The notes below the pieces were generated by a model. It saw only the letters and a list, made by a program, of their open reading frames with translations, did not search any database and had not been told where the DNA came from. The position numbers and the translations under genes are program-made. This document shows, one piece after another, positions 1-64,000 of a DNA stretch of 64,000 bases (within the stretch, counting starts at the first letter, position 1; the number at the start of each line of letters is the position of its first letter). The stretch is from Bacteroidia bacterium. Its GTDB lineage: Bacteria; Bacteroidota; Bacteroidia; Flavobacteriales; Flavobacteriaceae. The stretch covers positions 1 through 64,000 of the forward strand of contig JAUIGC010000003.1 in the NCBI GenBank assembly GCA_030429835.1, in the 5' to 3' direction.

Positions 1-585
1 TTCGTTAAAAGATCCTTCGATATCGTATTTTCCCTGTTTGTTATTTTCGGCATACTAATTTGGTTTGGTCCTTTACTTGCATTGCTTATTAGATTGGAAT
101 CTAAGGGTCCGGTTTTTTTTATACAGAAGCGAACCGGTTTCGACAATAAGGAATTTCAATGTTTCAAGTTTAGATCAATGGCTGTGAATAATGATTCGGA
201 CGATAAGCAGGCAGCAAAGAATGATATGCGAGTAACTAAAATCGGGAAGTTTATTAGAAAAACGAGTATAGATGAGTTACCCCAATTCTACAATGTTCTA
301 TTTGGTAATATGTCAGTGGTTGGACCTAGACCTCACATGCTTAAACATACTGATGAGTATGCAAGCCGGGTCGATAAATATATGTTAAGGCACTTCGTAA
401 AGCCGGGAATAACGGGACTGGCACAGATAAGGGGTTATAGAGGAGAAATAGAAAAGGATAGTGATATTCATAATAGAATAAAGTTTGATATTTTCTATGT
501 TGAGAACTGGTCATTTTTTCTAGACATCAAGATTATAGTTCAAACGATTATCAATGCCTTTAAGGGAGAGGAAAAAGCATATTAA
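1..585 (+). CDS. Undecaprenyl-phosphate sugar phosphotransferase (bacterial sugar transferase family), 5'-truncated by window edge
   Basis: Frame is open from base 1 (FVKRSFDIVFSLFVIFG...); motifs ESKGPVFFIQKRTG, KIGKFIRKTSIDELPQ, VGPRPHM, KPGITGLAQIRGYRG typical of WcaJ/WbaP-type transferases. Confidence 0.93.
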   Translation, partial: FVKRSFDIVFSLFVIFGILIWFGPLLALLIRLESKGPVFFIQKRTGFDNKEFQCFKFRSMAVNNDSDDKQAAKNDMRVTKIGKFIRKTSIDELPQFYNVLFGNMSVVGPRPHMLKHTDEYASRVDKYMLRHFVKPGITGLAQIRGYRGEIEKDSDIHNRIKFDIFYVENWSFFLDIKIIVQTIINAFKGEEKAY

Positions 586-1563
586 ATGAAAAAAATCTTA
601 ATAACAGGTGCTGCTGGTTTTTTAGGCTCCCATCTTTGTGACCGCTTCATCAAGGAGGGATTTTATGTAATAGGAATGGATAATCTTATCACCGGCGACT
701 TGGATAATATTGCTCATTTATTTCCACTGGAGAATTTTGAATTTCACCATCATGATGTGACCAAGTTTGTGCATGTTTCTGGTAATTTGGACTACATACT
801 CCATTTTGCTTCCCCGGCAAGTCCTATAGATTATCTTAAAATTCCGATTAAAACTCTTAAGGTCGGGTCATTAGGTACATTGAATTTGTTGGGTCTTGCC
901 AAAGAGAAAGGAGCACGAATTTTGGTAGCTTCCACTTCAGAAGTATACGGTGACCCTTTGGTTCACCCTCAGAATGAAGAATATTATGGCAATGTGAGTC
1001 CGGTAGGCCCCAGAGGGGTTTATGACGAGGCAAAACGTTTTATGGAGTCTATAACAATGGCATACCATAGACATCATGGTTTGGAAACTCGTATTGTTAG
1101 GATTTTCAACACTTATGGTCCTAGAATGCGACTTAATGATGGTCGGGTTGTTCCGGCTTTTATGGGGCAGGCCCTAAGGGGTGAGGATTTGACAGTATTT
1201 GGGGATGGTTCGCAAACTCGTTCATTTTGTTATATAGATGATCAGGTAGAAGGTATATACCGTTTGTTATTTAGCGATTACCCGGAACCCATTAATATTG
1301 GAAATCCTAATGAAACGACAATTAAGGAATTTGCGGAGGAGATAATTGCCCTTACGGGAACCGATCAAAAAATTATATATAAGCCTTTACCTAAAGATGA
1401 CCCCTCAAAACGCCAACCTGATATTACCAAAGCAAGGGAAATTTTAGGGTGGGAACCAAAAATCAGTCGGTCTGAGGGATTGAAAATCGTATACGATTAT
1501 TTCAAATCGCTCTCTCCCGAGGAATTACAGAAAAAGGAGCATCGGGATTTTTCTTCCAAGTAG
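586..1563 (+). CDS. UDP-glucuronate decarboxylase / NAD-dependent epimerase (extended SDR)
   Basis: N-terminal [13 protein letters not shown] Rossmann motif, YDEAKR active-site Yxxx[17 protein letters not shown]; start codon abuts the previous stop. Confidence 0.92.
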
Positions 1564-1605
1564 TTTAATTGCCCTTCAAAGCTTACTTTTGCCAAAATCA
1601 ATATT

Positions 1606-2877
1606 ATGAACATATTAATCCTTGGATCAGGAGGTCGCGAACATGCGTTTGCCTGGAAATTGTCCCAAAGTAATAAGTTGACGAAGCTTTATATGGCACC
1701 TGGAAATGCTGGAACTTCAGATTTGGGTGAAAATGTACCAATTGGTGTTAATGATTTCAACAACATCAAAAAAGTGGTGTTGGAAAAGAATATAAATATG
1801 GTCATTGTTGGTCCGGAGGATCCACTGGTCAATGGTGTACATGACTTTTTTTTGGATGACGCCGATTTAAAGGATATCCCAGTTATAGGTCCTCAGAAAA
1901 GTGCTGCTACCTTGGAAGGAAGTAAGGAATTTGCAAAGGAATTCATGATGCGACACAATATTCCAACTGCCAAATACCAAAGTTTTACGGCAGATACCTT
2001 AAACGCGGGATATGAATTTTTAGATAGTCTAGAACCGCCTTATGTATTGAAAGCAGATGGTCTAGCGGCGGGCAAGGGTGTAGTGATTCTTAAGGACCTT
2101 AATGAAGCAAAGTCAGAGTTAAAATCCATGTTGTTGGACGAGAAGTTTGGAAATGCTAGTACGACAGTAGTTATCGAAGAGTTTTTGGATGGTATTGAAT
2201 TGAGTGTTTTTGTACTTACTGACGGAACTAACTACAAAGTGTTGCCTACTGCAAAGGATTATAAAAGAATCGGGGAGGGTGACACTGGACTCAATACTGG
2301 GGGTATGGGGGCTATTTCGCCTGTTCCTTTCGCCGATAAAGTTTTCATGGACAAAATCCACGACCAAATTGTAAAACCAACCGTAGTGGGCCTTAAAAAG
2401 GATGACCTGCCTTACAAGGGATTTATTTTTATTGGATTGATCAAAGTAGGGGATAGTCCCAAAGTGATAGAGTACAATGTTCGTATGGGAGATCCTGAGA
2501 CTGAAGTTGTATTGCCAAGGGTTCAGAACGATTTTGTTGAGTTGATGAATGCGGTCGCCATGGGTAATTTGCATGAAGTGGAGCTGAAAATCGATGACCG
2601 TGCTGCAACAACAGTTATGATGGTTTCTGGTGGATATCCCGAGGCTTACGAAAAGGGAAAGGTTATTTCCGGGATAGAGGATATTTCAGATTCAATAGTC
2701 TTTCATGCAGGCACAACTCTTAAAGAAGGTGAGGTGGTTACCAACGGAGGAAGGGTTATGGCCATAACTTCCTATGGTGAGAATTTCAAGGATGCTCTGA
2801 AAACGTCCTATAAAAGCATTGAAAAGCTACGATTTGATGGAATGAACTATCGCAGTGACATTGGCTTTGACCTATAA
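1606..2877 (+). CDS. purD: Phosphoribosylamine--glycine ligase
   Basis: MNILILGSGGREHAFAWKL, ADGLAAGKGV, NTGGMGA, EYNVRMGDPE signature motifs; 423 aa full length. Confidence 0.97.
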   Translation: MNILILGSGGREHAFAWKLSQSNKLTKLYMAPGNAGTSDLGENVPIGVNDFNNIKKVVLEKNINMVIVGPEDPLVNGVHDFFLDDADLKDIPVIGPQKSAATLEGSKEFAKEFMMRHNIPTAKYQSFTADTLNAGYEFLDSLEPPYVLKADGLAAGKGVVILKDLNEAKSELKSMLLDEKFGNASTTVVIEEFLDGIELSVFVLTDGTNYKVLPTAKDYKRIGEGDTGLNTGGMGAISPVPFADKVFMDKIHDQIVKPTVVGLKKDDLPYKGFIFIGLIKVGDSPKVIEYNVRMGDPETEVVLPRVQNDFVELMNAVAMGNLHEVELKIDDRAATTVMMVSGGYPEAYEKGKVISGIEDISDSIVFHAGTTLKEGEVVTNGGRVMAITSYGENFKDALKTSYKSIEKLRFDGMNYRSDIGFDL

Positions 2878-2923
2878 ATAAAAGCGGCACAGAAGTTTTT
2901 AAACTTCTGTGCCGCTTTTATTT
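2876..2923. terminator. Bidirectional intrinsic terminator between convergent purD and DUF6341 gene
   Basis: Perfect inverted repeat AAATAAAAGCGGCACAGAAGTTT-TT-AAACTTCTGTGCCGCTTTTATTT (23-bp arms, 2-nt centre). Confidence 0.93.
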
Positions 2924-2937
2924 TACTGAAAAGAATC

Positions 2938-3159
2938 CTATAAATAGGAGTGGGAAGAAATAGACTTATCTTCTTCACCGTTATCATTGAATTTCTTGAG
3001 TTCTAGCATCCAATAAATAAATGCCACAAAACCGATTAACATAAAGATCCAGTTCAAAACATTGGAAAGCGCCCAGCTTTCAGTAAATCTTAGTGCATCC
3101 AATGGGGCAAAAAGTACATTGACGAACAAATCCTCAATACCATAAAAAAATGACTTCAT
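2938..3159 (-). CDS. Small membrane protein, DUF6341-like
   Basis: MKSFFYGIEDLFVNVLFAPLDALRFTESW...; start set at MKSFF rather than the longer ORF start; divergent from DUF6427-like gene. Confidence 0.75.
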   Translation of the reverse strand: MKSFFYGIEDLFVNVLFAPLDALRFTESWALSNVLNWIFMLIGFVAFIYWMLELKKFNDNGEEDKSISSHSYL

Positions 3160-3200
3160 CTTATTCCTATATTTACAGGGCAAAAGTATAAAAATCATAC

Positions 3201-4139
3201 ATGATTTCAAGCATTTTTGGCAAAACAAAACCGGTAAATTTTGTCATTCTCTTAAGTTTTATCTTTTTTCTTTATCCTGTAGCCAACGTTTTTGTTTTAG
3301 GCCGAGATATGGAAGACTTGAATATTTTCAAGGAAATCGTTGTATTGACAGTACTATTGTTTAGCGTTTTTTTAATGGATTTTATAGTTAAACGCAATAA
3401 ACTCACAAAAAATAATTCCTACGTTATTCTATTTTTCACTTTGTTTTTGATGACTTTTCCGAATGCATTAGGAGATTCCAAAGCGATATTATGTTCGTTT
3501 TTTTTACTTCTTGCCGTTAGGCGTATCCTTAGTATTAAATCATTAAAGGACATCAAATTGAAAATTTTTGACGCTAGTTTATGGATACTGGTGGCCAGCC
3601 TTTTCTATGATTGGGCCATTTTGTTTTTAGCGCTTGTATTTTCGGCGATTTTAATTTATGAACCAAAAAACTTACGGAACTGGCTTGTTCTACTGTCCTC
3701 ATCAATTTGTTTCATTCTTATACTATTCGGTTTTTTGTCGGTTTTTGATCTAGTTGATTGGTCTTGGGAACATTACAGGTTTAGGGCAGATTTTAAAACT
3801 TTATTTGCCGCACAATTGTCTTCAAGCCTTAAATTGGGTATTTTTCTCATCTTGAATATTTTTCTGATTGTTTGGGCTTTCGTTAAACTGGGAAAAGCAG
3901 GGATAGGTAGGATAATTATGATTCGTTTAGTGGTTTTGATATTGACCTTTGGGCTTTTACTTAACCTTTTGGTTGTCGCCAAGGGAGGTAATTCTTTGAT
4001 TATCGTCTTTTTTCCTTCGGCTATTCTAGCAGCAAATTATGTACAGTCCATAAAAAAGGAGAAATTCCGTGAGATACTGCTAATGATATGTATTTTGTTG
4101 CCAATATCAATTTTATTGGGAAGTCTCTTCATTTCCTGA
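3201..4139 (+). CDS. Polytopic membrane protein, DUF6427-like
   Basis: 312 aa with about 9 hydrophobic segments; position next to DUF6341-like and DUF4254-like genes. Confidence 0.7.
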   Translation: MISSIFGKTKPVNFVILLSFIFFLYPVANVFVLGRDMEDLNIFKEIVVLTVLLFSVFLMDFIVKRNKLTKNNSYVILFFTLFLMTFPNALGDSKAILCSFFLLLAVRRILSIKSLKDIKLKIFDASLWILVASLFYDWAILFLALVFSAILIYEPKNLRNWLVLLSSSICFILILFGFLSVFDLVDWSWEHYRFRADFKTLFAAQLSSSLKLGIFLILNIFLIVWAFVKLGKAGIGRIIMIRLVVLILTFGLLLNLLVVAKGGNSLIIVFFPSAILAANYVQSIKKEKFREILLMICILLPISILLGSLFIS

Positions 4140-4169
4140 TATAAGGTATCTTTGTGTAAAACTTTATCT

Positions 4170-4772
4170 ATGTTCAGTGATTTCGCCTTTAAGGTCTTCA
4201 ACGAAAGTATTGGGAAGTATCATCAAAAGGATGATGTATATCAAGAGTTTAAAAACCCTTACCCTAAAGACGATATTGCGCATTTGTTATATAGAAAGAA
4301 TTGGATAGATACTGTTCAATGGCATTATGAGGATATTATTAGAGATCCTAATATAAGCCCCAAAGCAGCGTTGGATTTAAAGCGGAAAATCGACGCTAGT
4401 AATCAAGATCGAACTGATTTGGTAGAGTATATTGATGGTTATTTTTTGAACAAATATCAATCGGTAGAAATTAAGAAGAATGCCACTATCAACACGGAAA
4501 GTCCTGCCTGGGCTATTGACCGACTTTCTATTCTCGCCTTGAAAATTTACCACATGCAGGAGGAGGTGAACCGGGAGGATGCATCGCAAGAACATCTAAA
4601 AAAGTGTCAGAACAAATTGGACATTCTTTTGGAGCAGCGCAGAGATCTTTCTACGGCCATTGACCAATTGTTGAAAGATATAGAGGAAGGCAACAAATAT
4701 ATGAAAGTGTACAAGCAAATGAAGATGTACAACGATGAGGAACTAAATCCCATCCTTCGTGGCCAAAAATAA
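4170..4772 (+). CDS. DUF4254 domain-containing protein
   Basis: MFSDFAFKVFNESIGKYH...HLLYRKNWIDTVQWHYEDIIRDP; start chosen at first ATG; overlaps the next gene. Confidence 0.8.
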   Translation: MFSDFAFKVFNESIGKYHQKDDVYQEFKNPYPKDDIAHLLYRKNWIDTVQWHYEDIIRDPNISPKAALDLKRKIDASNQDRTDLVEYIDGYFLNKYQSVEIKKNATINTESPAWAIDRLSILALKIYHMQEEVNREDASQEHLKKCQNKLDILLEQRRDLSTAIDQLLKDIEEGNKYMKVYKQMKMYNDEELNPILRGQK

Positions 4773-5799
4773 AATAAAGCATGTATTGGTGATTCGGCTT
4801 TCTGCCATGGGCGATGTAGCTATGACGGTACCTGTTCTTATTGCATTGACCCAAGAGTATCCCAACTTAAAGATTACCTTTCTTTCCAAGTCATTTTTTG
4901 AACCTATCGTTGCGGATATACCCAATGTCAATGTTGTGGTTGCCGACGTAAAAGGAAAACATAAGGGTATTTTAGGTCTTTGGCGATTATTCGGGGAATT
5001 AAAGAGGTTAAGGATAGATGCAGTCGCGGATTTGCACAATGTGCTCCGAAGTAACATTCTAAAGCTCTTTTTTCGAATCCATGGGGTTCAATACAAACAA
5101 TTGGATAAAGGGCGATCGGAAAAAAGGGAACTTACCTCGGGAAAATTAAAAGAGCTAAAGCCATTGAAACCGATGCACAAACGATATGCTGAGGTATTTG
5201 ACAGTCTAGGGCTTACATTTTCATTGAATGGAGAACATATATTGCCAAAACAAGATTTAACCGAAGATGTTAAGGAAAAATGGATGACAAATAACTATAG
5301 ATTCATCGGAATTGCTCCATTTGCGGCATTTCAAGGAAAAGTTTATCCACAGCATCTAATGGAAAAATTACTTGACAAATTGAATAATTTGGAAAATTTA
5401 CAAATCATTCTCTTTGGTGGAGGTAAAAATGAAACTGAAATTCTGGAACAATGGGAGTCTAAATTCAACAATTGTGCATCAGCAGCTGGGAAACTTCCTT
5501 TTCAGGAAGAGTTAAGGGTGATTAGTAACTTAGATTTAATGATTTCCATGGATAGTGGAAATGGTCATTTGGCCGCAATGTATGGTGTACCGGTTATAAC
5601 ATTATGGGGTGTAACCCACCCCTATGTTGGATTTACGCCTTTTGGACAAAGGGATTCAAATCAAATTTTATCCGATAGGGAAAGTTTTCCCCTAATTCCA
5701 ACATCGGTTTACGGAAATAAGTTTCCGCCAGGTTATGATAAAGCCATGGAAACCATTTCACCACAAACGATTTACGATAAAATAAAGGAATTACTCTAA
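4759..5799 (+). CDS. Glycosyltransferase family 9 (ADP-heptose:LPS heptosyltransferase-like)
   Basis: VIRLSAMGDVAMTVPVL, SMDSGNGHLAAMYGVPVITLWG motifs; GTG start. Confidence 0.9.
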   Translation: MAKNKIKHVLVIRLSAMGDVAMTVPVLIALTQEYPNLKITFLSKSFFEPIVADIPNVNVVVADVKGKHKGILGLWRLFGELKRLRIDAVADLHNVLRSNILKLFFRIHGVQYKQLDKGRSEKRELTSGKLKELKPLKPMHKRYAEVFDSLGLTFSLNGEHILPKQDLTEDVKEKWMTNNYRFIGIAPFAAFQGKVYPQHLMEKLLDKLNNLENLQIILFGGGKNETEILEQWESKFNNCASAAGKLPFQEELRVISNLDLMISMDSGNGHLAAMYGVPVITLWGVTHPYVGFTPFGQRDSNQILSDRESFPLIPTSVYGNKFPPGYDKAMETISPQTIYDKIKELL

Positions 5800-5803
5800 G
5801 TTG

Positions 5804-6421
5804 CTATACAGCTACCGTTTTTGGCTCCAACGATTTTAGATACATTCTCAATTGACTCATAAATCTGTATTTTCTGGCACTAGGGGCAACACCCACCATT
5901 AAAGTCCGAACACCAAAATAAGAGCTTATTAAAAAAGTGGCTGCCGCTTCACAATCTACATGGCGATCCACAAAGCCATTGAACTTTCCTTTTTGCAAAG
6001 TTGAAACTAGGTTAACTTCCCAAATGGAAAATATATCACATAGATGTTTCATGATTTTTTCGTCCTTTCCACGGAATTCAGTCAAGAAATTATTGAGGAC
6101 ACAGCCAAAATCCATTTCATTATGAACCGCAGTTTCTAGTGCATCATCAAAGCAATCCAGAATTTGTTTAAGAGGATCGTCATGGCCTTCTATAGGCTCA
6201 ATTAATACGCTGTATATTTTTCTGGCCAATAAGTTCTGAATGATTTGAATAAAGAAATCCTCTTTGGATTCAAAATGATAGTAAAAGGCACCTTTGGAAA
6301 GCGAGAGTTTTTTTAAGATATCATCAACACTGGTGTTATAATAGCCGTTACTATAGAATAATTCCAAGCCAGTGGTCTGCATACGGTGCATGGTAGCCAT
6401 GCGTTTTAAATTTTTATCCAT
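5804..6421 (-). CDS. TetR/AcrR family transcriptional regulator
   Basis: N-terminal HTH: TGLELFYSNGYYNTSVDDILKKLSLSKGAFYYHFESKEDFF; GCVLNNFLTEF segment; start placed at MDKNLKRM. Confidence 0.92.
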   Translation of the reverse strand: MDKNLKRMATMHRMQTTGLELFYSNGYYNTSVDDILKKLSLSKGAFYYHFESKEDFFIQIIQNLLARKIYSVLIEPIEGHDDPLKQILDCFDDALETAVHNEMDFGCVLNNFLTEFRGKDEKIMKHLCDIFSIWEVNLVSTLQKGKFNGFVDRHVDCEAAATFLISSYFGVRTLMVGVAPSARKYRFMSQLRMYLKSLEPKTVAV

Positions 6422-6566
6422 GATTTCAAGATTTGGGTTAATCTGACCGTTTGGTCTATACAAAGAACCGACCGATGCTCGATGAAATTCGATTCTTTGG
6501 ATATGATGAAGAAAAAAATCGGCGAAAGTTAGAAATCCCGATGAACTACTTCTTTTTTGAAAAGGA

Positions 6567-6588
6567 AAACCGACCAAGTGGTCGGTTT
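6567..6588. promoter_or_regulatory. Putative TetR-family operator
   Basis: Perfect palindrome AAACCGACCA-AG-TGGTCGGTTT in the divergent intergenic region between the TetR gene and the M48 protease. Confidence 0.75.
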
Positions 6589-6707
6589 AGGCGTCAATTT
6601 TTTAGGATAAAATACAGCTATGCTATTATTGATTGTAAAATAATTAGGACAAAAAATAGTTTATCAATATTGTAATCTAAATACCACACCTGCATAACCA
6701 TTATTAT

Positions 6708-8816
6708 ATGACAAAAAATTACTACCCCGCCAGTCCCACGTCTGTTCCCAAAAACCTTACGATGTTAACATCATCTTATCAGTTGAAATCGATTTTGGCA
6801 ATATTGGCCATCATCCTATTTTTTGCATTGTATACTGCCATGGTATTGGCTTTGGGATATTTATTTTATTATGCCATTATATATGATATGGGGCGTATAA
6901 ACAAATTGACTATTCTAATGAAAGTAGGTGCCATAGCAGGAGCAGGAATGCTTTTTGTTTTTACACTTAAATTTATCTTTAAATTAAAAAATCACAAACC
7001 AAATAACCGTATTAAGTTGGTTAAGGATAAAAATCCGTTGTTATGGAATTTTATTGATCAGATTTGCAAAGAAACAGGTGCACCTCGACCCAAAAATATA
7101 TATGTGGATCCAGATGTAAATGCCTATGTTGCATATAGCAATATGTGGTTAAGCCTTATACTTCCGGTAAGAAAGGAGTTAACTATAGGTATGGGTTTAA
7201 CGGATTGTCTCAATCTTTCGGAATTTAAAGCAGTAGTTAGCCATGAATTTGGTCATTTTGCCCAAAGAAGCATGAAAATAGGTAGCTATATTATTTCTGC
7301 CAACACAATTATCCATGATATGATTTTTGAAAGGGATAAGTGGGATGATTTACTAGATCAATGGAGAGCCTCTGATATTAGATTATCGGCGGCGGCATGG
7401 GTTATTACTCCAATGATATGGGTAATTAGGCAATTATTGAATTTGTTCTATCAGTTTTTAAATTTAATGCATTCATTGCTTTCAAGGGAAATGGAATTTA
7501 ATGCCGATAAAGTAGCGGTTATGACTTCAGGAAGTGATGCAATAATTTCTGCCCTATGGAAACTTGATGGTGGTTCCTCGTCATGGAATGCAACTATTAA
7601 TCATGGTATTTTAGCTTCCAAGAAAAATATATTCGTACAGAATCTATATACGAACAATGCTTTGTCGATCCAAAGAAGCGCTTCGGAACAGAAAAGTCGT
7701 TTAGACAAACTACCACAGGATGCAAGAGGAGGAAAAAAATATTTTTCAACTTCGGAGCATTCTAAAACTGGAATGTACACAAGTCATCCACCTAATGATA
7801 AAAGAGAGGAAAGTGCAAAAACCCCTTATGTAATTTGCGATAGTGACGAAAGGTCGCCCTGGATTTTGTTTGGCCAAAAGGAAGAGCTTCAGAAAGAAAT
7901 GACTTTACTTTTATATCAAATATATTTGGATAAAAAGCCTAGTGAATGGGCAGATACAGAAATACTTGAGGATTTCATTAGGTTGGAAACTCAGGGAGCC
8001 GATTTAGCCGAAGAATATGAAAATACTTTTGCGAATAGGTTTTTACAAATTCCAGATGAAGAAAAAATCACTGAAGAAATAAAAAAAATAGACGTACCCA
8101 ACAATGCTTTTTTAATTTCTTTGAAAGCTGAACTAAAGAGTTTAATGAGGCCTGTAAATGAAATAGAAGGTCTTTTGGTTAAAGCACAGCAAATTGCTCA
8201 AGGCACAACTAAAGAAAAATCCTTTTCCTTTAAGGGAGTAGAATACAATAAAAGGACTTTAGAGAATGGATATAATTTTTTATTACATCAAAGGGAGGAA
8301 CATTTTAATCAAAATTTCGAAACTTGGGATGCCTCTTTTTGTGCATTTTTTCTTTTACTGGCAAGAAATATGGGTAGTGAACAGGAATTAATGAATTTAT
8401 ATAAGCAACATAAAGTTCTTTCTGTGCTCTACAGAAGTATTTCAACCGTAAAAAGTAATATTTATAATCGCGTATTGGAGGTACAAAGCAATGGAGAAAT
8501 AACTAAGGAACAACTACATTCATTAATGGCAAGCATAAAACAGTCATTTGATAAGTTAAATGAAGAACTTAATGAACTGGATAAGCTAAATTTTGTGCAA
8601 ATGCCTAACATATCTTCGGTTAGTGAATTAAAGGAAGCTTTGGTGGATAATGGACAATTTAAAAAGGAACATGGGCCAATATTTGAAAATGGAGGTTTCC
8701 AAAAAATGATGCAGCAACTTGAAACAACCATGTATAGTTGTCAAAGAATTGATCAAAAGAGTATTAATTCCATTTTAATGCTACATAAAAAGCTGGAATT
8801 GTCAATGGCGGCGTAA
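6708..8816 (+). CDS. M48 family metalloprotease, membrane-associated
   Basis: Zinc motif VSHEFGHFAQ (HExxH), downstream EMEFNADKVAV third-ligand motif, two N-terminal TM segments; 702 aa. Confidence 0.9.
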   Translation: MTKNYYPASPTSVPKNLTMLTSSYQLKSILAILAIILFFALYTAMVLALGYLFYYAIIYDMGRINKLTILMKVGAIAGAGMLFVFTLKFIFKLKNHKPNNRIKLVKDKNPLLWNFIDQICKETGAPRPKNIYVDPDVNAYVAYSNMWLSLILPVRKELTIGMGLTDCLNLSEFKAVVSHEFGHFAQRSMKIGSYIISANTIIHDMIFERDKWDDLLDQWRASDIRLSAAAWVITPMIWVIRQLLNLFYQFLNLMHSLLSREMEFNADKVAVMTSGSDAIISALWKLDGGSSSWNATINHGILASKKNIFVQNLYTNNALSIQRSASEQKSRLDKLPQDARGGKKYFSTSEHSKTGMYTSHPPNDKREESAKTPYVICDSDERSPWILFGQKEELQKEMTLLLYQIYLDKKPSEWADTEILEDFIRLETQGADLAEEYENTFANRFLQIPDEEKITEEIKKIDVPNNAFLISLKAELKSLMRPVNEIEGLLVKAQQIAQGTTKEKSFSFKGVEYNKRTLENGYNFLLHQREEHFNQNFETWDASFCAFFLLLARNMGSEQELMNLYKQHKVLSVLYRSISTVKSNIYNRVLEVQSNGEITKEQLHSLMASIKQSFDKLNEELNELDKLNFVQMPNISSVSELKEALVDNGQFKKEHGPIFENGGFQKMMQQLETTMYSCQRIDQKSINSILMLHKKLELSMAA

Positions 8817-8871
8817 AATTTGAAACTACCTTTTAAATTTTTTTCATGTGGACAGAAATAGGCTCGAAATC

Positions 8872-9927
8872 CTAAGTCACTGTCCCCTGACAACTACTGC
8901 CGGCACCGGCAGTACAGCCATAACAGTGTTGGGAAATGATGATGTTTCTATCGTTAAGAATATCCTCATTATAGTCCTTAATGTGTTTGATCTTACTGGC
9001 GACCTTTAAATCCAACATTTGATTGAAATCGCAATCATATAGCCAACCGTCCCAACTCACGGAAATCGTATTGGTGCACATGACATTGGCCACCGCAGCG
9101 GGATTATAGGCTTCCACAAGGGCATACATATAGTCCTCATAGTTTTCCGAAGCGATTAAATAATCCAAAAATCGCGCAATGGGCAGGTTGGTAATCGCAA
9201 ATAAATTATGAAACTGTATACCAAAGTCCTCTTTTAATGCTTTTTTGAAGTCCTTTTCCATGGCGGCCTGGTCTCCGGGCAGGTAAGCCCCAGATGGGTT
9301 ATAAACCAAGTCTAAGCGCAAGTCACTATCTGGCATCCCATAGCCTCGTTCGTTTAATTCCTGTAAAGCTTTGATGGATTTATCAAAAACACCATCTCCC
9401 CTTTGTTTGTCCGTTTTTCCTCGTGTCCAATGTGGCATGGAAGAAATGACGTGTACGTTATGCTTTTTGAAAAAATCGGGCAAGTCATAATATTTCTTAT
9501 TGGCCCTAATAATCGTCAAGTTGGAACGCACGATAAAATCCTTGATTCCTGCTTTGGCAGCTTCTTCCACAAACCACCTAAAATCAGGGTTCATTTCTGG
9601 GGCACCACCTGTTAAATCCAACGTATGTGCCCCCGTGTTTTTAATGACCTCCAGGCATTGTTTCATGGTTTCCCGGGTCATTATTTCCTTTCGGTCCGGA
9701 CCTGCATCCACATGGCAATGCTCACAGACCTGGTTACACATATATCCTACATTGATCTGCAGTATTTCCAATTTCTTGGGGCGTAAAGGGAACTGACCAA
9801 TTTGAGCGATCTTATCCTTAAAATAGGGGAGTTCCCCATCGGCAAAAATACCTCCGTTCAGGATTTCCAATTGTTTGTTGGAAACCGCCAATTCATCTCC
9901 TTGCGCTTTTAACGACTTTGTTGCCAT
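8872..9927 (-). CDS. arsS: ArsS-type arsenosugar biosynthesis radical SAM protein (Cys form)
   Basis: CNQVCEHC (CxxxCxxC) radical SAM cluster, LTGGAPEMNP, C-terminal HCYGCTAGAGSSCQG Cys-rich tail. Confidence 0.88.
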   Translation of the reverse strand: MATKSLKAQGDELAVSNKQLEILNGGIFADGELPYFKDKIAQIGQFPLRPKKLEILQINVGYMCNQVCEHCHVDAGPDRKEIMTRETMKQCLEVIKNTGAHTLDLTGGAPEMNPDFRWFVEEAAKAGIKDFIVRSNLTIIRANKKYYDLPDFFKKHNVHVISSMPHWTRGKTDKQRGDGVFDKSIKALQELNERGYGMPDSDLRLDLVYNPSGAYLPGDQAAMEKDFKKALKEDFGIQFHNLFAITNLPIARFLDYLIASENYEDYMYALVEAYNPAAVANVMCTNTISVSWDGWLYDCDFNQMLDLKVASKIKHIKDYNEDILNDRNIIISQHCYGCTAGAGSSCQGTVT

Positions 9928-9976
9928 AATTTCTGTATTTAATAATCAAACTCCTTTTTGGGATATATACGACCCT

Positions 9977-11185
9977 TTACATGGATAGTTTGTTGTATTT
10001 GTTCATCATTTGTACTCCGTGGACCAAAGTTGCGCCACTTTCAATAGCCGCTCCAACGTGCACGGCCTCCATCATTTCCTCCTTGGTAATTCCTTTTTGT
10101 AGTCCGTCCTTGGTGTAGGCGTCTATACAATAAGGGCATTTTACAACATGGGAAACGGCCAGTGCAATCAGGGATTTTTCCCTGGCACTCAAGGCCCCTT
10201 CCTCAAAAACCTTTCCATAGTAATCAAAGAACTTGGTGCCGAGTTCCTCACTCCACTCGGTAATCTTGCTAAATTTTCTAAGGTCCTTTGGGTCGTAATA
10301 AGAATCTGCCATTTTTTTCTGTGTTTTGGATTGTATATTCTGTTTTTTAAAATCGATATTGAAGGAAATAGGTATTCCTTGCCCCATTTTTTCTATTTCC
10401 GGAAGGATTTCCATATTATCCCATATTCCTGATGCTAGGGTGTCCGCATATTCCTCGGGCAAATGGTTTTGGAGCATATGCCGCTGGGCGGTCTCAAAAT
10501 CATATTCAAAGGATTTATGTGTAAAAGATAGATCACCGTCCTTCTCTTCCAAAACTACGTACCATACCCTAGGTGTGCCATCATTTGCCGGCATCCCTAT
10601 TACCCCCGGATTGATCCATAGTTTCTCCTTTATGTTTTGATGAAAGGGAAGACCACAATGTCCGGCAATCACTACATCGCTATAGGTAGCTTCAAAACAG
10701 GTTTCCTTACTTTCTTGGGCATTGGATTTAAATATGAATTCCGAAACGTTGCCATAATTACCGTGGACCACCGTTACTTTTTTACCCGCATATTCAAAGC
10801 TGATATTTTCAGGAATAGCGTCTATCCATGTTAGGGATTCTTGAGACAATTTCATTTTTGTATATGGGAACCACATCTTGGAGAAACTGTCACAACGTCC
10901 ACCGGCCTTAAAATCACATCCACAATCCTCACTGTCATTGGCCAACTGTAATTCAACATTGCCCGCAATACTTAAAGCGCCCCATTTTTTGAAAGTCTGA
11001 ATGGTTTCTTCGGGTTGGGCACAATATCCGGTAATGTCTCCCGTACAAATGCAATTATCCCCTTGTATGCCTTCCTCTTTTGCTATGGAAATTAATTTTT
11101 CTAAGGCCTGAAGATTACTATAAACGCCCCCAAAGAGAAGCATTTTGCCTTTTTTGTTTCCTACATGAACTATTTTGTCAGCCAT
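9977..11185 (-). CDS. Fusion protein: metallophosphoesterase + AhpD/CMD-like (arsenosugar-associated peroxidase-like) domain
   Basis: N-term GGVYSNLQALEKLI...CTGDITGYCAQPEE...GNVE...VVHGNYG...AGHCGLPF; C-term MADSYYDPKDLRKF...ALAVSHVVKCPYCIDAYTKDGLQKG (CxxC). One continuous frame; start set at MADKIVHV, overlapping the upstream gene. Confidence 0.85.
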   Translation of the reverse strand: MADKIVHVGNKKGKMLLFGGVYSNLQALEKLISIAKEEGIQGDNCICTGDITGYCAQPEETIQTFKKWGALSIAGNVELQLANDSEDCGCDFKAGGRCDSFSKMWFPYTKMKLSQESLTWIDAIPENISFEYAGKKVTVVHGNYGNVSEFIFKSNAQESKETCFEATYSDVVIAGHCGLPFHQNIKEKLWINPGVIGMPANDGTPRVWYVVLEEKDGDLSFTHKSFEYDFETAQRHMLQNHLPEEYADTLASGIWDNMEILPEIEKMGQGIPISFNIDFKKQNIQSKTQKKMADSYYDPKDLRKFSKITEWSEELGTKFFDYYGKVFEEGALSAREKSLIALAVSHVVKCPYCIDAYTKDGLQKGITKEEMMEAVHVGAAIESGATLVHGVQMMNKYNKLSM

Positions 11186-12510
11186 TTGGGTATAAAGTAT
11201 AATAGGGTACAACATAAAATTCCCCAAACATTAATCCAAAGTAAATCTGCATATTTACCGGTCGTAAATATGAATTGTTCGGGGAACCAATTAAGAACCA
11301 GGAAAAGACCAAATATCAGTCCACATAGAACGCTCAAGTGAAAACTGATTTTTGGAGCTTTCCCCTTCCAGAAAAGGAATATAGGGGTAAGCCCTATGAC
11401 CATGGTTCCGCTTATGGTCGTAGCCGATAGTATTTCGGCATCCATAAAAACAGGAATAGTGCCAATAATTGCAATCACGATCATGGACCATCTTCCTACG
11501 GAAAGGGTATTGCCTACATTTAAATCGATCGCAATCAACTTGGAGAACGATGAAAACGTGGAATCCAAGGTGGAGGCCGCAGAGGTAATCATAATGAAAT
11601 TGATAATCAACAAGGTTACTATCCCAAAGGCCTTGCCTACTTCCACCGCTGCCTGACCTACGATACCCTGGGATTGAGCATAAACACCAATGGTGCTGAA
11701 CAGTATAATACAAATAGCTCCCACCAGGCTGGCCCAGAGAAAACTTCTTAAGGTAATCATGGGTTGACTAATAAATCCTCTATCCGTTAAAACCGGATCG
11801 TGAAATGGATAACTGAAGGATTGTATCAAAGCGGCAAATAGTAGGTTTAAGCCCATCTCAAAAGACCAAACACCAGAATTAAAAGTCTCATTGACCGTGA
11901 AATCCGTTTTTGGACCATAAATGGTATATAGAATTACAATTAGCAAGATGGTAAATAAAGACATTTGTACGACATCCGTAAAAATGGAACTGCTCATCCC
12001 CCCTTTTATAACATAAGCCAAAGTCAATACTGTGAAAACAAGAATGCTCCAATAATATGTACTACTTCCCATATCCCCAAAATAAGAACCAATGACCATG
12101 GTATTGCTCCATACCTCGTTAAATAAACGAATGGCTATCAAAAGTGAGAAAACGAGGACAGCAGTCCTACCGAATTTCGTGGTTAAAAAATCATGAATGC
12201 TGTTATAGTGGCCGTATTTCCTCATCCTATATATGATAATGCCGGCAACGGCGAAGGAAAGGTAATATCCTGCATAGGCGACGCCTCCCACAATACCAAA
12301 TTCCAACCCTAAGTTAGCCGCATTGGTAATACTCTTGGCAAAAATCCATGAGATAACAAGGCTACCCATTAATACGAAGGTATTTGGGGATTTCATTTTT
12401 TGCACCGCCTTAAAAAACTGATTGGTATTTTTCGCAAAAGGTGCAAGTACAAATAGTATCAAGCTAGATACTACAATCATTCCCCATTGCCAAATAAGTA
12501 AATCAGTCAT
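11170..12510 (-). CDS. Sodium:solute symporter family (SSS) transporter
   Basis: 446 aa, about 13 hydrophobic helices, SIHDFLTTKFGR, VIKGGMSSSIFTDVVQ, TSAASTLDSTFSSFSKL. Confidence 0.87.
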   Translation of the reverse strand: MTDLLIWQWGMIVVSSLILFVLAPFAKNTNQFFKAVQKMKSPNTFVLMGSLVISWIFAKSITNAANLGLEFGIVGGVAYAGYYLSFAVAGIIIYRMRKYGHYNSIHDFLTTKFGRTAVLVFSLLIAIRLFNEVWSNTMVIGSYFGDMGSSTYYWSILVFTVLTLAYVIKGGMSSSIFTDVVQMSLFTILLIVILYTIYGPKTDFTVNETFNSGVWSFEMGLNLLFAALIQSFSYPFHDPVLTDRGFISQPMITLRSFLWASLVGAICIILFSTIGVYAQSQGIVGQAAVEVGKAFGIVTLLIINFIMITSAASTLDSTFSSFSKLIAIDLNVGNTLSVGRWSMIVIAIIGTIPVFMDAEILSATTISGTMVIGLTPIFLFWKGKAPKISFHLSVLCGLIFGLFLVLNWFPEQFIFTTGKYADLLWINVWGILCCTLLYFIPKWLTK

Positions 12511-12516
12511 TTTAAA

Positions 12517-13959
12517 CTATTCTTCGTCCCACCAAACCTTTATATTGATACTATTGCCATCCGTTTTGTTGGCGGCCATGGTGTAATTCACATTATTTAA
12601 TGCCTCTTCCTCACCAGGGTAGGGCATTCTAACCGGTATTAAATCATTGTTTAGGCTTGCCGATATTGTTTTCAATTGTGGAAAGCCTGTTCTTCTATAT
12701 TCTATCCAGCCTTCATACCCATTGATCATATTGGCGATCCATTTTTGGGTTATGATATTTTCCAAAGGATTTCCATTATTAAATGCACCTTCGGCCGATA
12801 GATAATTGGAAGGAAGGGCCACTTGCCAATACTCAAAAGCCTGCATCACACCTAAGTCGTATAGCTGTTGTGCATCGGCGGTAATCAAGCCTTTCTGAGC
12901 TGCTTCCGCAAGTAAAAAATGGGTTTCCATACTGGTCATGAAATTAGCGTCCAAAAGTCCCGTGTTTTCCCTGAAAATAGTTCCTGCCAAGGAATAATCG
13001 GCCAAGGAAACTATGGTCGAGGAGGCATCGATACCGTTTAAAAGCCCGTTATACTCATCTCCTGAACCACTATTGGCGTAAGGTCTAAAAAGTCTTGAGA
13101 TGCGCGAATCGTTAAGATTGGTCAAAATTTCGTCCATGGTTTCGGACATGACAAAGTTGTTGAAATCCCCGATACGAAGTCTTGCAAGCCTAAAATTATT
13201 GGGTTCTCCATCCGTGAAGTTAAAGATGGCGTTTTGGCTATTTTCCTTGATGTAGTTGTCCGCATCAAAAATAGTTTGAAGTTGGGATGATACGTCCAAT
13301 TTGGAGGAAACCCGCATGAGGTATTTGATTTTTAACGAATTGGCAAAACGTATCCATCCATCAAGGTCACCGTTAAACAAGATGTCTCCTTCAAGTGCAA
13401 TGGCACCATTGTAGGACTGAATGGCCTCTATACCCTTTTGAAGATTATCAAATATTCCCTCGGGGTCCATGTAGATGGATTCTTGGGAATCATAAACCGG
13501 GGTTACGGTACCATTTTCTCCTTTAAAAGCCTCAAAATAAGGAACGTCCCCAAATAAATCGGTAAGGGCCGAGGCCATATAGGCTTTCATGATTCTTGCT
13601 GGGCCCTCGTAGACTTTAAAAGAAGGATTTTCTAGGGACAAGTCGAGCATAATCTCGTTATCCCTTAGATTTTGATAAAAAATAGGCCATGGATTGCCTC
13701 CCAATTGCGGGGATTTCAGGTTATGCCTATCAAACAGGTTAAAATCCAAGGCAGTTGTATACTGTCCCAATAAATTTCCAGCAGTAAAACCTTCGTAGGA
13801 CATTTGCTCCCCATAGTCATAAATGACCTGCCTAAGTAAAAGGCTTGGTTGTATACTTACAGGTGCATTGGGATTGGTGTTGATATCCTCAAAATCTTGG
13901 GTACAACCTATCAGCGTCAATAAAAGAAATAAGCTATATATTTTGTTCATCGTTTTCAT
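12517..13959 (-). CDS. SusD/RagB-like outer-membrane lipoprotein
   Basis: Lipobox LLTLIGCTQDFEDINTNPNAP; SusD-like fold motifs (NSLKIKYLMRVS, FLLAEAAQKG); directly follows SusC. Confidence 0.93.
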   Translation of the reverse strand: MKTMNKIYSLFLLLTLIGCTQDFEDINTNPNAPVSIQPSLLLRQVIYDYGEQMSYEGFTAGNLLGQYTTALDFNLFDRHNLKSPQLGGNPWPIFYQNLRDNEIMLDLSLENPSFKVYEGPARIMKAYMASALTDLFGDVPYFEAFKGENGTVTPVYDSQESIYMDPEGIFDNLQKGIEAIQSYNGAIALEGDILFNGDLDGWIRFANSLKIKYLMRVSSKLDVSSQLQTIFDADNYIKENSQNAIFNFTDGEPNNFRLARLRIGDFNNFVMSETMDEILTNLNDSRISRLFRPYANSGSGDEYNGLLNGIDASSTIVSLADYSLAGTIFRENTGLLDANFMTSMETHFLLAEAAQKGLITADAQQLYDLGVMQAFEYWQVALPSNYLSAEGAFNNGNPLENIITQKWIANMINGYEGWIEYRRTGFPQLKTISASLNNDLIPVRMPYPGEEEALNNVNYTMAANKTDGNSINIKVWWDEE

Positions 13960-13961
13960 TC

Positions 13962-16900
13962 TTAAAAATTAAACCCTGCCTTTATGCCAATGCTACGTGT
14001 AGTAGCGTAAGACATATCCTCTACACCACTAATAAAACCTTGACCTTGTACGGCAAGTTGTTCCGGGTCAAAATGTGGATTTTCAGTAAGGGCAAAAAGA
14101 TTTCTGCCAATCAATGAAAGATTTAATTGGGCATCTTGATTAAACACGGACAGGTCCTTAAAGGTGTATCCTATCGAAAACTGGCGTAATTTCAGAAAGG
14201 AAGCGTCATAAACATTGTTTTCCTCATGATTACGATCGTAAAACTGGCGATAGTAGCTCTCCGCCGACACTGCAACCGTATTTGGGGAGTATGCAGGGTT
14301 GTCCTCCGTTCCGGTGTTGACCACTCCAACAGGCACGATACCCGCTTCCGGGCGAAAAGATGTTTCCGCCAGTTGACCGCCTACGTTGCCCAACGCCCTT
14401 GTTCTAGAAACGATAATCCCACCTTGGCGCCAGTCCAGAAGAAAACCAAGGTTCCAGTTTTTATAATTGAATTGATTATTGAAACCCAACATAAAATCCG
14501 GATTGTAGTTCCCTAAATTTTGCAGATCGTTATTGGGGATGTACCTTCCTTCATCAGTAAGTATAAAGTCACCATTTTCATTCCTTAAATAGCCTGTGCC
14601 ATATAAATCACCAACACGTCCACCTTCTTCCACCTGAAGATATACCGTTTGGTTTTGACTATCGTAAATTCTTGAATATGCCAGTGTCAACCTGCCATCC
14701 TCCTGTGGTAAATCAACAACAGTAGCCCTGTTCGTACTAAAATTCAAGGTGCTGTTCCATTTAAAATTATCGGAGATTATAGGGGAAATCCCAGCTATAA
14801 CCTCTAACCCTTTGGAACGGACGCTTCCCGCATTGACGACCTGCTGCGTATAACCGGAAGATATCCCAATGGGAAGAGATATGATCTGGTCTTTGGTCAA
14901 GGCGTTATAGTAAGAAATATCAAAACGTAACTGATCTCCAAAAAAACGTACATCTGCACCAAATTCTAGGGATGAGGTACGCTCTGGCTGCAAATTGGGA
15001 TTGGCAATCGTATTCTGGTTGCTAAAGGTAGGTTGGCCATTGAAGGGTGTTCTGGACACAAAGGCTCCCGTAGTCTGATATGGGTTTGTATCGTTACCTA
15101 CCTGTGCCCAACTAGCACGTAGTTTTGCAAAAGAGATTACTTCCGGCAGTTGCACTACTTCAGAAAGAATGAAACTGGAAGATACGGATGGATAGAAGAA
15201 CGAGGTATTATCTACCGAAAATGGAGTGGCCAAGGCGCTGGACCAGTCATTTCTTCCCGTGACATCCAAAAAGAGGAAATCATTATAACCCAATTTCATC
15301 AAGCCATAAAAGCTATTGATGCGTTTGTTGGATTCAAACTCAAAAACCTCAACGGGAGATGCCGCGTTCGAAAGTCTAAAGATTCCCGGTTGTGCCAAGC
15401 TGGTGGTTTGAGACTGGGAGGTAAAGGCCTTCTGGTCCAATCGGTTTCCACCCAAACTTACATCCAAGCTCACATCGGTAAAACGATTGGTATAATTTAA
15501 AAGGAAATCTGTGTTTATTTCCCTAAAGAAAACATCATGTTCGGCATATCCCCCGTTCTGAAATCTATTAGAACTAAAGGCTCGTCTTAATTGTCGGAGT
15601 TCACTGGAATAGTCCATACCTGTTCGTATCGATGCCGACAAATGATCCGTAATATCATAGCTAGCGGAAACGTTTCCAAAAACCCGGTCCCTGTTAAAGG
15701 AATTTCGGTTTTCGTACATAATGAAAAAAGGATTGTCAAAATAGGTATAGTTAAAGGAATACTGCTGTACACCTTCCAGGCCTGGTTGCCAGTAATTTCG
15801 CAGGCTTTCCATATTAAGCGAACGGGGCCCCCAACCTACCAAGGAATAATTTACGTTTTCGGAACCATAGCCGTTGGATGGTCGGTTGGCGCTTTTAGAG
15901 TTGATATAGCTGATGGAAGAATTGATTTTTAATTTTTCAATCGGTCTAAAGCCCAAACGTGCGCTTATGGTTTGCCTGTCCAGATTTACACCTGGAATGA
16001 TGGATTCGCTTCTTAAATCCGTAAAGGAAAGGCGGTAGTTGCCTTTTTCAAAATTGGAGGCAACGGCAATATTGTTGATAAGCGTAGTTCCCGTCCTGTA
16101 AAAATCCTTTAGGTTATCCGGATGTGAAACAAAGGGGGTAGGGGTAATGGGTAGACCACTATAGAGTGCGGTATCCCCCCCACGTACTACGGTTCCATCG
16201 GCTAAAGTTACAGGGCTATCAAATTGGGGAATAAGGTTTCCTACGTCCAAACGAGGCCCCCAACTATAGGAAATAAGATCATTGGTACCGCCTCCAAGAC
16301 CATCTACAAAAGCAAACTGTCCTGCATTACCCTGTCCGTATTCATTTTGGAAGTCGGGCAATTGAAAAGCCGTATCTACAAAAAAGCTTGTGTTGTAGCT
16401 AATCCCAAGGCCCGTAGTGTTTCTGCCATTTTTGGTTTCAATGACAATGACCCCGTTGGAAGCCCGGGTACCATATAAAGCGGCAGCACTTGGACCTTTA
16501 AGTACGGAAACCTCGGCAATATCATCAGGATTAACTTCCATGGCACCATTTCCAAAATCAATTTCCTGGAAGCCGGCAGCGGCCTCGTTGGTAAAATTAA
16601 AAACCGAATTATTGTTAATGGGCACTCCATCGACTATGAAGAGCGGGTTGTTATTGGAAAAGGAAGCTTCGCCCCTAATGGTTATCTTTGAGGTGGATCC
16701 TACTCCAGTGGGCCCTTGATTAATGGTAACACCGGCCAATTTTCCCGAAAGGTTGTCCAGAAAATTCACTGATTTGACTTCGGTTACACCCTGTGCATCC
16801 AAACTTTGGACCACATAGCCCAATTCTTTTGTTTCCCTTTTAAGTCCCAAGGCTGTTAGGACTACTTCGTCAAGTTGCTCAGAAGATTCCAATAAGGTAA

Positions 16901-17165
16901 TTTCTATATAGATCAGACCATTAATGGGCACTTTCTGCGTTTGATAACCTATTGCAGAAAATTCCAAAGTACCCGTTTTATCGGGAGTATTTATAGAAAA
17001 TTTTCCTTCTTCATCTGTTGTGGCTCCTTTGTTAGTCCCGGTTAAAAGAACATTGACGTAAGGAATTCCGCTTCCGGCGGCATCCGTTACAGTTCCCGAA
17101 ACGATATTTTGGGAAAAGACCATTGTAGTCATGAGCATAAGCATGACCAACGTAATATATTTCAT
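13962..17165 (-). CDS. SusC/RagA family TonB-dependent receptor
   Basis: Carboxypeptidase-regulatory-like N domain, plug (VDGVPINNN, VLKGPSAAALYGTRASNGVIVIETK), C-terminal beta-barrel; 1067 aa. Confidence 0.96.
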   Translation of the reverse strand: MKYITLVMLMLMTTMVFSQNIVSGTVTDAAGSGIPYVNVLLTGTNKGATTDEEGKFSINTPDKTGTLEFSAIGYQTQKVPINGLIYIEITLLESSEQLDEVVLTALGLKRETKELGYVVQSLDAQGVTEVKSVNFLDNLSGKLAGVTINQGPTGVGSTSKITIRGEASFSNNNPLFIVDGVPINNNSVFNFTNEAAAGFQEIDFGNGAMEVNPDDIAEVSVLKGPSAAALYGTRASNGVIVIETKNGRNTTGLGISYNTSFFVDTAFQLPDFQNEYGQGNAGQFAFVDGLGGGTNDLISYSWGPRLDVGNLIPQFDSPVTLADGTVVRGGDTALYSGLPITPTPFVSHPDNLKDFYRTGTTLINNIAVASNFEKGNYRLSFTDLRSESIIPGVNLDRQTISARLGFRPIEKLKINSSISYINSKSANRPSNGYGSENVNYSLVGWGPRSLNMESLRNYWQPGLEGVQQYSFNYTYFDNPFFIMYENRNSFNRDRVFGNVSASYDITDHLSASIRTGMDYSSELRQLRRAFSSNRFQNGGYAEHDVFFREINTDFLLNYTNRFTDVSLDVSLGGNRLDQKAFTSQSQTTSLAQPGIFRLSNAASPVEVFEFESNKRINSFYGLMKLGYNDFLFLDVTGRNDWSSALATPFSVDNTSFFYPSVSSSFILSEVVQLPEVISFAKLRASWAQVGNDTNPYQTTGAFVSRTPFNGQPTFSNQNTIANPNLQPERTSSLEFGADVRFFGDQLRFDISYYNALTKDQIISLPIGISSGYTQQVVNAGSVRSKGLEVIAGISPIISDNFKWNSTLNFSTNRATVVDLPQEDGRLTLAYSRIYDSQNQTVYLQVEEGGRVGDLYGTGYLRNENGDFILTDEGRYIPNNDLQNLGNYNPDFMLGFNNQFNYKNWNLGFLLDWRQGGIIVSRTRALGNVGGQLAETSFRPEAGIVPVGVVNTGTEDNPAYSPNTVAVSAESYYRQFYDRNHEENNVYDASFLKLRQFSIGYTFKDLSVFNQDAQLNLSLIGRNLFALTENPHFDPEQLAVQGQGFISGVEDMSYATTRSIGIKAGFNF

Positions 17166-17227
17166 GTAATAAGGATAGTGTTAGATTCAAAGTTGATACT
17201 TGGATTGTAATAATCCGTGATTCTTCA

Positions 17228-17911
17228 TCAAATTCTAACTAACACGGGAGAACCCTTATTGAAAGGGCGTTGTAGGCTTATAGAAGCATATAAATGCTCA
17301 ACTTGTATAATTGAGCTATGTACTGAATAAAGGCAACTGGCCAACAACAACCTTAGAGAAGTTGAAAGCGTTTTGATATAGTTGGATAAACACTGAATAT
17401 CCCTCAGGGTATCAATATCATTAAAAATGGGCAATTGGAAGATAGAAAAGCTATTCTTCCCAAAATGTTCAACTATGGACCGATAGAGGCTGGACTTTTG
17501 CCATGGAAGATTGACCATGGCATTACGGTCAAAATCTGTCCGATGTATCCCCATCAAATAAAAACCACCGTCCAAAGAAGGGCCAATCACCGTTTTTCCT
17601 TGGATAAGCGCTTCCGCGGCCGCTTTAATATGAGAGGATTTTAAGTGGGGAGTATCGTTTCCTATGGAGATAACCTTTTCAAAACCGGCATCAAATATAC
17701 TTTGTACGGCATTGGTAAAGCGTTCTCCAAAAGTGTCTCCTTTTTGATGCTTCTCGGTGAGGTGAAAATAGGTGAGGTTAGTTTTTTCGACTTCCTTGAG
17801 CGTTCTATCCGTTAAGGAATCGAATAATAATTCGCCATTGGTTAATGGTTTATTCCTAAGTTCCTCTTTGGAGGTATTCGCAAATATTAATACAGCGGTA
17901 TTTTGCATCAA
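17228..17911 (-). CDS. DUF2064 / TIGR04282-like (arsenosugar-associated) glycosyltransferase
   Basis: KVISIGNDTPHLKSSHIKAA, GPSLDGGFYLMGIH motifs of the CofC-like/DUF2064 transferase family. Confidence 0.8.
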   Translation of the reverse strand: MMQNTAVLIFANTSKEELRNKPLTNGELLFDSLTDRTLKEVEKTNLTYFHLTEKHQKGDTFGERFTNAVQSIFDAGFEKVISIGNDTPHLKSSHIKAAAEALIQGKTVIGPSLDGGFYLMGIHRTDFDRNAMVNLPWQKSSLYRSIVEHFGKNSFSIFQLPIFNDIDTLRDIQCLSNYIKTLSTSLRLLLASCLYSVHSSIIQVEHLYASISLQRPFNKGSPVLVRI

Positions 17912-18036
17912 AATTCAGGTAAACATTCCTAATTCTACTTAAACATACGATAAAAAACAGCAATGGTTTTAGTATTGGTACATTTTATCGGTTACTGACA
18001 AAGGAAAAAACCATAACTAAGTCAAAATGGCATAAA

Positions 18037-18054
18037 ACAGACCGTTAAGTCTGT
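18037..18054. promoter_or_regulatory. Putative TetR-type operator (imperfect palindrome)
   Basis: ACAGACC-GTTA-AGTCTGT; near-identical to 28584-28601; lies in the divergent intergenic region between the DUF2064 gene and htrA. Confidence 0.5.
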
Positions 18055-18297
18055 CAACAAAAAGGTATGTCCCTCTTTTGAACGCCACTGTTCTTTCTAA
18101 TACGGATGACAGTCGATGAAATGCACATTTTCTTACATTTTTTCAATCCTTTTTCTTAAAACCGACCCAATAGTCTAAAAAAGAACTTAAAAAATCATGA
18201 AATTTTAAAAAATTTTTAGCAATGGAATAGCTTCAAGTGGCACGGGTATTGACCTAATTTTGAAGTAAAGAAAAAAATAATTTTAAACTAGAATAAA

Positions 18298-19815
18298 ATG
18301 AATACAAACAAATCAAACAAAGGAAGTTTTAGAGTTTACTTCTTTTCTGCCGCTATTGCCCTAGCCGTAAGTCTTGGGGTTATTGGCATCAACAAATTAA
18401 ACCAAAAGGAGGAAATAAAAGGGGTTACCACGGTTGAAACCGTACAGGGGAAGCATGTTCTCTATACTGCGGACGATGAGGGTAACATTAAACCTTTGGA
18501 TTTTACGGATACCTCTAAAAAGGTATTGGATGCCGTAGTTCACATTAAATCTACAATGACCTCGCCATCTTATGGAAATCAAGGAGGAAGGGAGCTACCA
18601 GACCCTTTTAAGGAGTTTTTTGGCGACATGTTCAAGGGACAGACCCCAGAAGGAATGCAATCCCAGCCTAGGGTAGGTACGGGATCAGGTGTCATAATTA
18701 ATGACCAAGGGTATATTGTGACGAACAACCATGTTATAGATAATGCGGATGAGGTTGAGGTTACCCTATATGATAACGAGTCTTACAAAGCAACGGTCAT
18801 AGGTACGGACCCTACAACAGATTTGGCATTATTACATATTGATGCGGATAACCTTAAGACCATGTCCTTGGTCAACTCTGACGATGTGGAGGTAGGCGAA
18901 TGGGTTTTGGCGGTAGGAAACCCATTGGGACTTAACTCTACGGTTACGGCCGGTATCGTAAGTGCCAAGGCGCGTAGTATAAACATCAATAAGGAACAAT
19001 TTGCCGTAGAGAGCTTTATACAGACCGATGCCGCCATAAATCCCGGCAACAGTGGAGGAGCTTTGGTAAACTTGGATGGTAATTTGGTAGGCATCAATAC
19101 GGCCATTGCAAGTAGGACCGGCACATACACCGGGTATGGATTTGCGGTTCCCAGCAACATTGTTTCCAAAGTTGTGGAAGATTTATTGAAATATGGCAAT
19201 GTACAGCGAGGTATGTTGGGTGTAACGATTAGAACAATGGATAGTAATTTGGCACACGATAAGGACGTTGCATTTACCAAGGGTGTTTGGATCGAGCAAG
19301 TTGGTGAAAATAGTGCTGCGGACAAGGCCGGAATCAAACCAGGGGACATTGTCCTAAAGGTTAATGGCTTCGAAACCAACACCTCTCCAAGATTACAGGA
19401 AATCATTGCCAGTAAAAGACCTGGGGACGAGGTCACTCTCTTGGTGAATAGGGATGGAAAGGATAAAGAGTTTACGGTAATTCTTGAAAATGCCAATGGT
19501 AATACCGAAATTGTCAAAAAGGAGAAAAAGGAAATACTTAACCTGCTTGGGGCCGATTTTGAAAATCTGGATAAGGATTTAGCCAAGAAATTGGATTTGG
19601 ACGGTGGCGTTCAAGTGAACAAGTTATATCCTGGAAAGATTAGAAAGGAAACCCAGATGCGTGAAGGTTTTATCATCACCCATATTGACGGTAAACGTGT
19701 AAAGGATGTGGAAGATGTGGCCGATATTCTCGAAAACAAAAAAGGTGGCGTTATGATAGAAGGCGTCTATGAAGATGGAACCAAATACTATTATGCCTTT
19801 GGATTAGAATCGTAA
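18298..19815 (+). CDS. Do/HtrA (DegP/DegQ) family serine endoprotease
   Basis: Catalytic triad VTNNHVID, TDLALLHI, NPGNSGGALV; two PDZ-like regions; N-terminal TM anchor. Confidence 0.95.
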   Translation: MNTNKSNKGSFRVYFFSAAIALAVSLGVIGINKLNQKEEIKGVTTVETVQGKHVLYTADDEGNIKPLDFTDTSKKVLDAVVHIKSTMTSPSYGNQGGRELPDPFKEFFGDMFKGQTPEGMQSQPRVGTGSGVIINDQGYIVTNNHVIDNADEVEVTLYDNESYKATVIGTDPTTDLALLHIDADNLKTMSLVNSDDVEVGEWVLAVGNPLGLNSTVTAGIVSAKARSININKEQFAVESFIQTDAAINPGNSGGALVNLDGNLVGINTAIASRTGTYTGYGFAVPSNIVSKVVEDLLKYGNVQRGMLGVTIRTMDSNLAHDKDVAFTKGVWIEQVGENSAADKAGIKPGDIVLKVNGFETNTSPRLQEIIASKRPGDEVTLLVNRDGKDKEFTVILENANGNTEIVKKEKKEILNLLGADFENLDKDLAKKLDLDGGVQVNKLYPGKIRKETQMREGFIITHIDGKRVKDVEDVADILENKKGGVMIEGVYEDGTKYYYAFGLES

Positions 19816-19835
19816 GCGTGTATTTGGTTAATTTT

Positions 19836-19870
19836 AATGCCGTATGGAGATTTTAATTCCATGCGGCATT
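19836..19870 (+). terminator. Intrinsic terminator downstream of htrA
   Basis: AATGCCGTATGGA-gattttaat-TCCATGCGGCATT (13-bp stem, one G-T) followed by a short T-tract. Confidence 0.75.
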
Positions 19871-19884
19871 TTTATTTGAATGCA

Positions 19885-20667
19885 ATGGAACGGAAATTAG
19901 ATGTAAACACTAAAAAAATCGGATTGGTCCTATCAGGCGGGGGAGTTCGTGGGATGGCACATATTGGGGTTATAAAGGCCATGAAGGAGTTTGGTTTGGA
20001 AGCCGATGTCGTGGCAGGTAGTAGCGTAGGAGCTTTGGTAGGTGCACTGTACGCAAATGATATTCCCATTATGGATATGCTACGTTTTTTTAAGGAGACA
20101 CCACTTTTCAAGTATAACTTTTTGACGATTGCAAAACCGGGATTTTTAGATACCGACAGGTACGAAGATATTTTTAAGGTTTATTTTCCCCATAACACTT
20201 TTGAAAACCTAAAAAAGGAACTCTTTGTAGTGGCGACCAATCTGGAAAAGGGGGAAGAACTGATTATCAGTGAAGGCGAACTTATTAAGCCCCTTTTGGC
20301 CTCCGCGGCCTTGCCGCCGGTTTTTAGTCCGGTCAATTACAGGGGAAGTTTATTTGCCGATGGTGGTATCATGAATAATTTTCCCTTGGAACCTGTTAAG
20401 GGAAAGGTCGGTTATGTAATAGGAAGCAATGTTTCCGTGGTTTCCGTTTTGGATAAAAAGAATCTTACCAACTCTCTTCAGCTTACGGGACGGGTTACTG
20501 GATTGATGATTTACGCCATCAATCGGGAGAAAATACGAAGTTGTGATCTGGTTATAGAACCCAAGTCCTTAGAAAACATTGGTATTTTGGACCGAAAGGG
20601 GATTGAAAAAGCGTACGCTATTGGGTATGATACCGCAAGCAGGCAATTGGAGTCCCAATTAAAGTAA
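19885..20667 (+). CDS. Patatin-like phospholipase family protein
   Basis: LSGGGVRGMAHIGVI oxyanion motif, GSSVGALVGALYA (GxSxG), FADGGIMNNFP (DGG). Start moved downstream of the terminator hairpin. Confidence 0.92.
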   Translation: MERKLDVNTKKIGLVLSGGGVRGMAHIGVIKAMKEFGLEADVVAGSSVGALVGALYANDIPIMDMLRFFKETPLFKYNFLTIAKPGFLDTDRYEDIFKVYFPHNTFENLKKELFVVATNLEKGEELIISEGELIKPLLASAALPPVFSPVNYRGSLFADGGIMNNFPLEPVKGKVGYVIGSNVSVVSVLDKKNLTNSLQLTGRVTGLMIYAINREKIRSCDLVIEPKSLENIGILDRKGIEKAYAIGYDTASRQLESQLK

Positions 20668-20669
20668 TT

Positions 20670-22514
20670 TTAAAGCATGGCACTCAATAAAAGCGTTCCA
20701 AGAACTAAAAGCACTATGGAAATGACCCCTCCCAAAATAAGGAAATGCTTGAACTTATAAATGCCCATGCTATATACAAGGGCGTTGGTTTGATAGCCCA
20801 AAGGTGTAAAAAAGCTGAAATTGGCCGCGAACATTACACAAAAGATAAAAGGTTTCACATCCAGGTCCAGCCCTTTGGCCAATGCAATGGCGATAGGGGC
20901 CATTATAATGGCTGTTGCGTTATTGGAAACCACACTGCTAAAAAGCATGGTAGTAAGAAAAAGGATGCCAATGATAATCATGGGGCTTTGGCCCGACATT
21001 ATTTTCAGGAGTTCTTGGGTCAACCATTGATCCGCCTCCGCGTTGGTCATGGCCACACCTAGGGGAATCATTCCTGCCAATAGAAAAATAATCTGCCAAT
21101 TGATCTTTTCATAAATAGTATTGAGTTCAATACACTTAAAAAGTAGCATGGCAATGGTTCCAAAGATGACACTGGTCATGATCTCAAAAACGCCGGTTGC
21201 CGCGAGAACAATGGTGACTACCAAAATCAATAGGCACAAGTTTCTTTTAAAGGGCGTAGAGGGTAAGGCACCATCAAATTGGTTTAGGACAGCAAGATTG
21301 TTACTGTTCTCAAAATTATGGAGGTAGGAGGTGTCGGTCTGTACTAACAAGCGATCACCTACCCTAAGTCGGGTTATGGCATTGTCATTTAAGTGCAACC
21401 TACTTCTTAGGTTCGTTAGGGGTTTTCTTTTGTTTACGGCAATAGGAATGGCCCTGGGTACGATCATTTTTTTAAGACCCGCGAGCGTTTTTCCTATAAA
21501 TCGGGAGCCGGGTAGTAACAGGAGTTCCAGAAGTATCGTTTCATGTTCTTTTTCATCGGAAGAATCCTCTTCTTTTTTATCCAATCTCTTGATGGATGTT
21601 TCTTCTGAAGTGAAATTGGTCGTATTTTCATCAATATCAAGATCAAAAAAGCCTTCGCCCCTCATTTTTTGAAGGTTTTCCAAGCTGCAATGCAACAAAA
21701 TCACATCATTTGCCCTGATTTTCAATTTTGGATTTAAAATGTTTTTCTCCAGATTGTTGCGGGTTACCCTTAAAACAGTCACCTCTGATTCCTTGAACAT
21801 AAAAGTGTCCTGAAGTTCCTTATCTATTAAAGTGGAGTCCTTGCTTACCCGTAAGGTGAGCAGGTATCGGTTTAAATCATACTTGTCGGACAGCTTGTTC
21901 CCATCTCCTTTTGGTAAAAACTTGTAGAATAAAACGATGATAATCATGGAAACCCCAAGGAACGTAAGACCCAAAAGGGAAAATTCAAAAAAGCCAAGTT
22001 TTTCTCCGGTGTAGCGCAGGGCAATATTGTTGACGATTAAGTTTGTAGATGTTCCCATAAGGGTACAGCTCCCGCCCAGTATGCTGGCAAAGGATATTGG
22101 CAAAAGCAATTTTCCCGGGAGCATACCATATTTTTCTTTGAGCTCCGCCACGATTTTTATGAATACGATGACTACGGCAGTAGAACTTATAAAGGCAGAA
22201 ATACCTCCAGATAGGAGCATGATTGCAATAAGAGCCAAAACGGAGGGCCAACTTTTTAGAATTTTTAGACCCTTCGCAAGCCAGGATATGACCCCGTTAT
22301 CCTCCAATCCCACTGCGAGAATCATTAGACAAAGAATGGTAATGACCGCCTTATTGGAAAATCCGCTTACCGCTTCTTCAGGACTTACTAAACCGGAAAG
22401 TAGTAAGGTTCCTATAATTAAAAACGAGATTTTATCCATGGGAAAAACCTCGAAGGCAAACAAGACAACAACGGCACCTATAATCAGAAATACGGTAATG
22501 ATTTCCCAGGTCAT
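20670..22514 (-). CDS. SLC13/DASS family permease with TrkA-C domains
   Basis: 614 aa; AVSGFSNKAVITILCLMILA, GTSTNLIVNN, central RCK-C-like soluble regions, C-terminal NNATAIIMAPIAIALA. Confidence 0.88.
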   Translation of the reverse strand: MTWEIITVFLIIGAVVVLFAFEVFPMDKISFLIIGTLLLSGLVSPEEAVSGFSNKAVITILCLMILAVGLEDNGVISWLAKGLKILKSWPSVLALIAIMLLSGGISAFISSTAVVIVFIKIVAELKEKYGMLPGKLLLPISFASILGGSCTLMGTSTNLIVNNIALRYTGEKLGFFEFSLLGLTFLGVSMIIIVLFYKFLPKGDGNKLSDKYDLNRYLLTLRVSKDSTLIDKELQDTFMFKESEVTVLRVTRNNLEKNILNPKLKIRANDVILLHCSLENLQKMRGEGFFDLDIDENTTNFTSEETSIKRLDKKEEDSSDEKEHETILLELLLLPGSRFIGKTLAGLKKMIVPRAIPIAVNKRKPLTNLRSRLHLNDNAITRLRVGDRLLVQTDTSYLHNFENSNNLAVLNQFDGALPSTPFKRNLCLLILVVTIVLAATGVFEIMTSVIFGTIAMLLFKCIELNTIYEKINWQIIFLLAGMIPLGVAMTNAEADQWLTQELLKIMSGQSPMIIIGILFLTTMLFSSVVSNNATAIIMAPIAIALAKGLDLDVKPFIFCVMFAANFSFFTPLGYQTNALVYSMGIYKFKHFLILGGVISIVLLVLGTLLLSAML

Positions 22515-22648
22515 GGCTAAATTTTTGAAACAACTAAAGGTAGAATAAAGCCCATAGCAATTTCATTCAAAACACACTTTTAAGGAGTGTTATCGAGAAA
22601 TATTTTAAAGCTAAAAGCAAAAAATGAATGTGGTGCAGGTACAATTAC

Positions 22649-23698
22649 CTATACATCATCATAATCCACTTTAAGAGTTGGCGTGGTAGGATGGGCCTGA
22701 CAGGTAAGTACAAAACCTTCTTCGATTTCGCCATCGGTAAGGATTTGATTGGCCGCCATTTCCGCTTTTCCTTCAGTAATACGGGCGATACAACTACTGC
22801 ACACCCCACCTTGGCAGGAATAGGGAGCATCAATGTTTTCCTTTAGGACCGCATCCAAAACCGTAGTCTTTTTGTCCATGGTCAGTTGGAATTCCTCATC
22901 TTCCAAGGTTACGGTCAAAACGGTCTGTCCTTCCGGTAAACTGGGCATTTCCTCCTTAATTTCCGTAGCGGTAAAGAGCTCAAAATGAATCTTTTCCTCT
23001 GGAATATCATTGTCCAACAAGGTATCCTTTACGTTATGAATCATTTCCTCCGGTCCGCATAAATAGTATCCGTCAAACTCCGTATTGGCATGCTTGTTTT
23101 TAAGGGCATAGTTCACAGTCGACGTATCTATTCTACCGAAAAGGGCCTTGTCCTCCCGGGTCTGACTGTTGATGAAATAAACAAAAAACCTATTGGTATA
23201 ATCTAGTTCCAGTTTTACCAAATCTGTATAAAACATGGTTTCCTCGTAGGATTTGTTACCATAGACCAATACAAAAGTATTTTTGGGATTTCCATCCAGA
23301 ACGGACTTGGCAATGCTCATTATAGGGGTAATACCGCTACCCGCTGCAAAGGCCGCAACATGTTGAGGGTTACCCGTGGGTTTAAATGAAAACCGACCTT
23401 CAGGGGGCATAACTTCCAAGGCGTCGCCAACTTGTAGTTTGGTATTGGCGTAATGGGAGAATCCACCATTATCTACTTTTTTGATACCGATGGTAATATG
23501 GTCTTTTTTAGGGGAAGAACTAATGGAATAGGCCCTACGTAGTTCCTTTCCCTTAATCTCTTTTTTTATGGTGATGTATTGCCCCGCCGTAAATAAAAAG
23601 GTTTGGACCAAATCCTTGGGAATCTCAAATGTGACCGCCACGGAATTAGGGGTTAATTTTTTAATGTTTTTAACGGTCAATGCATAAAAATCTGCCAT
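22649..23698 (-). CDS. FAD/2Fe-2S oxidoreductase (ferredoxin--NADP reductase / PaaE-like)
   Basis: RAYSISSSP, GSGITPIMSIAKS, YLCGPEEMI, C-terminal plant-type ferredoxin cluster CQGGVCSSCIARI. Confidence 0.92.
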   Translation of the reverse strand: MADFYALTVKNIKKLTPNSVAVTFEIPKDLVQTFLFTAGQYITIKKEIKGKELRRAYSISSSPKKDHITIGIKKVDNGGFSHYANTKLQVGDALEVMPPEGRFSFKPTGNPQHVAAFAAGSGITPIMSIAKSVLDGNPKNTFVLVYGNKSYEETMFYTDLVKLELDYTNRFFVYFINSQTREDKALFGRIDTSTVNYALKNKHANTEFDGYYLCGPEEMIHNVKDTLLDNDIPEEKIHFELFTATEIKEEMPSLPEGQTVLTVTLEDEEFQLTMDKKTTVLDAVLKENIDAPYSCQGGVCSSCIARITEGKAEMAANQILTDGEIEEGFVLTCQAHPTTPTLKVDYDDV

Positions 23699-23842
23699 AA
23701 TTATCCAATCTAGAAATAGAATGCAAAATTAAGGAAAGAGGAGGCGATATAAAACGGGAAATAAAAAAAAGAATACATAAAAACCCTATGCATAAGAAAT
23801 TTATGTATATTGGTCAATGAAAATTCAATTGTACAGGAAAAA

Positions 23843-24181
23843 ATGGGGAATTCGAAATTATACAAAGGTAGTCTGAACACCATAATCTTAAAATTGTTGG
23901 ATGAGGAGGGTAAGATGTATGGCTATGAAATTACCCAAAAGGTCAAGGAACTTTCCAAGGGGGAATTGAATATCACAGAAGGTGCCTTATATCCGGCTTT
24001 ACACAAATTGGAAGCAGAAGGCTTGTTGGATGTGGAAGTTGCCAGGGTTGATAATAGACTGCGTAAATATTATAAACTTACAGAAAAAGGGGAAAAGGAA
24101 ACGGTTAGCAGATTGGCCGAATTGGAAGATTTTATACGAAGTATGCAGCAATTGGTAAACCCAAAATGGAGTATTCAATAA
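23843..24181 (+). CDS. PadR family transcriptional regulator
   Basis: KGSLNTIILKLLDEEGKMYGYEITQKV, EGALYPALHKLEAEGLL, YYKLTEKG. Confidence 0.93.
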   Translation: MGNSKLYKGSLNTIILKLLDEEGKMYGYEITQKVKELSKGELNITEGALYPALHKLEAEGLLDVEVARVDNRLRKYYKLTEKGEKETVSRLAELEDFIRSMQQLVNPKWSIQ

Positions 24182-24191
24182 AATAAGTAGT

Positions 24192-24857
24192 ATGGAATTA
24201 ACTACATCTGAAATAGGGGAAATCGAAAACTTTTTGACCGCCAAAGGATTGGTTCATATCGATATCCGTTTGGAGATTTTGGACCATATGTGTGAGAATA
24301 TTACGCGAGCCATGAATACTGAAGGAATTGATTTCGAAAATGCCTTTCAAAATGAGATTGCAAATTGGAAGTATGATTTAAGTGAACACTCCAGTTTTTG
24401 GTTAGGAATGTTATGGGTAAGTCCTCGAATAGTAATCAACAAATGTGTAAGAAAAATGAGAAATATATATTTGAGATTATTACTGTTAATAGTTGTTTTT
24501 GGTATTGTTTTCTTTATTCTTAGAGATTTTATGACCCTGAATGTTTTATCATTAATTGAAACTATTATAGGGTCAATATATATTCTTTCATTTGGGTTCT
24601 TGTTATTTTTTCATTTCAGAATTAAATCCACCGGATATGTGACATCGTACAGTTTTTTGTTCAAGATTAATGCCGTCGGCTTAGGCTTTGTTTACCTATT
24701 AAACAATCCTTTATGGATAGATTTCATGGAAATTGTACCGGACGGTTCATTAAGTGAAATCACTCTATGGTCACATATACTCTTTTTAAGTTTTTCATAT
24801 TATTTCTATGCGTTTTATAGGGAGCATATGGCCAGTAAGAAATTGACAATTGAATGA
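24192..24857 (+). CDS. Membrane protein with N-terminal HAAS-like helical domain (paralogue 1)
   Basis: LTTSEIGEIENFLTAKGLVHIDIRLEILDHM then 4-5 TM segments; homologous N-terminus to the next two genes. Confidence 0.75.
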   Translation: MELTTSEIGEIENFLTAKGLVHIDIRLEILDHMCENITRAMNTEGIDFENAFQNEIANWKYDLSEHSSFWLGMLWVSPRIVINKCVRKMRNIYLRLLLLIVVFGIVFFILRDFMTLNVLSLIETIIGSIYILSFGFLLFFHFRIKSTGYVTSYSFLFKINAVGLGFVYLLNNPLWIDFMEIVPDGSLSEITLWSHILFLSFSYYFYAFYREHMASKKLTIE

Positions 24858-25486
24858 AACTTACAAAGGACCAAATAGAAGAAATAGATAAATACCTCCA
24901 ATACTTAGGGGTCAAATTTATTGATGTCCGTATTGAACTTATTGATCATTTGGCGACAGAATTTGAAAATGAATCTGAGTATGTTCTGATAGGAGATTTT
25001 TTAAGGACAAAAGGGAATTTTGTAAAGAAATTTCAAAGGGAATGGGATAAAACAAGACATTGGAGTCATCAAAATGCATTGATTAGAAGAATTCTTCGAT
25101 ACTTCTATGAGCCAAAGCAATGGTTTATCCCTGTTTGTGTTGGGCTATTGATATGGCTTCATTTTAAGATTTTTCCTGATTTATATATTGAAATATCCTT
25201 TTTTGCCACATTGATTATCCCTCAATGCCTTCACTTTTATATTTATTACAAGCCAGAAGGAATTCACAAGAAAATTCTATCTACCAAATATATTCTGTCT
25301 ATTATGGCTTTACCATCTATTTTTATGTATCTCATGGGAATAATGGCACCAATCTTAAAAGAAAACCCAGAAATTTTTTATATCTACTGGTTTTTCGCCC
25401 TTGTCTTTAACATTGCAGGATTACAGGAGGTCGTAGCACTGAAACGGAAAATAGTAAGGACCTATAGTAAACTGATTAGTAATTAA
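24854..25486 (+). CDS. Membrane protein with N-terminal HAAS-like helical domain (paralogue 2)
   Basis: LTKDQIEEIDKYLQYLGVKFIDVRIELIDHL; overlaps the previous gene by 4 nt (ATGA). Confidence 0.75.
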   Translation: MKLTKDQIEEIDKYLQYLGVKFIDVRIELIDHLATEFENESEYVLIGDFLRTKGNFVKKFQREWDKTRHWSHQNALIRRILRYFYEPKQWFIPVCVGLLIWLHFKIFPDLYIEISFFATLIIPQCLHFYIYYKPEGIHKKILSTKYILSIMALPSIFMYLMGIMAPILKENPEIFYIYWFFALVFNIAGLQEVVALKRKIVRTYSKLISN

Positions 25487-26179
25487 ATGAAAATCACACC
25501 AGACCAAATACAAGAGTTGTTCAAATTTACTAGAGCCCATTATGTGGAATACTATGATTTACAATTGGAATTGGTAGATCATTTGGCCAACGGTATTGAA
25601 GAACAATGGCAAGAGAAGCCCGCCCTTAATTTTGAGGAGGCCAAAAACCGTGAGTTCAAAAAATTTGGGGTTTTCGGTTTTGAGGATGTCATAATCCAAC
25701 GGAGAAAAGCAATGTCCAAAAGGTACAGAGGTATTATCTGGCGTCATTTTAAGGACTGGTGGTCTCTTCCCAAGATAATAGCGACCCTGACCTTTGTTAT
25801 AGGCATATTTACTATGCTCAAAATGCTTCCTCCGGGTGAACTAAAAAAAGGCATAGTTTCGGGGATATTCATAGGCTTTTCCCTTGTAATGCTATTTAGA
25901 ACGTTTCAGTTGAAGAAACGTATGGAAGGTGCTTGGCGTAAATGGATGCTACAGGATATAATATATAATCAAGGGTTACTCGTAAATTTATTCATTATCC
26001 CCATGAATCTATGTAATTTAACATGGACCAACCGTTTTATGGATAATCTTTATTTTCAATTGGTATTGTCTTTATTAATTGTAAGTATGGGGCTTTTGCT
26101 CAAAATTTGTGGATATGTCATTCCATCAAAAGCTGATGAAATATTGGCAGAGACCTATCCAGAATATAAAATTTCCTAG
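25487..26179 (+). CDS. Membrane protein with N-terminal HAAS-like helical domain (paralogue 3)
   Basis: ITPDQIQELFKFTRAHYVEYYDLQLELVDHL; starts immediately after the previous stop. Confidence 0.75.
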   Translation: MKITPDQIQELFKFTRAHYVEYYDLQLELVDHLANGIEEQWQEKPALNFEEAKNREFKKFGVFGFEDVIIQRRKAMSKRYRGIIWRHFKDWWSLPKIIATLTFVIGIFTMLKMLPPGELKKGIVSGIFIGFSLVMLFRTFQLKKRMEGAWRKWMLQDIIYNQGLLVNLFIIPMNLCNLTWTNRFMDNLYFQLVLSLLIVSMGLLLKICGYVIPSKADEILAETYPEYKIS

Positions 26180-26239
26180 TTTTTGTAACATTTTCCATTT
26201 TTGGTTTACTTATGAACCGAACAACAACATCCAACCCTT

Positions 26240-27709
26240 ATGTTTAAACGATTTGCTTCCCTACAATGGAAATCCTTTTTTAGGTCGGCCAATTTTGGTA
26301 AAAGCCTTGCCGTAAAGATTCTCATGGGCTTTTTCGCAGTCTACATGCTCGTAGTGCTTGCAGCTTCAGGTGCTGGAATTTACTTTCTACTTAGAAAAGC
26401 CGTACCGGACCAAAGTCCCATGTGGACCTTGAGTCAGTATCTTATTTACTGGGTACTGATTGAATTGTTTCTCCGGTATTTTATGCAGAAACTTCCCGTG
26501 ATGGACATTAAACCCTTTTTGACCACTCCGGTTAAAAAGAGCTCCATTGCCCACTATATTCTTGGGCGTTCCGCAGCTTCCATGTACAATTTGTTGTCGC
26601 TGTTCTTTTTTGTGCCTTTTTGTATTGTACTTCTGTTCGAAGGATATCCTGTATTGAATGTGCTGCTATGGTTGGTGGCTATTATGGCCATAGTGTTGAG
26701 CATCAATTACCTAAACCTTCTTATAAATAAAAGTGATAAAGCATTAGCTGTTATAGGAGGTATCATTGTAACATCTTACGCCTTGGATTATTTTGGTGTA
26801 TTTTCCATAAAGGACGTTTTTGGCCCTATATTTCATGGGTTGTATGCGTACCCGATAACGGTATTGGTACCTTTGGTATTGGCGGTTTTCATTTATTACA
26901 TCAACTATAAGTTTCTCCATGATAAGATATACTTGGACGCCAGCTTAAAGCCTAAAAAAGTACAGGCCAACACCAACGATTTGGCCTGGACAAAACGTTT
27001 TGGGGATTTGGGGACCTTTCTTCAATTGGATTTAAAAATGATTTGGAGGAACAAACGAACAAAATCCCAAGTTTGGATATCCCTTTTGTTCGTGTTTTAT
27101 GGCCTCATATTCTATACCCAGGAAATTTATGCCAGTATGATGCCCATGAAAGCCTTTTTGGGCGTTTTTATGACCGGTATTTTCCTGAGTAATTTCGGAC
27201 AATTTATTCCGGCTTGGGACAGTAGTTATTACAGCATGATGATGTCCCAAAATATCCCTTTGCGAAAGTACTTGGAGTCCAAGGCTCTGTTGATTTCCGT
27301 GAGTGTCGTGTTCATGTTTTTATTGACCATCCCGTATGTATATTTTGGTTGGGAAGCCTTGGCCATTAATTTTGGGTGTGCCCTTTACAATCTGGGAGTA
27401 AACATACCGGTCATTTTATATTTTGGTTCGTTCAACAAAAAAAGAATAGAATTAGATCAGAGTCCGTTCGGAAATATGCAGGGCACCAGCGCCAATCAGT
27501 TTTTGATCATGGTTCCTGTGCTTATTGTTCCAATACTCATATTCAGTCTTTTCTATTACCTTTTTTCGGTGACGGTGGGTGTCACAGTGCTATGCGTCCT
27601 CGGACTCATCGGTTTGGTCTTAAAGAATACCCTTATGGATAAGGTAACGGAACAGTACCGAAAAAAGAAATATGGCATGATTGCCGGATTTAAGGAAAAA
27701 AATAGCTAA
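26240..27709 (+). CDS. DUF5687 family ABC-2-like permease
   Basis: FKRFASLQWKSFFRSANFGKSLAVKILMGF; 489 aa polytopic; paired with an ATPase gene. Confidence 0.82.
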   Translation: MFKRFASLQWKSFFRSANFGKSLAVKILMGFFAVYMLVVLAASGAGIYFLLRKAVPDQSPMWTLSQYLIYWVLIELFLRYFMQKLPVMDIKPFLTTPVKKSSIAHYILGRSAASMYNLLSLFFFVPFCIVLLFEGYPVLNVLLWLVAIMAIVLSINYLNLLINKSDKALAVIGGIIVTSYALDYFGVFSIKDVFGPIFHGLYAYPITVLVPLVLAVFIYYINYKFLHDKIYLDASLKPKKVQANTNDLAWTKRFGDLGTFLQLDLKMIWRNKRTKSQVWISLLFVFYGLIFYTQEIYASMMPMKAFLGVFMTGIFLSNFGQFIPAWDSSYYSMMMSQNIPLRKYLESKALLISVSVVFMFLLTIPYVYFGWEALAINFGCALYNLGVNIPVILYFGSFNKKRIELDQSPFGNMQGTSANQFLIMVPVLIVPILIFSLFYYLFSVTVGVTVLCVLGLIGLVLKNTLMDKVTEQYRKKKYGMIAGFKEKNS

Positions 27710-27724
27710 CATATATCAACCATT

Positions 27725-28420
27725 ATGATAACAGTACAGAATTTAACCAAGAAATACGGACAACAGACCGTTTTGAATCTGGACCATTTAGAAATCCCTA
27801 GGGGACAAAGCTTTGGATTGGTAGGAAACAACGGAGCGGGAAAAACCACTTTTTTTAGCCTCTTACTAGATTTGATTCAGCCTAGTTCGGGCCATATAGT
27901 GAACAATGGTGTCCAGGTAAATACCAGCGAAGAATGGAAACCTTTTACCTCCTCCTTTATAGATGAGACCTTCTTGATCGGGTATTTGACCCCAGAAGAG
28001 TATTTCTACTTCATTGGTGATTTACGCGGACAGAACAAGGCCGATGTGGATGCTCTTTTAGGCCAATTTGAGGATTTTTTCCATGGTGAGATTTTGGGCC
28101 AAAAGAAATATTTGCGGGACCTGTCCAAAGGAAACCAGAAGAAGGCCGGAATTGTAGCTTCTTTTATTGGAAATCCGCAAGTGGTTATCTTGGATGAACC
28201 TTTCGCCAATTTGGACCCTACCACGCAAATTCGTCTAAAAGGTATTATCAAGGACTTGGCGGCAAAGGATAATGTGACCGTTTTGGTCTCAAGTCATGAT
28301 CTTATTCATGTAACGGAGGTCTGTGAACGTATCGTAGTGTTGAACAAAGGTGAAATGGTCAAGGACATTAAAACGTCTACCGAAACCTTAAAGGAATTGG
28401 AAGAGTTTTTTGCGGGGTAA
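27725..28420 (+). CDS. ABC transporter ATP-binding protein
   Basis: Walker A GNNGAGKTT, signature LSKGNQKK, Walker B VVILDEPFANLDP. Confidence 0.95.
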   Translation: MITVQNLTKKYGQQTVLNLDHLEIPRGQSFGLVGNNGAGKTTFFSLLLDLIQPSSGHIVNNGVQVNTSEEWKPFTSSFIDETFLIGYLTPEEYFYFIGDLRGQNKADVDALLGQFEDFFHGEILGQKKYLRDLSKGNQKKAGIVASFIGNPQVVILDEPFANLDPTTQIRLKGIIKDLAAKDNVTVLVSSHDLIHVTEVCERIVVLNKGEMVKDIKTSTETLKELEEFFAG

Positions 28421-28453
28421 CCTTAAAAAGAAGCTTAATCCAACTAAATACTT

Positions 28454-28477
28454 AAAACCGACCATCAAGTCGGTTTT
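28454..28477 (+). terminator. Intrinsic terminator downstream of ABC operon
   Basis: AAAACCGAC-CATCAA-GTCGGTTTT followed by TTTT. Confidence 0.85.
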
Positions 28478-28583
28478 TTTTGTTTGATTTTAAAAGTATT
28501 GATTACTGCAAATCCGATTTTCGTTCAATGGCCATCGTTAAAAGGTAAAAAAGAACCCAAAGAATCACTTATAATGGGCCTAA

Positions 28584-28601
28584 ACAGACCGTTGGGTCTG
28601 T
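28584..28601. promoter_or_regulatory. Putative TetR-type operator (perfect 7-bp arms)
   Basis: ACAGACC-GTTG-GGTCTGT, same layout as 18037-18054. Confidence 0.5.
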
Positions 28602-28664
28602 AAATTTTTAGGCGATTGCTTAAGCACCCTATCAATAACAGATTCTTAAAGTTGCCTTTTGTCG

Positions 28665-31280
28665 ATGAAGTGTATAATAATATGGTTGTTTTTCAGTTAT
28701 GCATACATACGTAGACCGTCTATTTTGAACTACAGAAACAAACTTTTTTTATCTGGCCTTTTAGGAACTTTGCTCTTCAATGCTTGTTCCACGAAAAAGG
28801 ATGCCTTCATCAATAGGAATTGGCATGCCCTGAATACCAAGTATAATACACTTTACAATGGCAATATTGCCTTTGAGGAAGGCAGGGCTACATTGAATGA
28901 TTCCTATAAGGACGATTATTGGGAAATCTTGCCCATAGAACGTTTGGAGGTCTCTGGAGACGTAAAATTGGATTCCGAGGACAACAACCCCAACTTTATC
29001 ATTGCAGAGGAAAAGGCCACCAAGGCCATCCAAAAGCACAGCATGGACATAAAGGACGAGGAACGAAATCCTCAGACCGATGAGGCTTTCTTACTATTGG
29101 GTAAGGCTCGATATTTTGACGAACGTTACATCCCGGCGCTGGAAGCATTCAATTATATATTGAACAAATACACGGAAAGTGACAAGCTGAACGAAGCGAG
29201 CATCTGGAGGGAAAAGGTGAATATCCGTTTGGAAAATGAAGAATTGGCGGTGAAGAACCTAAAACGGTTGATGAAGTATGAAACCCTGAAAGACCAGGAA
29301 TATGCGGATGCCCGTGCCATGCTGGCACAAGCCTACATTAACCTTAATGTGCCGGATACGGCCATTCAACAATTAAAGATAGCCTCCTACTATACCAAGA
29401 AGAATCCGGAGAAAGGTAGGTATTATTACATCATCGGTCAGTTATACGATCAATTGGGTTATAAGGACAGTGCCAATTACGCTTTTGACAAGGTTATTGA
29501 CCTGAACAGGAAATCCCCCAGAGTGTATATGATCAATGCCGAAATCCAGAAAATAAGGAATACGGCCATTACATCGGAAAACAATGAGGAAATGTTGGAA
29601 TACCTGACCGATTTGGAAGAAAATAGGGAAAATAGGCCGTTTTTGGATAAAATCTATAGGCAAATTGCCGAGTTCCATTTAGAGCAAAGTTCCGATAGTT
29701 TGGCCCTTGTTTATTTTAACAAATCGCTCCGGGCCACCCAAAATGAGCCAAAGTTAAATGCGCTCAATTATGAGAATTTGGCCGAATATAATTTTGATGA
29801 AAACAAGTACAAGAATGCCGGTGCGTATTTCGATAGTGTGTTGACCAATTTGGACGAAAACACAAAAAAATACCGCAGCATCAAAAAGAAGCTGGACAAC
29901 TTGGAAGATGTAATCAAATACGAGGACATTGTTCAATATACCGATAGTGTCATCGGTATATATCAAATGCCCGTTGATGACCAGATAGCCTATTTTGAAA
30001 AGCATATAGAAGAACTAAAAGCGGCCCAAGAGGCGGCCCAGAAAAAAGAGCGGGACAAGTTAACGGATGGGTTTGTCAACTTTGCGAAAAGTAAGGGTGG
30101 TAAGGAAAACAAGGGCAAGTTCTACTTTTATAATATTACCAGCTTGGGCTATGGACAGAACGACTTTAAAAACCGGTGGGGCAATCGGGAGCTTTCGGAT
30201 GACTGGAGATGGTCCAACAAATCGGTTTCCAAAATTTCCGAGGCAACCGGAGAACTTGTTGCAGAAAATGGCGGACAGGGTGCACCGGTATCTGAGGAAG
30301 AGAAATTCTCCCTGGATTTCTATATGGACAGAATCCCTAAGGAAGAATCCATAATCGATAGTCTTAAAACGGAGCGGAACTTTGCCAATTACCAATTAGG
30401 GTTAATCTATAAGGAAAAGTTCAATGAGAACCTGTTGGCCGCTGAAAAGTTGGAGGAAGTATTAGCCTCCAATCCAGAGGAGCGTTTAATTCTTCCGTCC
30501 AAGTACAATCTTTATAAAATATACGAAGAGGAGGGCAGTCCGCTAATGGCATCTATGAAAGCTGACATTATAGCCAACCATGGGGATTCCCGCTACGCGG
30601 AAATACTATTGAATCCACAAGCAGTGCTTGCAGATAATTCTGATAGCCCGGAGCGACGTTATGAAGCTTTGTTCAAAAAGTTTCAAGATCAAGAATTCCT
30701 GCAGGTAATTACAGGTTCGGAAGAAAATATAAACAGATTCACGGGCGACCCCATTGTACCTAAATTTGAAATGTTGAAGGCTAATGCCATTGGTAGGTTG
30801 CAAGGGTTCGAGGAGTTCAAGGAAGCCTTGAATTATGTGGCACTTACCTATCCCAATAGCCCAGAGGGCAAAAAGGCGGAGCAAATGGTCGCGGAGCAGC
30901 TCCCAAAATTGGAACCTACGGATTTTTCCCCAGAAACAGGTTCTACAGGAACCTCCAACTGGAAAGTCGTTTTTCCGTTTAAAAGAAGCAATAATGAAAA
31001 GGCGCTAAAATTGATGGAGCTTTTGAAAAAATCAATTGTGGATTTAAAGTACAAGAACATTGTGTCCAAGGACATATATAACTTGGAAGACCAATTTGTG
31101 GTGGTCCACGGCTTTAAATCGAAAGACTTTGCATTGGGTTACTCGGAACTTTTAAAAAACAATAAGGATTACCGGGTTGCTGATGAGAATTTCGTAATTT
31201 TATCGGACAACTATAAAATAATACAGGTACATAAGAACTTAGAGGCATACAGAAATACACTTTTAACCCCAAAACCTTGA
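28665..31280 (+). CDS. porW: Type IX secretion / gliding motility lipoprotein PorW (SprE), TPR-containing
   Basis: Lipobox-like NYRNKLFLSGLLGTLLFNACSTKKDAFINRNWHALNTKYNTLYNG; long TPR array. In-frame TTG at 28725 (MNYRNKLF...) may be the real start. Confidence 0.85.
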   Translation: MKCIIIWLFFSYAYIRRPSILNYRNKLFLSGLLGTLLFNACSTKKDAFINRNWHALNTKYNTLYNGNIAFEEGRATLNDSYKDDYWEILPIERLEVSGDVKLDSEDNNPNFIIAEEKATKAIQKHSMDIKDEERNPQTDEAFLLLGKARYFDERYIPALEAFNYILNKYTESDKLNEASIWREKVNIRLENEELAVKNLKRLMKYETLKDQEYADARAMLAQAYINLNVPDTAIQQLKIASYYTKKNPEKGRYYYIIGQLYDQLGYKDSANYAFDKVIDLNRKSPRVYMINAEIQKIRNTAITSENNEEMLEYLTDLEENRENRPFLDKIYRQIAEFHLEQSSDSLALVYFNKSLRATQNEPKLNALNYENLAEYNFDENKYKNAGAYFDSVLTNLDENTKKYRSIKKKLDNLEDVIKYEDIVQYTDSVIGIYQMPVDDQIAYFEKHIEELKAAQEAAQKKERDKLTDGFVNFAKSKGGKENKGKFYFYNITSLGYGQNDFKNRWGNRELSDDWRWSNKSVSKISEATGELVAENGGQGAPVSEEEKFSLDFYMDRIPKEESIIDSLKTERNFANYQLGLIYKEKFNENLLAAEKLEEVLASNPEERLILPSKYNLYKIYEEEGSPLMASMKADIIANHGDSRYAEILLNPQAVLADNSDSPERRYEALFKKFQDQEFLQVITGSEENINRFTGDPIVPKFEMLKANAIGRLQGFEEFKEALNYVALTYPNSPEGKKAEQMVAEQLPKLEPTDFSPETGSTGTSNWKVVFPFKRSNNEKALKLMELLKKSIVDLKYKNIVSKDIYNLEDQFVVVHGFKSKDFALGYSELLKNNKDYRVADENFVILSDNYKIIQVHKNLEAYRNTLLTPKP

Positions 31281-31283
31281 AAA

Positions 31284-31727
31284 ATGTTTTCAGACAAACA
31301 AAAACCTAGAACTATGAGCGAAATAGGAGGACAACCCAACAGAATTGAAAAGAACACGAAGATTAAAGGAGATATTATTTCCGAAGCGGATTTTCGTATC
31401 GATGGAAAATTGGACGGTAATGTAAAAACATCCGGCAAAGTGGTCATTGGTAAGGATGGTTATATACACGGAAAGGTCGAATGTGTGAACGCGGACATAG
31501 AAGGAAGCTTTAACGGAGAACTTTTGGTTTCTGACCTACTTTCCTTAAAATCGTCTGCTGTAATAGAAGGTACCGTTTCCGTATCCAAACTGGCCGTTGA
31601 GCCAGGAGCTACGTTCAACGCATCTTGCACCATGGGCGGTGGAAAATCAGGTGGCGCATTAAATACCAATTCAGGTGGGTTTAAGCCTTCCATGAGCGGA
31701 AAGAATGAGCCAGCAAAAGCCTCGTAA
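31284..31727 (+). CDS. Bactofilin family polymer-forming protein
   Basis: NRIEKNTKIKGDIISEADFRIDGKLDGNVKTSGKVVIGKDGYIHGKVE beta-helix repeats. Confidence 0.93.
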   Translation: MFSDKQKPRTMSEIGGQPNRIEKNTKIKGDIISEADFRIDGKLDGNVKTSGKVVIGKDGYIHGKVECVNADIEGSFNGELLVSDLLSLKSSAVIEGTVSVSKLAVEPGATFNASCTMGGGKSGGALNTNSGGFKPSMSGKNEPAKAS

Positions 31728-31929
31728 CGATTCTAACCTTTTACGTACGGCGGCAAGTCTCTCTGGAATTGCCATTCAAATGGGAGCCACCATTTACTTG
31801 GGGAATCTATTGGGAACCTGGCTGGATGAAAAATTTCAAAAGACCTTTTTAGAGGACACCATTACATTACTTGCCGTATTTTTGTCCATATATCTGGTCA
31901 TTAAAAAGGTAATGGCCCTTAACAAATAG
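31705..31929 (+). CDS. AtpZ/AtpI family protein
   Basis: LLRTAASLSGIAIQMGATIYLGNLLGTWLDEKF; overlaps bactofilin; immediately upstream of atp genes. Confidence 0.87.
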   Translation: MSQQKPRNDSNLLRTAASLSGIAIQMGATIYLGNLLGTWLDEKFQKTFLEDTITLLAVFLSIYLVIKKVMALNK

Positions 31930-31935
31930 GTACAA

Positions 31936-32322
31936 TTGCTCAAAAGAATAGTATTATATATAATCGTGTTCATCTTGGTGGGCGCGATTTCCTTTTTTAT
32001 CCATAATACGTTGCTTGGCAATATAGACCGTGGGTTTCACCTTTTGTTGGAAAAGGCGTATGTCTTTCATTTTTTGTTCTCATTGGTGCTTGTTGTGGCA
32101 TTTCAATTTTTATCAAAGGTCAAAAAACTGGTCCCTCAACTCGGGTTTTTATATATTGCCACGCTAGTTTTTAAAATTGTGGTCTTTACCGCCATGTTCT
32201 ATCCGCAACTTATGGGAGATCAGCCACTTCCCCATTTTTACAGGGCCATGATCCTTATTCCCATTTTTATATTTCTGACTTTGGAAGTGATTTTTGTTTC
32301 AAAAATTATACGTGAAAAATAA
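31936..32322 (+). CDS. Small membrane protein (DUF6168-like / AtpI-position protein)
   Basis: 128 aa, four hydrophobic helices, between atpZ and atpB; non-ATG start likely (TTG at 31936). Confidence 0.65.
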   Translation: MLKRIVLYIIVFILVGAISFFIHNTLLGNIDRGFHLLLEKAYVFHFLFSLVLVVAFQFLSKVKKLVPQLGFLYIATLVFKIVVFTAMFYPQLMGDQPLPHFYRAMILIPIFIFLTLEVIFVSKIIREK

Positions 32323-32349
32323 GCCTAAATTTTAAGGCTTTAAAATTCT

Positions 32350-32378
32350 TTGTATTACAGTAAGAATGACTACTTTTG
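32350..32378 (+). promoter_or_regulatory. Bacteroidota sigma-A-type promoter for atpB
   Basis: TTG-N18-TACTTTTG (matches TTG...TAnnTTTG consensus), 40 nt before the atpB ATG. Confidence 0.65.
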
Positions 32379-32418
32379 CGCAAATTTTCAGGAGCATAAT
32401 TTTTTTGATAAAGAAATA

Positions 32419-33597
32419 ATGAAGGAAGTTTCAAAAGTGGTTAAAAATCTCGTATTGTTTATTGCAATAGTAAGTTCACTCCAGGGGTTTGCTTTCTCCG
32501 AGGGTCAGGATGAAGGTGCGGTAAAAGGTTCGGAAAGGGTAAATGAATATATTCAACATCACATTAAGGACTCTCATGATTTTCATTTATTTTCCTATAC
32601 CAATAGCCAAGGGGAAAGGAAACACGTAGGTTTTCCGTTGCCCGTAATCTTATGGTCCAGTAACGGTTTAGTAACCTTTATGTCCTCTGAATTTCATCAT
32701 GATGATAATGGTGAGGTTATCGTAGAACGTAATGGTTCCAAATTTGTGAAATTGCACAGCAAGATTTATGAATTGGAAGAAGGTGCAACCACGGTAAATT
32801 TTGACGAGGAACATCATGCGACCAATGCTCAAAAAGTATTGGATTTTTCCATCACTAAAAGTGTTTTTGGAATTTTACTGGTCGGGCTCTTTATGCTATT
32901 GGCGTTCTCTTCTTTGGCAAGGCAATACAAAAACAAAAGCGTACCTACCGGTTTTGGTAGGGTTTTAGAGCCGTTGGTCATCTACGTGAGGGACGAAATC
33001 GCAAAACCGAATATCGGAGAAAAAAAGTACAGACAGTTTACAGGATATCTTTTGACTGTGTTTTTCTTTATATGGATCTTGAACCTTTTAGGGCTTACTC
33101 CATTTGGGTTTAATGTTACCGGACAAGTTGCAGTAACGGCCGCCTTGGCCATTTTTACCTTGATTATATATACGGTAAGTGGCAATAAGGATTATTGGAT
33201 GCATATGCTGTGGATGCCTGGAGTACCTGTTCTGATTAGACCGGTTTTGGCCATAATCGAATTAGCGGGTGCATTTTTAATCAAGCCTTTCTCCCTGCTT
33301 GTGCGTTTGTTTGCAAACATCACCGCCGGCCATATTGTGTTTATGAGCTTGATAGCCATCATGTTTGTATTCAAAGAAACGTTAGGAACTGCTGGAGCAA
33401 CTGGCTTATCGGTGTTCTTATCTGTATTGATATTGATTATTGAAATTTTGGTCGCCTTTTTACAGGCCTATATTTTTACCATGCTTTCGGCATTGTTTAT
33501 TGGTATGGCGGTAGCGGAGCATGATCACGAACATCATCATGATGTTGAAGGGCATGAAATGCCAGATGAAGAAGATGTAAGGGCAGATTTTATTTAA
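32419..33597 (+). CDS. atpB: F0F1 ATP synthase subunit A
   Basis: Signal-peptide-like N-term and soluble extension, RLFANITAGHIV, IEILVAFLQAYIFTML motifs; His-rich C-term. Confidence 0.96.
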   Translation: MKEVSKVVKNLVLFIAIVSSLQGFAFSEGQDEGAVKGSERVNEYIQHHIKDSHDFHLFSYTNSQGERKHVGFPLPVILWSSNGLVTFMSSEFHHDDNGEVIVERNGSKFVKLHSKIYELEEGATTVNFDEEHHATNAQKVLDFSITKSVFGILLVGLFMLLAFSSLARQYKNKSVPTGFGRVLEPLVIYVRDEIAKPNIGEKKYRQFTGYLLTVFFFIWILNLLGLTPFGFNVTGQVAVTAALAIFTLIIYTVSGNKDYWMHMLWMPGVPVLIRPVLAIIELAGAFLIKPFSLLVRLFANITAGHIVFMSLIAIMFVFKETLGTAGATGLSVFLSVLILIIEILVAFLQAYIFTMLSALFIGMAVAEHDHEHHHDVEGHEMPDEEDVRADFI

Positions 33598-33619
33598 CAC
33601 GAGTGTATTTTTAATTTAA

Positions 33620-33829
<210 letters not shown>

Positions 33830-33923
33830 AAAGCCTTTGAAGTTATTAAGATACGTCTCTGCAACGGTTGGTTGCAGAGCGTATTTTAAATTAAAAAACA
33901 AGAGAATTTAATTTTTCGATATA

Positions 33924-34424
33924 ATGGAAACTTTATTAAACGATTTTTCACCCGGTTTATTTATAGTTCAGACTGTTCTATTAATTGCGATTATTGCCCT
34001 TATGGTAAAATTCGCATGGAAACCTATCATCAATTCCTTAAATGAAAGGGAGACCGGGATCCAAGAAGCATTGGCTGCTGCAGAAAGGGCAAAGGCAGAT
34101 ATGCAAAATCTACAAGCGGATAATGATAGAATGCTGCAGGAAGCTCGTGCTGAACGTGAGGCGATGTTGAAGGAGGCCCGTGAGATTAAAGAGAAAATGA
34201 TTGCAGATTCCAAGGAGCAGGCCAAGATAGAAGGAGATAAAATGATCAAGCAGGCCCAAGCTACCATTGAGAGTGAAAAGAAGGCCGCAGTTGCAGAACT
34301 AAAAAGTCAGGTTGCGGAGCTATCGGTTTCCATAGCCGAAAAGGTAATAAAAGAGGAATTGTCGGGAAAAGACAAACAATTGAAGCTAGTTGAGAAAATG
34401 CTAGGGGATATCAAATTGAACTAA
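33924..34424 (+). CDS. atpF: F0F1 ATP synthase subunit B
   Basis: N-term TM then long coiled coil; KFAWKPIINSLNERE. Confidence 0.96.
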   Translation: METLLNDFSPGLFIVQTVLLIAIIALMVKFAWKPIINSLNERETGIQEALAAAERAKADMQNLQADNDRMLQEARAEREAMLKEAREIKEKMIADSKEQAKIEGDKMIKQAQATIESEKKAAVAELKSQVAELSVSIAEKVIKEELSGKDKQLKLVEKMLGDIKLN

Positions 34425-34427
34425 ACG

Positions 34428-34967
34428 ATGAGTAATTCCAGAGCGGCAATACGATATGCCAAGGCAATCTTGGATTTAGCGGTAGAAAATAAGGCAACAA
34501 ACGCTGTTGAAAAAGACATGCGCAATGTGGTTGCCACCATATCTGAAAGCAAGGAGCTTAGGGATATGCTTTCCAACCCAGTAATTTCTGGATCGGCAAA
34601 GAAGGATGTACTTAAAGCCGTTTTTAAAGGAGGGCATGCCATTTCAGAGGGGCTGATGAATATGTTGGTGGATAATAAGCGTCTTTCCATTTTAAATGAA
34701 GTGGCCTTAAAATACGTTATTCTTAATGAGGATTTGAAAGGAAAGGGGGTAGCTTATGTAACCACGGCCGTTCCAATGACAGATTCCTTGGAAAAGCAAG
34801 TGTTGAAACAAGTGGCTTCCATTACAGGTAATGAGGTTACTATTGAGAATAAAATAGATGAAAGCATTATTGGTGGTTTTATATTAAGGGTAGGAGATTT
34901 GCAGTATGATGCAAGTGTATCCAATAAATTGAATAATTTAAGAAGAGAATTTACAAACAGTCTATAA
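34428..34967 (+). CDS. atpH: ATP synthase F1 subunit delta
   Basis: RYAKAILDLAVE..., C-term IDESIIGGFILRVGDLQYDASVSNKL. Confidence 0.96.
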   Translation: MSNSRAAIRYAKAILDLAVENKATNAVEKDMRNVVATISESKELRDMLSNPVISGSAKKDVLKAVFKGGHAISEGLMNMLVDNKRLSILNEVALKYVILNEDLKGKGVAYVTTAVPMTDSLEKQVLKQVASITGNEVTIENKIDESIIGGFILRVGDLQYDASVSNKLNNLRREFTNSL

Positions 34968-34990
34968 TTAAATTTCATAAAAGAAATTTA

Positions 34991-35010
34991 CCCTGAGCGT
35001 AGCCGAAGGG
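34991..35010. repeat. REP-like short element in atpH-atpA spacer
   Basis: CCCTGAGCGTAGCCGAAGGG, a form of the widespread CCCTGAGCGnAGnCGAAGGG element. Confidence 0.55.
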
Positions 35011-35031
35011 ATTATCTTAAACAAGAACAAA

Positions 35032-36609
35032 ATGGCAGGAGTAAAAGCCGCAGAAGTATCGGCAATTTTAAAGAAACAATTATCAGGATTTGATGCAACC
35101 GCTACTTTGGACGAAGTAGGAACTGTATTACAAGTAGGTGATGGTATTGCCAGGGTCTATGGTTTGGCAAATGCCCAATACGGGGAGTTGGTAGAGTTTG
35201 ATGGCGGTTTGGAAGGAATCGTCCTGAACTTGGAAGAGGATAATGTAGGTGTTGTATTGCTTGGACCTTCTAAAGAAGTTGGTGAAGGTACAACCGTAAA
35301 AAGAACACAGCGAATTGCCTCTATCAATGTAGGGGAAGGAATTGTGGGACGGGTTGTGGATACTTTGGGTAACCCGATCGATGGTAAAGGGCCTATCACT
35401 GGTGAAACTTATGAAATGCCATTGGAGCGTAAGGCACCTGGTGTAATCTACAGGGAGCCTGTAACCGAGCCGATGCAATCCGGTATCAAGGCAATCGACG
35501 CCATGATTCCAGTAGGTAGAGGTCAGCGAGAGTTGGTCATCGGGGACCGTCAAACTGGAAAGACTACAGTTTGTATCGATACTATCTTGAACCAAAAAGA
35601 ATTTTACGATGCCGGAGAGCCTGTGTATTGTATCTATGTTGCCGTAGGTCAAAAGGCTTCAACCGTTGCCGGAATCGCACAGATATTGGAAGATAAAGGT
35701 GCTTTGGCGTATACAACTATCGTTGCGGCAAACGCTTCAGATCCTGCTCCTATGCAGGTATATGCCCCTTTTGCCGGAGCATCCATTGGTGAGTACTTTA
35801 GGGATACCGGTCGCCCTGCATTGATTATCTATGATGATTTATCAAAGCAAGCGGTGGCTTACCGTGAGGTTTCATTGTTGTTAAGAAGGCCACCAGGACG
35901 TGAGGCCTACCCAGGGGACGTTTTCTACCTACACTCCAGATTGTTGGAGCGTGCGGCGAAAGTGATCAACGATGATGATATTGCGAAGAATATGAACGAT
36001 TTGCCAGAGGTGTTAAAACCGATGGTAAAAGGAGGAGGTTCTTTGACTGCATTGCCTATTATTGAAACACAGGCAGGTGACGTATCTGCCTATATCCCAA
36101 CCAACGTTATTTCCATTACGGATGGTCAGATTTTCTTGGAGCAGGATTTGTTCAACCAAGGGGTTAGACCTGCCATTAACGTGGGTATATCCGTATCCCG
36201 TGTAGGTGGTAACGCACAGATCAAGTCCATGAAAAAAGTGGCGGGTACCTTGAAACTGGACCAGGCTCAGTTTCGTGAATTGGAGGCTTTTGCCAAGTTT
36301 GGTTCAGATTTGGATGCGGCTACCCTAAATGTAATCGAAAAGGGACGTAGAAACGTTGAAATCCTAAAACAGGCGCAGAACGATCCATATACCGTTGAAG
36401 ATCAAATCGCAATCATTTATGCTGGATCTAAAAACCTATTACGTGACGTTCCTGTGGAAAAAGTAAAGGAGTTCGAGCGTGACTATCTGGAGTTTTTGAA
36501 CGCCAAACATCGTGATGTTTTGGATACCTTAAAGGCAGGGAAACTAACTGATGAGGTTACCGATACCCTTGCTACGGTATGTAAGGAGCTTTCGGCTAAG
36601 TACAAGTAA
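35032..36609 (+). CDS. atpA: F0F1 ATP synthase subunit alpha
   Basis: [16 protein letters not shown]-loop, [42 protein letters not shown]. Confidence 0.98.
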
Positions 36610-36687
36610 TTTAGGAAAAACAAGTACAGCGTAGTTGGTGCTTAAATAAAGTTAAGCACTATTAACTAACTGCTAAATGCTATAAAT

Positions 36688-37548
36688 ATGGCCAATTTAA
36701 AGGAAATACGAAATAGGATTACATCGGTTTCTTCAACCATGCAGATAACCAGTGCCATGAAAATGGTATCTGCGGCAAAGTTGAAAAAGGCCCAAGATGC
36801 CATAACGGCCATGCGACCCTATGCCGATAAACTTACTGAGCTATTGCAAAACCTTAGTGCAAGTTTGGAAGGTGATTCTGGAAGTGTATATGCGGACAAT
36901 AGGGTAGTAAATAAGGTTTTGGTCGTTGCTATCACCTCTAATCGTGGACTTTGTGGTGCGTTCAACACCAATATCTTGAAGCAGAGCACCAACTTAATAG
37001 AGAATGTTTACAGTGCTAAGCAGGTAGATTTTGTAGCCATAGGGAAAAAAGCTGATGATTATTTGAGAAAGCGTTACAACGTCATTTCCAGTCACAATGG
37101 AATTTTTGACGACCTTACGTTTGATAACGTGGCCGATATAGCTGAAATCTTGATGGAAAAGTTTGCCAACGGTGAATATGACCGCATTGATATCGTCTAT
37201 AACAAATTTAAGAATGCGGCTACCCAAATAGTCATGACAGAGCAGTTTTTGCCTATTACCCCGGTTCAAAATGAGGAAGGTAACAATGCCGATTACATGT
37301 TTGAACCTTCAAAGGCGGAGATTGTGGAGCAATTGATTCCAAAATCCTTAAAAACCCAGCTCTACAAAGGTATCAGGGATTCTTTCGCTAGTGAGCACGG
37401 AGCCCGTATGACGGCTATGCACAAGGCTACGGACAACGCAAAGGAACTTAGGGACCAATTGAAATTGACGTATAACAAAGCGAGACAGGCTGCCATTACC
37501 AACGAAATCTTGGAAATTGTTGGTGGTGCGGAGGCACTGAACAATTAG
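36688..37548 (+). CDS. atpG: ATP synthase F1 subunit gamma
   Basis: LKEIRNRITSVSSTMQITSAMKMVSAAKL, TNRGLCGAFNTN, RQAAITNEILEIVGGAEAL. Confidence 0.98.
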   Translation: MANLKEIRNRITSVSSTMQITSAMKMVSAAKLKKAQDAITAMRPYADKLTELLQNLSASLEGDSGSVYADNRVVNKVLVVAITSNRGLCGAFNTNILKQSTNLIENVYSAKQVDFVAIGKKADDYLRKRYNVISSHNGIFDDLTFDNVADIAEILMEKFANGEYDRIDIVYNKFKNAATQIVMTEQFLPITPVQNEEGNNADYMFEPSKAEIVEQLIPKSLKTQLYKGIRDSFASEHGARMTAMHKATDNAKELRDQLKLTYNKARQAAITNEILEIVGGAEALNN

Positions 37549-37611
37549 GCGTAAGCCAAATTTTCAAAAGCAGAAGCTTTGAATAATTAAAAATTTATAG
37601 AGAATTTTTAT

Positions 37612-37637
37612 AAACCCCTTCGGAAACGTAGGGGTTT
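37612..37637 (+). terminator. Intrinsic terminator downstream of atpG
   Basis: AAACCCCT-tcggaaacgt-AGGGGTTT then TATTTT. Confidence 0.8.
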
Positions 37638-37682
37638 TATTTTGTTCTTAAGACACTATTTTTTCCGACTTTTGTCGCCAGT

Positions 37683-38939
37683 ATGAAATCAAAAAAGACA
37701 GCCCTACTTTTTATTTTCGTGACCATCCTTGTGGATGTCATTGGAATAGGAATAATTCTTCCTATTATTCCTGAATTGATTATGGAACTTACAGGGGAAG
37801 GCACCGCAATAGCCGTAATTTATGGGATGTGGTTGACTACCGCCTTCGCAGGCATGCAATTTTTGTTTTCTCCGGTCCTAGGTGAAATCTCCGATAAGTT
37901 TGGTAGACGGCCCATTTTATTGATGGCATTGCTAGGTCTGAGTATCGACTATCTGATCCATGCATGGGCCCCAAGTATCATTTGGTTGTTTCTGGGAAGA
38001 TTTTTAGCAGGTATTACAGGAGCAAGTTTTACGGTGGCCTCGGCATACATTGCTGATGTCAGCACCAAAGAGAACAAGGCAAAGAATTTCGGATTGATCG
38101 GTGCTGCCTTTGGCCTTGGTTTTATAATTGGTCCCGGAGTAGGTGGTTTCTTTGGTGAAATTGATATTCGTCTGCCATTTTATATCGCTGCGGGACTCAC
38201 GTTTTCTAATTTTCTTTTTGGGTTGTTCTTTGTGCCCGAATCCCTGACTCCTGAAAATAGAAGGGCAATTAACCCTATGAAAATGATTCCCGGGGTTTCC
38301 TTGTTCGCCTTACGAAAGTACAAAGGAGTGCTATTGCTTATTTTCGCCTTCTTTTTGGCGAATTTGGCAGGACAAGCTTTGCCATCTACCTGGTCCTACT
38401 ATGGTATTGAACGATATAATTGGAGCCCTAAGGAAATAGGGGTTTCATTAATGGTTGTAGGTTTGCTGGTAGCCATTGTTCAAGGTGTACTGGTAGGGGT
38501 TTTGGTGAAAAAGTTTGGAAAGCGCTTCGTAGTCACGGTTGGTTTTTTACTTTGGACGATAGGGATGTTTTTCTTTTCCCTAGCTTCTGAACCCTGGATG
38601 TTATACGCCTTTTTAATACCATATGCGCTGGGTGGCGTAGCAGGGCCCACAGTACAGGGAATCATTTCCAACCAAGTTTCCGAAAAAGAACAGGGAAATC
38701 TTCAAGGTTCCATTACCGGCCTAGTGAGCATTACGGCCATTTTAGGGCAATTGGTATTTTCTCCCGTATTTTACTTTTTTATACGTCCTGGGGGAGAAAT
38801 ATACTATCCGGGTGCGCCGTATACCTTGGCTGCTATTTTCTTGTTAATAGCCTTTCTGATGGCATTTTTTGCCATGAAACGTTTGGAGTTGGAAGATGAG
38901 AAAGCCCCTGTGGAGGTACAAGATGGTATAATTCCATGA
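37683..38939 (+). CDS. MFS transporter, TCR/Tet (TetA-like) family
   Basis: GEISDKFGRRPILLMALLG motif A, GRFLAGITGASFTVASAYIADVS; 418 aa. Confidence 0.9.
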   Translation: MKSKKTALLFIFVTILVDVIGIGIILPIIPELIMELTGEGTAIAVIYGMWLTTAFAGMQFLFSPVLGEISDKFGRRPILLMALLGLSIDYLIHAWAPSIIWLFLGRFLAGITGASFTVASAYIADVSTKENKAKNFGLIGAAFGLGFIIGPGVGGFFGEIDIRLPFYIAAGLTFSNFLFGLFFVPESLTPENRRAINPMKMIPGVSLFALRKYKGVLLLIFAFFLANLAGQALPSTWSYYGIERYNWSPKEIGVSLMVVGLLVAIVQGVLVGVLVKKFGKRFVVTVGFLLWTIGMFFFSLASEPWMLYAFLIPYALGGVAGPTVQGIISNQVSEKEQGNLQGSITGLVSITAILGQLVFSPVFYFFIRPGGEIYYPGAPYTLAAIFLLIAFLMAFFAMKRLELEDEKAPVEVQDGIIP

Positions 38940-39007
38940 AAACGGGATTAAACCAACTTTGTTTGTCTGTGGTAAATGGGTACATTTAACACTTCAATCT
39001 AAGGTGT

Positions 39008-40465
39008 TTGAATCCGCTTAAAAAACTTTTTAAACAAACGGCGATTTATGGCCTGGCAACCGTGCTTCCACGGATGCTGTCCTTTCTTTTGGTACCCATC
39101 TACACCTCGGTGATGCCACCCGGCACTTACGGGGAAGTTACCTTAATATTTACTTGGTTTGCCATTTTTAATATTTTTTTGGCCTATGGAATGGAGACGG
39201 CTTTTTTCCGGTTTTACAAGGATTCGGAAAACAAGAAAAAGGTAGTATCCACCTCCTTGATATCCTTGGGTATCTCTTCGTTCGTTTTTCTAATGATTGG
39301 ACTGTTGTTCAGAACAACAATTGCCGATGCGCTCAATATTGAGCATCGATATATGGGTTATGTGTTATCCATTTTGGTGCTGGATGCCCTTGTAATTATT
39401 CCCTTCGCTTGGTTAAGGGCGAATGAAAAGCCCATGAGATACGCCATAGTAAAGACCCTTAACGTGGCTTTGAACTTGGGATTGAATCTATTACTGCTGA
39501 TTTTCTTACCCAAACTGGCAACAGGGGAGAACCCTGGTTTTTTAAGCAGTCTCTATATTCCCAATTTTGAAATATCCTATATTTTAATATCCAATTTGAT
39601 AGCCAGTGGCGTTACGCTTCTATTGATGCTTAGGGTTTATTTAAGAAGGCCCTATGAATTTGAATTTGATTTATGGAAGCGTATGATCAAATATGCGATG
39701 CCCGTGATGGTTGCCGGTATTGCCTTTACCATTAACGAGGTGTTCGATAAGTATCTCCTCTCTGAACTCTTACCTGCAGATATCGCAAAAAGTGAAATGG
39801 GAAAATACGCGGCTTGCTATAAGTTGGCCTTGTTCATGACCCTGTTCGCCACCGCCTTTCGTTTGGGAATAGAACCTTTTTTCTTTAGCCATTCAGACAC
39901 CAAAAATCCACAAAAGGCCTATGCCCAGATTACCAACTACTTTGTGGTTTTGGGCAGTATTATTTTATTGGGTGTTGTCGTGTTTGCTGATGTTTTAAAA
40001 GAACTTTTTATACAGGACAGCGCATTTTGGGAGGCCATGTCCGTGGTTCCAATTATCGTCCTAGCCAGTTTTTTTCTGGGTATTTACCACAATCTTTCGG
40101 TTTGGTACAAGGTAACCGATAGGACCAAGTTTGGTGCATATATTTCTATGATAGGGGCCGTTCTCACCATCATTATAAATGTGGCCTTTATTCAATATTT
40201 CAGTTACGTGGCTTCTGCAATTGCTACCTTGGTAGCTTATGGAACCATGATGGGACTATCCTTCTATTTTGGACGTATGTACTATCCAATACCCTATAAT
40301 TTTAGAAAAATTATATTTTACTTAGGAATTTCCATACTGTTTTCCACCATATCCTTCTATATCTTTGATAGAAATTTATTTGTGGGCATCCCGCTCCTAC
40401 TAATTTTTCTAGGGTTGGTGTATAAATTGGAAATCGATAACTTGAAGAAGGTATTTGTCAAATAA
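39008..40465 (+). CDS. Oligosaccharide flippase / polysaccharide biosynthesis protein (MOP superfamily)
   Basis: LKKLFKQTAIYGLATVLPRMLSFLLVPIYT, 12-14 TM; TTG start. Confidence 0.9.
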   Translation: MNPLKKLFKQTAIYGLATVLPRMLSFLLVPIYTSVMPPGTYGEVTLIFTWFAIFNIFLAYGMETAFFRFYKDSENKKKVVSTSLISLGISSFVFLMIGLLFRTTIADALNIEHRYMGYVLSILVLDALVIIPFAWLRANEKPMRYAIVKTLNVALNLGLNLLLLIFLPKLATGENPGFLSSLYIPNFEISYILISNLIASGVTLLLMLRVYLRRPYEFEFDLWKRMIKYAMPVMVAGIAFTINEVFDKYLLSELLPADIAKSEMGKYAACYKLALFMTLFATAFRLGIEPFFFSHSDTKNPQKAYAQITNYFVVLGSIILLGVVVFADVLKELFIQDSAFWEAMSVVPIIVLASFFLGIYHNLSVWYKVTDRTKFGAYISMIGAVLTIIINVAFIQYFSYVASAIATLVAYGTMMGLSFYFGRMYYPIPYNFRKIIFYLGISILFSTISFYIFDRNLFVGIPLLLIFLGLVYKLEIDNLKKVFVK

Positions 40466-40482
40466 AGAGACGATAGAAAAAA

Positions 40483-40917
40483 ATGAAGATTAGGATTATT
40501 AATAAATCGGCACACAAGCTTCCATACTATGAAACCGAAGCATCGGCAGGAATGGATTTAAGGGCAAATATCGAGCAACCTATTACCTTAAAGCCTTTGG
40601 AACGCGCCATTATAAAAACGGGCCTTTTTTTGGAACTGCCAATGGGCTATGAAGCGCAAGTACGACCTAGAAGTGGTCTGGCCGCCAAAAAGGGTATTAC
40701 GGTACTGAACGCCCCTGGCACGATAGATGCGGATTATAGGGGAGAGGTAGGGGTGATTTTGGTGAACCTATCCAATGAAGATTTTACTATTGAAAACGGT
40801 GAGCGAATTGCACAGATGGTGATTGCCAAGCATGAGCGTGCCGAATGGGAATCGGTCGAAGAACTTTCTGAAACCCTCAGGGGCGAAGGTGGTTTTGGAA
40901 GTACCGGGGTAAAGTAA
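40483..40917 (+). CDS. dut: dUTP diphosphatase
   Basis: [54 protein letters not shown] motifs. Confidence 0.98.
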
Positions 40918-40926
40918 GAGGTCTAT

Positions 40927-41871
40927 ATGAAACAGACAATCCCAATGATAATATTATACATAGGGGCATACATTGTCCCGGGGATTATTTTGTGTCAAGA
41001 AGAAGGCCCCATTACAGAAGAAGAGAGTGCAGAGGTTTCCTTTGAGGAGTATTCCGATGAATTTCAGGAAAGTTTTTTTGAAGGCCTAAAACAACAGGGT
41101 ATCCAAAACTATGATAAGGCCATAAACGCATTTTTAAAATGTAAGAATCTGGAACCGGAAAAAGATGTAGTTTCCTTTGAGCTGGCCAAATCGTATTTGC
41201 TTGATAAACAATATGTCAATGCACAGCAATATGCCCAGGAAGCCCTTATAGAAGCTCCCACCAATTATTGGTACGCAAATACCTTGGCAGAAACCTTGGA
41301 AGCCCAAAACTTATCGGTAAGTATGGTGAAAGACCAAATTCCTTGGAAAAACGAGGACTTTAAGAAGAACTTGGCGACAATATATTACGAACTTGGAAAT
41401 TATCAGGAGGCGAAATCTATCCTTGAGGAGGTGGAAAAGACGGCTAAAATCTCCTATCTCCAATCAAAAATAAAAGATTCCATCAATCAAAAGTTGGGGC
41501 GTAAAAATGTTTCCAAAGAAAGTATTGTTGTGAATACGAGTGAAGATGCCAAGGACCTAAGTGACTTTGAAAAGAGAATTACCGAAGCCTTGAACGGTTC
41601 GGTGGATGTAAAAGCCCTTTTGGCCCTATCAAAAGAAGCACTCGAAAGTTATCCGTCCCAACCTTTCTTTTATTATGCCCATGGATACGCGCTTAGATTA
41701 GACAATAAGAACAGCGAAGCCATTGAATCCTTGGAGACAGCCCTGGATTTCATAATAGACGATCCGGTATTGGAGAATAAAATTTACAAGGAGCTTTCCG
41801 AAAGCTACGCTTCAATGGGAAATACGGAGAAGGCAACGCAATACCTGAATAAGGTTAAACCTGGATTTTAA
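40927..41871 (+). CDS. Tetratricopeptide repeat protein
   Basis: N-terminal signal; TPR-like repeats (NYDKAINAFLKCKNLEPEKD, NTEKATQYLNKVKPGF). Confidence 0.82.
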   Translation: MKQTIPMIILYIGAYIVPGIILCQEEGPITEEESAEVSFEEYSDEFQESFFEGLKQQGIQNYDKAINAFLKCKNLEPEKDVVSFELAKSYLLDKQYVNAQQYAQEALIEAPTNYWYANTLAETLEAQNLSVSMVKDQIPWKNEDFKKNLATIYYELGNYQEAKSILEEVEKTAKISYLQSKIKDSINQKLGRKNVSKESIVVNTSEDAKDLSDFEKRITEALNGSVDVKALLALSKEALESYPSQPFFYYAHGYALRLDNKNSEAIESLETALDFIIDDPVLENKIYKELSESYASMGNTEKATQYLNKVKPGF

Positions 41872-42659
41872 TGAGACAAATTAGATTTTATACCTATTCA
41901 AAAACCCTTATGTACTGTGGTTTTGTCCTTTTTGTGCTATCCTGTAAAAGTACGAAAGTGATTTCCGATGGGTCCATAGATAATAAGCTTTCAGCCAAAT
42001 CGGTAGTAAAGGCACACTATCAGAACGAGCTTAATTTTAAGACCTTGACGGGGAAGGTTAAAATCGATTATTCCGATGGGGAGGATGAACAAAGCGTATC
42101 CGTAAGCCTTCGCATGGAAAAGGACAAAGGCATCTGGATGAGCGCTCCCTTGGGGATTGTGAAGGCCTACATTACTCCGGAAAGGGTTTCTTTTTATAAT
42201 AAAATGGACAACGAATATTTTGATGGTGATTTTTCGTATTTGAGTCAGCTTTTGGGAACCGAAGTGGATTTTTCCATACTTCAAAATATGTTAGTGGGCC
42301 AGGCCTTGTTTGATTTAAGGGAGGAAAAATATGACCTATCCATAGCAGATGAGACCTATCGTTTAACCCCAAGAACCGCGGGAACACTTTTCAAGACCTT
42401 GTTTCAAATAGAACCCAAAAATTTTAAAATGGCGGTTCAACAAATAGCCCAACCCTTAAAAAAACGGTTACTGGAAATCAGGTACCGTAATTATCAGAGC
42501 ATTAAAAAGGAAGCCATACCCAATGAAGTTTTAATCTTGGCGATTGAGGAAAATACCGAGAATAGGATACTGTTGGAGTATAGGAATATAGAGTTGAACC
42601 GTGAGGTCAATTTTCCATATAAAATACCAAAAGGTTTTAAAGAGATAGTCTTGCAATAG
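41871..42659 (+). CDS. DUF4292 domain-containing lipoprotein
   Basis: Lipobox FVLSCKSTK; LTGKVKIDYSDGEDEQSVSVSLRMEKDKGIWMSA; between TPR and EnvC genes. Confidence 0.83.
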   Translation: MRQIRFYTYSKTLMYCGFVLFVLSCKSTKVISDGSIDNKLSAKSVVKAHYQNELNFKTLTGKVKIDYSDGEDEQSVSVSLRMEKDKGIWMSAPLGIVKAYITPERVSFYNKMDNEYFDGDFSYLSQLLGTEVDFSILQNMLVGQALFDLREEKYDLSIADETYRLTPRTAGTLFKTLFQIEPKNFKMAVQQIAQPLKKRLLEIRYRNYQSIKKEAIPNEVLILAIEENTENRILLEYRNIELNREVNFPYKIPKGFKEIVLQ

Positions 42660-42663
42660 CGGC

Positions 42664-43887
42664 ATGTTACAAAAAGCACATTACATCCTTTATCTTTTCC
42701 TTTTACTGGGAGGGCCATTGCTATGGAGTCAGACCAGTGAGCAAAAGGCCCTGGAAGAAAAACGGGAACAACTGCAAAATGAGATCAGGGAAATAAATAG
42801 GTTGTTATTGTCCGAAAAAAAGGAAAGAGGAACTGTACTGGATCAGATGGAGGCGTTGGACAAAAAAATTACGGTGCGCCAACAATTGATTCGGGTAACC
42901 AATCAACAGGCAAACTTGTTGAATAGGCAGATCAATACCAATATCCGTAACATCAGTAAACTTAAAGGGGAACTTCAGGAGGTCAAGGAGGAGTATGCCA
43001 GAATGATTCAAAAGTCCTATCAAAACAAGTCGAAGCAGAACCGATTGATGTTTCTATTATCCTCAGAGAGCTTTTATCAGGCCTTTAAAAGGCTTCAATA
43101 TATGAAGCAATACACGGACTATAGAAAGGAGCAGGGGGAGCAGATTTTGGCCAAAACAGAGGAACTTACCCGATTGAACATGGATCTGAACGAAGAGCGA
43201 AAGGTGAAGGAGGTCTTATTGGCCCAGAATACCAAGGCCAAGGACCAGCTTTTTTCGGAAATCCAGGAGCAAAAGGCTTTGTTGGGAACGATAAGGCAAA
43301 ATGAAAGTAAGTATGCCAAGGCCATAGAGGATAAAAAACGGGAGGCACGCGAAATAGATCAACAAATAGAGAATTTGATACGGTCTGCCATAGCGGCATC
43401 CAATAAAGAGGCGGGCAAGAGCTCCAATAGTTCAAGTAAATTTGTTTTAACACCAGAAGCCACCATTGTGGCCAATAACTTTTCGGCGAATAAGGGCAAG
43501 TTGATTTGGCCTGTGGAAAAGGGGATAAAGAGTCAGGGATTTGGTATCTACAACGATGCGGTTTACCCGGGAATTAAGCATCAAAGTAATGGAGTAATCA
43601 TTGCAACGGACCCCGGTTCCAAGGCCCGTGCCATTTTTGAGGGCGAGGTCATCGCTATTTTGGCGGTGCCGGGAGGGAATAAGGGTGTACAAGTGAAGCA
43701 TGGAAATTTTATCAGCACATATTATAACTTGGCGGAACTTTATGTGAAAAAAGGGGATAAGGTAAAAATCAAGGACGAATTGGGAACAATATATACCAAT
43801 CAGTCTAATGGTCAAACACGATTAAAGTTTTACTTATATCAAGATACATCAAGGTTGAATCCAGAGGAATGGGTGTACAGACTCTGA
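42664..43887 (+). CDS. EnvC-like murein hydrolase activator / M23 peptidase-fold protein
   Basis: Signal peptide, long coiled coil, C-term LytM domain (LIWPVEKGIKSQGFGIYNDA...KHGNFISTYYNLAEL). Confidence 0.9.
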   Translation: MLQKAHYILYLFLLLGGPLLWSQTSEQKALEEKREQLQNEIREINRLLLSEKKERGTVLDQMEALDKKITVRQQLIRVTNQQANLLNRQINTNIRNISKLKGELQEVKEEYARMIQKSYQNKSKQNRLMFLLSSESFYQAFKRLQYMKQYTDYRKEQGEQILAKTEELTRLNMDLNEERKVKEVLLAQNTKAKDQLFSEIQEQKALLGTIRQNESKYAKAIEDKKREAREIDQQIENLIRSAIAASNKEAGKSSNSSSKFVLTPEATIVANNFSANKGKLIWPVEKGIKSQGFGIYNDAVYPGIKHQSNGVIIATDPGSKARAIFEGEVIAILAVPGGNKGVQVKHGNFISTYYNLAELYVKKGDKVKIKDELGTIYTNQSNGQTRLKFYLYQDTSRLNPEEWVYRL

Positions 43888-43966
43888 CCATATAATTGGA
43901 ATGTTCCCGTGCACCTCGGTTTCTTGTTTAAAAGGTATTGCCTAAATTTAGGAAAAGCTAAAAAAT

Positions 43967-44800
43967 ATGAAGATTACAGATATTACCGGAGGATTTGAAT
44001 TAAGAAACGGGGTGTTTATGCCGTACCTTGGCTTGGGTACTTACCAAGCAGATAACGATCAGGAAGTCATAGATTCCGTAAAGGATGCACTGGAAATCGG
44101 TTACCGTCATATAGATACGGCTTCCTTTTACAAAAACGAAGAAGGTGTTGGGCAAGGCATTAAGGGCAGTTCTGTGGACAGGAAGGATATTTTTCTGGTC
44201 ACAAAAGTCTGGAACAGTGACCAGGGATATGAAAGTACCTTACAATCCTTTAATGACAGTATTAATAGACTTCAAGTGGATTACCTTGATTTATTTTTGA
44301 TTCATTGGCCCGTTAAGGAGAAATATAAGGATACTTGGAGGGCCATGGAATATTTATATGAAAACAAAAAGGTGCGTGCCATAGGAGTAAGCAATTTTTT
44401 ACAACACCATCTGGAGGATTTGATATCCGATTGCCAAATTAAGCCTATGGTTAACCAAATGGAGTTCCATCCCTATTTGGTTCAGCAAGACCTGATGGAT
44501 TTTTGCAAAAAAAATACCATTCAGTATGAAGCTTGGTCCCCTTTTATGCAGGGCAAAGTGTTTGATTTGGATGTTTTTAATAAGCTCTCCGATAAATACG
44601 GAAAGTCGGTGGCGCAAATTATCCTCCGATGGAACCTACAAAAAGGAGTGGTCACCATTCCCAAGTCGGTACATAAAAATCGAATCGCCTCCAATGCGGA
44701 CATTTTTGACTTTGAACTCACCAAGGAAGATATGGCCTATTTGGATAGTCTGGATAAGGGGGAGAGAACCGGTCCGGATCCGGATAATTTTGATTTTTAA
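43967..44800 (+). CDS. Aldo/keto reductase
   Basis: MPYLGLGTYQ, GYRHIDTASFYKNEEGVG, DLFLIHWP, GVSNF, IPKSVHKNRI. Confidence 0.95.
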   Translation: MKITDITGGFELRNGVFMPYLGLGTYQADNDQEVIDSVKDALEIGYRHIDTASFYKNEEGVGQGIKGSSVDRKDIFLVTKVWNSDQGYESTLQSFNDSINRLQVDYLDLFLIHWPVKEKYKDTWRAMEYLYENKKVRAIGVSNFLQHHLEDLISDCQIKPMVNQMEFHPYLVQQDLMDFCKKNTIQYEAWSPFMQGKVFDLDVFNKLSDKYGKSVAQIILRWNLQKGVVTIPKSVHKNRIASNADIFDFELTKEDMAYLDSLDKGERTGPDPDNFDF

Positions 44801-45098
44801 AACTGAACTTGGATTGATCTTGCTTACCAAGAATTTTCAGGTTTCTGCCTGATTTATGCGTTTTTACTATTTATATAGTGTTTCCTGCGATTCATACATT
44901 TCCCGTGCTTTTTTAGTTTGATGGGCTTATTTTGTAGCGCTAAGATTCTTCCCCCGTATTATATACCCAAACTATTTGGGATTGTGTTTCCCCAAGGCAT
45001 AAACATTGGGACTTTACATATTCTTATGTTCAGTTAAATAAGAAAATTGATGGTTTTTCAAACAATATAGGCTCGTGGAATATTTAAATTTATATACA

Positions 45099-45314
45099 AT
45101 GAAAGCTAAACTTTTAACAGGAATTATTTTAACAGCAACGGTTTGTAGTATCACCTCATGTTCAAAAACAGAGGACCTTTTGGATTGCGCTTATGAAGCA
45201 GATGAAGCTGCATGTGAGAGACTTGAACAAATAGAAAGTTCAACGGAGTATACAATATATCAAGAACCGGACAGTGTTAAAGTGAATTTGAAGAAGCTTC
45301 CAACATTGGACTAG
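45099..45314 (+). CDS. Small hypothetical lipoprotein
   Basis: MKAKLLTGIILTATVCSITSCSKTEDLLDCAYEADE: signal peptide with SITSC lipobox, 71 aa. Confidence 0.6.
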   Translation: MKAKLLTGIILTATVCSITSCSKTEDLLDCAYEADEAACERLEQIESSTEYTIYQEPDSVKVNLKKLPTLD

Positions 45315-45337
45315 TTGCTATATGGCAATGCTTTATT

Positions 45338-45853
45338 TTAACTTTCGATAAACAGAGCCTTTAGTTCCGTAGCTTCATTGGGTTTCATTTTACCGGCCAA
45401 GACCAAACTCAATTGCTTTCTGCGCAATGCTCCGGCAAAGCGTTCCTTTTCCAAAGCAGTTTCCGGTTGTAAAGGGGGCACCTCGGTAGGTTTACCGGTC
45501 TCGTCCACGGCCACAAAGGTATAAATGGCCTCATTGGCCTTGGTTCTTTTCCCATTGTAGCGATCTTCGATCCAGACATCGATATATACTTCCATTGAGG
45601 TCGTATAAGCTCGGGAGACGGCCGCTTCCACGGTAACCACACTTCCCAAGGGTACGGCAAGATTAAACGCCACATGGTTTACGGAGGCAGTTACGGTAAT
45701 CCTTCTGCTATGTCTGCCTGCAGCAATGCTGGCGGCGCGGTCCATCCGCGCCAAAAGTTCACCCCCAAAAAGATTTTGAAGCGCATTGGTCTCACTGGGC
45801 AGGACCATATCTGTCATGGTCGTTCTCGATTCGGATGGCGTTTTCGGTGTCAT
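45338..45853 (-). CDS. Acyl-CoA thioesterase (hotdog fold)
   Basis: NALQNLFGGELLARMDRAASIAAGRHSRR, VNHVAFNLAVPLGSVV. Confidence 0.9.
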   Translation of the reverse strand: MTPKTPSESRTTMTDMVLPSETNALQNLFGGELLARMDRAASIAAGRHSRRITVTASVNHVAFNLAVPLGSVVTVEAAVSRAYTTSMEVYIDVWIEDRYNGKRTKANEAIYTFVAVDETGKPTEVPPLQPETALEKERFAGALRRKQLSLVLAGKMKPNEATELKALFIES

Positions 45854-45912
45854 AAACGAAAATTTTTCGCAAAGATACGAGCCTTGAATTTTTTAAAAGT
45901 AAAAGGGTACTG

Positions 45913-46875
45913 TTATTTTTCGGAAAGGAGCCAGGCGTCCTTGGACTCGGTACGTTTAATTCGTCTTAATTCGGATAAGGCTTCCTTAGGGTCTACAAAT
46001 CGGTCATAGGTAACCATATGAAGTCCGTAGGCGTTCGTGCCATAATAAGCGGCTTTGTAGCCTTTGTTCTGCAAGGATTTGATTTTTCTGTCGGCATTGG
46101 ACTTCACCCGAAAGGCTCCGGCTACAATATGGTGTTTGGCAGCCTCATCGATTATTACCCCTGAAGTAGAAACAGCATCCACATTCACCGTAGGAAGCTC
46201 CAAAGGTTGAGTATTGAAAAAAGTAGCTTCCTGTATTTGTCTGTCAACCTCTTTTTTTACATCTTCCAGCACCACTTGTTGACCTTGTATCCCATTATTA
46301 ATTACCTGATACCCGGTAAATCCCGCCGAAATGGCCAACAAAATAATTGCTGCATACTTAAGATAAGGTCTAAAACTTGTTTTTTCCCGTTTTTCCGGAC
46401 TAATGATAAAGGGTATTTTTTCCTCAATGGCCTCCACTTCCTCTTTTAAGACTTCCCTCGTTACGGGAATTGATCTAAAAGAGGTAAGTCCAAAGGAAGA
46501 GGTAAGATAATTCACTTCATAAAAAGGTTGAAACTGGATACGCCCTTCGCTATTGACCCATAATAGTCCAATATTTTTAAGGCTTAGTTTCTCACCGGCA
46601 CTGAGCTTGCTTTTCCACATTTTGGAAACACCTTCAATCTTGGATAAAATATCTTCGAACGAGGTTTTTTCGGCCTCCGCGATATAGGAAACCAACAGTC
46701 CATCATTGGAGGACAATTGTTCATTGAAGGAAATGGATTTGGCCGGTGCAAAAAAGGTATTGGTAATATCGTTGATTCTCGCGGAAGATTTCTGTGTAAG
46801 AAAAGCTCCAAAACTGGGAACGACCACACAATTGTATCTATATAACAATTCGCTTATGTAGGATTCTATTACCAT
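45913..46875 (-). CDS. HU-CCDC81-like domain + TM + SPOR domain protein
   Basis: N-term YISELLYRYNCVVVPSFGAFLTQKSSARIN; TM YAAIILLAISAGFTGYQV; C-term SPOR AKHHIVAGAFRVKSNADRKIKSLQNKGYKA. Confidence 0.85.
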   Translation of the reverse strand: MVIESYISELLYRYNCVVVPSFGAFLTQKSSARINDITNTFFAPAKSISFNEQLSSNDGLLVSYIAEAEKTSFEDILSKIEGVSKMWKSKLSAGEKLSLKNIGLLWVNSEGRIQFQPFYEVNYLTSSFGLTSFRSIPVTREVLKEEVEAIEEKIPFIISPEKREKTSFRPYLKYAAIILLAISAGFTGYQVINNGIQGQQVVLEDVKKEVDRQIQEATFFNTQPLELPTVNVDAVSTSGVIIDEAAKHHIVAGAFRVKSNADRKIKSLQNKGYKAAYYGTNAYGLHMVTYDRFVDPKEALSELRRIKRTESKDAWLLSEK

Positions 46876-46967
46876 ATATCGGCAAATATCAAAAAAATAT
46901 AGGGTATTTTGGAACAGGCTTCCTAACTTTTTATTAACATTATATTTGTAATCTTTGCTTGATATAA

Positions 46968-48086
46968 GTGAGCCATCTACAACATACTGCCCATGAGCTA
47001 ATTGCAATGTTAAGATTGCAACATGTACCGAATGTGGGCGATATCATTGCGAAAAAATTGATTGCCCATTGTGGAAGCCCAGAGGAAGTATTTAGGAACA
47101 AACAAAGCCAGCTATTAAAAATCGATGGTATTGGCACCTATACCCTAAGGCATCTAAATGACTCCGAGCATATTTTGGCCGCCGAGAAGGAATACCAATA
47201 TATCGTTGACAATAAAATTGATTTCTGTTACTTCGAAGATCTTGGATATCCCAAACATTTAAAGCATTGCATAGATAGTCCTATTCTTCTTTTTAAAAAG
47301 GGGAATATGGATTTGGAAGGCCGAAAGATCATTAGTGTTGTTGGTACACGGAACATAACCAGTTATGGAACAGCCTTTTGTGAACAATTCATTGCCGACT
47401 TGGTACCGTTGAACCCTATCATAGTCAGTGGATTTGCCTACGGAGTAGATATTTGTATTCAGCGGGAAGCCATAAATCAAGGATTGCAGACTATTGGGTG
47501 TTTAGCGCATGGGCTAAATCAAATTTATCCAAAAGTTCATGCAAAATATCAAAAAGAGGTTTGGGAAAACGGAGGGTTCTTCACGGAATTCTGGAGTACG
47601 AGCAATCCGGAACGGGAAAATTTCCTCAAACGAAATAGAATCATTGCCGGAATGAGCGAAGCGACAGTAGTGGTAGAATCTGCCGAAAAAGGGGGAAGTC
47701 TGGTCACTGCTGATATCGCCCATAGCTATAACCGTGATGTTTTTGCCTTGCCCGGGCGGAGCACAGATAAATATAGCATGGGATGCAATAATCTGATTAA
47801 ACAACAAAAAGCCCACATGTTGACCTCTGCTGCGGACCTCGTGTATTTGCTTAATTGGGAATTGGAAGAAAAGAAGTCCTCTGCGGTGCAAAAACAATTG
47901 TTTGTGGATTTGGACGAAACGGAACAAAAAATCTATGGCTATTTACAACAGCAGGGGAAACAATTGTTGGATAGTATTGCTTTGGATTGCCAAATCCCAA
48001 TTTTTAGGGCATCGTCCACCCTGCTGAATATGGAAATGAAGGGAGTTATACGGCCGTTACCCGGGAAAATGTTCGAGGCCATTTAG
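46968..48086 (+). CDS. dprA: DNA-processing protein DprA
   Basis: VVGTRNITSYGTAF, VSGFAYGVDICIQREAI, FLKRNRIIAGMSEATVVVESAEKGGSLVTA. Confidence 0.96.
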   Translation: MSHLQHTAHELIAMLRLQHVPNVGDIIAKKLIAHCGSPEEVFRNKQSQLLKIDGIGTYTLRHLNDSEHILAAEKEYQYIVDNKIDFCYFEDLGYPKHLKHCIDSPILLFKKGNMDLEGRKIISVVGTRNITSYGTAFCEQFIADLVPLNPIIVSGFAYGVDICIQREAINQGLQTIGCLAHGLNQIYPKVHAKYQKEVWENGGFFTEFWSTSNPERENFLKRNRIIAGMSEATVVVESAEKGGSLVTADIAHSYNRDVFALPGRSTDKYSMGCNNLIKQQKAHMLTSAADLVYLLNWELEEKKSSAVQKQLFVDLDETEQKIYGYLQQQGKQLLDSIALDCQIPIFRASSTLLNMEMKGVIRPLPGKMFEAI

Positions 48087-48215
48087 ATTTTTACAGACCA
48101 GATAGTTTACAAAGTTTGGGCCTGACCTTTTTTTTGAGGGCAATTAGGGCGATAACCGATGTTTTATTAATACAAATCGATAAAAATTCAAGATGATGAA
48201 GTATGGAGGTATAAA

Positions 48216-48239
48216 AAAACCGACTAAAGAGTCGGTTTT
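48216..48239. terminator. Intrinsic terminator between convergent dprA and trpS
   Basis: AAAACCGACT-AAAG-AGTCGGTTTT. Confidence 0.85.
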
Positions 48240-48268
48240 CTTTTCAAGCTATTTTTTTAGATAGACGG

Positions 48269-49237
48269 TTAATATCCCAACTTTTCCCTAACCCTATGTA
48301 AAACCCCATCGGCCACTTTTCTGGCTTTTTCTGAACCAATGGCCAAAGCTTCGTCCACTTCTTCCAAGTGGTTCATATAATAATCGAACTTTTCCCTAGG
48401 TTCTTCGAACTTGTTCAAAATTACTTCGTAAAGTGCTTGTTTGGCATGTCCGTAGCCATAGTTTCCGGCCAAATAATTGGCGGACATCTCCTCGATTTGA
48501 GGTTGGGGGGCCAAAATTTTATACAGCGCAAAGACGTTGTCCCTTGTTGGGTCTTTTGGTTCTTCCATAGGAGTACTATCCGTTTGGATTCCCATAATTT
48601 GCTTGCGCAATTTTTTATCGGTTTGAAATATATCAATGAGATTTCCCCTACTCTTGCTCATTTTGGCCCCATCGGTTCCTGGCACATACATGGTTTCTTC
48701 CTGTACTTTTCCATCGGGAACCACAAAGGTCTCTCCAAGTTGGGCATGAAAACGGTGGGCAACGTCCCTGGTCATTTCAATATGCTGGAGTTGATCCTTT
48801 CCAACAGGAACTATATGGGCATCGTATAGTAGAATATCCGCTGCCATAAGCATGGGATAGGTAAAGAGTCCGGCGTTTACGTCCTCCAAACGATCTGCTT
48901 TATCTTTAAAGGAATGTGCAAGGGTAAGTCGCTGGTAAGGAAAAAAACAACTTAGGTACCAGGAGAGCTCGGTCACCTGTGGGACATCGCTTTGGCGGTA
49001 AAAAACGGTTTTATTAATATCCAGGCCAAACGCCAGCCAAGCGGATGCTATGGCATAGGTATTTGCCCGTAATACTTCTGCATTCTTTATTTGAGTGAGC
49101 GAATGCATATCCGCAATAAAAAGGAAAGACTCGTTCTTTGGGTCACTTGCCATTTTAATAGCAGGGATTATTGCTCCAAGGATATTTCCTAAATGTGGGG
49201 TTCCCGTACTTTGGATGCCGGTAAGTATTCTTGCCAT
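48269..49237 (-). CDS. trpS: Tryptophan--tRNA ligase
   Basis: GIQSTGTPHLGNILGAI (HIGH-type), KMSKSRGN (KMSKS). Confidence 0.97.
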   Translation of the reverse strand: MARILTGIQSTGTPHLGNILGAIIPAIKMASDPKNESFLFIADMHSLTQIKNAEVLRANTYAIASAWLAFGLDINKTVFYRQSDVPQVTELSWYLSCFFPYQRLTLAHSFKDKADRLEDVNAGLFTYPMLMAADILLYDAHIVPVGKDQLQHIEMTRDVAHRFHAQLGETFVVPDGKVQEETMYVPGTDGAKMSKSRGNLIDIFQTDKKLRKQIMGIQTDSTPMEEPKDPTRDNVFALYKILAPQPQIEEMSANYLAGNYGYGHAKQALYEVILNKFEEPREKFDYYMNHLEEVDEALAIGSEKARKVADGVLHRVREKLGY

Positions 49238-49308
49238 TTGCTAAATCTATAAGTGGACAAAGGTAAAACAAATCGAAAAAACAAGTACAGAATACCTATT
49301 TTTGATTC

Positions 49309-50055
49309 ATGTTAACAGTACTTAGGCGAATAGGACAGACACTGTATCGTATTTGGTTTTATATACTGGTGGCCGTTCCTATTTTTTTGTTCTTTCCATT
49401 ATTATTGGTATTTGCCTCTAGGGAAGCATGGTACCCCTATTTCTTTTGGATGGCTAGGAACCTTTGGGCCACGCCCATTCTATATGGCATGGGTTGTCCG
49501 CCAAGGGTAATCTACGATCAAAAAATGAAGTTAGGAAAAAGCTATATGTTGGTCGCCAATCATACCAGTATGTTGGATATTATGTTGATGCTCTATGTAA
49601 GCAAAAATCCATTTGTATTTGTAGGCAAAAAGGAGTTGGTCAAGATTCCGGTATTTGGTTTTTTCTATAAAAGGGTATGCATAATGGTGGATCGGGAAAG
49701 TACCCAAAGTAGAACAGGGGTTTACCGAAGGGCACAAAGAAGATTGAACCAAGGCTTAAGTATCTGTATTTTTCCTGAAGGCGGTGTTCCAGACGATGAA
49801 AACATAATTCTGGACAATTTTAAGGACGGGGCCTTTAAAATGGCCATTGCCCATAAAATACCACTGGTCCCCATCACGTTCTATGACAATAAAAAACGTT
49901 TTTCATTTACCTTCTTCAGTGGTGGCCCAGGTACGGTCAGGGCCCGGGTACATGGGTTTTTTGAAACGGGAATCTTGTCAGAAGAGGATAAAAGCACCTT
50001 ACGTGAGGAGGTACGCGATATTATTTATAATGACCTCATTTCGTCTAGCCAGTAA
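49309..50055 (+). CDS. 1-acyl-sn-glycerol-3-phosphate acyltransferase
   Basis: VANHTSMLDIML (HX4D-like), FPEGGVPDDENIILDNFKDGAFKMAI. Confidence 0.93.
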   Translation: MLTVLRRIGQTLYRIWFYILVAVPIFLFFPLLLVFASREAWYPYFFWMARNLWATPILYGMGCPPRVIYDQKMKLGKSYMLVANHTSMLDIMLMLYVSKNPFVFVGKKELVKIPVFGFFYKRVCIMVDRESTQSRTGVYRRAQRRLNQGLSICIFPEGGVPDDENIILDNFKDGAFKMAIAHKIPLVPITFYDNKKRFSFTFFSGGPGTVRARVHGFFETGILSEEDKSTLREEVRDIIYNDLISSSQ

Positions 50056-50063
50056 ATCCTTTA

Positions 50064-51560
50064 TTAAAATTTAAAACTAAGGCCGCTATATACCCCAACA
50101 GTATAAGGGTTAAAAGTACCGTCTACATTGGAAAAAGTATTCAATTGATATTTGAATACCGGTTCAATATTCAGTCTTAGTTTTGATGAAAACTGATATC
50201 CAAGCCCTAATCCAAAATTGGCGCTAAAGTTTAGGTCGTTTACATTATTGGCCTCACCGATCTGTGTAGTCAAACTGCCAGAAGTCAAATCCACTTCATT
50301 GTCCACGAGGAACAAGGAGCTAACTCCACCTATTACCTGTACACCAAACCTTTTGTTGACCAAGGCGTAACTTAGCTCTACGGGCACCTCCAAGTAACCC
50401 AACTGCTGTGCCATAACACCCGATCTATTGGCAGTTCTTGCCGATACATCGAAGGATTTGCTTCCTGAATTTAGGGTGGCGTTATTCGCCGATACTACCA
50501 GATTTTCCGCAGTTCCGGCATAATCGATATTGGCAATGCGATTCTGGCTTGAAGCCGAAAGGGATGAGGTAAAAAACACGTCATTGGTATCGTAACCGTA
50601 ATCTACCTTGTGTACCCCGGACCTAATGGATAATTTGGGACTTATTTCATAAGCTACGGATAGTCCATAACTCAGGTTGATATTTCCAGATTTTGAATTT
50701 CCGCTGAACATTGGGCTTACAGGAGAACCTTTTCCCAGAGCATCAAAATAGACCGGGGCAATACTAGGCCCGGCAGACCAACGCTTACCGGAACTCTTAG
50801 TCTCTGCGATTTCTTCCTTCTCTAATTCGTTGATTTCATCGTACAAGGATTTTTTGCCTTCAAGCTTGTTAGCCTCCTTATCATCGGAAGTAATCGATTC
50901 ACTACTTGCTATTCCATTTTCATTATTTGTAATCGAATTTGTCTCTTTACTGTTGGGTATTGTTTCCCGCACATCGTTATTTTCAACAGCGGCAATTCCA
51001 GAATCCTGATTTTCCTTGGTATCAATTATGTTTTTGGAAATGGTATTCTGCCCAGAGACTTTTTCGTTAGCCTGAACTATCATATTCGTTTTGGTAGAAT
51101 TGGAATGGATCGGACCCTTCTTTTGGGTACTATTGGCTATTCCATTTTCAAGGGAGTTGATAGAATTTTTCCCATCCTTTTCCATCATGGTATTTTGTTG
51201 CAACGTTTCGCTCCTATTTTCGATTTCCCTTGCATTATCAATATCTGTTACTTTTGTATTCTCCTGGTTAGAATTCAAGGAGTCTAAAATTGATTTGGAA
51301 TCATGGTCCTTATTTTCTACATCTGTAACTCCATTAGCATCTTTCTCTGGAGTGTTATGTTCTTGAAAAGGGTTGAATAGAAATAGGCCTATAATTAGGA
51401 CAGCTGCAATACCTCCCAATTGCCACCACAATGGAAGAATTCTTTTCTTTTTCTTTTTGTCCAAGGAGGCCTCAATGGTATGCCATACCTTTTCGTCTGG
51501 CGTTTCCTCATAGCCCTTGAATTTTTCTTGGAACAATTCGTCTAAATACTTCTTACTCAT
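50064..51560 (-). CDS. Anti-sigma-like protein fused to outer-membrane beta-barrel (Dma-like dual membrane-spanning anti-sigma factor candidate)
   Basis: Residues 1-40 cytoplasmic-like, KKKKKR then TM ILPLWWQLGGIAAVLIIGLFLF (41-62), about 200-residue N/S/E/K-rich linker, beta-barrel from about residue 260 ending in ...GVYSGLSFKF (terminal Phe); 36 nt after ECF sigma gene. Confidence 0.8.
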   Translation of the reverse strand: MSKKYLDELFQEKFKGYEETPDEKVWHTIEASLDKKKKKRILPLWWQLGGIAAVLIIGLFLFNPFQEHNTPEKDANGVTDVENKDHDSKSILDSLNSNQENTKVTDIDNAREIENRSETLQQNTMMEKDGKNSINSLENGIANSTQKKGPIHSNSTKTNMIVQANEKVSGQNTISKNIIDTKENQDSGIAAVENNDVRETIPNSKETNSITNNENGIASSESITSDDKEANKLEGKKSLYDEINELEKEEIAETKSSGKRWSAGPSIAPVYFDALGKGSPVSPMFSGNSKSGNINLSYGLSVAYEISPKLSIRSGVHKVDYGYDTNDVFFTSSLSASSQNRIANIDYAGTAENLVVSANNATLNSGSKSFDVSARTANRSGVMAQQLGYLEVPVELSYALVNKRFGVQVIGGVSSLFLVDNEVDLTSGSLTTQIGEANNVNDLNFSANFGLGLGYQFSSKLRLNIEPVFKYQLNTFSNVDGTFNPYTVGVYSGLSFKF

Positions 51561-51596
51561 TTTTAAAAACTCATTTTCTATGGATTCCCAGCGGAA

Positions 51597-52160
51597 TCAT
51601 AAACAATTTCCTATTACAATCACCAAACCAATAATGGATTGGGATATTTTACTTTCAATCTTTTCCTTTAACAACATCCTGGCACGTGCCAGATTGGATT
51701 TAGAGGTTCCCACCGATGTACCCAGTAACTTACTAATTTCATTATGGCTGTAACCGTCCAGCACGTATAGGTTAAAGGTTGTCCTATATTTATTGGGCAG
51801 TTCCTGTATATATTCCAACAATGTTTGGAGCCCAATATCCGCATAGTTTGATTCCAAGGTCACTTCCTCTGGGGTGTTTTCATTGACCAAGCTCAAATAT
51901 TCTTCCCGCCTATATTTTTGTAATACTGTGTTTATCGTAATTCTTTTGACCCAACCTTCAAAAGATCCCTTGGACTTGTATTGACCAATTTTCTCAAAAA
52001 TGGTCATAAAACTATCATGGAGGTTGTCCTCTGCTTCAGTTTTATTACGGGAATATTTTAAGCAAATACCAAATAGAACCCCTGCATATTGTCTATACAG
52101 TTGTTCTTGGGCCTTTCGCTCGCCCTTTTTACATCTATCTACCAGTTCTTCCAGCAACAA
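51597..52160 (-). CDS. ECF RNA polymerase sigma-70 factor
   Basis: LYRQYAGVLFGICLKYSRNKTEAEDNLHDSFMTIFEKI (region 2), LPNKYRTTFNLYVLDGYSHNEISKLLGTSVGTSKSNLARAR (region 4). Confidence 0.94.
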   Translation of the reverse strand: MLLEELVDRCKKGERKAQEQLYRQYAGVLFGICLKYSRNKTEAEDNLHDSFMTIFEKIGQYKSKGSFEGWVKRITINTVLQKYRREEYLSLVNENTPEEVTLESNYADIGLQTLLEYIQELPNKYRTTFNLYVLDGYSHNEISKLLGTSVGTSKSNLARARMLLKEKIESKISQSIIGLVIVIGNCL

Positions 52161-52184
52161 ATCTGTTGGTTATGTTTTTTGTAT

Positions 52185-52601
52185 CTAGTTCACGGGCACT
52201 ACCAATTCTAAAAACTCCGGTTCACCTTCACTATTTTCCCCTTGATAAAATCTAAAAGTGTAAGGCTGGTCGTACTTTACTATAAAGTTAAACGAGGCTT
52301 CTTCTTGGGTTACCATTTGGGTACAAGATACCAAATCTGTCATTGCAACTCCCACGGCGACCACATTTCTTACCGTAGTATCTTCTTTGGTCACATCAAA
52401 ACCCTCATATTGGGTACATCCATCTGGCAGGGAATAGGTCACGTTTATTCTGTAGGTTTCGTTTAGATTAAACGATTCCGGCAATTCCGCACTTTCAATG
52501 GGTAATGACGTGAAATAGAAGTTGGCTTCATCTTCTTCAAGGGAACAGCCTCCCAATATTAGGGAAAACAATACAACCATTAAAGTATATTTCTTAATCA
52601 T
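52185..52601 (-). CDS. Hypothetical lipoprotein in ECF operon
   Basis: MIKKYTLMVVLFSLILGGCSLEEDE lipobox; 24 nt upstream of the sigma factor gene. Confidence 0.72.
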   Translation of the reverse strand: MIKKYTLMVVLFSLILGGCSLEEDEANFYFTSLPIESAELPESFNLNETYRINVTYSLPDGCTQYEGFDVTKEDTTVRNVVAVGVAMTDLVSCTQMVTQEEASFNFIVKYDQPYTFRFYQGENSEGEPEFLELVVPVN

Positions 52602-52626
52602 CCTATACAATCTCTTTTACAAGAAA

Positions 52627-52651
52627 GATGAAAATGTACCCTAATGGTTGC
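52627..52651 (-). promoter_or_regulatory. Candidate ECF-type promoter of the lipoprotein-sigma-Dma-like operon
   Basis: Minus strand GCAACC-N15-CATC, about 26 nt before the MIKK start; AAC-type -35 and ATC-type -10. Confidence 0.4.
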
Positions 52652-52775
52652 GTATTGACCCTTCTTTTTAGGGGTAAAAGATATTTTAATCGTCCAATGA
52701 AACAGTACTGCTATTTCATTGGATTCGAGAAGGAATTTTATTCTTTGAAATTACAGGACTTTGGATAGAGAAAGT

Positions 52776-53783
52776 TTATTTGTTAACCGCATTGATGGCA
52801 TCCCGTATTTTTCCATCCAGTTCTTCCAATAATTCAGGATTGTCCAATAATAATGTTTTTACCGCATCCCTTCCTTGCCCCAGTTTGGTATCTCCATAGC
52901 TGAACCATGAACCACTCTTTTTAATGATTTCGTACTCGACCCCAAGGTCAATAATTTCTCCCACTTTAGAGATTCCTTCCCCGTACATAATATCAAACTC
53001 TGTGGTTCTGAATGGAGGGGCCACTTTGTTTTTGACAACCTTTACACGGGTTTTGTTACCTTGAACGTTACCGTCCGTATCCTTTATTTGAGTGGACCTT
53101 CTAATATCCAATCGAACGGAAGCGTAAAACTTGAGGGCGTTACCTCCGGTAGTTGTTTCCGGGTTCCCGAACATCACCCCGATTTTTTCACGCAATTGGT
53201 TGATGAAAATCACGGTACAATGTGTTTTGCTTATGGAACTGGTCAATTTTCTAAGCGCTTGGGACATCAAACGAGCGTGCAGACCCATTTTGGAATCCCC
53301 CATTTCGCCTTCAATTTCGCTTTTTGGTGTCAGCGCGGCAACAGAATCGATAATAACTATGTCAATTGCCCCGGAACGAATCAGGTTGTCCGCTATTTCC
53401 AAAGCTTGTTCCCCATTGTCCGGTTGGGAAATAATTAAATTATCTATGTCGACCCCTAATTTCTGGGCATAAAAACGATCAAAGGCATGTTCCGCATCAA
53501 TAAAGGCAGCAATACCTCCCTTTTTTTGAGCTTCGGCAATAGCATGTAAAGTAAGCGTGGTTTTACCAGAGGATTCCGGTCCGTAAATCTCTATGACACG
53601 TCCTCTTGGATACCCACCAACTCCCAAGGCAATATCCAGACCCAATGATCCAGATGGAATTACCTCTACATCATCCACAACACTGTCTCCCAATTTCATT
53701 ACTGCACCTTTTCCATAGGTCTTGTCCAGTTTGTCCAGGGTTAGTTTAAGTGCTTTTAATTTGGCTTCTTTTTCAGAACTCAT
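52776..53783 (-). CDS. recA: Recombinase RecA
   Basis: [73 protein letters not shown]. Confidence 0.99.
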
Positions 53784-54005
53784 TTCGTGTTTTTTAGGAC
53801 TGCTAAATTAGTGTTTCTTTTCTTAAAAAAGAATATTCACTTTTATTACGCAACCATTTGAATCTTTTTATATCTATGTAAAAAGCATTGGTTCAAATTA
53901 AGTATTTGCCCATTGTTTTTGGTGTTATTGGTTTTAATGGCCGTTTCCTTATATTTAAACTAACTCATATAATGCTGTGAAGAGGAAAAGTAGGAATGGC
54001 CGAAC

Positions 54006-54033
54006 AAAAAGTCCCGAATTATCGGGACTTTTT
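54006..54033 (+). terminator. Strong intrinsic-type terminator in recA-trhO intergenic region
   Basis: AAAAAGTCCCGA-ATTA-TCGGGACTTTTT then TTT; no annotated gene directly upstream on the plus strand. Confidence 0.75.
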
Positions 54034-54117
54034 TTTGACATCAAACTCCCGCAAACCTTACTTTAGGATTTTATATCTTTGCCGTTCAAAATTTGTTAAC
54101 TTAAATATTAGTATAGC

Positions 54118-55149
54118 ATGCAACTGTACAATACCTTAAGTGCAAAGGAAAGAGCCGCCCTTATTGAAGAGGCCGGTCAGGAGCGCCTGACCATATCTTT
54201 CTATAAATATGCACACATTGGCAATCCTGCCATATTTAGAAATCATTTATTTATTCATTGGAACGAAATGGATGTGTTGGGACGTATATATGTGGCCCAT
54301 GAGGGAATAAATGCCCAACTGTCCGTTCCCGCGGAAAATTTTCAGCGTTTTAAGGACTTCTTGGACAGTATTAGTTTTTTGGAAAATGTTCGCCTTAACA
54401 TAGCTATAGAACAAGATAATATGTCCTTCTTGAAATTGAAGGTCAAGGTGAGGCATAAAATCTTGGCCGATGGTCTTAATGACAACACTTTTGACGTAAC
54501 GAACAAAGGAGTCCATGTGGATGCCGAGAAATTCAATGATTTGATCGAGGACCCGGACACGGTATTGGTAGATATGAGAAACCATTATGAAAGCGAAATA
54601 GGGCATTTTAAGAATGCCGTAACTCCCGATGTGGATACATTTCGGGATTCCTTGGATATCATTGAAAAAGATTTACAAGACCATAAAGAAGATAAAAAGT
54701 TGGTCATGTACTGTACGGGGGGTATTCGTTGCGAAAAGGCCAGTGCTTACTACAAACACAAAGGGTTTAAACAGGTCTATCAATTAGAAGGCGGTATAAT
54801 TGAATACGCCAGACAGGTAGAACAAAAGAAGCTGGAGAACAAATTTATAGGTAAGAATTTTGTGTTTGACCATCGTCGAGGAGAACGTATAAGTGAGGAT
54901 GTGATTGCCCAATGTCATCAATGTGGTGAACCTTGCGATGACCATGTTAACTGTGCCAATGAAGCATGCCACTTATTGTTCATCCAATGTAAAAAGTGCG
55001 CCGAAAAAATGAACAATTGCTGCTCGGAACACTGTATGGAAATACATGCCCTGCCCTATGAAGAACAAAAGGCACTTAGAAAAGGTAAGGTGGTGAGCAA
55101 TAAAATCTTTAAAAAGGGAAGGTCAGAAGTGCTTAAGTTCAAGAAATAA
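54118..55149 (+). CDS. trhO: tRNA uridine(34) hydroxylase / rhodanese-related sulfurtransferase (TrhO/YceA)
   Basis: GRIYVAHEGINAQLSVP, MYCTGGIRCEKASAYYKHKGF rhodanese loop, C-term Cys-rich CHQCGEPCDDHVNCANEACHLLFIQCKKC. Confidence 0.93.
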   Translation: MQLYNTLSAKERAALIEEAGQERLTISFYKYAHIGNPAIFRNHLFIHWNEMDVLGRIYVAHEGINAQLSVPAENFQRFKDFLDSISFLENVRLNIAIEQDNMSFLKLKVKVRHKILADGLNDNTFDVTNKGVHVDAEKFNDLIEDPDTVLVDMRNHYESEIGHFKNAVTPDVDTFRDSLDIIEKDLQDHKEDKKLVMYCTGGIRCEKASAYYKHKGFKQVYQLEGGIIEYARQVEQKKLENKFIGKNFVFDHRRGERISEDVIAQCHQCGEPCDDHVNCANEACHLLFIQCKKCAEKMNNCCSEHCMEIHALPYEEQKALRKGKVVSNKIFKKGRSEVLKFKK

Positions 55150-55304
55150 GGATATTGTGTAATCGAAAATTTGGATGTTACATCTACAAATGCGAAAAAG
55201 CCCCTCTTTTTTTCGCATATTATTTCATTATCTTTACAAGAAGATTTTTTATGAACCTAGTTTGAGGAATCCGTTTGGGATTTGTTCAAATCAATATATA
55301 AAAT

Positions 55305-56486
55305 ATGGGTTGTAGTAGTTGTTCTACCGGTAAGGATGGACAACCAAAGGGATGCAAGAATAACGGTACTTGCGGTACAGATGGTTGCAATAAATTAACT
55401 GTTTTTGATTGGCTTTCAAATATGTCGCTCCCCAATGGGGAAAGGCCTTTTGAGTATGTTGAAGTTCGATTTAAGAACAGTAGAAAGGAATACTTTAAAA
55501 ATACGGATAATCTAACCCTTTCCATTGGTGATGTCGTGGCTACCCAGGCACAGTCTGGCCATGATATTGGTATGGTTACGCTTACAGGTGAGCTTGTTCG
55601 CGTACAGATGAAGCGGAAAAAAATAGACCCTTCCAAGGAAGAGCTTCCTAAAATATACAGGAAGGCTACACAGAAGGATATCGATATCTGGCAAAAATGT
55701 AGGAACAGGGAAGAAGAAATAAAAAAAAGGTCGAGGGAAATCGCCATTATTTTAAAACTTCAGATGAAAATATCCGATGTGGAGTTCCAGGGCGATGGTT
55801 CCAAGGCCACATTTTACTACACGGCCGAAGACCGTGTAGATTTTCGGCAACTGATAAAGGACATGGCCAAGGCCTTCGGAATACGCATAGAAATGCGACA
55901 GATCGGTTATAGACAGGAAGCACAGCGTTTGGGAGGTATCGGTTCTTGTGGAAGGGAATTGTGCTGTTCTACCTGGCTGACGGATTTTAGGTCTGTAAGT
56001 ACTTCTGCGGCTCGCTACCAGCAGCTTTCCCTGAATCCCCAAAAATTGGCAGGGCAATGTGGAAAACTAAAGTGTTGCCTAAATTACGAATTGGATGTTT
56101 ATTTGGACGCCCTTAAGGATTTCCCCCCACAGGATACCAAGCTTTACACGGAAAAGGGATTGGCCTTTTGCCAAAAAACGGACATTTTTAAGGAGCTTCT
56201 ATGGTTTTCCTACAAAGATGAACCTGCTAATTGGCACGTCCTTTCCAAACATCAAGTGAATGAGATATTGGAAAAGAATAAAAATAAGGACAAGGTTCCC
56301 AGTCTGGAAATTTATGCTTCGGACAATATTGTTGAGGATAAAGTAGTTTTTGAAAATACAGTCGGTCAAGATAGCCTTACCCGTTTTGATAGGCCAAAGA
56401 AGAAATCTAAAAGAAACAGGAACCGCAATAGAAAAAAGAACACGAGTAAAAACAGAAAACCAAATAGGAGCAAAAACAATGCGTAA
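55305..56486 (+). CDS. ricT: RicT-like PSP1 domain protein
   Basis: N-terminal Cys-rich GCSSCSTGKDGQPKGCKNNGTCGTDGCNK; RIEMRQIGYRQEAQRLGGIGSCGRELCCSTWLTDF; KLKCCLNYE. Confidence 0.9.
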   Translation: MGCSSCSTGKDGQPKGCKNNGTCGTDGCNKLTVFDWLSNMSLPNGERPFEYVEVRFKNSRKEYFKNTDNLTLSIGDVVATQAQSGHDIGMVTLTGELVRVQMKRKKIDPSKEELPKIYRKATQKDIDIWQKCRNREEEIKKRSREIAIILKLQMKISDVEFQGDGSKATFYYTAEDRVDFRQLIKDMAKAFGIRIEMRQIGYRQEAQRLGGIGSCGRELCCSTWLTDFRSVSTSAARYQQLSLNPQKLAGQCGKLKCCLNYELDVYLDALKDFPPQDTKLYTEKGLAFCQKTDIFKELLWFSYKDEPANWHVLSKHQVNEILEKNKNKDKVPSLEIYASDNIVEDKVVFENTVGQDSLTRFDRPKKKSKRNRNRNRKKNTSKNRKPNRSKNNA

Positions 56487-56964
56487 CTATCTTTTTTTTG
56501 GGTTTGCCTTTATCTTGCTTTCATCATGTAATACCAATGTGGTAACTACGGAATATAAAAGCTTGCCCGGTGCTGTTTGGAACAAGGACGATGTTTTGGA
56601 GTTCAGTTTTTCAGAAACGGATACCGTACAGGAATACAACATGTACATTAACGTTAGAAACGATAATAACTTTCCGTATAGCAACCTGTACTTAATAACT
56701 TCACTAAACACACCAGAGGGAGAAGTATTACAGGATACCTTGGAGTATGACATGGCACTGCCGGATGGTACCTGGTTGGGAAAGGGAACAGGAAGTTTAA
56801 AGGAGAATAAATTATGGTATAAGGAAAACATCGTTTTTCCTATTTCTGGCGTATATACATTAGAAGTTTCGCATGCAATGCGAAAAAACGGTAATATACA
56901 GGGTGTCATGGCATTGGAAGGTATTACCGATGTAGGATTGGAAATAACAAAAAGTAATCCCTAA
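56479..56964 (+). CDS. gldH: Gliding motility lipoprotein GldH
   Basis: MRNYLFFGFAFILLSSCNTNVVTTEYKSLPGAVWNKDDVLEFSF; overlaps ricT stop by 8 nt. Confidence 0.92.
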   Translation: MRNYLFFGFAFILLSSCNTNVVTTEYKSLPGAVWNKDDVLEFSFSETDTVQEYNMYINVRNDNNFPYSNLYLITSLNTPEGEVLQDTLEYDMALPDGTWLGKGTGSLKENKLWYKENIVFPISGVYTLEVSHAMRKNGNIQGVMALEGITDVGLEITKSNP

Positions 56965-56968
56965 ACTC

Positions 56969-59311
56969 ATGGCAAAATCAGTAAAAAAGAAAAGCAATCC
57001 TGGCTTTTCCAAATACATCAAATGGTTCTGGATCTTGTTCATTTCCGGAGTATCCATCGTCGCACTTATATTTCTTTCTGCCTCTTGGGGACTTTTTGGA
57101 GAATTGCCACCTTATGAGTATTTGGAAAACCCCCAGACCAATTTAGCCTCTCAGATTATCTCATCCGATGGAAATCTTTTGGGGAAATTTTATTTGGACG
57201 ATAACCGTACGGATGTAAAATATGAAGATCTTCCGGAAAACTTGGTAAACGCATTGGTAGCTACTGAGGATGCACGTTTTCAAGAACATTCGGGAATTGA
57301 TTTTAGGGGAACGGTAAGGGCATTTTTCTTTTTAGGCACTAGGGGTGGAGCCAGTACTATAAGTCAACAATTGGCCCGTCAACTTTTTGTAGGGGTACGG
57401 TCTAGAAGTAAGTTGGACGCCCTAAAGCAAAAAGTAAAGGAGTGGGTCTTGGCGATAAGGCTAGAACGAAGCTATACCAAGGAGGAAATCATCAGTATGT
57501 ATTTTAATATTTATGATTTTGGGAATAATGCAGATGGTATCCGCTCTGCGGCCCGGATTTATTTTGGCAAGGAACCCAAAGATTTAAAGATTGAGGAATC
57601 TGCCATGTTGGTGGGCATGTTCAAAAACTCGTCCTTATTTAATCCCCTTCGAAGGGAAGAAATGGTTAAAACGCGTAGAAATGTTGTATTGGCCCAGATG
57701 GCTAAGTATGACTATATAACAGAAGAGGAAAAGGATTCCTTACAGGCGCTGAAAATGGACATCAATTACAATCCAGAGAACCACCGTGAAGGGTTGGCCA
57801 CTTATTTTAGAATGTATTTGCAGCGCTTCATGAAGGATTGGATTGATAAAAATCCCAAACCTGCCCTACCCGGAGAGCGGGACAAATGGAATATCTATTT
57901 GGATGGCTTAAAAATATATACCACAATAGATTCCAAAATGCAAGCCAACGCTGAAGAGGCGGTATACCAGCATATGGCAAATTTGCAGGCCGAATTTTTT
58001 AATCAAAATACACCGGATCGTAACCCAACAACGCCATTTTTGGACTTAACCCCAGAAGAGACAGAAGGCATTATGGAACGAGCTATGAAAAACTCGGACC
58101 GATGGAGGGAGATGAAAGCCGCAGGTAATTCAGAAGAAGAAATTAGAAATTCATTTGCTAAAAAGACGGAGATGACGGTCTTCGATTGGAAGAGCGATAC
58201 TCGCGAGAAGGACACCATAATGACCCCTATGGACTCTATACGGTATTACAAGACCTTCTTGAGGGCCGCTATGATGTCCATGGAGCCACAAACTGGCCAT
58301 GTAAAGGCTTGGGTCGGAGGTGTCAATTACAAACATTTTCAGTATGACAATGTCATCCAAGGGGCGAGGCAGGTTGGGTCTACTTTCAAGCCTTTTGTAT
58401 ATGCAGCAGCCATTGACCAATTACGACTTTCACCTTGTGAGACCTTACCTGATACCCAGTATTGTATTGAAGCCGGTAAACATGGTAATATGGAAGCATG
58501 GTGCCCAAGGAATTCAGACTTTAAATATACTGGGCAGGAAATGACCCTAAAACATGCCCTGGCAAATTCGGTAAATACAGTAACCGCACAATTGATTGAT
58601 AAGGTAGGGCCTAAATCCGTGGTTGCAATAGCAAAGAATTTGGGTATGTCCGGAGATATTCCAGAAGTACCCTCCATTGCCTTGGGAACCTTGGACGCGA
58701 ACATATATGATTTGGTCGGTGCCTATGGAGCTTTTGCTAACCAGGGGGTTTATGTGAAACCCGTGATGGTGACTAGGATTGAGGATAAAAATGGTACAGT
58801 GCTATATGAGTATGTTCCCGAAACCAAGGACGTTTTGAGCAAAGAGGTATCCTATGCTATGATAGATCTTATGAAAGGTGTGACCCAAGGGGGATCAGGG
58901 ACGAGATTAAGACATTCCTACAATAAAAACAATACGGTATATAAGGAAATTATCACGGGGTATCCATATGAATTAACTAATCCTATTGCTGGAAAAACGG
59001 GTACTACTCAAAACAACAGTGATGGTTGGTTTATGGGAATAGTGCCCAACTTGGTTACAGGTGTTTGGGTAGGTGGTGAGGAAAGATCGATTCACTTTAA
59101 AAATATTGCATACGGGCAGGGAGCTTCCATGGCGTTGCCAATTTGGGGATTGTATATGAAAAAGAATTATGCGAACGAAGAATTGGGTGTTTCCAAGGAA
59201 GATTTTGAAGAACCTGAAAACATGTCCATTATAACAGATTGTGCCAAATTTGAGGAAGATAAACCGCAGGATACTGATATTGAGAACGACTTGGACGATT
59301 TGGATTTTTAA
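56969..59311 (+). CDS. Class A penicillin-binding protein (PBP1A-like transglycosylase/transpeptidase)
   Basis: ATEDARFQEHSGIDFRGTVRA, GGASTISQQLARQLF, QVGSTFKPFVYAAAI, AGKTGTTQNNSDGWFMG. Confidence 0.95.
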   Translation: MAKSVKKKSNPGFSKYIKWFWILFISGVSIVALIFLSASWGLFGELPPYEYLENPQTNLASQIISSDGNLLGKFYLDDNRTDVKYEDLPENLVNALVATEDARFQEHSGIDFRGTVRAFFFLGTRGGASTISQQLARQLFVGVRSRSKLDALKQKVKEWVLAIRLERSYTKEEIISMYFNIYDFGNNADGIRSAARIYFGKEPKDLKIEESAMLVGMFKNSSLFNPLRREEMVKTRRNVVLAQMAKYDYITEEEKDSLQALKMDINYNPENHREGLATYFRMYLQRFMKDWIDKNPKPALPGERDKWNIYLDGLKIYTTIDSKMQANAEEAVYQHMANLQAEFFNQNTPDRNPTTPFLDLTPEETEGIMERAMKNSDRWREMKAAGNSEEEIRNSFAKKTEMTVFDWKSDTREKDTIMTPMDSIRYYKTFLRAAMMSMEPQTGHVKAWVGGVNYKHFQYDNVIQGARQVGSTFKPFVYAAAIDQLRLSPCETLPDTQYCIEAGKHGNMEAWCPRNSDFKYTGQEMTLKHALANSVNTVTAQLIDKVGPKSVVAIAKNLGMSGDIPEVPSIALGTLDANIYDLVGAYGAFANQGVYVKPVMVTRIEDKNGTVLYEYVPETKDVLSKEVSYAMIDLMKGVTQGGSGTRLRHSYNKNNTVYKEIITGYPYELTNPIAGKTGTTQNNSDGWFMGIVPNLVTGVWVGGEERSIHFKNIAYGQGASMALPIWGLYMKKNYANEELGVSKEDFEEPENMSIITDCAKFEEDKPQDTDIENDLDDLDF

Positions 59312-59335
59312 CAAGAAATCGATTATTTAATTTTT

Positions 59336-59367
59336 AAAAAAGCCCCGGGAATGACCGGGGCTTTTTT
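59336..59367 (+). terminator. Intrinsic terminator downstream of PBP1A gene
   Basis: AAAAAAGCCCCGG-gaatga-CCGGGGCTTTTTT. Confidence 0.9.
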
Positions 59368-59421
59368 TATTTTTTTCAATTTAAAAGCCTTATTTTAGTA
59401 ATATAACATGTAAAGCATATT

Positions 59422-60123
59422 ATGATCAGGAAAACGGTATCTAATGTTGAAGAGGCCCTTAAAGGGGTAAAGGATGGAATGACCTTTATGTTAGGGGGAT
59501 TTGGCCTTTGTGGAATTCCGGAAATGGCCATTGCCGAGTTGGTTCGATTGGGTATAAAAAACATTACCTGTATCTCCAATAATGCGGGGGTGGACGACTT
59601 TGGACTAGGGCTTTTGCTTCAGAAGCATCAGATTAAAAAAATGATTTCGTCCTATGTTGGAGAAAATGATGAATTTGAACGGCAAATGTTAAGTGGGGAA
59701 CTTGAGGTTGAGCTAACGCCACAGGGGACCTTGGCCGAGAAGTGTAGGGCGGCGCAAGGAGGCTTCCCAGCATTTTATACGCCTGCTGGGTATGGAACTG
59801 AGGTTGCAGAGGGGAAGGAGACCAGGGAGTTCAATGGCAAGATGTATGTTTTGGAGGAGGCTTTTAAAGCCGATTTTGCATTCGTCAAAGCTTGGAAAGG
59901 GGATGAAGCAGGGAATTTAATTTTCAAGGGGACGGCACGGAATTTTAACCCTTGCATGTGCGGAGCGGCCAAAATAACCGTAGCTGAGGTTGAGGAATTG
60001 CTACCGGCAGGATCTTTGGACCCCAATCAAATCCATGTTCCCGGAATTTTTGTCCAACGAATCTTTGAGGGAAAAGGGTATGAGAAACGAATTGAACAAC
60101 GAACCGTAAGAAAAAGAGATTAA
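59422..60123 (+). CDS. CoA transferase subunit A (succinyl-CoA:3-ketoacid type)
   Basis: [37 protein letters not shown]; adjacent subunit B. Confidence 0.94.
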
Positions 60124-60126
60124 AAG

Positions 60127-60783
60127 ATGTTGGATAAGAACGGAATCGCAAAACGAATTGCAAAAGAGGTAAAGGACGGCTATTATGTTAACCTAGGAAT
60201 TGGAATTCCTACATTGGTGGCCAATTTTGTTAGGGATGATATCAGTGTAGAGTTCCAAAGTGAGAACGGGGTTTTAGGAATGGGGCCCTTCCCCTATGAG
60301 GGCGATGAGGATGCCGATGTCATCAATGCCGGAAAGCAAACGATAACCACTCTTCCAGGGGCTTCCTTTTTTGATTCGGCCACAAGTTTTTCCATGATTC
60401 GCGGACAACATGTGGACCTTACCATTTTGGGAGCTATGGAGGTAGCAGAAAACGGGGATATAGCAAATTGGAAAATTCCGGGCAAAATGGTCAAGGGTAT
60501 GGGTGGTGCCATGGATCTGGTTTCTTCCGCAGAACATATTATCGTAGCGATGATGCATACCAACAGGGCAGGAGAGTCTAAATTGCTTAAAGCATGTTCG
60601 CTTCCCCTTACTGGGGTAAAATGCGTAAAGAAGATAGTTACCAATTTGGCCGTTTTGGAAGTGGGTCCAGAGGGTTTTATTTTATTGGAAAGAGCACCCG
60701 GGGTAAGCGTAGATGAAATCAAGGCCGCAACAGAGGGTAATTTAATTATCAATGGTGAGGTCCCTGAAATGAAAGTGGATTAG
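60127..60783 (+). CDS. CoA transferase subunit B
   Basis: YYVNLGIGIPTLVANFV, QSENGVLGMGPFP (catalytic ENG). Confidence 0.95.
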   Translation: MLDKNGIAKRIAKEVKDGYYVNLGIGIPTLVANFVRDDISVEFQSENGVLGMGPFPYEGDEDADVINAGKQTITTLPGASFFDSATSFSMIRGQHVDLTILGAMEVAENGDIANWKIPGKMVKGMGGAMDLVSSAEHIIVAMMHTNRAGESKLLKACSLPLTGVKCVKKIVTNLAVLEVGPEGFILLERAPGVSVDEIKAATEGNLIINGEVPEMKVD

Positions 60784-60947
60784 GGGTTTCTTGCTAGAGT
60801 TATGTTTTATCGATGAATGGAATCCTCTATGATAATTCACAACGATCTTGAATAGCTTCACAACAAATATTCGGGATTAAGTTGCCTTTGTAATTATATT
60901 TACAAAATCGATAATAAACCCAAAGTAACCACAAAATTTAACCCAAA

Positions 60948-61052
60948 ATGGAGTCCCAAAATTACGTTCCTCAAGAGGAAAAAGTACAAGTCTATCACAA
61001 CGATTTTCTAAGTGGTATTGTACGTTTGACCAAAAAGCTTTTCATGCTTTAA
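60948..61052 (+). CDS. Small ORF (34 aa) MESQNYVPQEEKVQVYHNDFLSGIVRLTKKLFML
   Basis: ATG...TAA with C-terminus resembling 61767-61880 and own downstream hairpin; below the ORF-track size cut-off. Confidence 0.5.
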   Translation: MESQNYVPQEEKVQVYHNDFLSGIVRLTKKLFML

Positions 61053-61071
61053 GTCAAAAAATTAAAAAAAG

Positions 61072-61102
61072 AAAAGAGCAACTTTCCCCAGGTTGCTCTT
61101 TT
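61072..61102 (+). terminator. Intrinsic terminator after small ORF 1
   Basis: AAAAGAGCAAC-tttccccag-GTTGCTCTTTT then TT. Confidence 0.88.
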
Positions 61103-61364
61103 TTGTTTAATAACCTCTGCTATAAGTTTTTGGGACTACATAGCTTTACAATTAAGTACTTAAAACGAAAATAAGGACTGCTTCTAGCCAACCTTTGTAC
61201 AATTATAGACAGAGATACCAAATAATCGTAAATAACAATTTTAACTGATTACACCACAATGAAAATAGATTTTGCCACAAAAATAAAAATGTAAGAAAAA
61301 GATTACATATTTTTGATTTGAAGTTAAAAAGTGAATCCCAAATCACCCTAAACTTAACCTATTT

Positions 61365-61733
61365 ATGAAATCTCTGTTTAGTTCCCTTTTGCTGCTGTTG
61401 TTATTGGTTTCCTGTTCCAGGATCGAGGAAAATAATGACCCTGTAATTGGAATTTGGAAGAATGATGTTAAATCGGCCATGAATAATAATAAAATGGTAA
61501 TAGATAAGGAGGAATGGATTTTCAATGACGTATACCTGGGAAGATTCCATGGTTACCGGAATGGTGAGGTCACTTATTTAACGGATTTTAAATGGACCAT
61601 TGATGGAAATATTTATACCATTTCATATCCCGGGACTGACTTTCCTGAGGATAGGGTGCAAATGATAGAGGAAGATAGCATAACCTACCTTACCTATCTA
61701 TCTGGGAAACCCTTTGCGATAAGACAAAATTGA
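61365..61733 (+). CDS. Small lipocalin-like lipoprotein
   Basis: MKSLFSSLLLLLLLVSCSRIEENNDPVIGIWKNDVKSAMNNNKMVIDKEEWIFN; lipobox and lipocalin-like IGIWK motif. Confidence 0.72.
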   Translation: MKSLFSSLLLLLLLVSCSRIEENNDPVIGIWKNDVKSAMNNNKMVIDKEEWIFNDVYLGRFHGYRNGEVTYLTDFKWTIDGNIYTISYPGTDFPEDRVQMIEEDSITYLTYLSGKPFAIRQN

Positions 61734-61766
61734 ATTAGTACAAATACAAAAAAACTTAACCTACTT

Positions 61767-61880
61767 ATGTTTCAAAGTTTATACAAATACAAACCTGTTC
61801 TTATGGAAAAACCTAAATCTGAAGTTGCCATTTTTACGAAGGGTTTTATGAGGCTTATAAAGAAGCTTTTTTCCTTTTAA
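61767..61880 (+). CDS. Small ORF (37 aa) MFQSLYKYKPVLMEKPKSEVAIFTKGFMRLIKKLFSF
   Basis: C-terminal RLIKKLF matches RLTKKLF of the ORF at 60948; followed by hairpin. Confidence 0.5.
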   Translation: MFQSLYKYKPVLMEKPKSEVAIFTKGFMRLIKKLFSF

Positions 61881-61903
61881 GGAGGAACACCAAAAATCCA
61901 AGG

Positions 61904-61927
61904 AAGGAGCAAAGAGATTTGCTCCTT
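61904..61927 (+). terminator. Intrinsic terminator after small ORF 2
   Basis: AAGGAGCAAA-GAGA-TTTGCTCCTT then TTTT. Confidence 0.88.
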
Positions 61928-62021
61928 TTTTATTTCCATTAACAGAAGGAAATTCCCTCTAAATATCCCTATTTTTATATTCTTCTGAGGAAGTAGCTAT
62001 TTCAAATTAATATATTTTTTA

Positions 62022-64000
62022 TGAAGATACATTTTGTATATGCGGTTTTTTGTTTGTTTATCATCAATGTAGTTTCTGCACAGGAGACCAATATTTCGAA
62101 ATTGAAGATTGAAGATATTATGAAGGGCGATGATTTTATTGGTCATAGACCTTCCAATGTTTTTTGGGGAACAGATCATTCCTCAATCTATTTTGATTGG
62201 AATCCGGATATGGCATTTAGCGATTCCCTTTACCGTTATAATCTAAATAAAAAGGATATCAAGAAGGTGGATTATTTGGATGCGGTAGCGCTTCCATCCA
62301 ACAGAAGAATTGACCATCCTTCCCAAGACAAAGCGGTTTATTCCAATAATGGGGATATATTTATTTTGGATAAGCCTACCTCTAAAATACTGGCCATTAC
62401 GAATACTAAGGAAAGGGAGTCCAATCCTCATTTTACCGACAATGGAAAAAAAGTTGCCTTTGTCAATGGGCAGGATATTTTCACTTGGGACATGGCGACC
62501 GGTACCGTTGAGCAAATAACCGATTTCGTGGAGAAAATAGCGGAAGAACCAAAAAGAAGCAGTAAGGATGAATGGCTTTACCAAGATCAGTTGGAGCTTT
62601 TTGGTGTTCTTCGGGAGCGTAAGGAAAAAAAGGAATTGGGAGAAACTATTGGCAAAAAAAAGGAGAATCTTGAGCCATTGCCTATAGAAACAGGAAGTAA
62701 ACAAGTGATCAACCAAATGGTTTCTCCAAGTGGGCGTTTTGTCACTTATGTCCTTATGGATACCCCAAAAAACAAAAGAACTATGGTACCCCATTTTGTT
62801 ACGGAATCGGGGTATACTGAAGATCAAACTACCCGAACAAAGGTAGGGGACGAACTTCCTACCTATGAAATGTTCGTGTACGATTCAGAAAAGCGTACAA
62901 ACTATCCCGTTGTACTGGATAGCTTGGAAGGATTGAACGATGTTCCGGAATTCATGAAGGATTATCCTGATAAAACCTATGAAAACAAAAATCCAATAGG
63001 TAGAATAGGAAGTCCAACTTGGCACCCTGATGGCAATAAGGCCATTTTGGACATACAGGCGAGTAATTATAAAAATAGATGGTTGGTATTGTTGGATGCC
63101 GCAACCGGAACTATTACCCAACTAGACCGTCAACATGATGAAGCTTGGATTGCCGGTCCAGGAATCACAGGGTGGTTCAACGGAGGAGATTTAGGCTGGA
63201 TGCCCGATGGGAAAAGTATTTGGTATAAATCCGAAAAAACAGGATATGCCCATCTATATACTATGGATATGGATGGAAAAAACAAAAAGGCTTTGACTTC
63301 CGGCGATTTTGAGATTTACGACCCCTTTATTTCCAAGGATAAAAAACGCTGGTATTTTACGGCGAACAAAAATCATCCAGGGGACCGTCAATTTTATACG
63401 ATGCCGTTAAAAGGAGGCAAAATGCAACAATTGACCCAGTGGGAAGGGAGAAACGATGTAACGCTGTCGCCGGATGAAAAACAAATGGCCATCCTTTATT
63501 CATATTCAAACAAGCCCACTGAACTTTATGTGCAGAAAAATCCCGTGAATGGAAAAAGCGGCGACCCCGTGAAAATCACCGAATCCAATACGGAAGCCTT
63601 TAATGCCTACTCATGGAAAGACCCTGAAATCATTACTTTTTCAGCCGCTGATGGGGCCAATGTTCATGCGAGGCTTTACACCCCGGAGAAGGACGTAAAA
63701 AATAATGCAGCAGTGATTTTTGTGCACGGTGCAGGCTATTTACAAAATGCACATAAGTGGTGGAGCTCTTATTACCGGGAATATATGTTTCACAATTTAT
63801 TGGTGGATAATGGATATACCGTATTGGATATTGACTATCGGGGAAGTGCCGGTTACGGTAGGGACTGGCGTACGGGGATTTACCGTCACATGGGTGGCAA
63901 GGATCTATCTGATCAGGTAGATGGCGCAAAATATTTAGTGGAGAATTACGGTGTGGATTCGGATAAAATTGGTATATACGGAGGTTCTTATGGAGGGTTT
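62022..64000 (+). CDS. S9 family (DPP IV / prolyl oligopeptidase) peptidase, 3'-truncated by window edge
   Basis: Signal peptide MKIHFVYAVFCLFIINVVSAQ; open to the window end; VIFVHGAGYLQ, and GGSYGGF catalytic Ser motif at the last bases. Absent from the ORF track because no stop falls in the window. Confidence 0.92.

Follow-up and report, generated by a model that had tools for sequence, protein, structure and literature searches.

The locus described here most likely encodes an outer-membrane and surface-lipoprotein stress switch. We put the probability at roughly 0.86 that, taken as a whole, it is a Flavobacteriaceae envelope stress switch of the Das-Dma (EcfO-Reo) type. The window, a 64,000-nucleotide stretch of DNA, belongs to a MAG (G000; 3.56 Mb) that its named relatives place in Maribacter and that is 82.6% complete and so incomplete. 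On its minus strand, recA, a lipoprotein gene, an ECF sigma factor gene, and a gene for a 498-aa protein follow one another in this order, with plsC and trpS as downstream neighbors of the last (Table 1). The coordinates given in an earlier note for the last three ORFs (50064-52601), together with the 36-nt gap between the sigma gene and the gene for the 498-aa protein, were borne out.

Table 1. Features of the locus in window coordinates, with the evidence or remarks for each
Feature	Position	Strand	Evidence or remarks
Dma, predicted two-membrane anti-sigma factor (498 aa)	50064..51560	(-)	AlphaFold, Foldseek, Pfam of relatives, conservation
Predicted outer-membrane barrel of eight strands at the C terminus (aa 261-498; last residue F)	50067..50780	(-)	AlphaFold, Foldseek, Pfam
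Predicted disordered periplasmic tether (about aa 63-238)	50847..51374	(-)	pLDDT about 30; low identity, narrow length range
Predicted inner-membrane helix (aa 44-62), KKKKKR ahead of it	51375..51431	(-)	AlphaFold and homologs
Predicted cytoplasmic anti-sigma N terminus (aa 1-40; invariant P21, W26)	51441..51560	(-)	AlphaFold helices; homology to stand-alone anti-sigma proteins
ECF sigma, 187 aa, TTG start, hydrophobic C-terminal tail	51597..52160	(-)	Pfam
Lipoprotein, 138 aa from ATG	52185..52601	(-)	Lipobox LGG-C19, then SLEEDE (LES-like); predicted beta-sandwich; invariant C62, C93
Predicted operon promoter ACGCAACC-N15-CATCT	52626..52653	(-)	Exact match; read as ECF -35/-10 (autoregulation)
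recA	52776..53783	(-)	Constant neighbor, between both promoter copies
Second predicted promoter copy ACGCAACC-N15-TATCT	53848..53875	(+)	One mismatch; divergent from recA, toward trhO
Candidate sigma-dependent small RNA, about 155 nt, start approximate	53880..54036	(+)	Covariation, covariance model, terminator

We compared this arrangement across 80 named Flavobacteriaceae loci (Maribacter, Zobellia, Arenibacter, Flagellimonas, and others), which hold 77 of the lipoproteins and 78 of the sigmas. The order recA-lipoprotein-sigma-Dma was kept in all sufficiently long loci, and plsC and trpS likewise lay downstream in every one that reached far enough. This conservation of the trio and of its recA/plsC/trpS surroundings is far beyond chance. 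In a genome from another family (L048), the homologous lipoprotein gene follows dma and is not ahead of the sigma gene. More distant Dma-like proteins with sigma neighbors were traced in several further families of the class, and the lipoprotein genes that adjoin these are often different ones. Some Maribacter species (L013, L065, L067, and others) carry a DUF3575 gene (∼184 aa, by Pfam) directly after dma that is absent from the window, and some genomes contain second, divergent full-length Dma copies (L050 in G021, G282, and others).

The 498-aa protein is predicted to be a Dma anti-sigma factor. Proteins of this family combine an anti-sigma N terminus, a transmembrane (TM) helix, a long disordered tether, and a C-terminal barrel, and are encoded beside an ECF sigma factor (PMC13088901). 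The earlier note had proposed this likeness, and both the domain order and the adjacent ECF sigma, which the definition of the family requires, are exactly as published. AlphaFold (47 sequences) predicted helices at residues 3 to 14 and 23 to 34, the TM helix, disorder over residues 66 to 234, a helix at 239 to 254, and eight long strands from 261 to 497 (pLDDT mostly 80 to 93). The whole-model pTM of this single-chain prediction was 0.46, a low value that is expected where a protein is largely disordered. The parts that the earlier note had read in the protein, namely, an anti-sigma-like N terminus, a positively charged stop ahead of one TM helix, a disordered linker of ∼200 residues, and an outer-membrane beta-barrel ending in Phe, held up, and the model, which that note had suggested as a check, does contain a barrel. 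Homologs agreed: the TM helix starts at residue 45 in the median (81 homologs), the tether has a median length of 202 aa (range 173 to 282; 79 proteins), and the terminal residue is Phe in 80 of 81 proteins. OmpA barrels were the best Foldseek matches in the PDB, and 41 of 47 homologs matched Pfam OMP_b-brl_2, the window protein itself falling under the Pfam cutoff. The N terminus, with its P21 and W26, was also found in stand-alone single-TM anti-sigma proteins encoded between an ECF sigma gene and a separate barrel gene. Because the same parts exist in fused and split versions, we argue that they work together. Such split versions (sigma, long-tailed single-TM anti-sigma, and separate barrel-like protein) were observed at L052, L051, L161, and L164, with L052 (C279) a probable split version inside the genome of the window. 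By analogy with Dma1, Dma2, and Reo, the N terminus of Dma would lie in the cytoplasm and bind the ECF sigma, holding it at the inner membrane, and the C-terminal barrel would be inserted in the outer membrane.

Within the genus, per-block identity was roughly 55 to 80% for the N terminus, the TM helix, and most of the barrel (65 to 80% to the window protein over most barrel blocks) and 10 to 20% for most of the tether. Since its sequence drifts yet its length stays near 202 residues, the tether appears to be constrained more in length than in sequence. A conserved KKS(I/L)(F/Y)(D/E)EI stretch just N-terminal of the barrel (aa 236 to 254; window 50799-50855, minus strand) is predicted to be helical and is possibly a control element. 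We suggest that a disturbance of the outer membrane would travel along the single Dma polypeptide, either because it is cleaved or because barrel or tether changes state, and would free the sigma factor. One version of this step, which does not conflict with the main explanation, is RseA-like regulated proteolysis: a periplasmic site-1 protease would cut the tether, RseP would act next, and the barrel would do no more than anchor the protein or sense folding. Long unstructured tethers and single TM helices suit proteases well as substrates, and RseA is the classic precedent. We nevertheless regard this version as possible rather than probable, since most of the tether has no conserved block resembling a cleavage site, though its length is kept, and since conservation of the barrel matches that of the N terminus, which a mere anchor would not need.

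The gene just ahead of dma was correctly recognized in the earlier note as encoding an ECF sigma (Pfam Sigma70_r2, 2e-12; Sigma70_r4_2, 4e-15), with its start codon now corrected to TTG. Sigma orthologs start with TTG or GTG in 77 of 78 cases, and most Dma genes start with ATG; this difference would be suited to holding sigma below the level of its inhibitor. The hydrophobic tail of the sigma factor (SIIGLVIVIGNCL; window 51597-51640, minus strand) is kept in Maribacter and near relatives and not in Flagellimonas, and it is possibly a membrane contact.

Motif discovery in recA-lipoprotein intergenic regions yielded the pattern ACGCAACC-N15-CATCT. The copy ahead of the operon in the window was exact (expectation from shuffling, 0.02). 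Ahead of the orthologous lipoprotein gene, the motif was exact in 71 of 76 loci and carried one mismatch in the remaining 5, with a spacer of 15 in 75 of the 76; shuffled controls never came under two mismatches. In L048, the genome from another family, it lay ahead of the sigma gene. We then scanned 151 genomes, nearly every one from a different genus, with a spacer of 14 to 15 and counted 455 matches versus 11 for the reversed pattern. The motif was found in 124 of 133 Dma-positive genomes, the exact form being absent from the other nine, versus 0 of 18 Dma-negative genomes (Fisher, 5e-17). This distribution is good evidence that the motif is the predicted target of the Dma-linked sigma, which, once freed, would transcribe from such promoters, its own operon included. 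Could a different ECF sigma bind the motif, the Dma sigma sharing only the neighborhood? The genome of the window has 14 sigma-similar places, and hence many ECF sigmas, and ECF regulons may overlap in Flavobacterium psychrophilum (PMC9723704). However, the motif precedes the operon of the Dma sigma in 76 of 76 loci and the sigma gene even in another family, and every Dma-negative genome lacks it, so that we consider this alternative very improbable. Two groups of matches were set aside: those 66 nt ahead of rmlD, where the repeated pattern looks like conserved coding sequence of the upstream gene, and repeated site copies in G160 (spacer CGTGTTTCCTCTTGG), which look like a mobile element. A text search of the literature for this motif together with a sigma factor in flavobacteria found no paper.

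To define the predicted regulon, we surveyed the 141 distinct sites behind which the available sequence was long enough. Close ORFs at non-operon sites were mostly small lipoprotein genes, beginning about 15 to 41 nt after the motif. Lipoproteins made up about 42 of 56 such ORFs (a tally that leaves out the six operon orthologs L219, L225, L226, L233, L234, and L314), versus 6 of 207 in the background under the same rule (Fisher, 5e-30) and 7 of 54 in the window (Fisher, 2e-11). A common N-terminal pattern among them is C-S-x-D-D, which resembles the signals for lipoprotein export SDDFE of Flavobacterium johnsoniae and SDDDD of Bacteroides fragilis (PMC5080379), with acidic residues mostly at +4 to +6 and not identical to the tested SDDFE. 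In the genome of the window, sites with at most one mismatch preceded the operon, a family-2 glycosyltransferase gene, three lipoprotein genes, and an RNA divergent from recA; a fourth lipoprotein gene lay behind a motif with a 14-nt spacer, and one further site with at most one mismatch (C331:2439) had no suitable downstream gene. Elsewhere, an LVIVD-repeat lipoprotein behind the motif (L325) was 41% identical to the product of the gene that immediately follows dma in another family, and a serpin-like lipoprotein behind the motif in L334 (G160) was identified by eye.

Many motif sites without a long ORF precede a 28-codon ORF of the type MKILLIISILIVINLILLTFSVNKKTEP (14 found). The pattern MKI..NLILLxFSVNKKTxP occurs directly behind the motif in many genera (e.g., L307, L284, L318, L330, L203, and L262), with the Maribacter form divergent. 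The putative 28-residue product, with a single TM helix and a conserved tail, is too short for usual annotation. The predicted output of the sigma factor comprises small lipoproteins with surface-export-like N termini, which would be displayed at the cell surface, a glycosyltransferase that may act on LPS, this microprotein, and a small RNA.

The second promoter copy was found with 0 to 1 mismatch in 65 of 76 loci, and shuffled controls never came below 2. Behind it lies the candidate small RNA, and the intrinsic terminator at its end (54007-54036) is conserved and covaries. When 48 sequences were aligned, 94.9% of cells paired and 20 of 21 pairs varied on both sides, a degree of pairing and covariation reached by 0 of 500 shuffles. 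The covariance model matched the genome of the window with an E value of 5e-15 and 18 genomes with E below 1e-5, always near the Dma locus by coordinates; in other genera, the same place holds shorter versions whose UUGCUAUGAA loop is similar. These data support the predicted RNA structure. An Rfam search of the region returned no significant match, only sub-threshold chance matches. It is quite unlikely that the transcript is merely the 5′ leader of trhO: that gene does lie downstream on the same strand, about 210 to 390 nt past the motif in the loci examined, but in the window the terminator would end the RNA about 80 nt ahead of the trhO start. The RNA contains a nearly constant single-stranded element, GCUAUGAARAAGAA. 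We rejected a small peptide encoded in its AUGAARAAG stretch because the frames disagree between species, and the stretch is read as RNA. In the same sense, this stretch (GCTATGAAA) is similar to the start region found in some mRNAs of the operon lipoprotein (TTTGCTATGAAAAG). The candidate RNA may repress envelope mRNAs.

The earlier note had placed a lipoprotein gene ahead of the sigma gene, as we find, and had suggested that it could encode a ligand or a further sensor. The gene sits first behind the predicted promoter of the sigma factor and is one of many small lipoprotein genes behind such promoters. AlphaFold predicted eight strands for this lipoprotein (mean pLDDT, 88.5), and its matches among PDB folds were Ig/Fn-like and weak. 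NCBIfam and Pfam searches with it returned nothing significant. Membership in the NigD family was rejected, since none of 37 members of the lipoprotein family had a NigD Pfam match; none matched DUF4943 either. Most simply, the gene is an output or feedback gene and not necessarily a ligand. If it were instead the sensor, it would bind the Dma barrel at the surface or in the periplasm, its presence, absence, or misfolding would set sigma activity, and the other regulon lipoproteins would be only effectors. This would suit the only gene other than sigma and dma that is always in the operon, which stays beside them even where gene order has changed (L048) and whose product has two invariant Cys residues besides the lipid Cys. 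We nonetheless judge a sensor role unlikely, because one lipoprotein gene among many behind such promoters fits output or feedback, because Dmas of other families are accompanied by other lipoproteins, and because Phocaeicola has NigD, an output lipoprotein, in the corresponding place.

Systems of this kind are already known as Dma and Reo; the promoter, regulon, small RNA, and microprotein are the new content. In the accessible portions of the Dma and Reo literature, we found no description of a target promoter, nor of a small RNA or microprotein. With one exact motif confined to Dma-positive genomes, outer-membrane-to-cytoplasm signaling in Bacteroidota becomes directly testable. For marine genera that include Maribacter, Zobellia, and Arenibacter, the motif points to target lipoproteins as well as to a conserved small RNA and a microprotein.

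The closest comparison by architecture is with Dma1 to Dma3 and their Das (ECF21) partners in Bacteroides thetaiotaomicron, which share the domain order, the adjacent ECF sigma, and an operon with further genes. Deletion of dma2 there strongly increases expression of das2 and of genes near dma2 (PMC13088901). The present system, likened to these by their published description, belongs to another lineage, has its lipoprotein gene upstream, without a DUF4943 or NigD match in Pfam, and differs in a predicted regulon of lipoproteins, a small RNA, and a microprotein. The closest comparison by output is with EcfO-Reo of Phocaeicola vulgatus. Toxins that damage the outer membrane induce EcfO-Reo, whose targets are nigD surface lipoproteins together with an LPS glycosyltransferase; a nigD lipoprotein gene (M0N98_03762; PMC13114119) is numbered next to ecfO-reo, and the Reo anti-sigma of P. 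vulgatus and B. fragilis is described as reaching from the cytoplasm to the cell surface (PMC9308784, PMC13114119). The two systems share the small lipoprotein-sigma-anti-sigma grouping and the kind of regulon, surface lipoproteins and an LPS glycosyltransferase, which is predicted here from promoters; the lipoproteins of EcfO-Reo are of the NigD family, unlike the operon lipoprotein here as judged by Pfam. Our regulon prediction preceded the comparison with the EcfO-Reo literature, and we regard the likeness of the two regulons as the best support for the proposed function. It also suggests an older and wider theme of the pathway in its lipoprotein output, of which NigD was the first example, seen in gut Bacteroidales. 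Within the same family, F. psychrophilum also has promoters of ECF type (motif SM6) and a small RNA tied to an ECF sigma (Rfp11), and YceA (trhO) is listed with an SM6 promoter; the CGT -10 box and T9SS targets of SM6 (PMC9723704) differ from the CATCT box and lipoprotein targets here.

FecA-FecR-FecI likewise signals from the outer membrane to a sigma factor, but it does so through three proteins that include a TonB-dependent receptor, whereas here a single chain carries both barrel and anti-sigma, and only eight strands are predicted for the barrel. In Enterobacteria, sigmaE drives the sigma-dependent small RNAs MicA, RybB, and MicL. We claim no sequence relation to sigmaE/RseA; the likeness lies in an ECF sigma that would be held by a single-TM anti-sigma, an envelope-stress output, and a sigma-dependent small RNA, a candidate in our case. 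RseA reaches no farther than the periplasm and is cleaved once DegS has sensed unfolded OMPs, whereas Dma has a barrel of its own. Whether Dma and its sigma form a general outer-membrane and surface-lipoprotein stress pathway of Flavobacteriaceae is a wider proposal for which we see the odds as evenly balanced; such a pathway, in which a single protein would do both the outer-membrane sensing and the sigma release, would be an independently evolved counterpart of sigmaE, with a response that includes a small RNA, a microprotein, and many surface lipoproteins.
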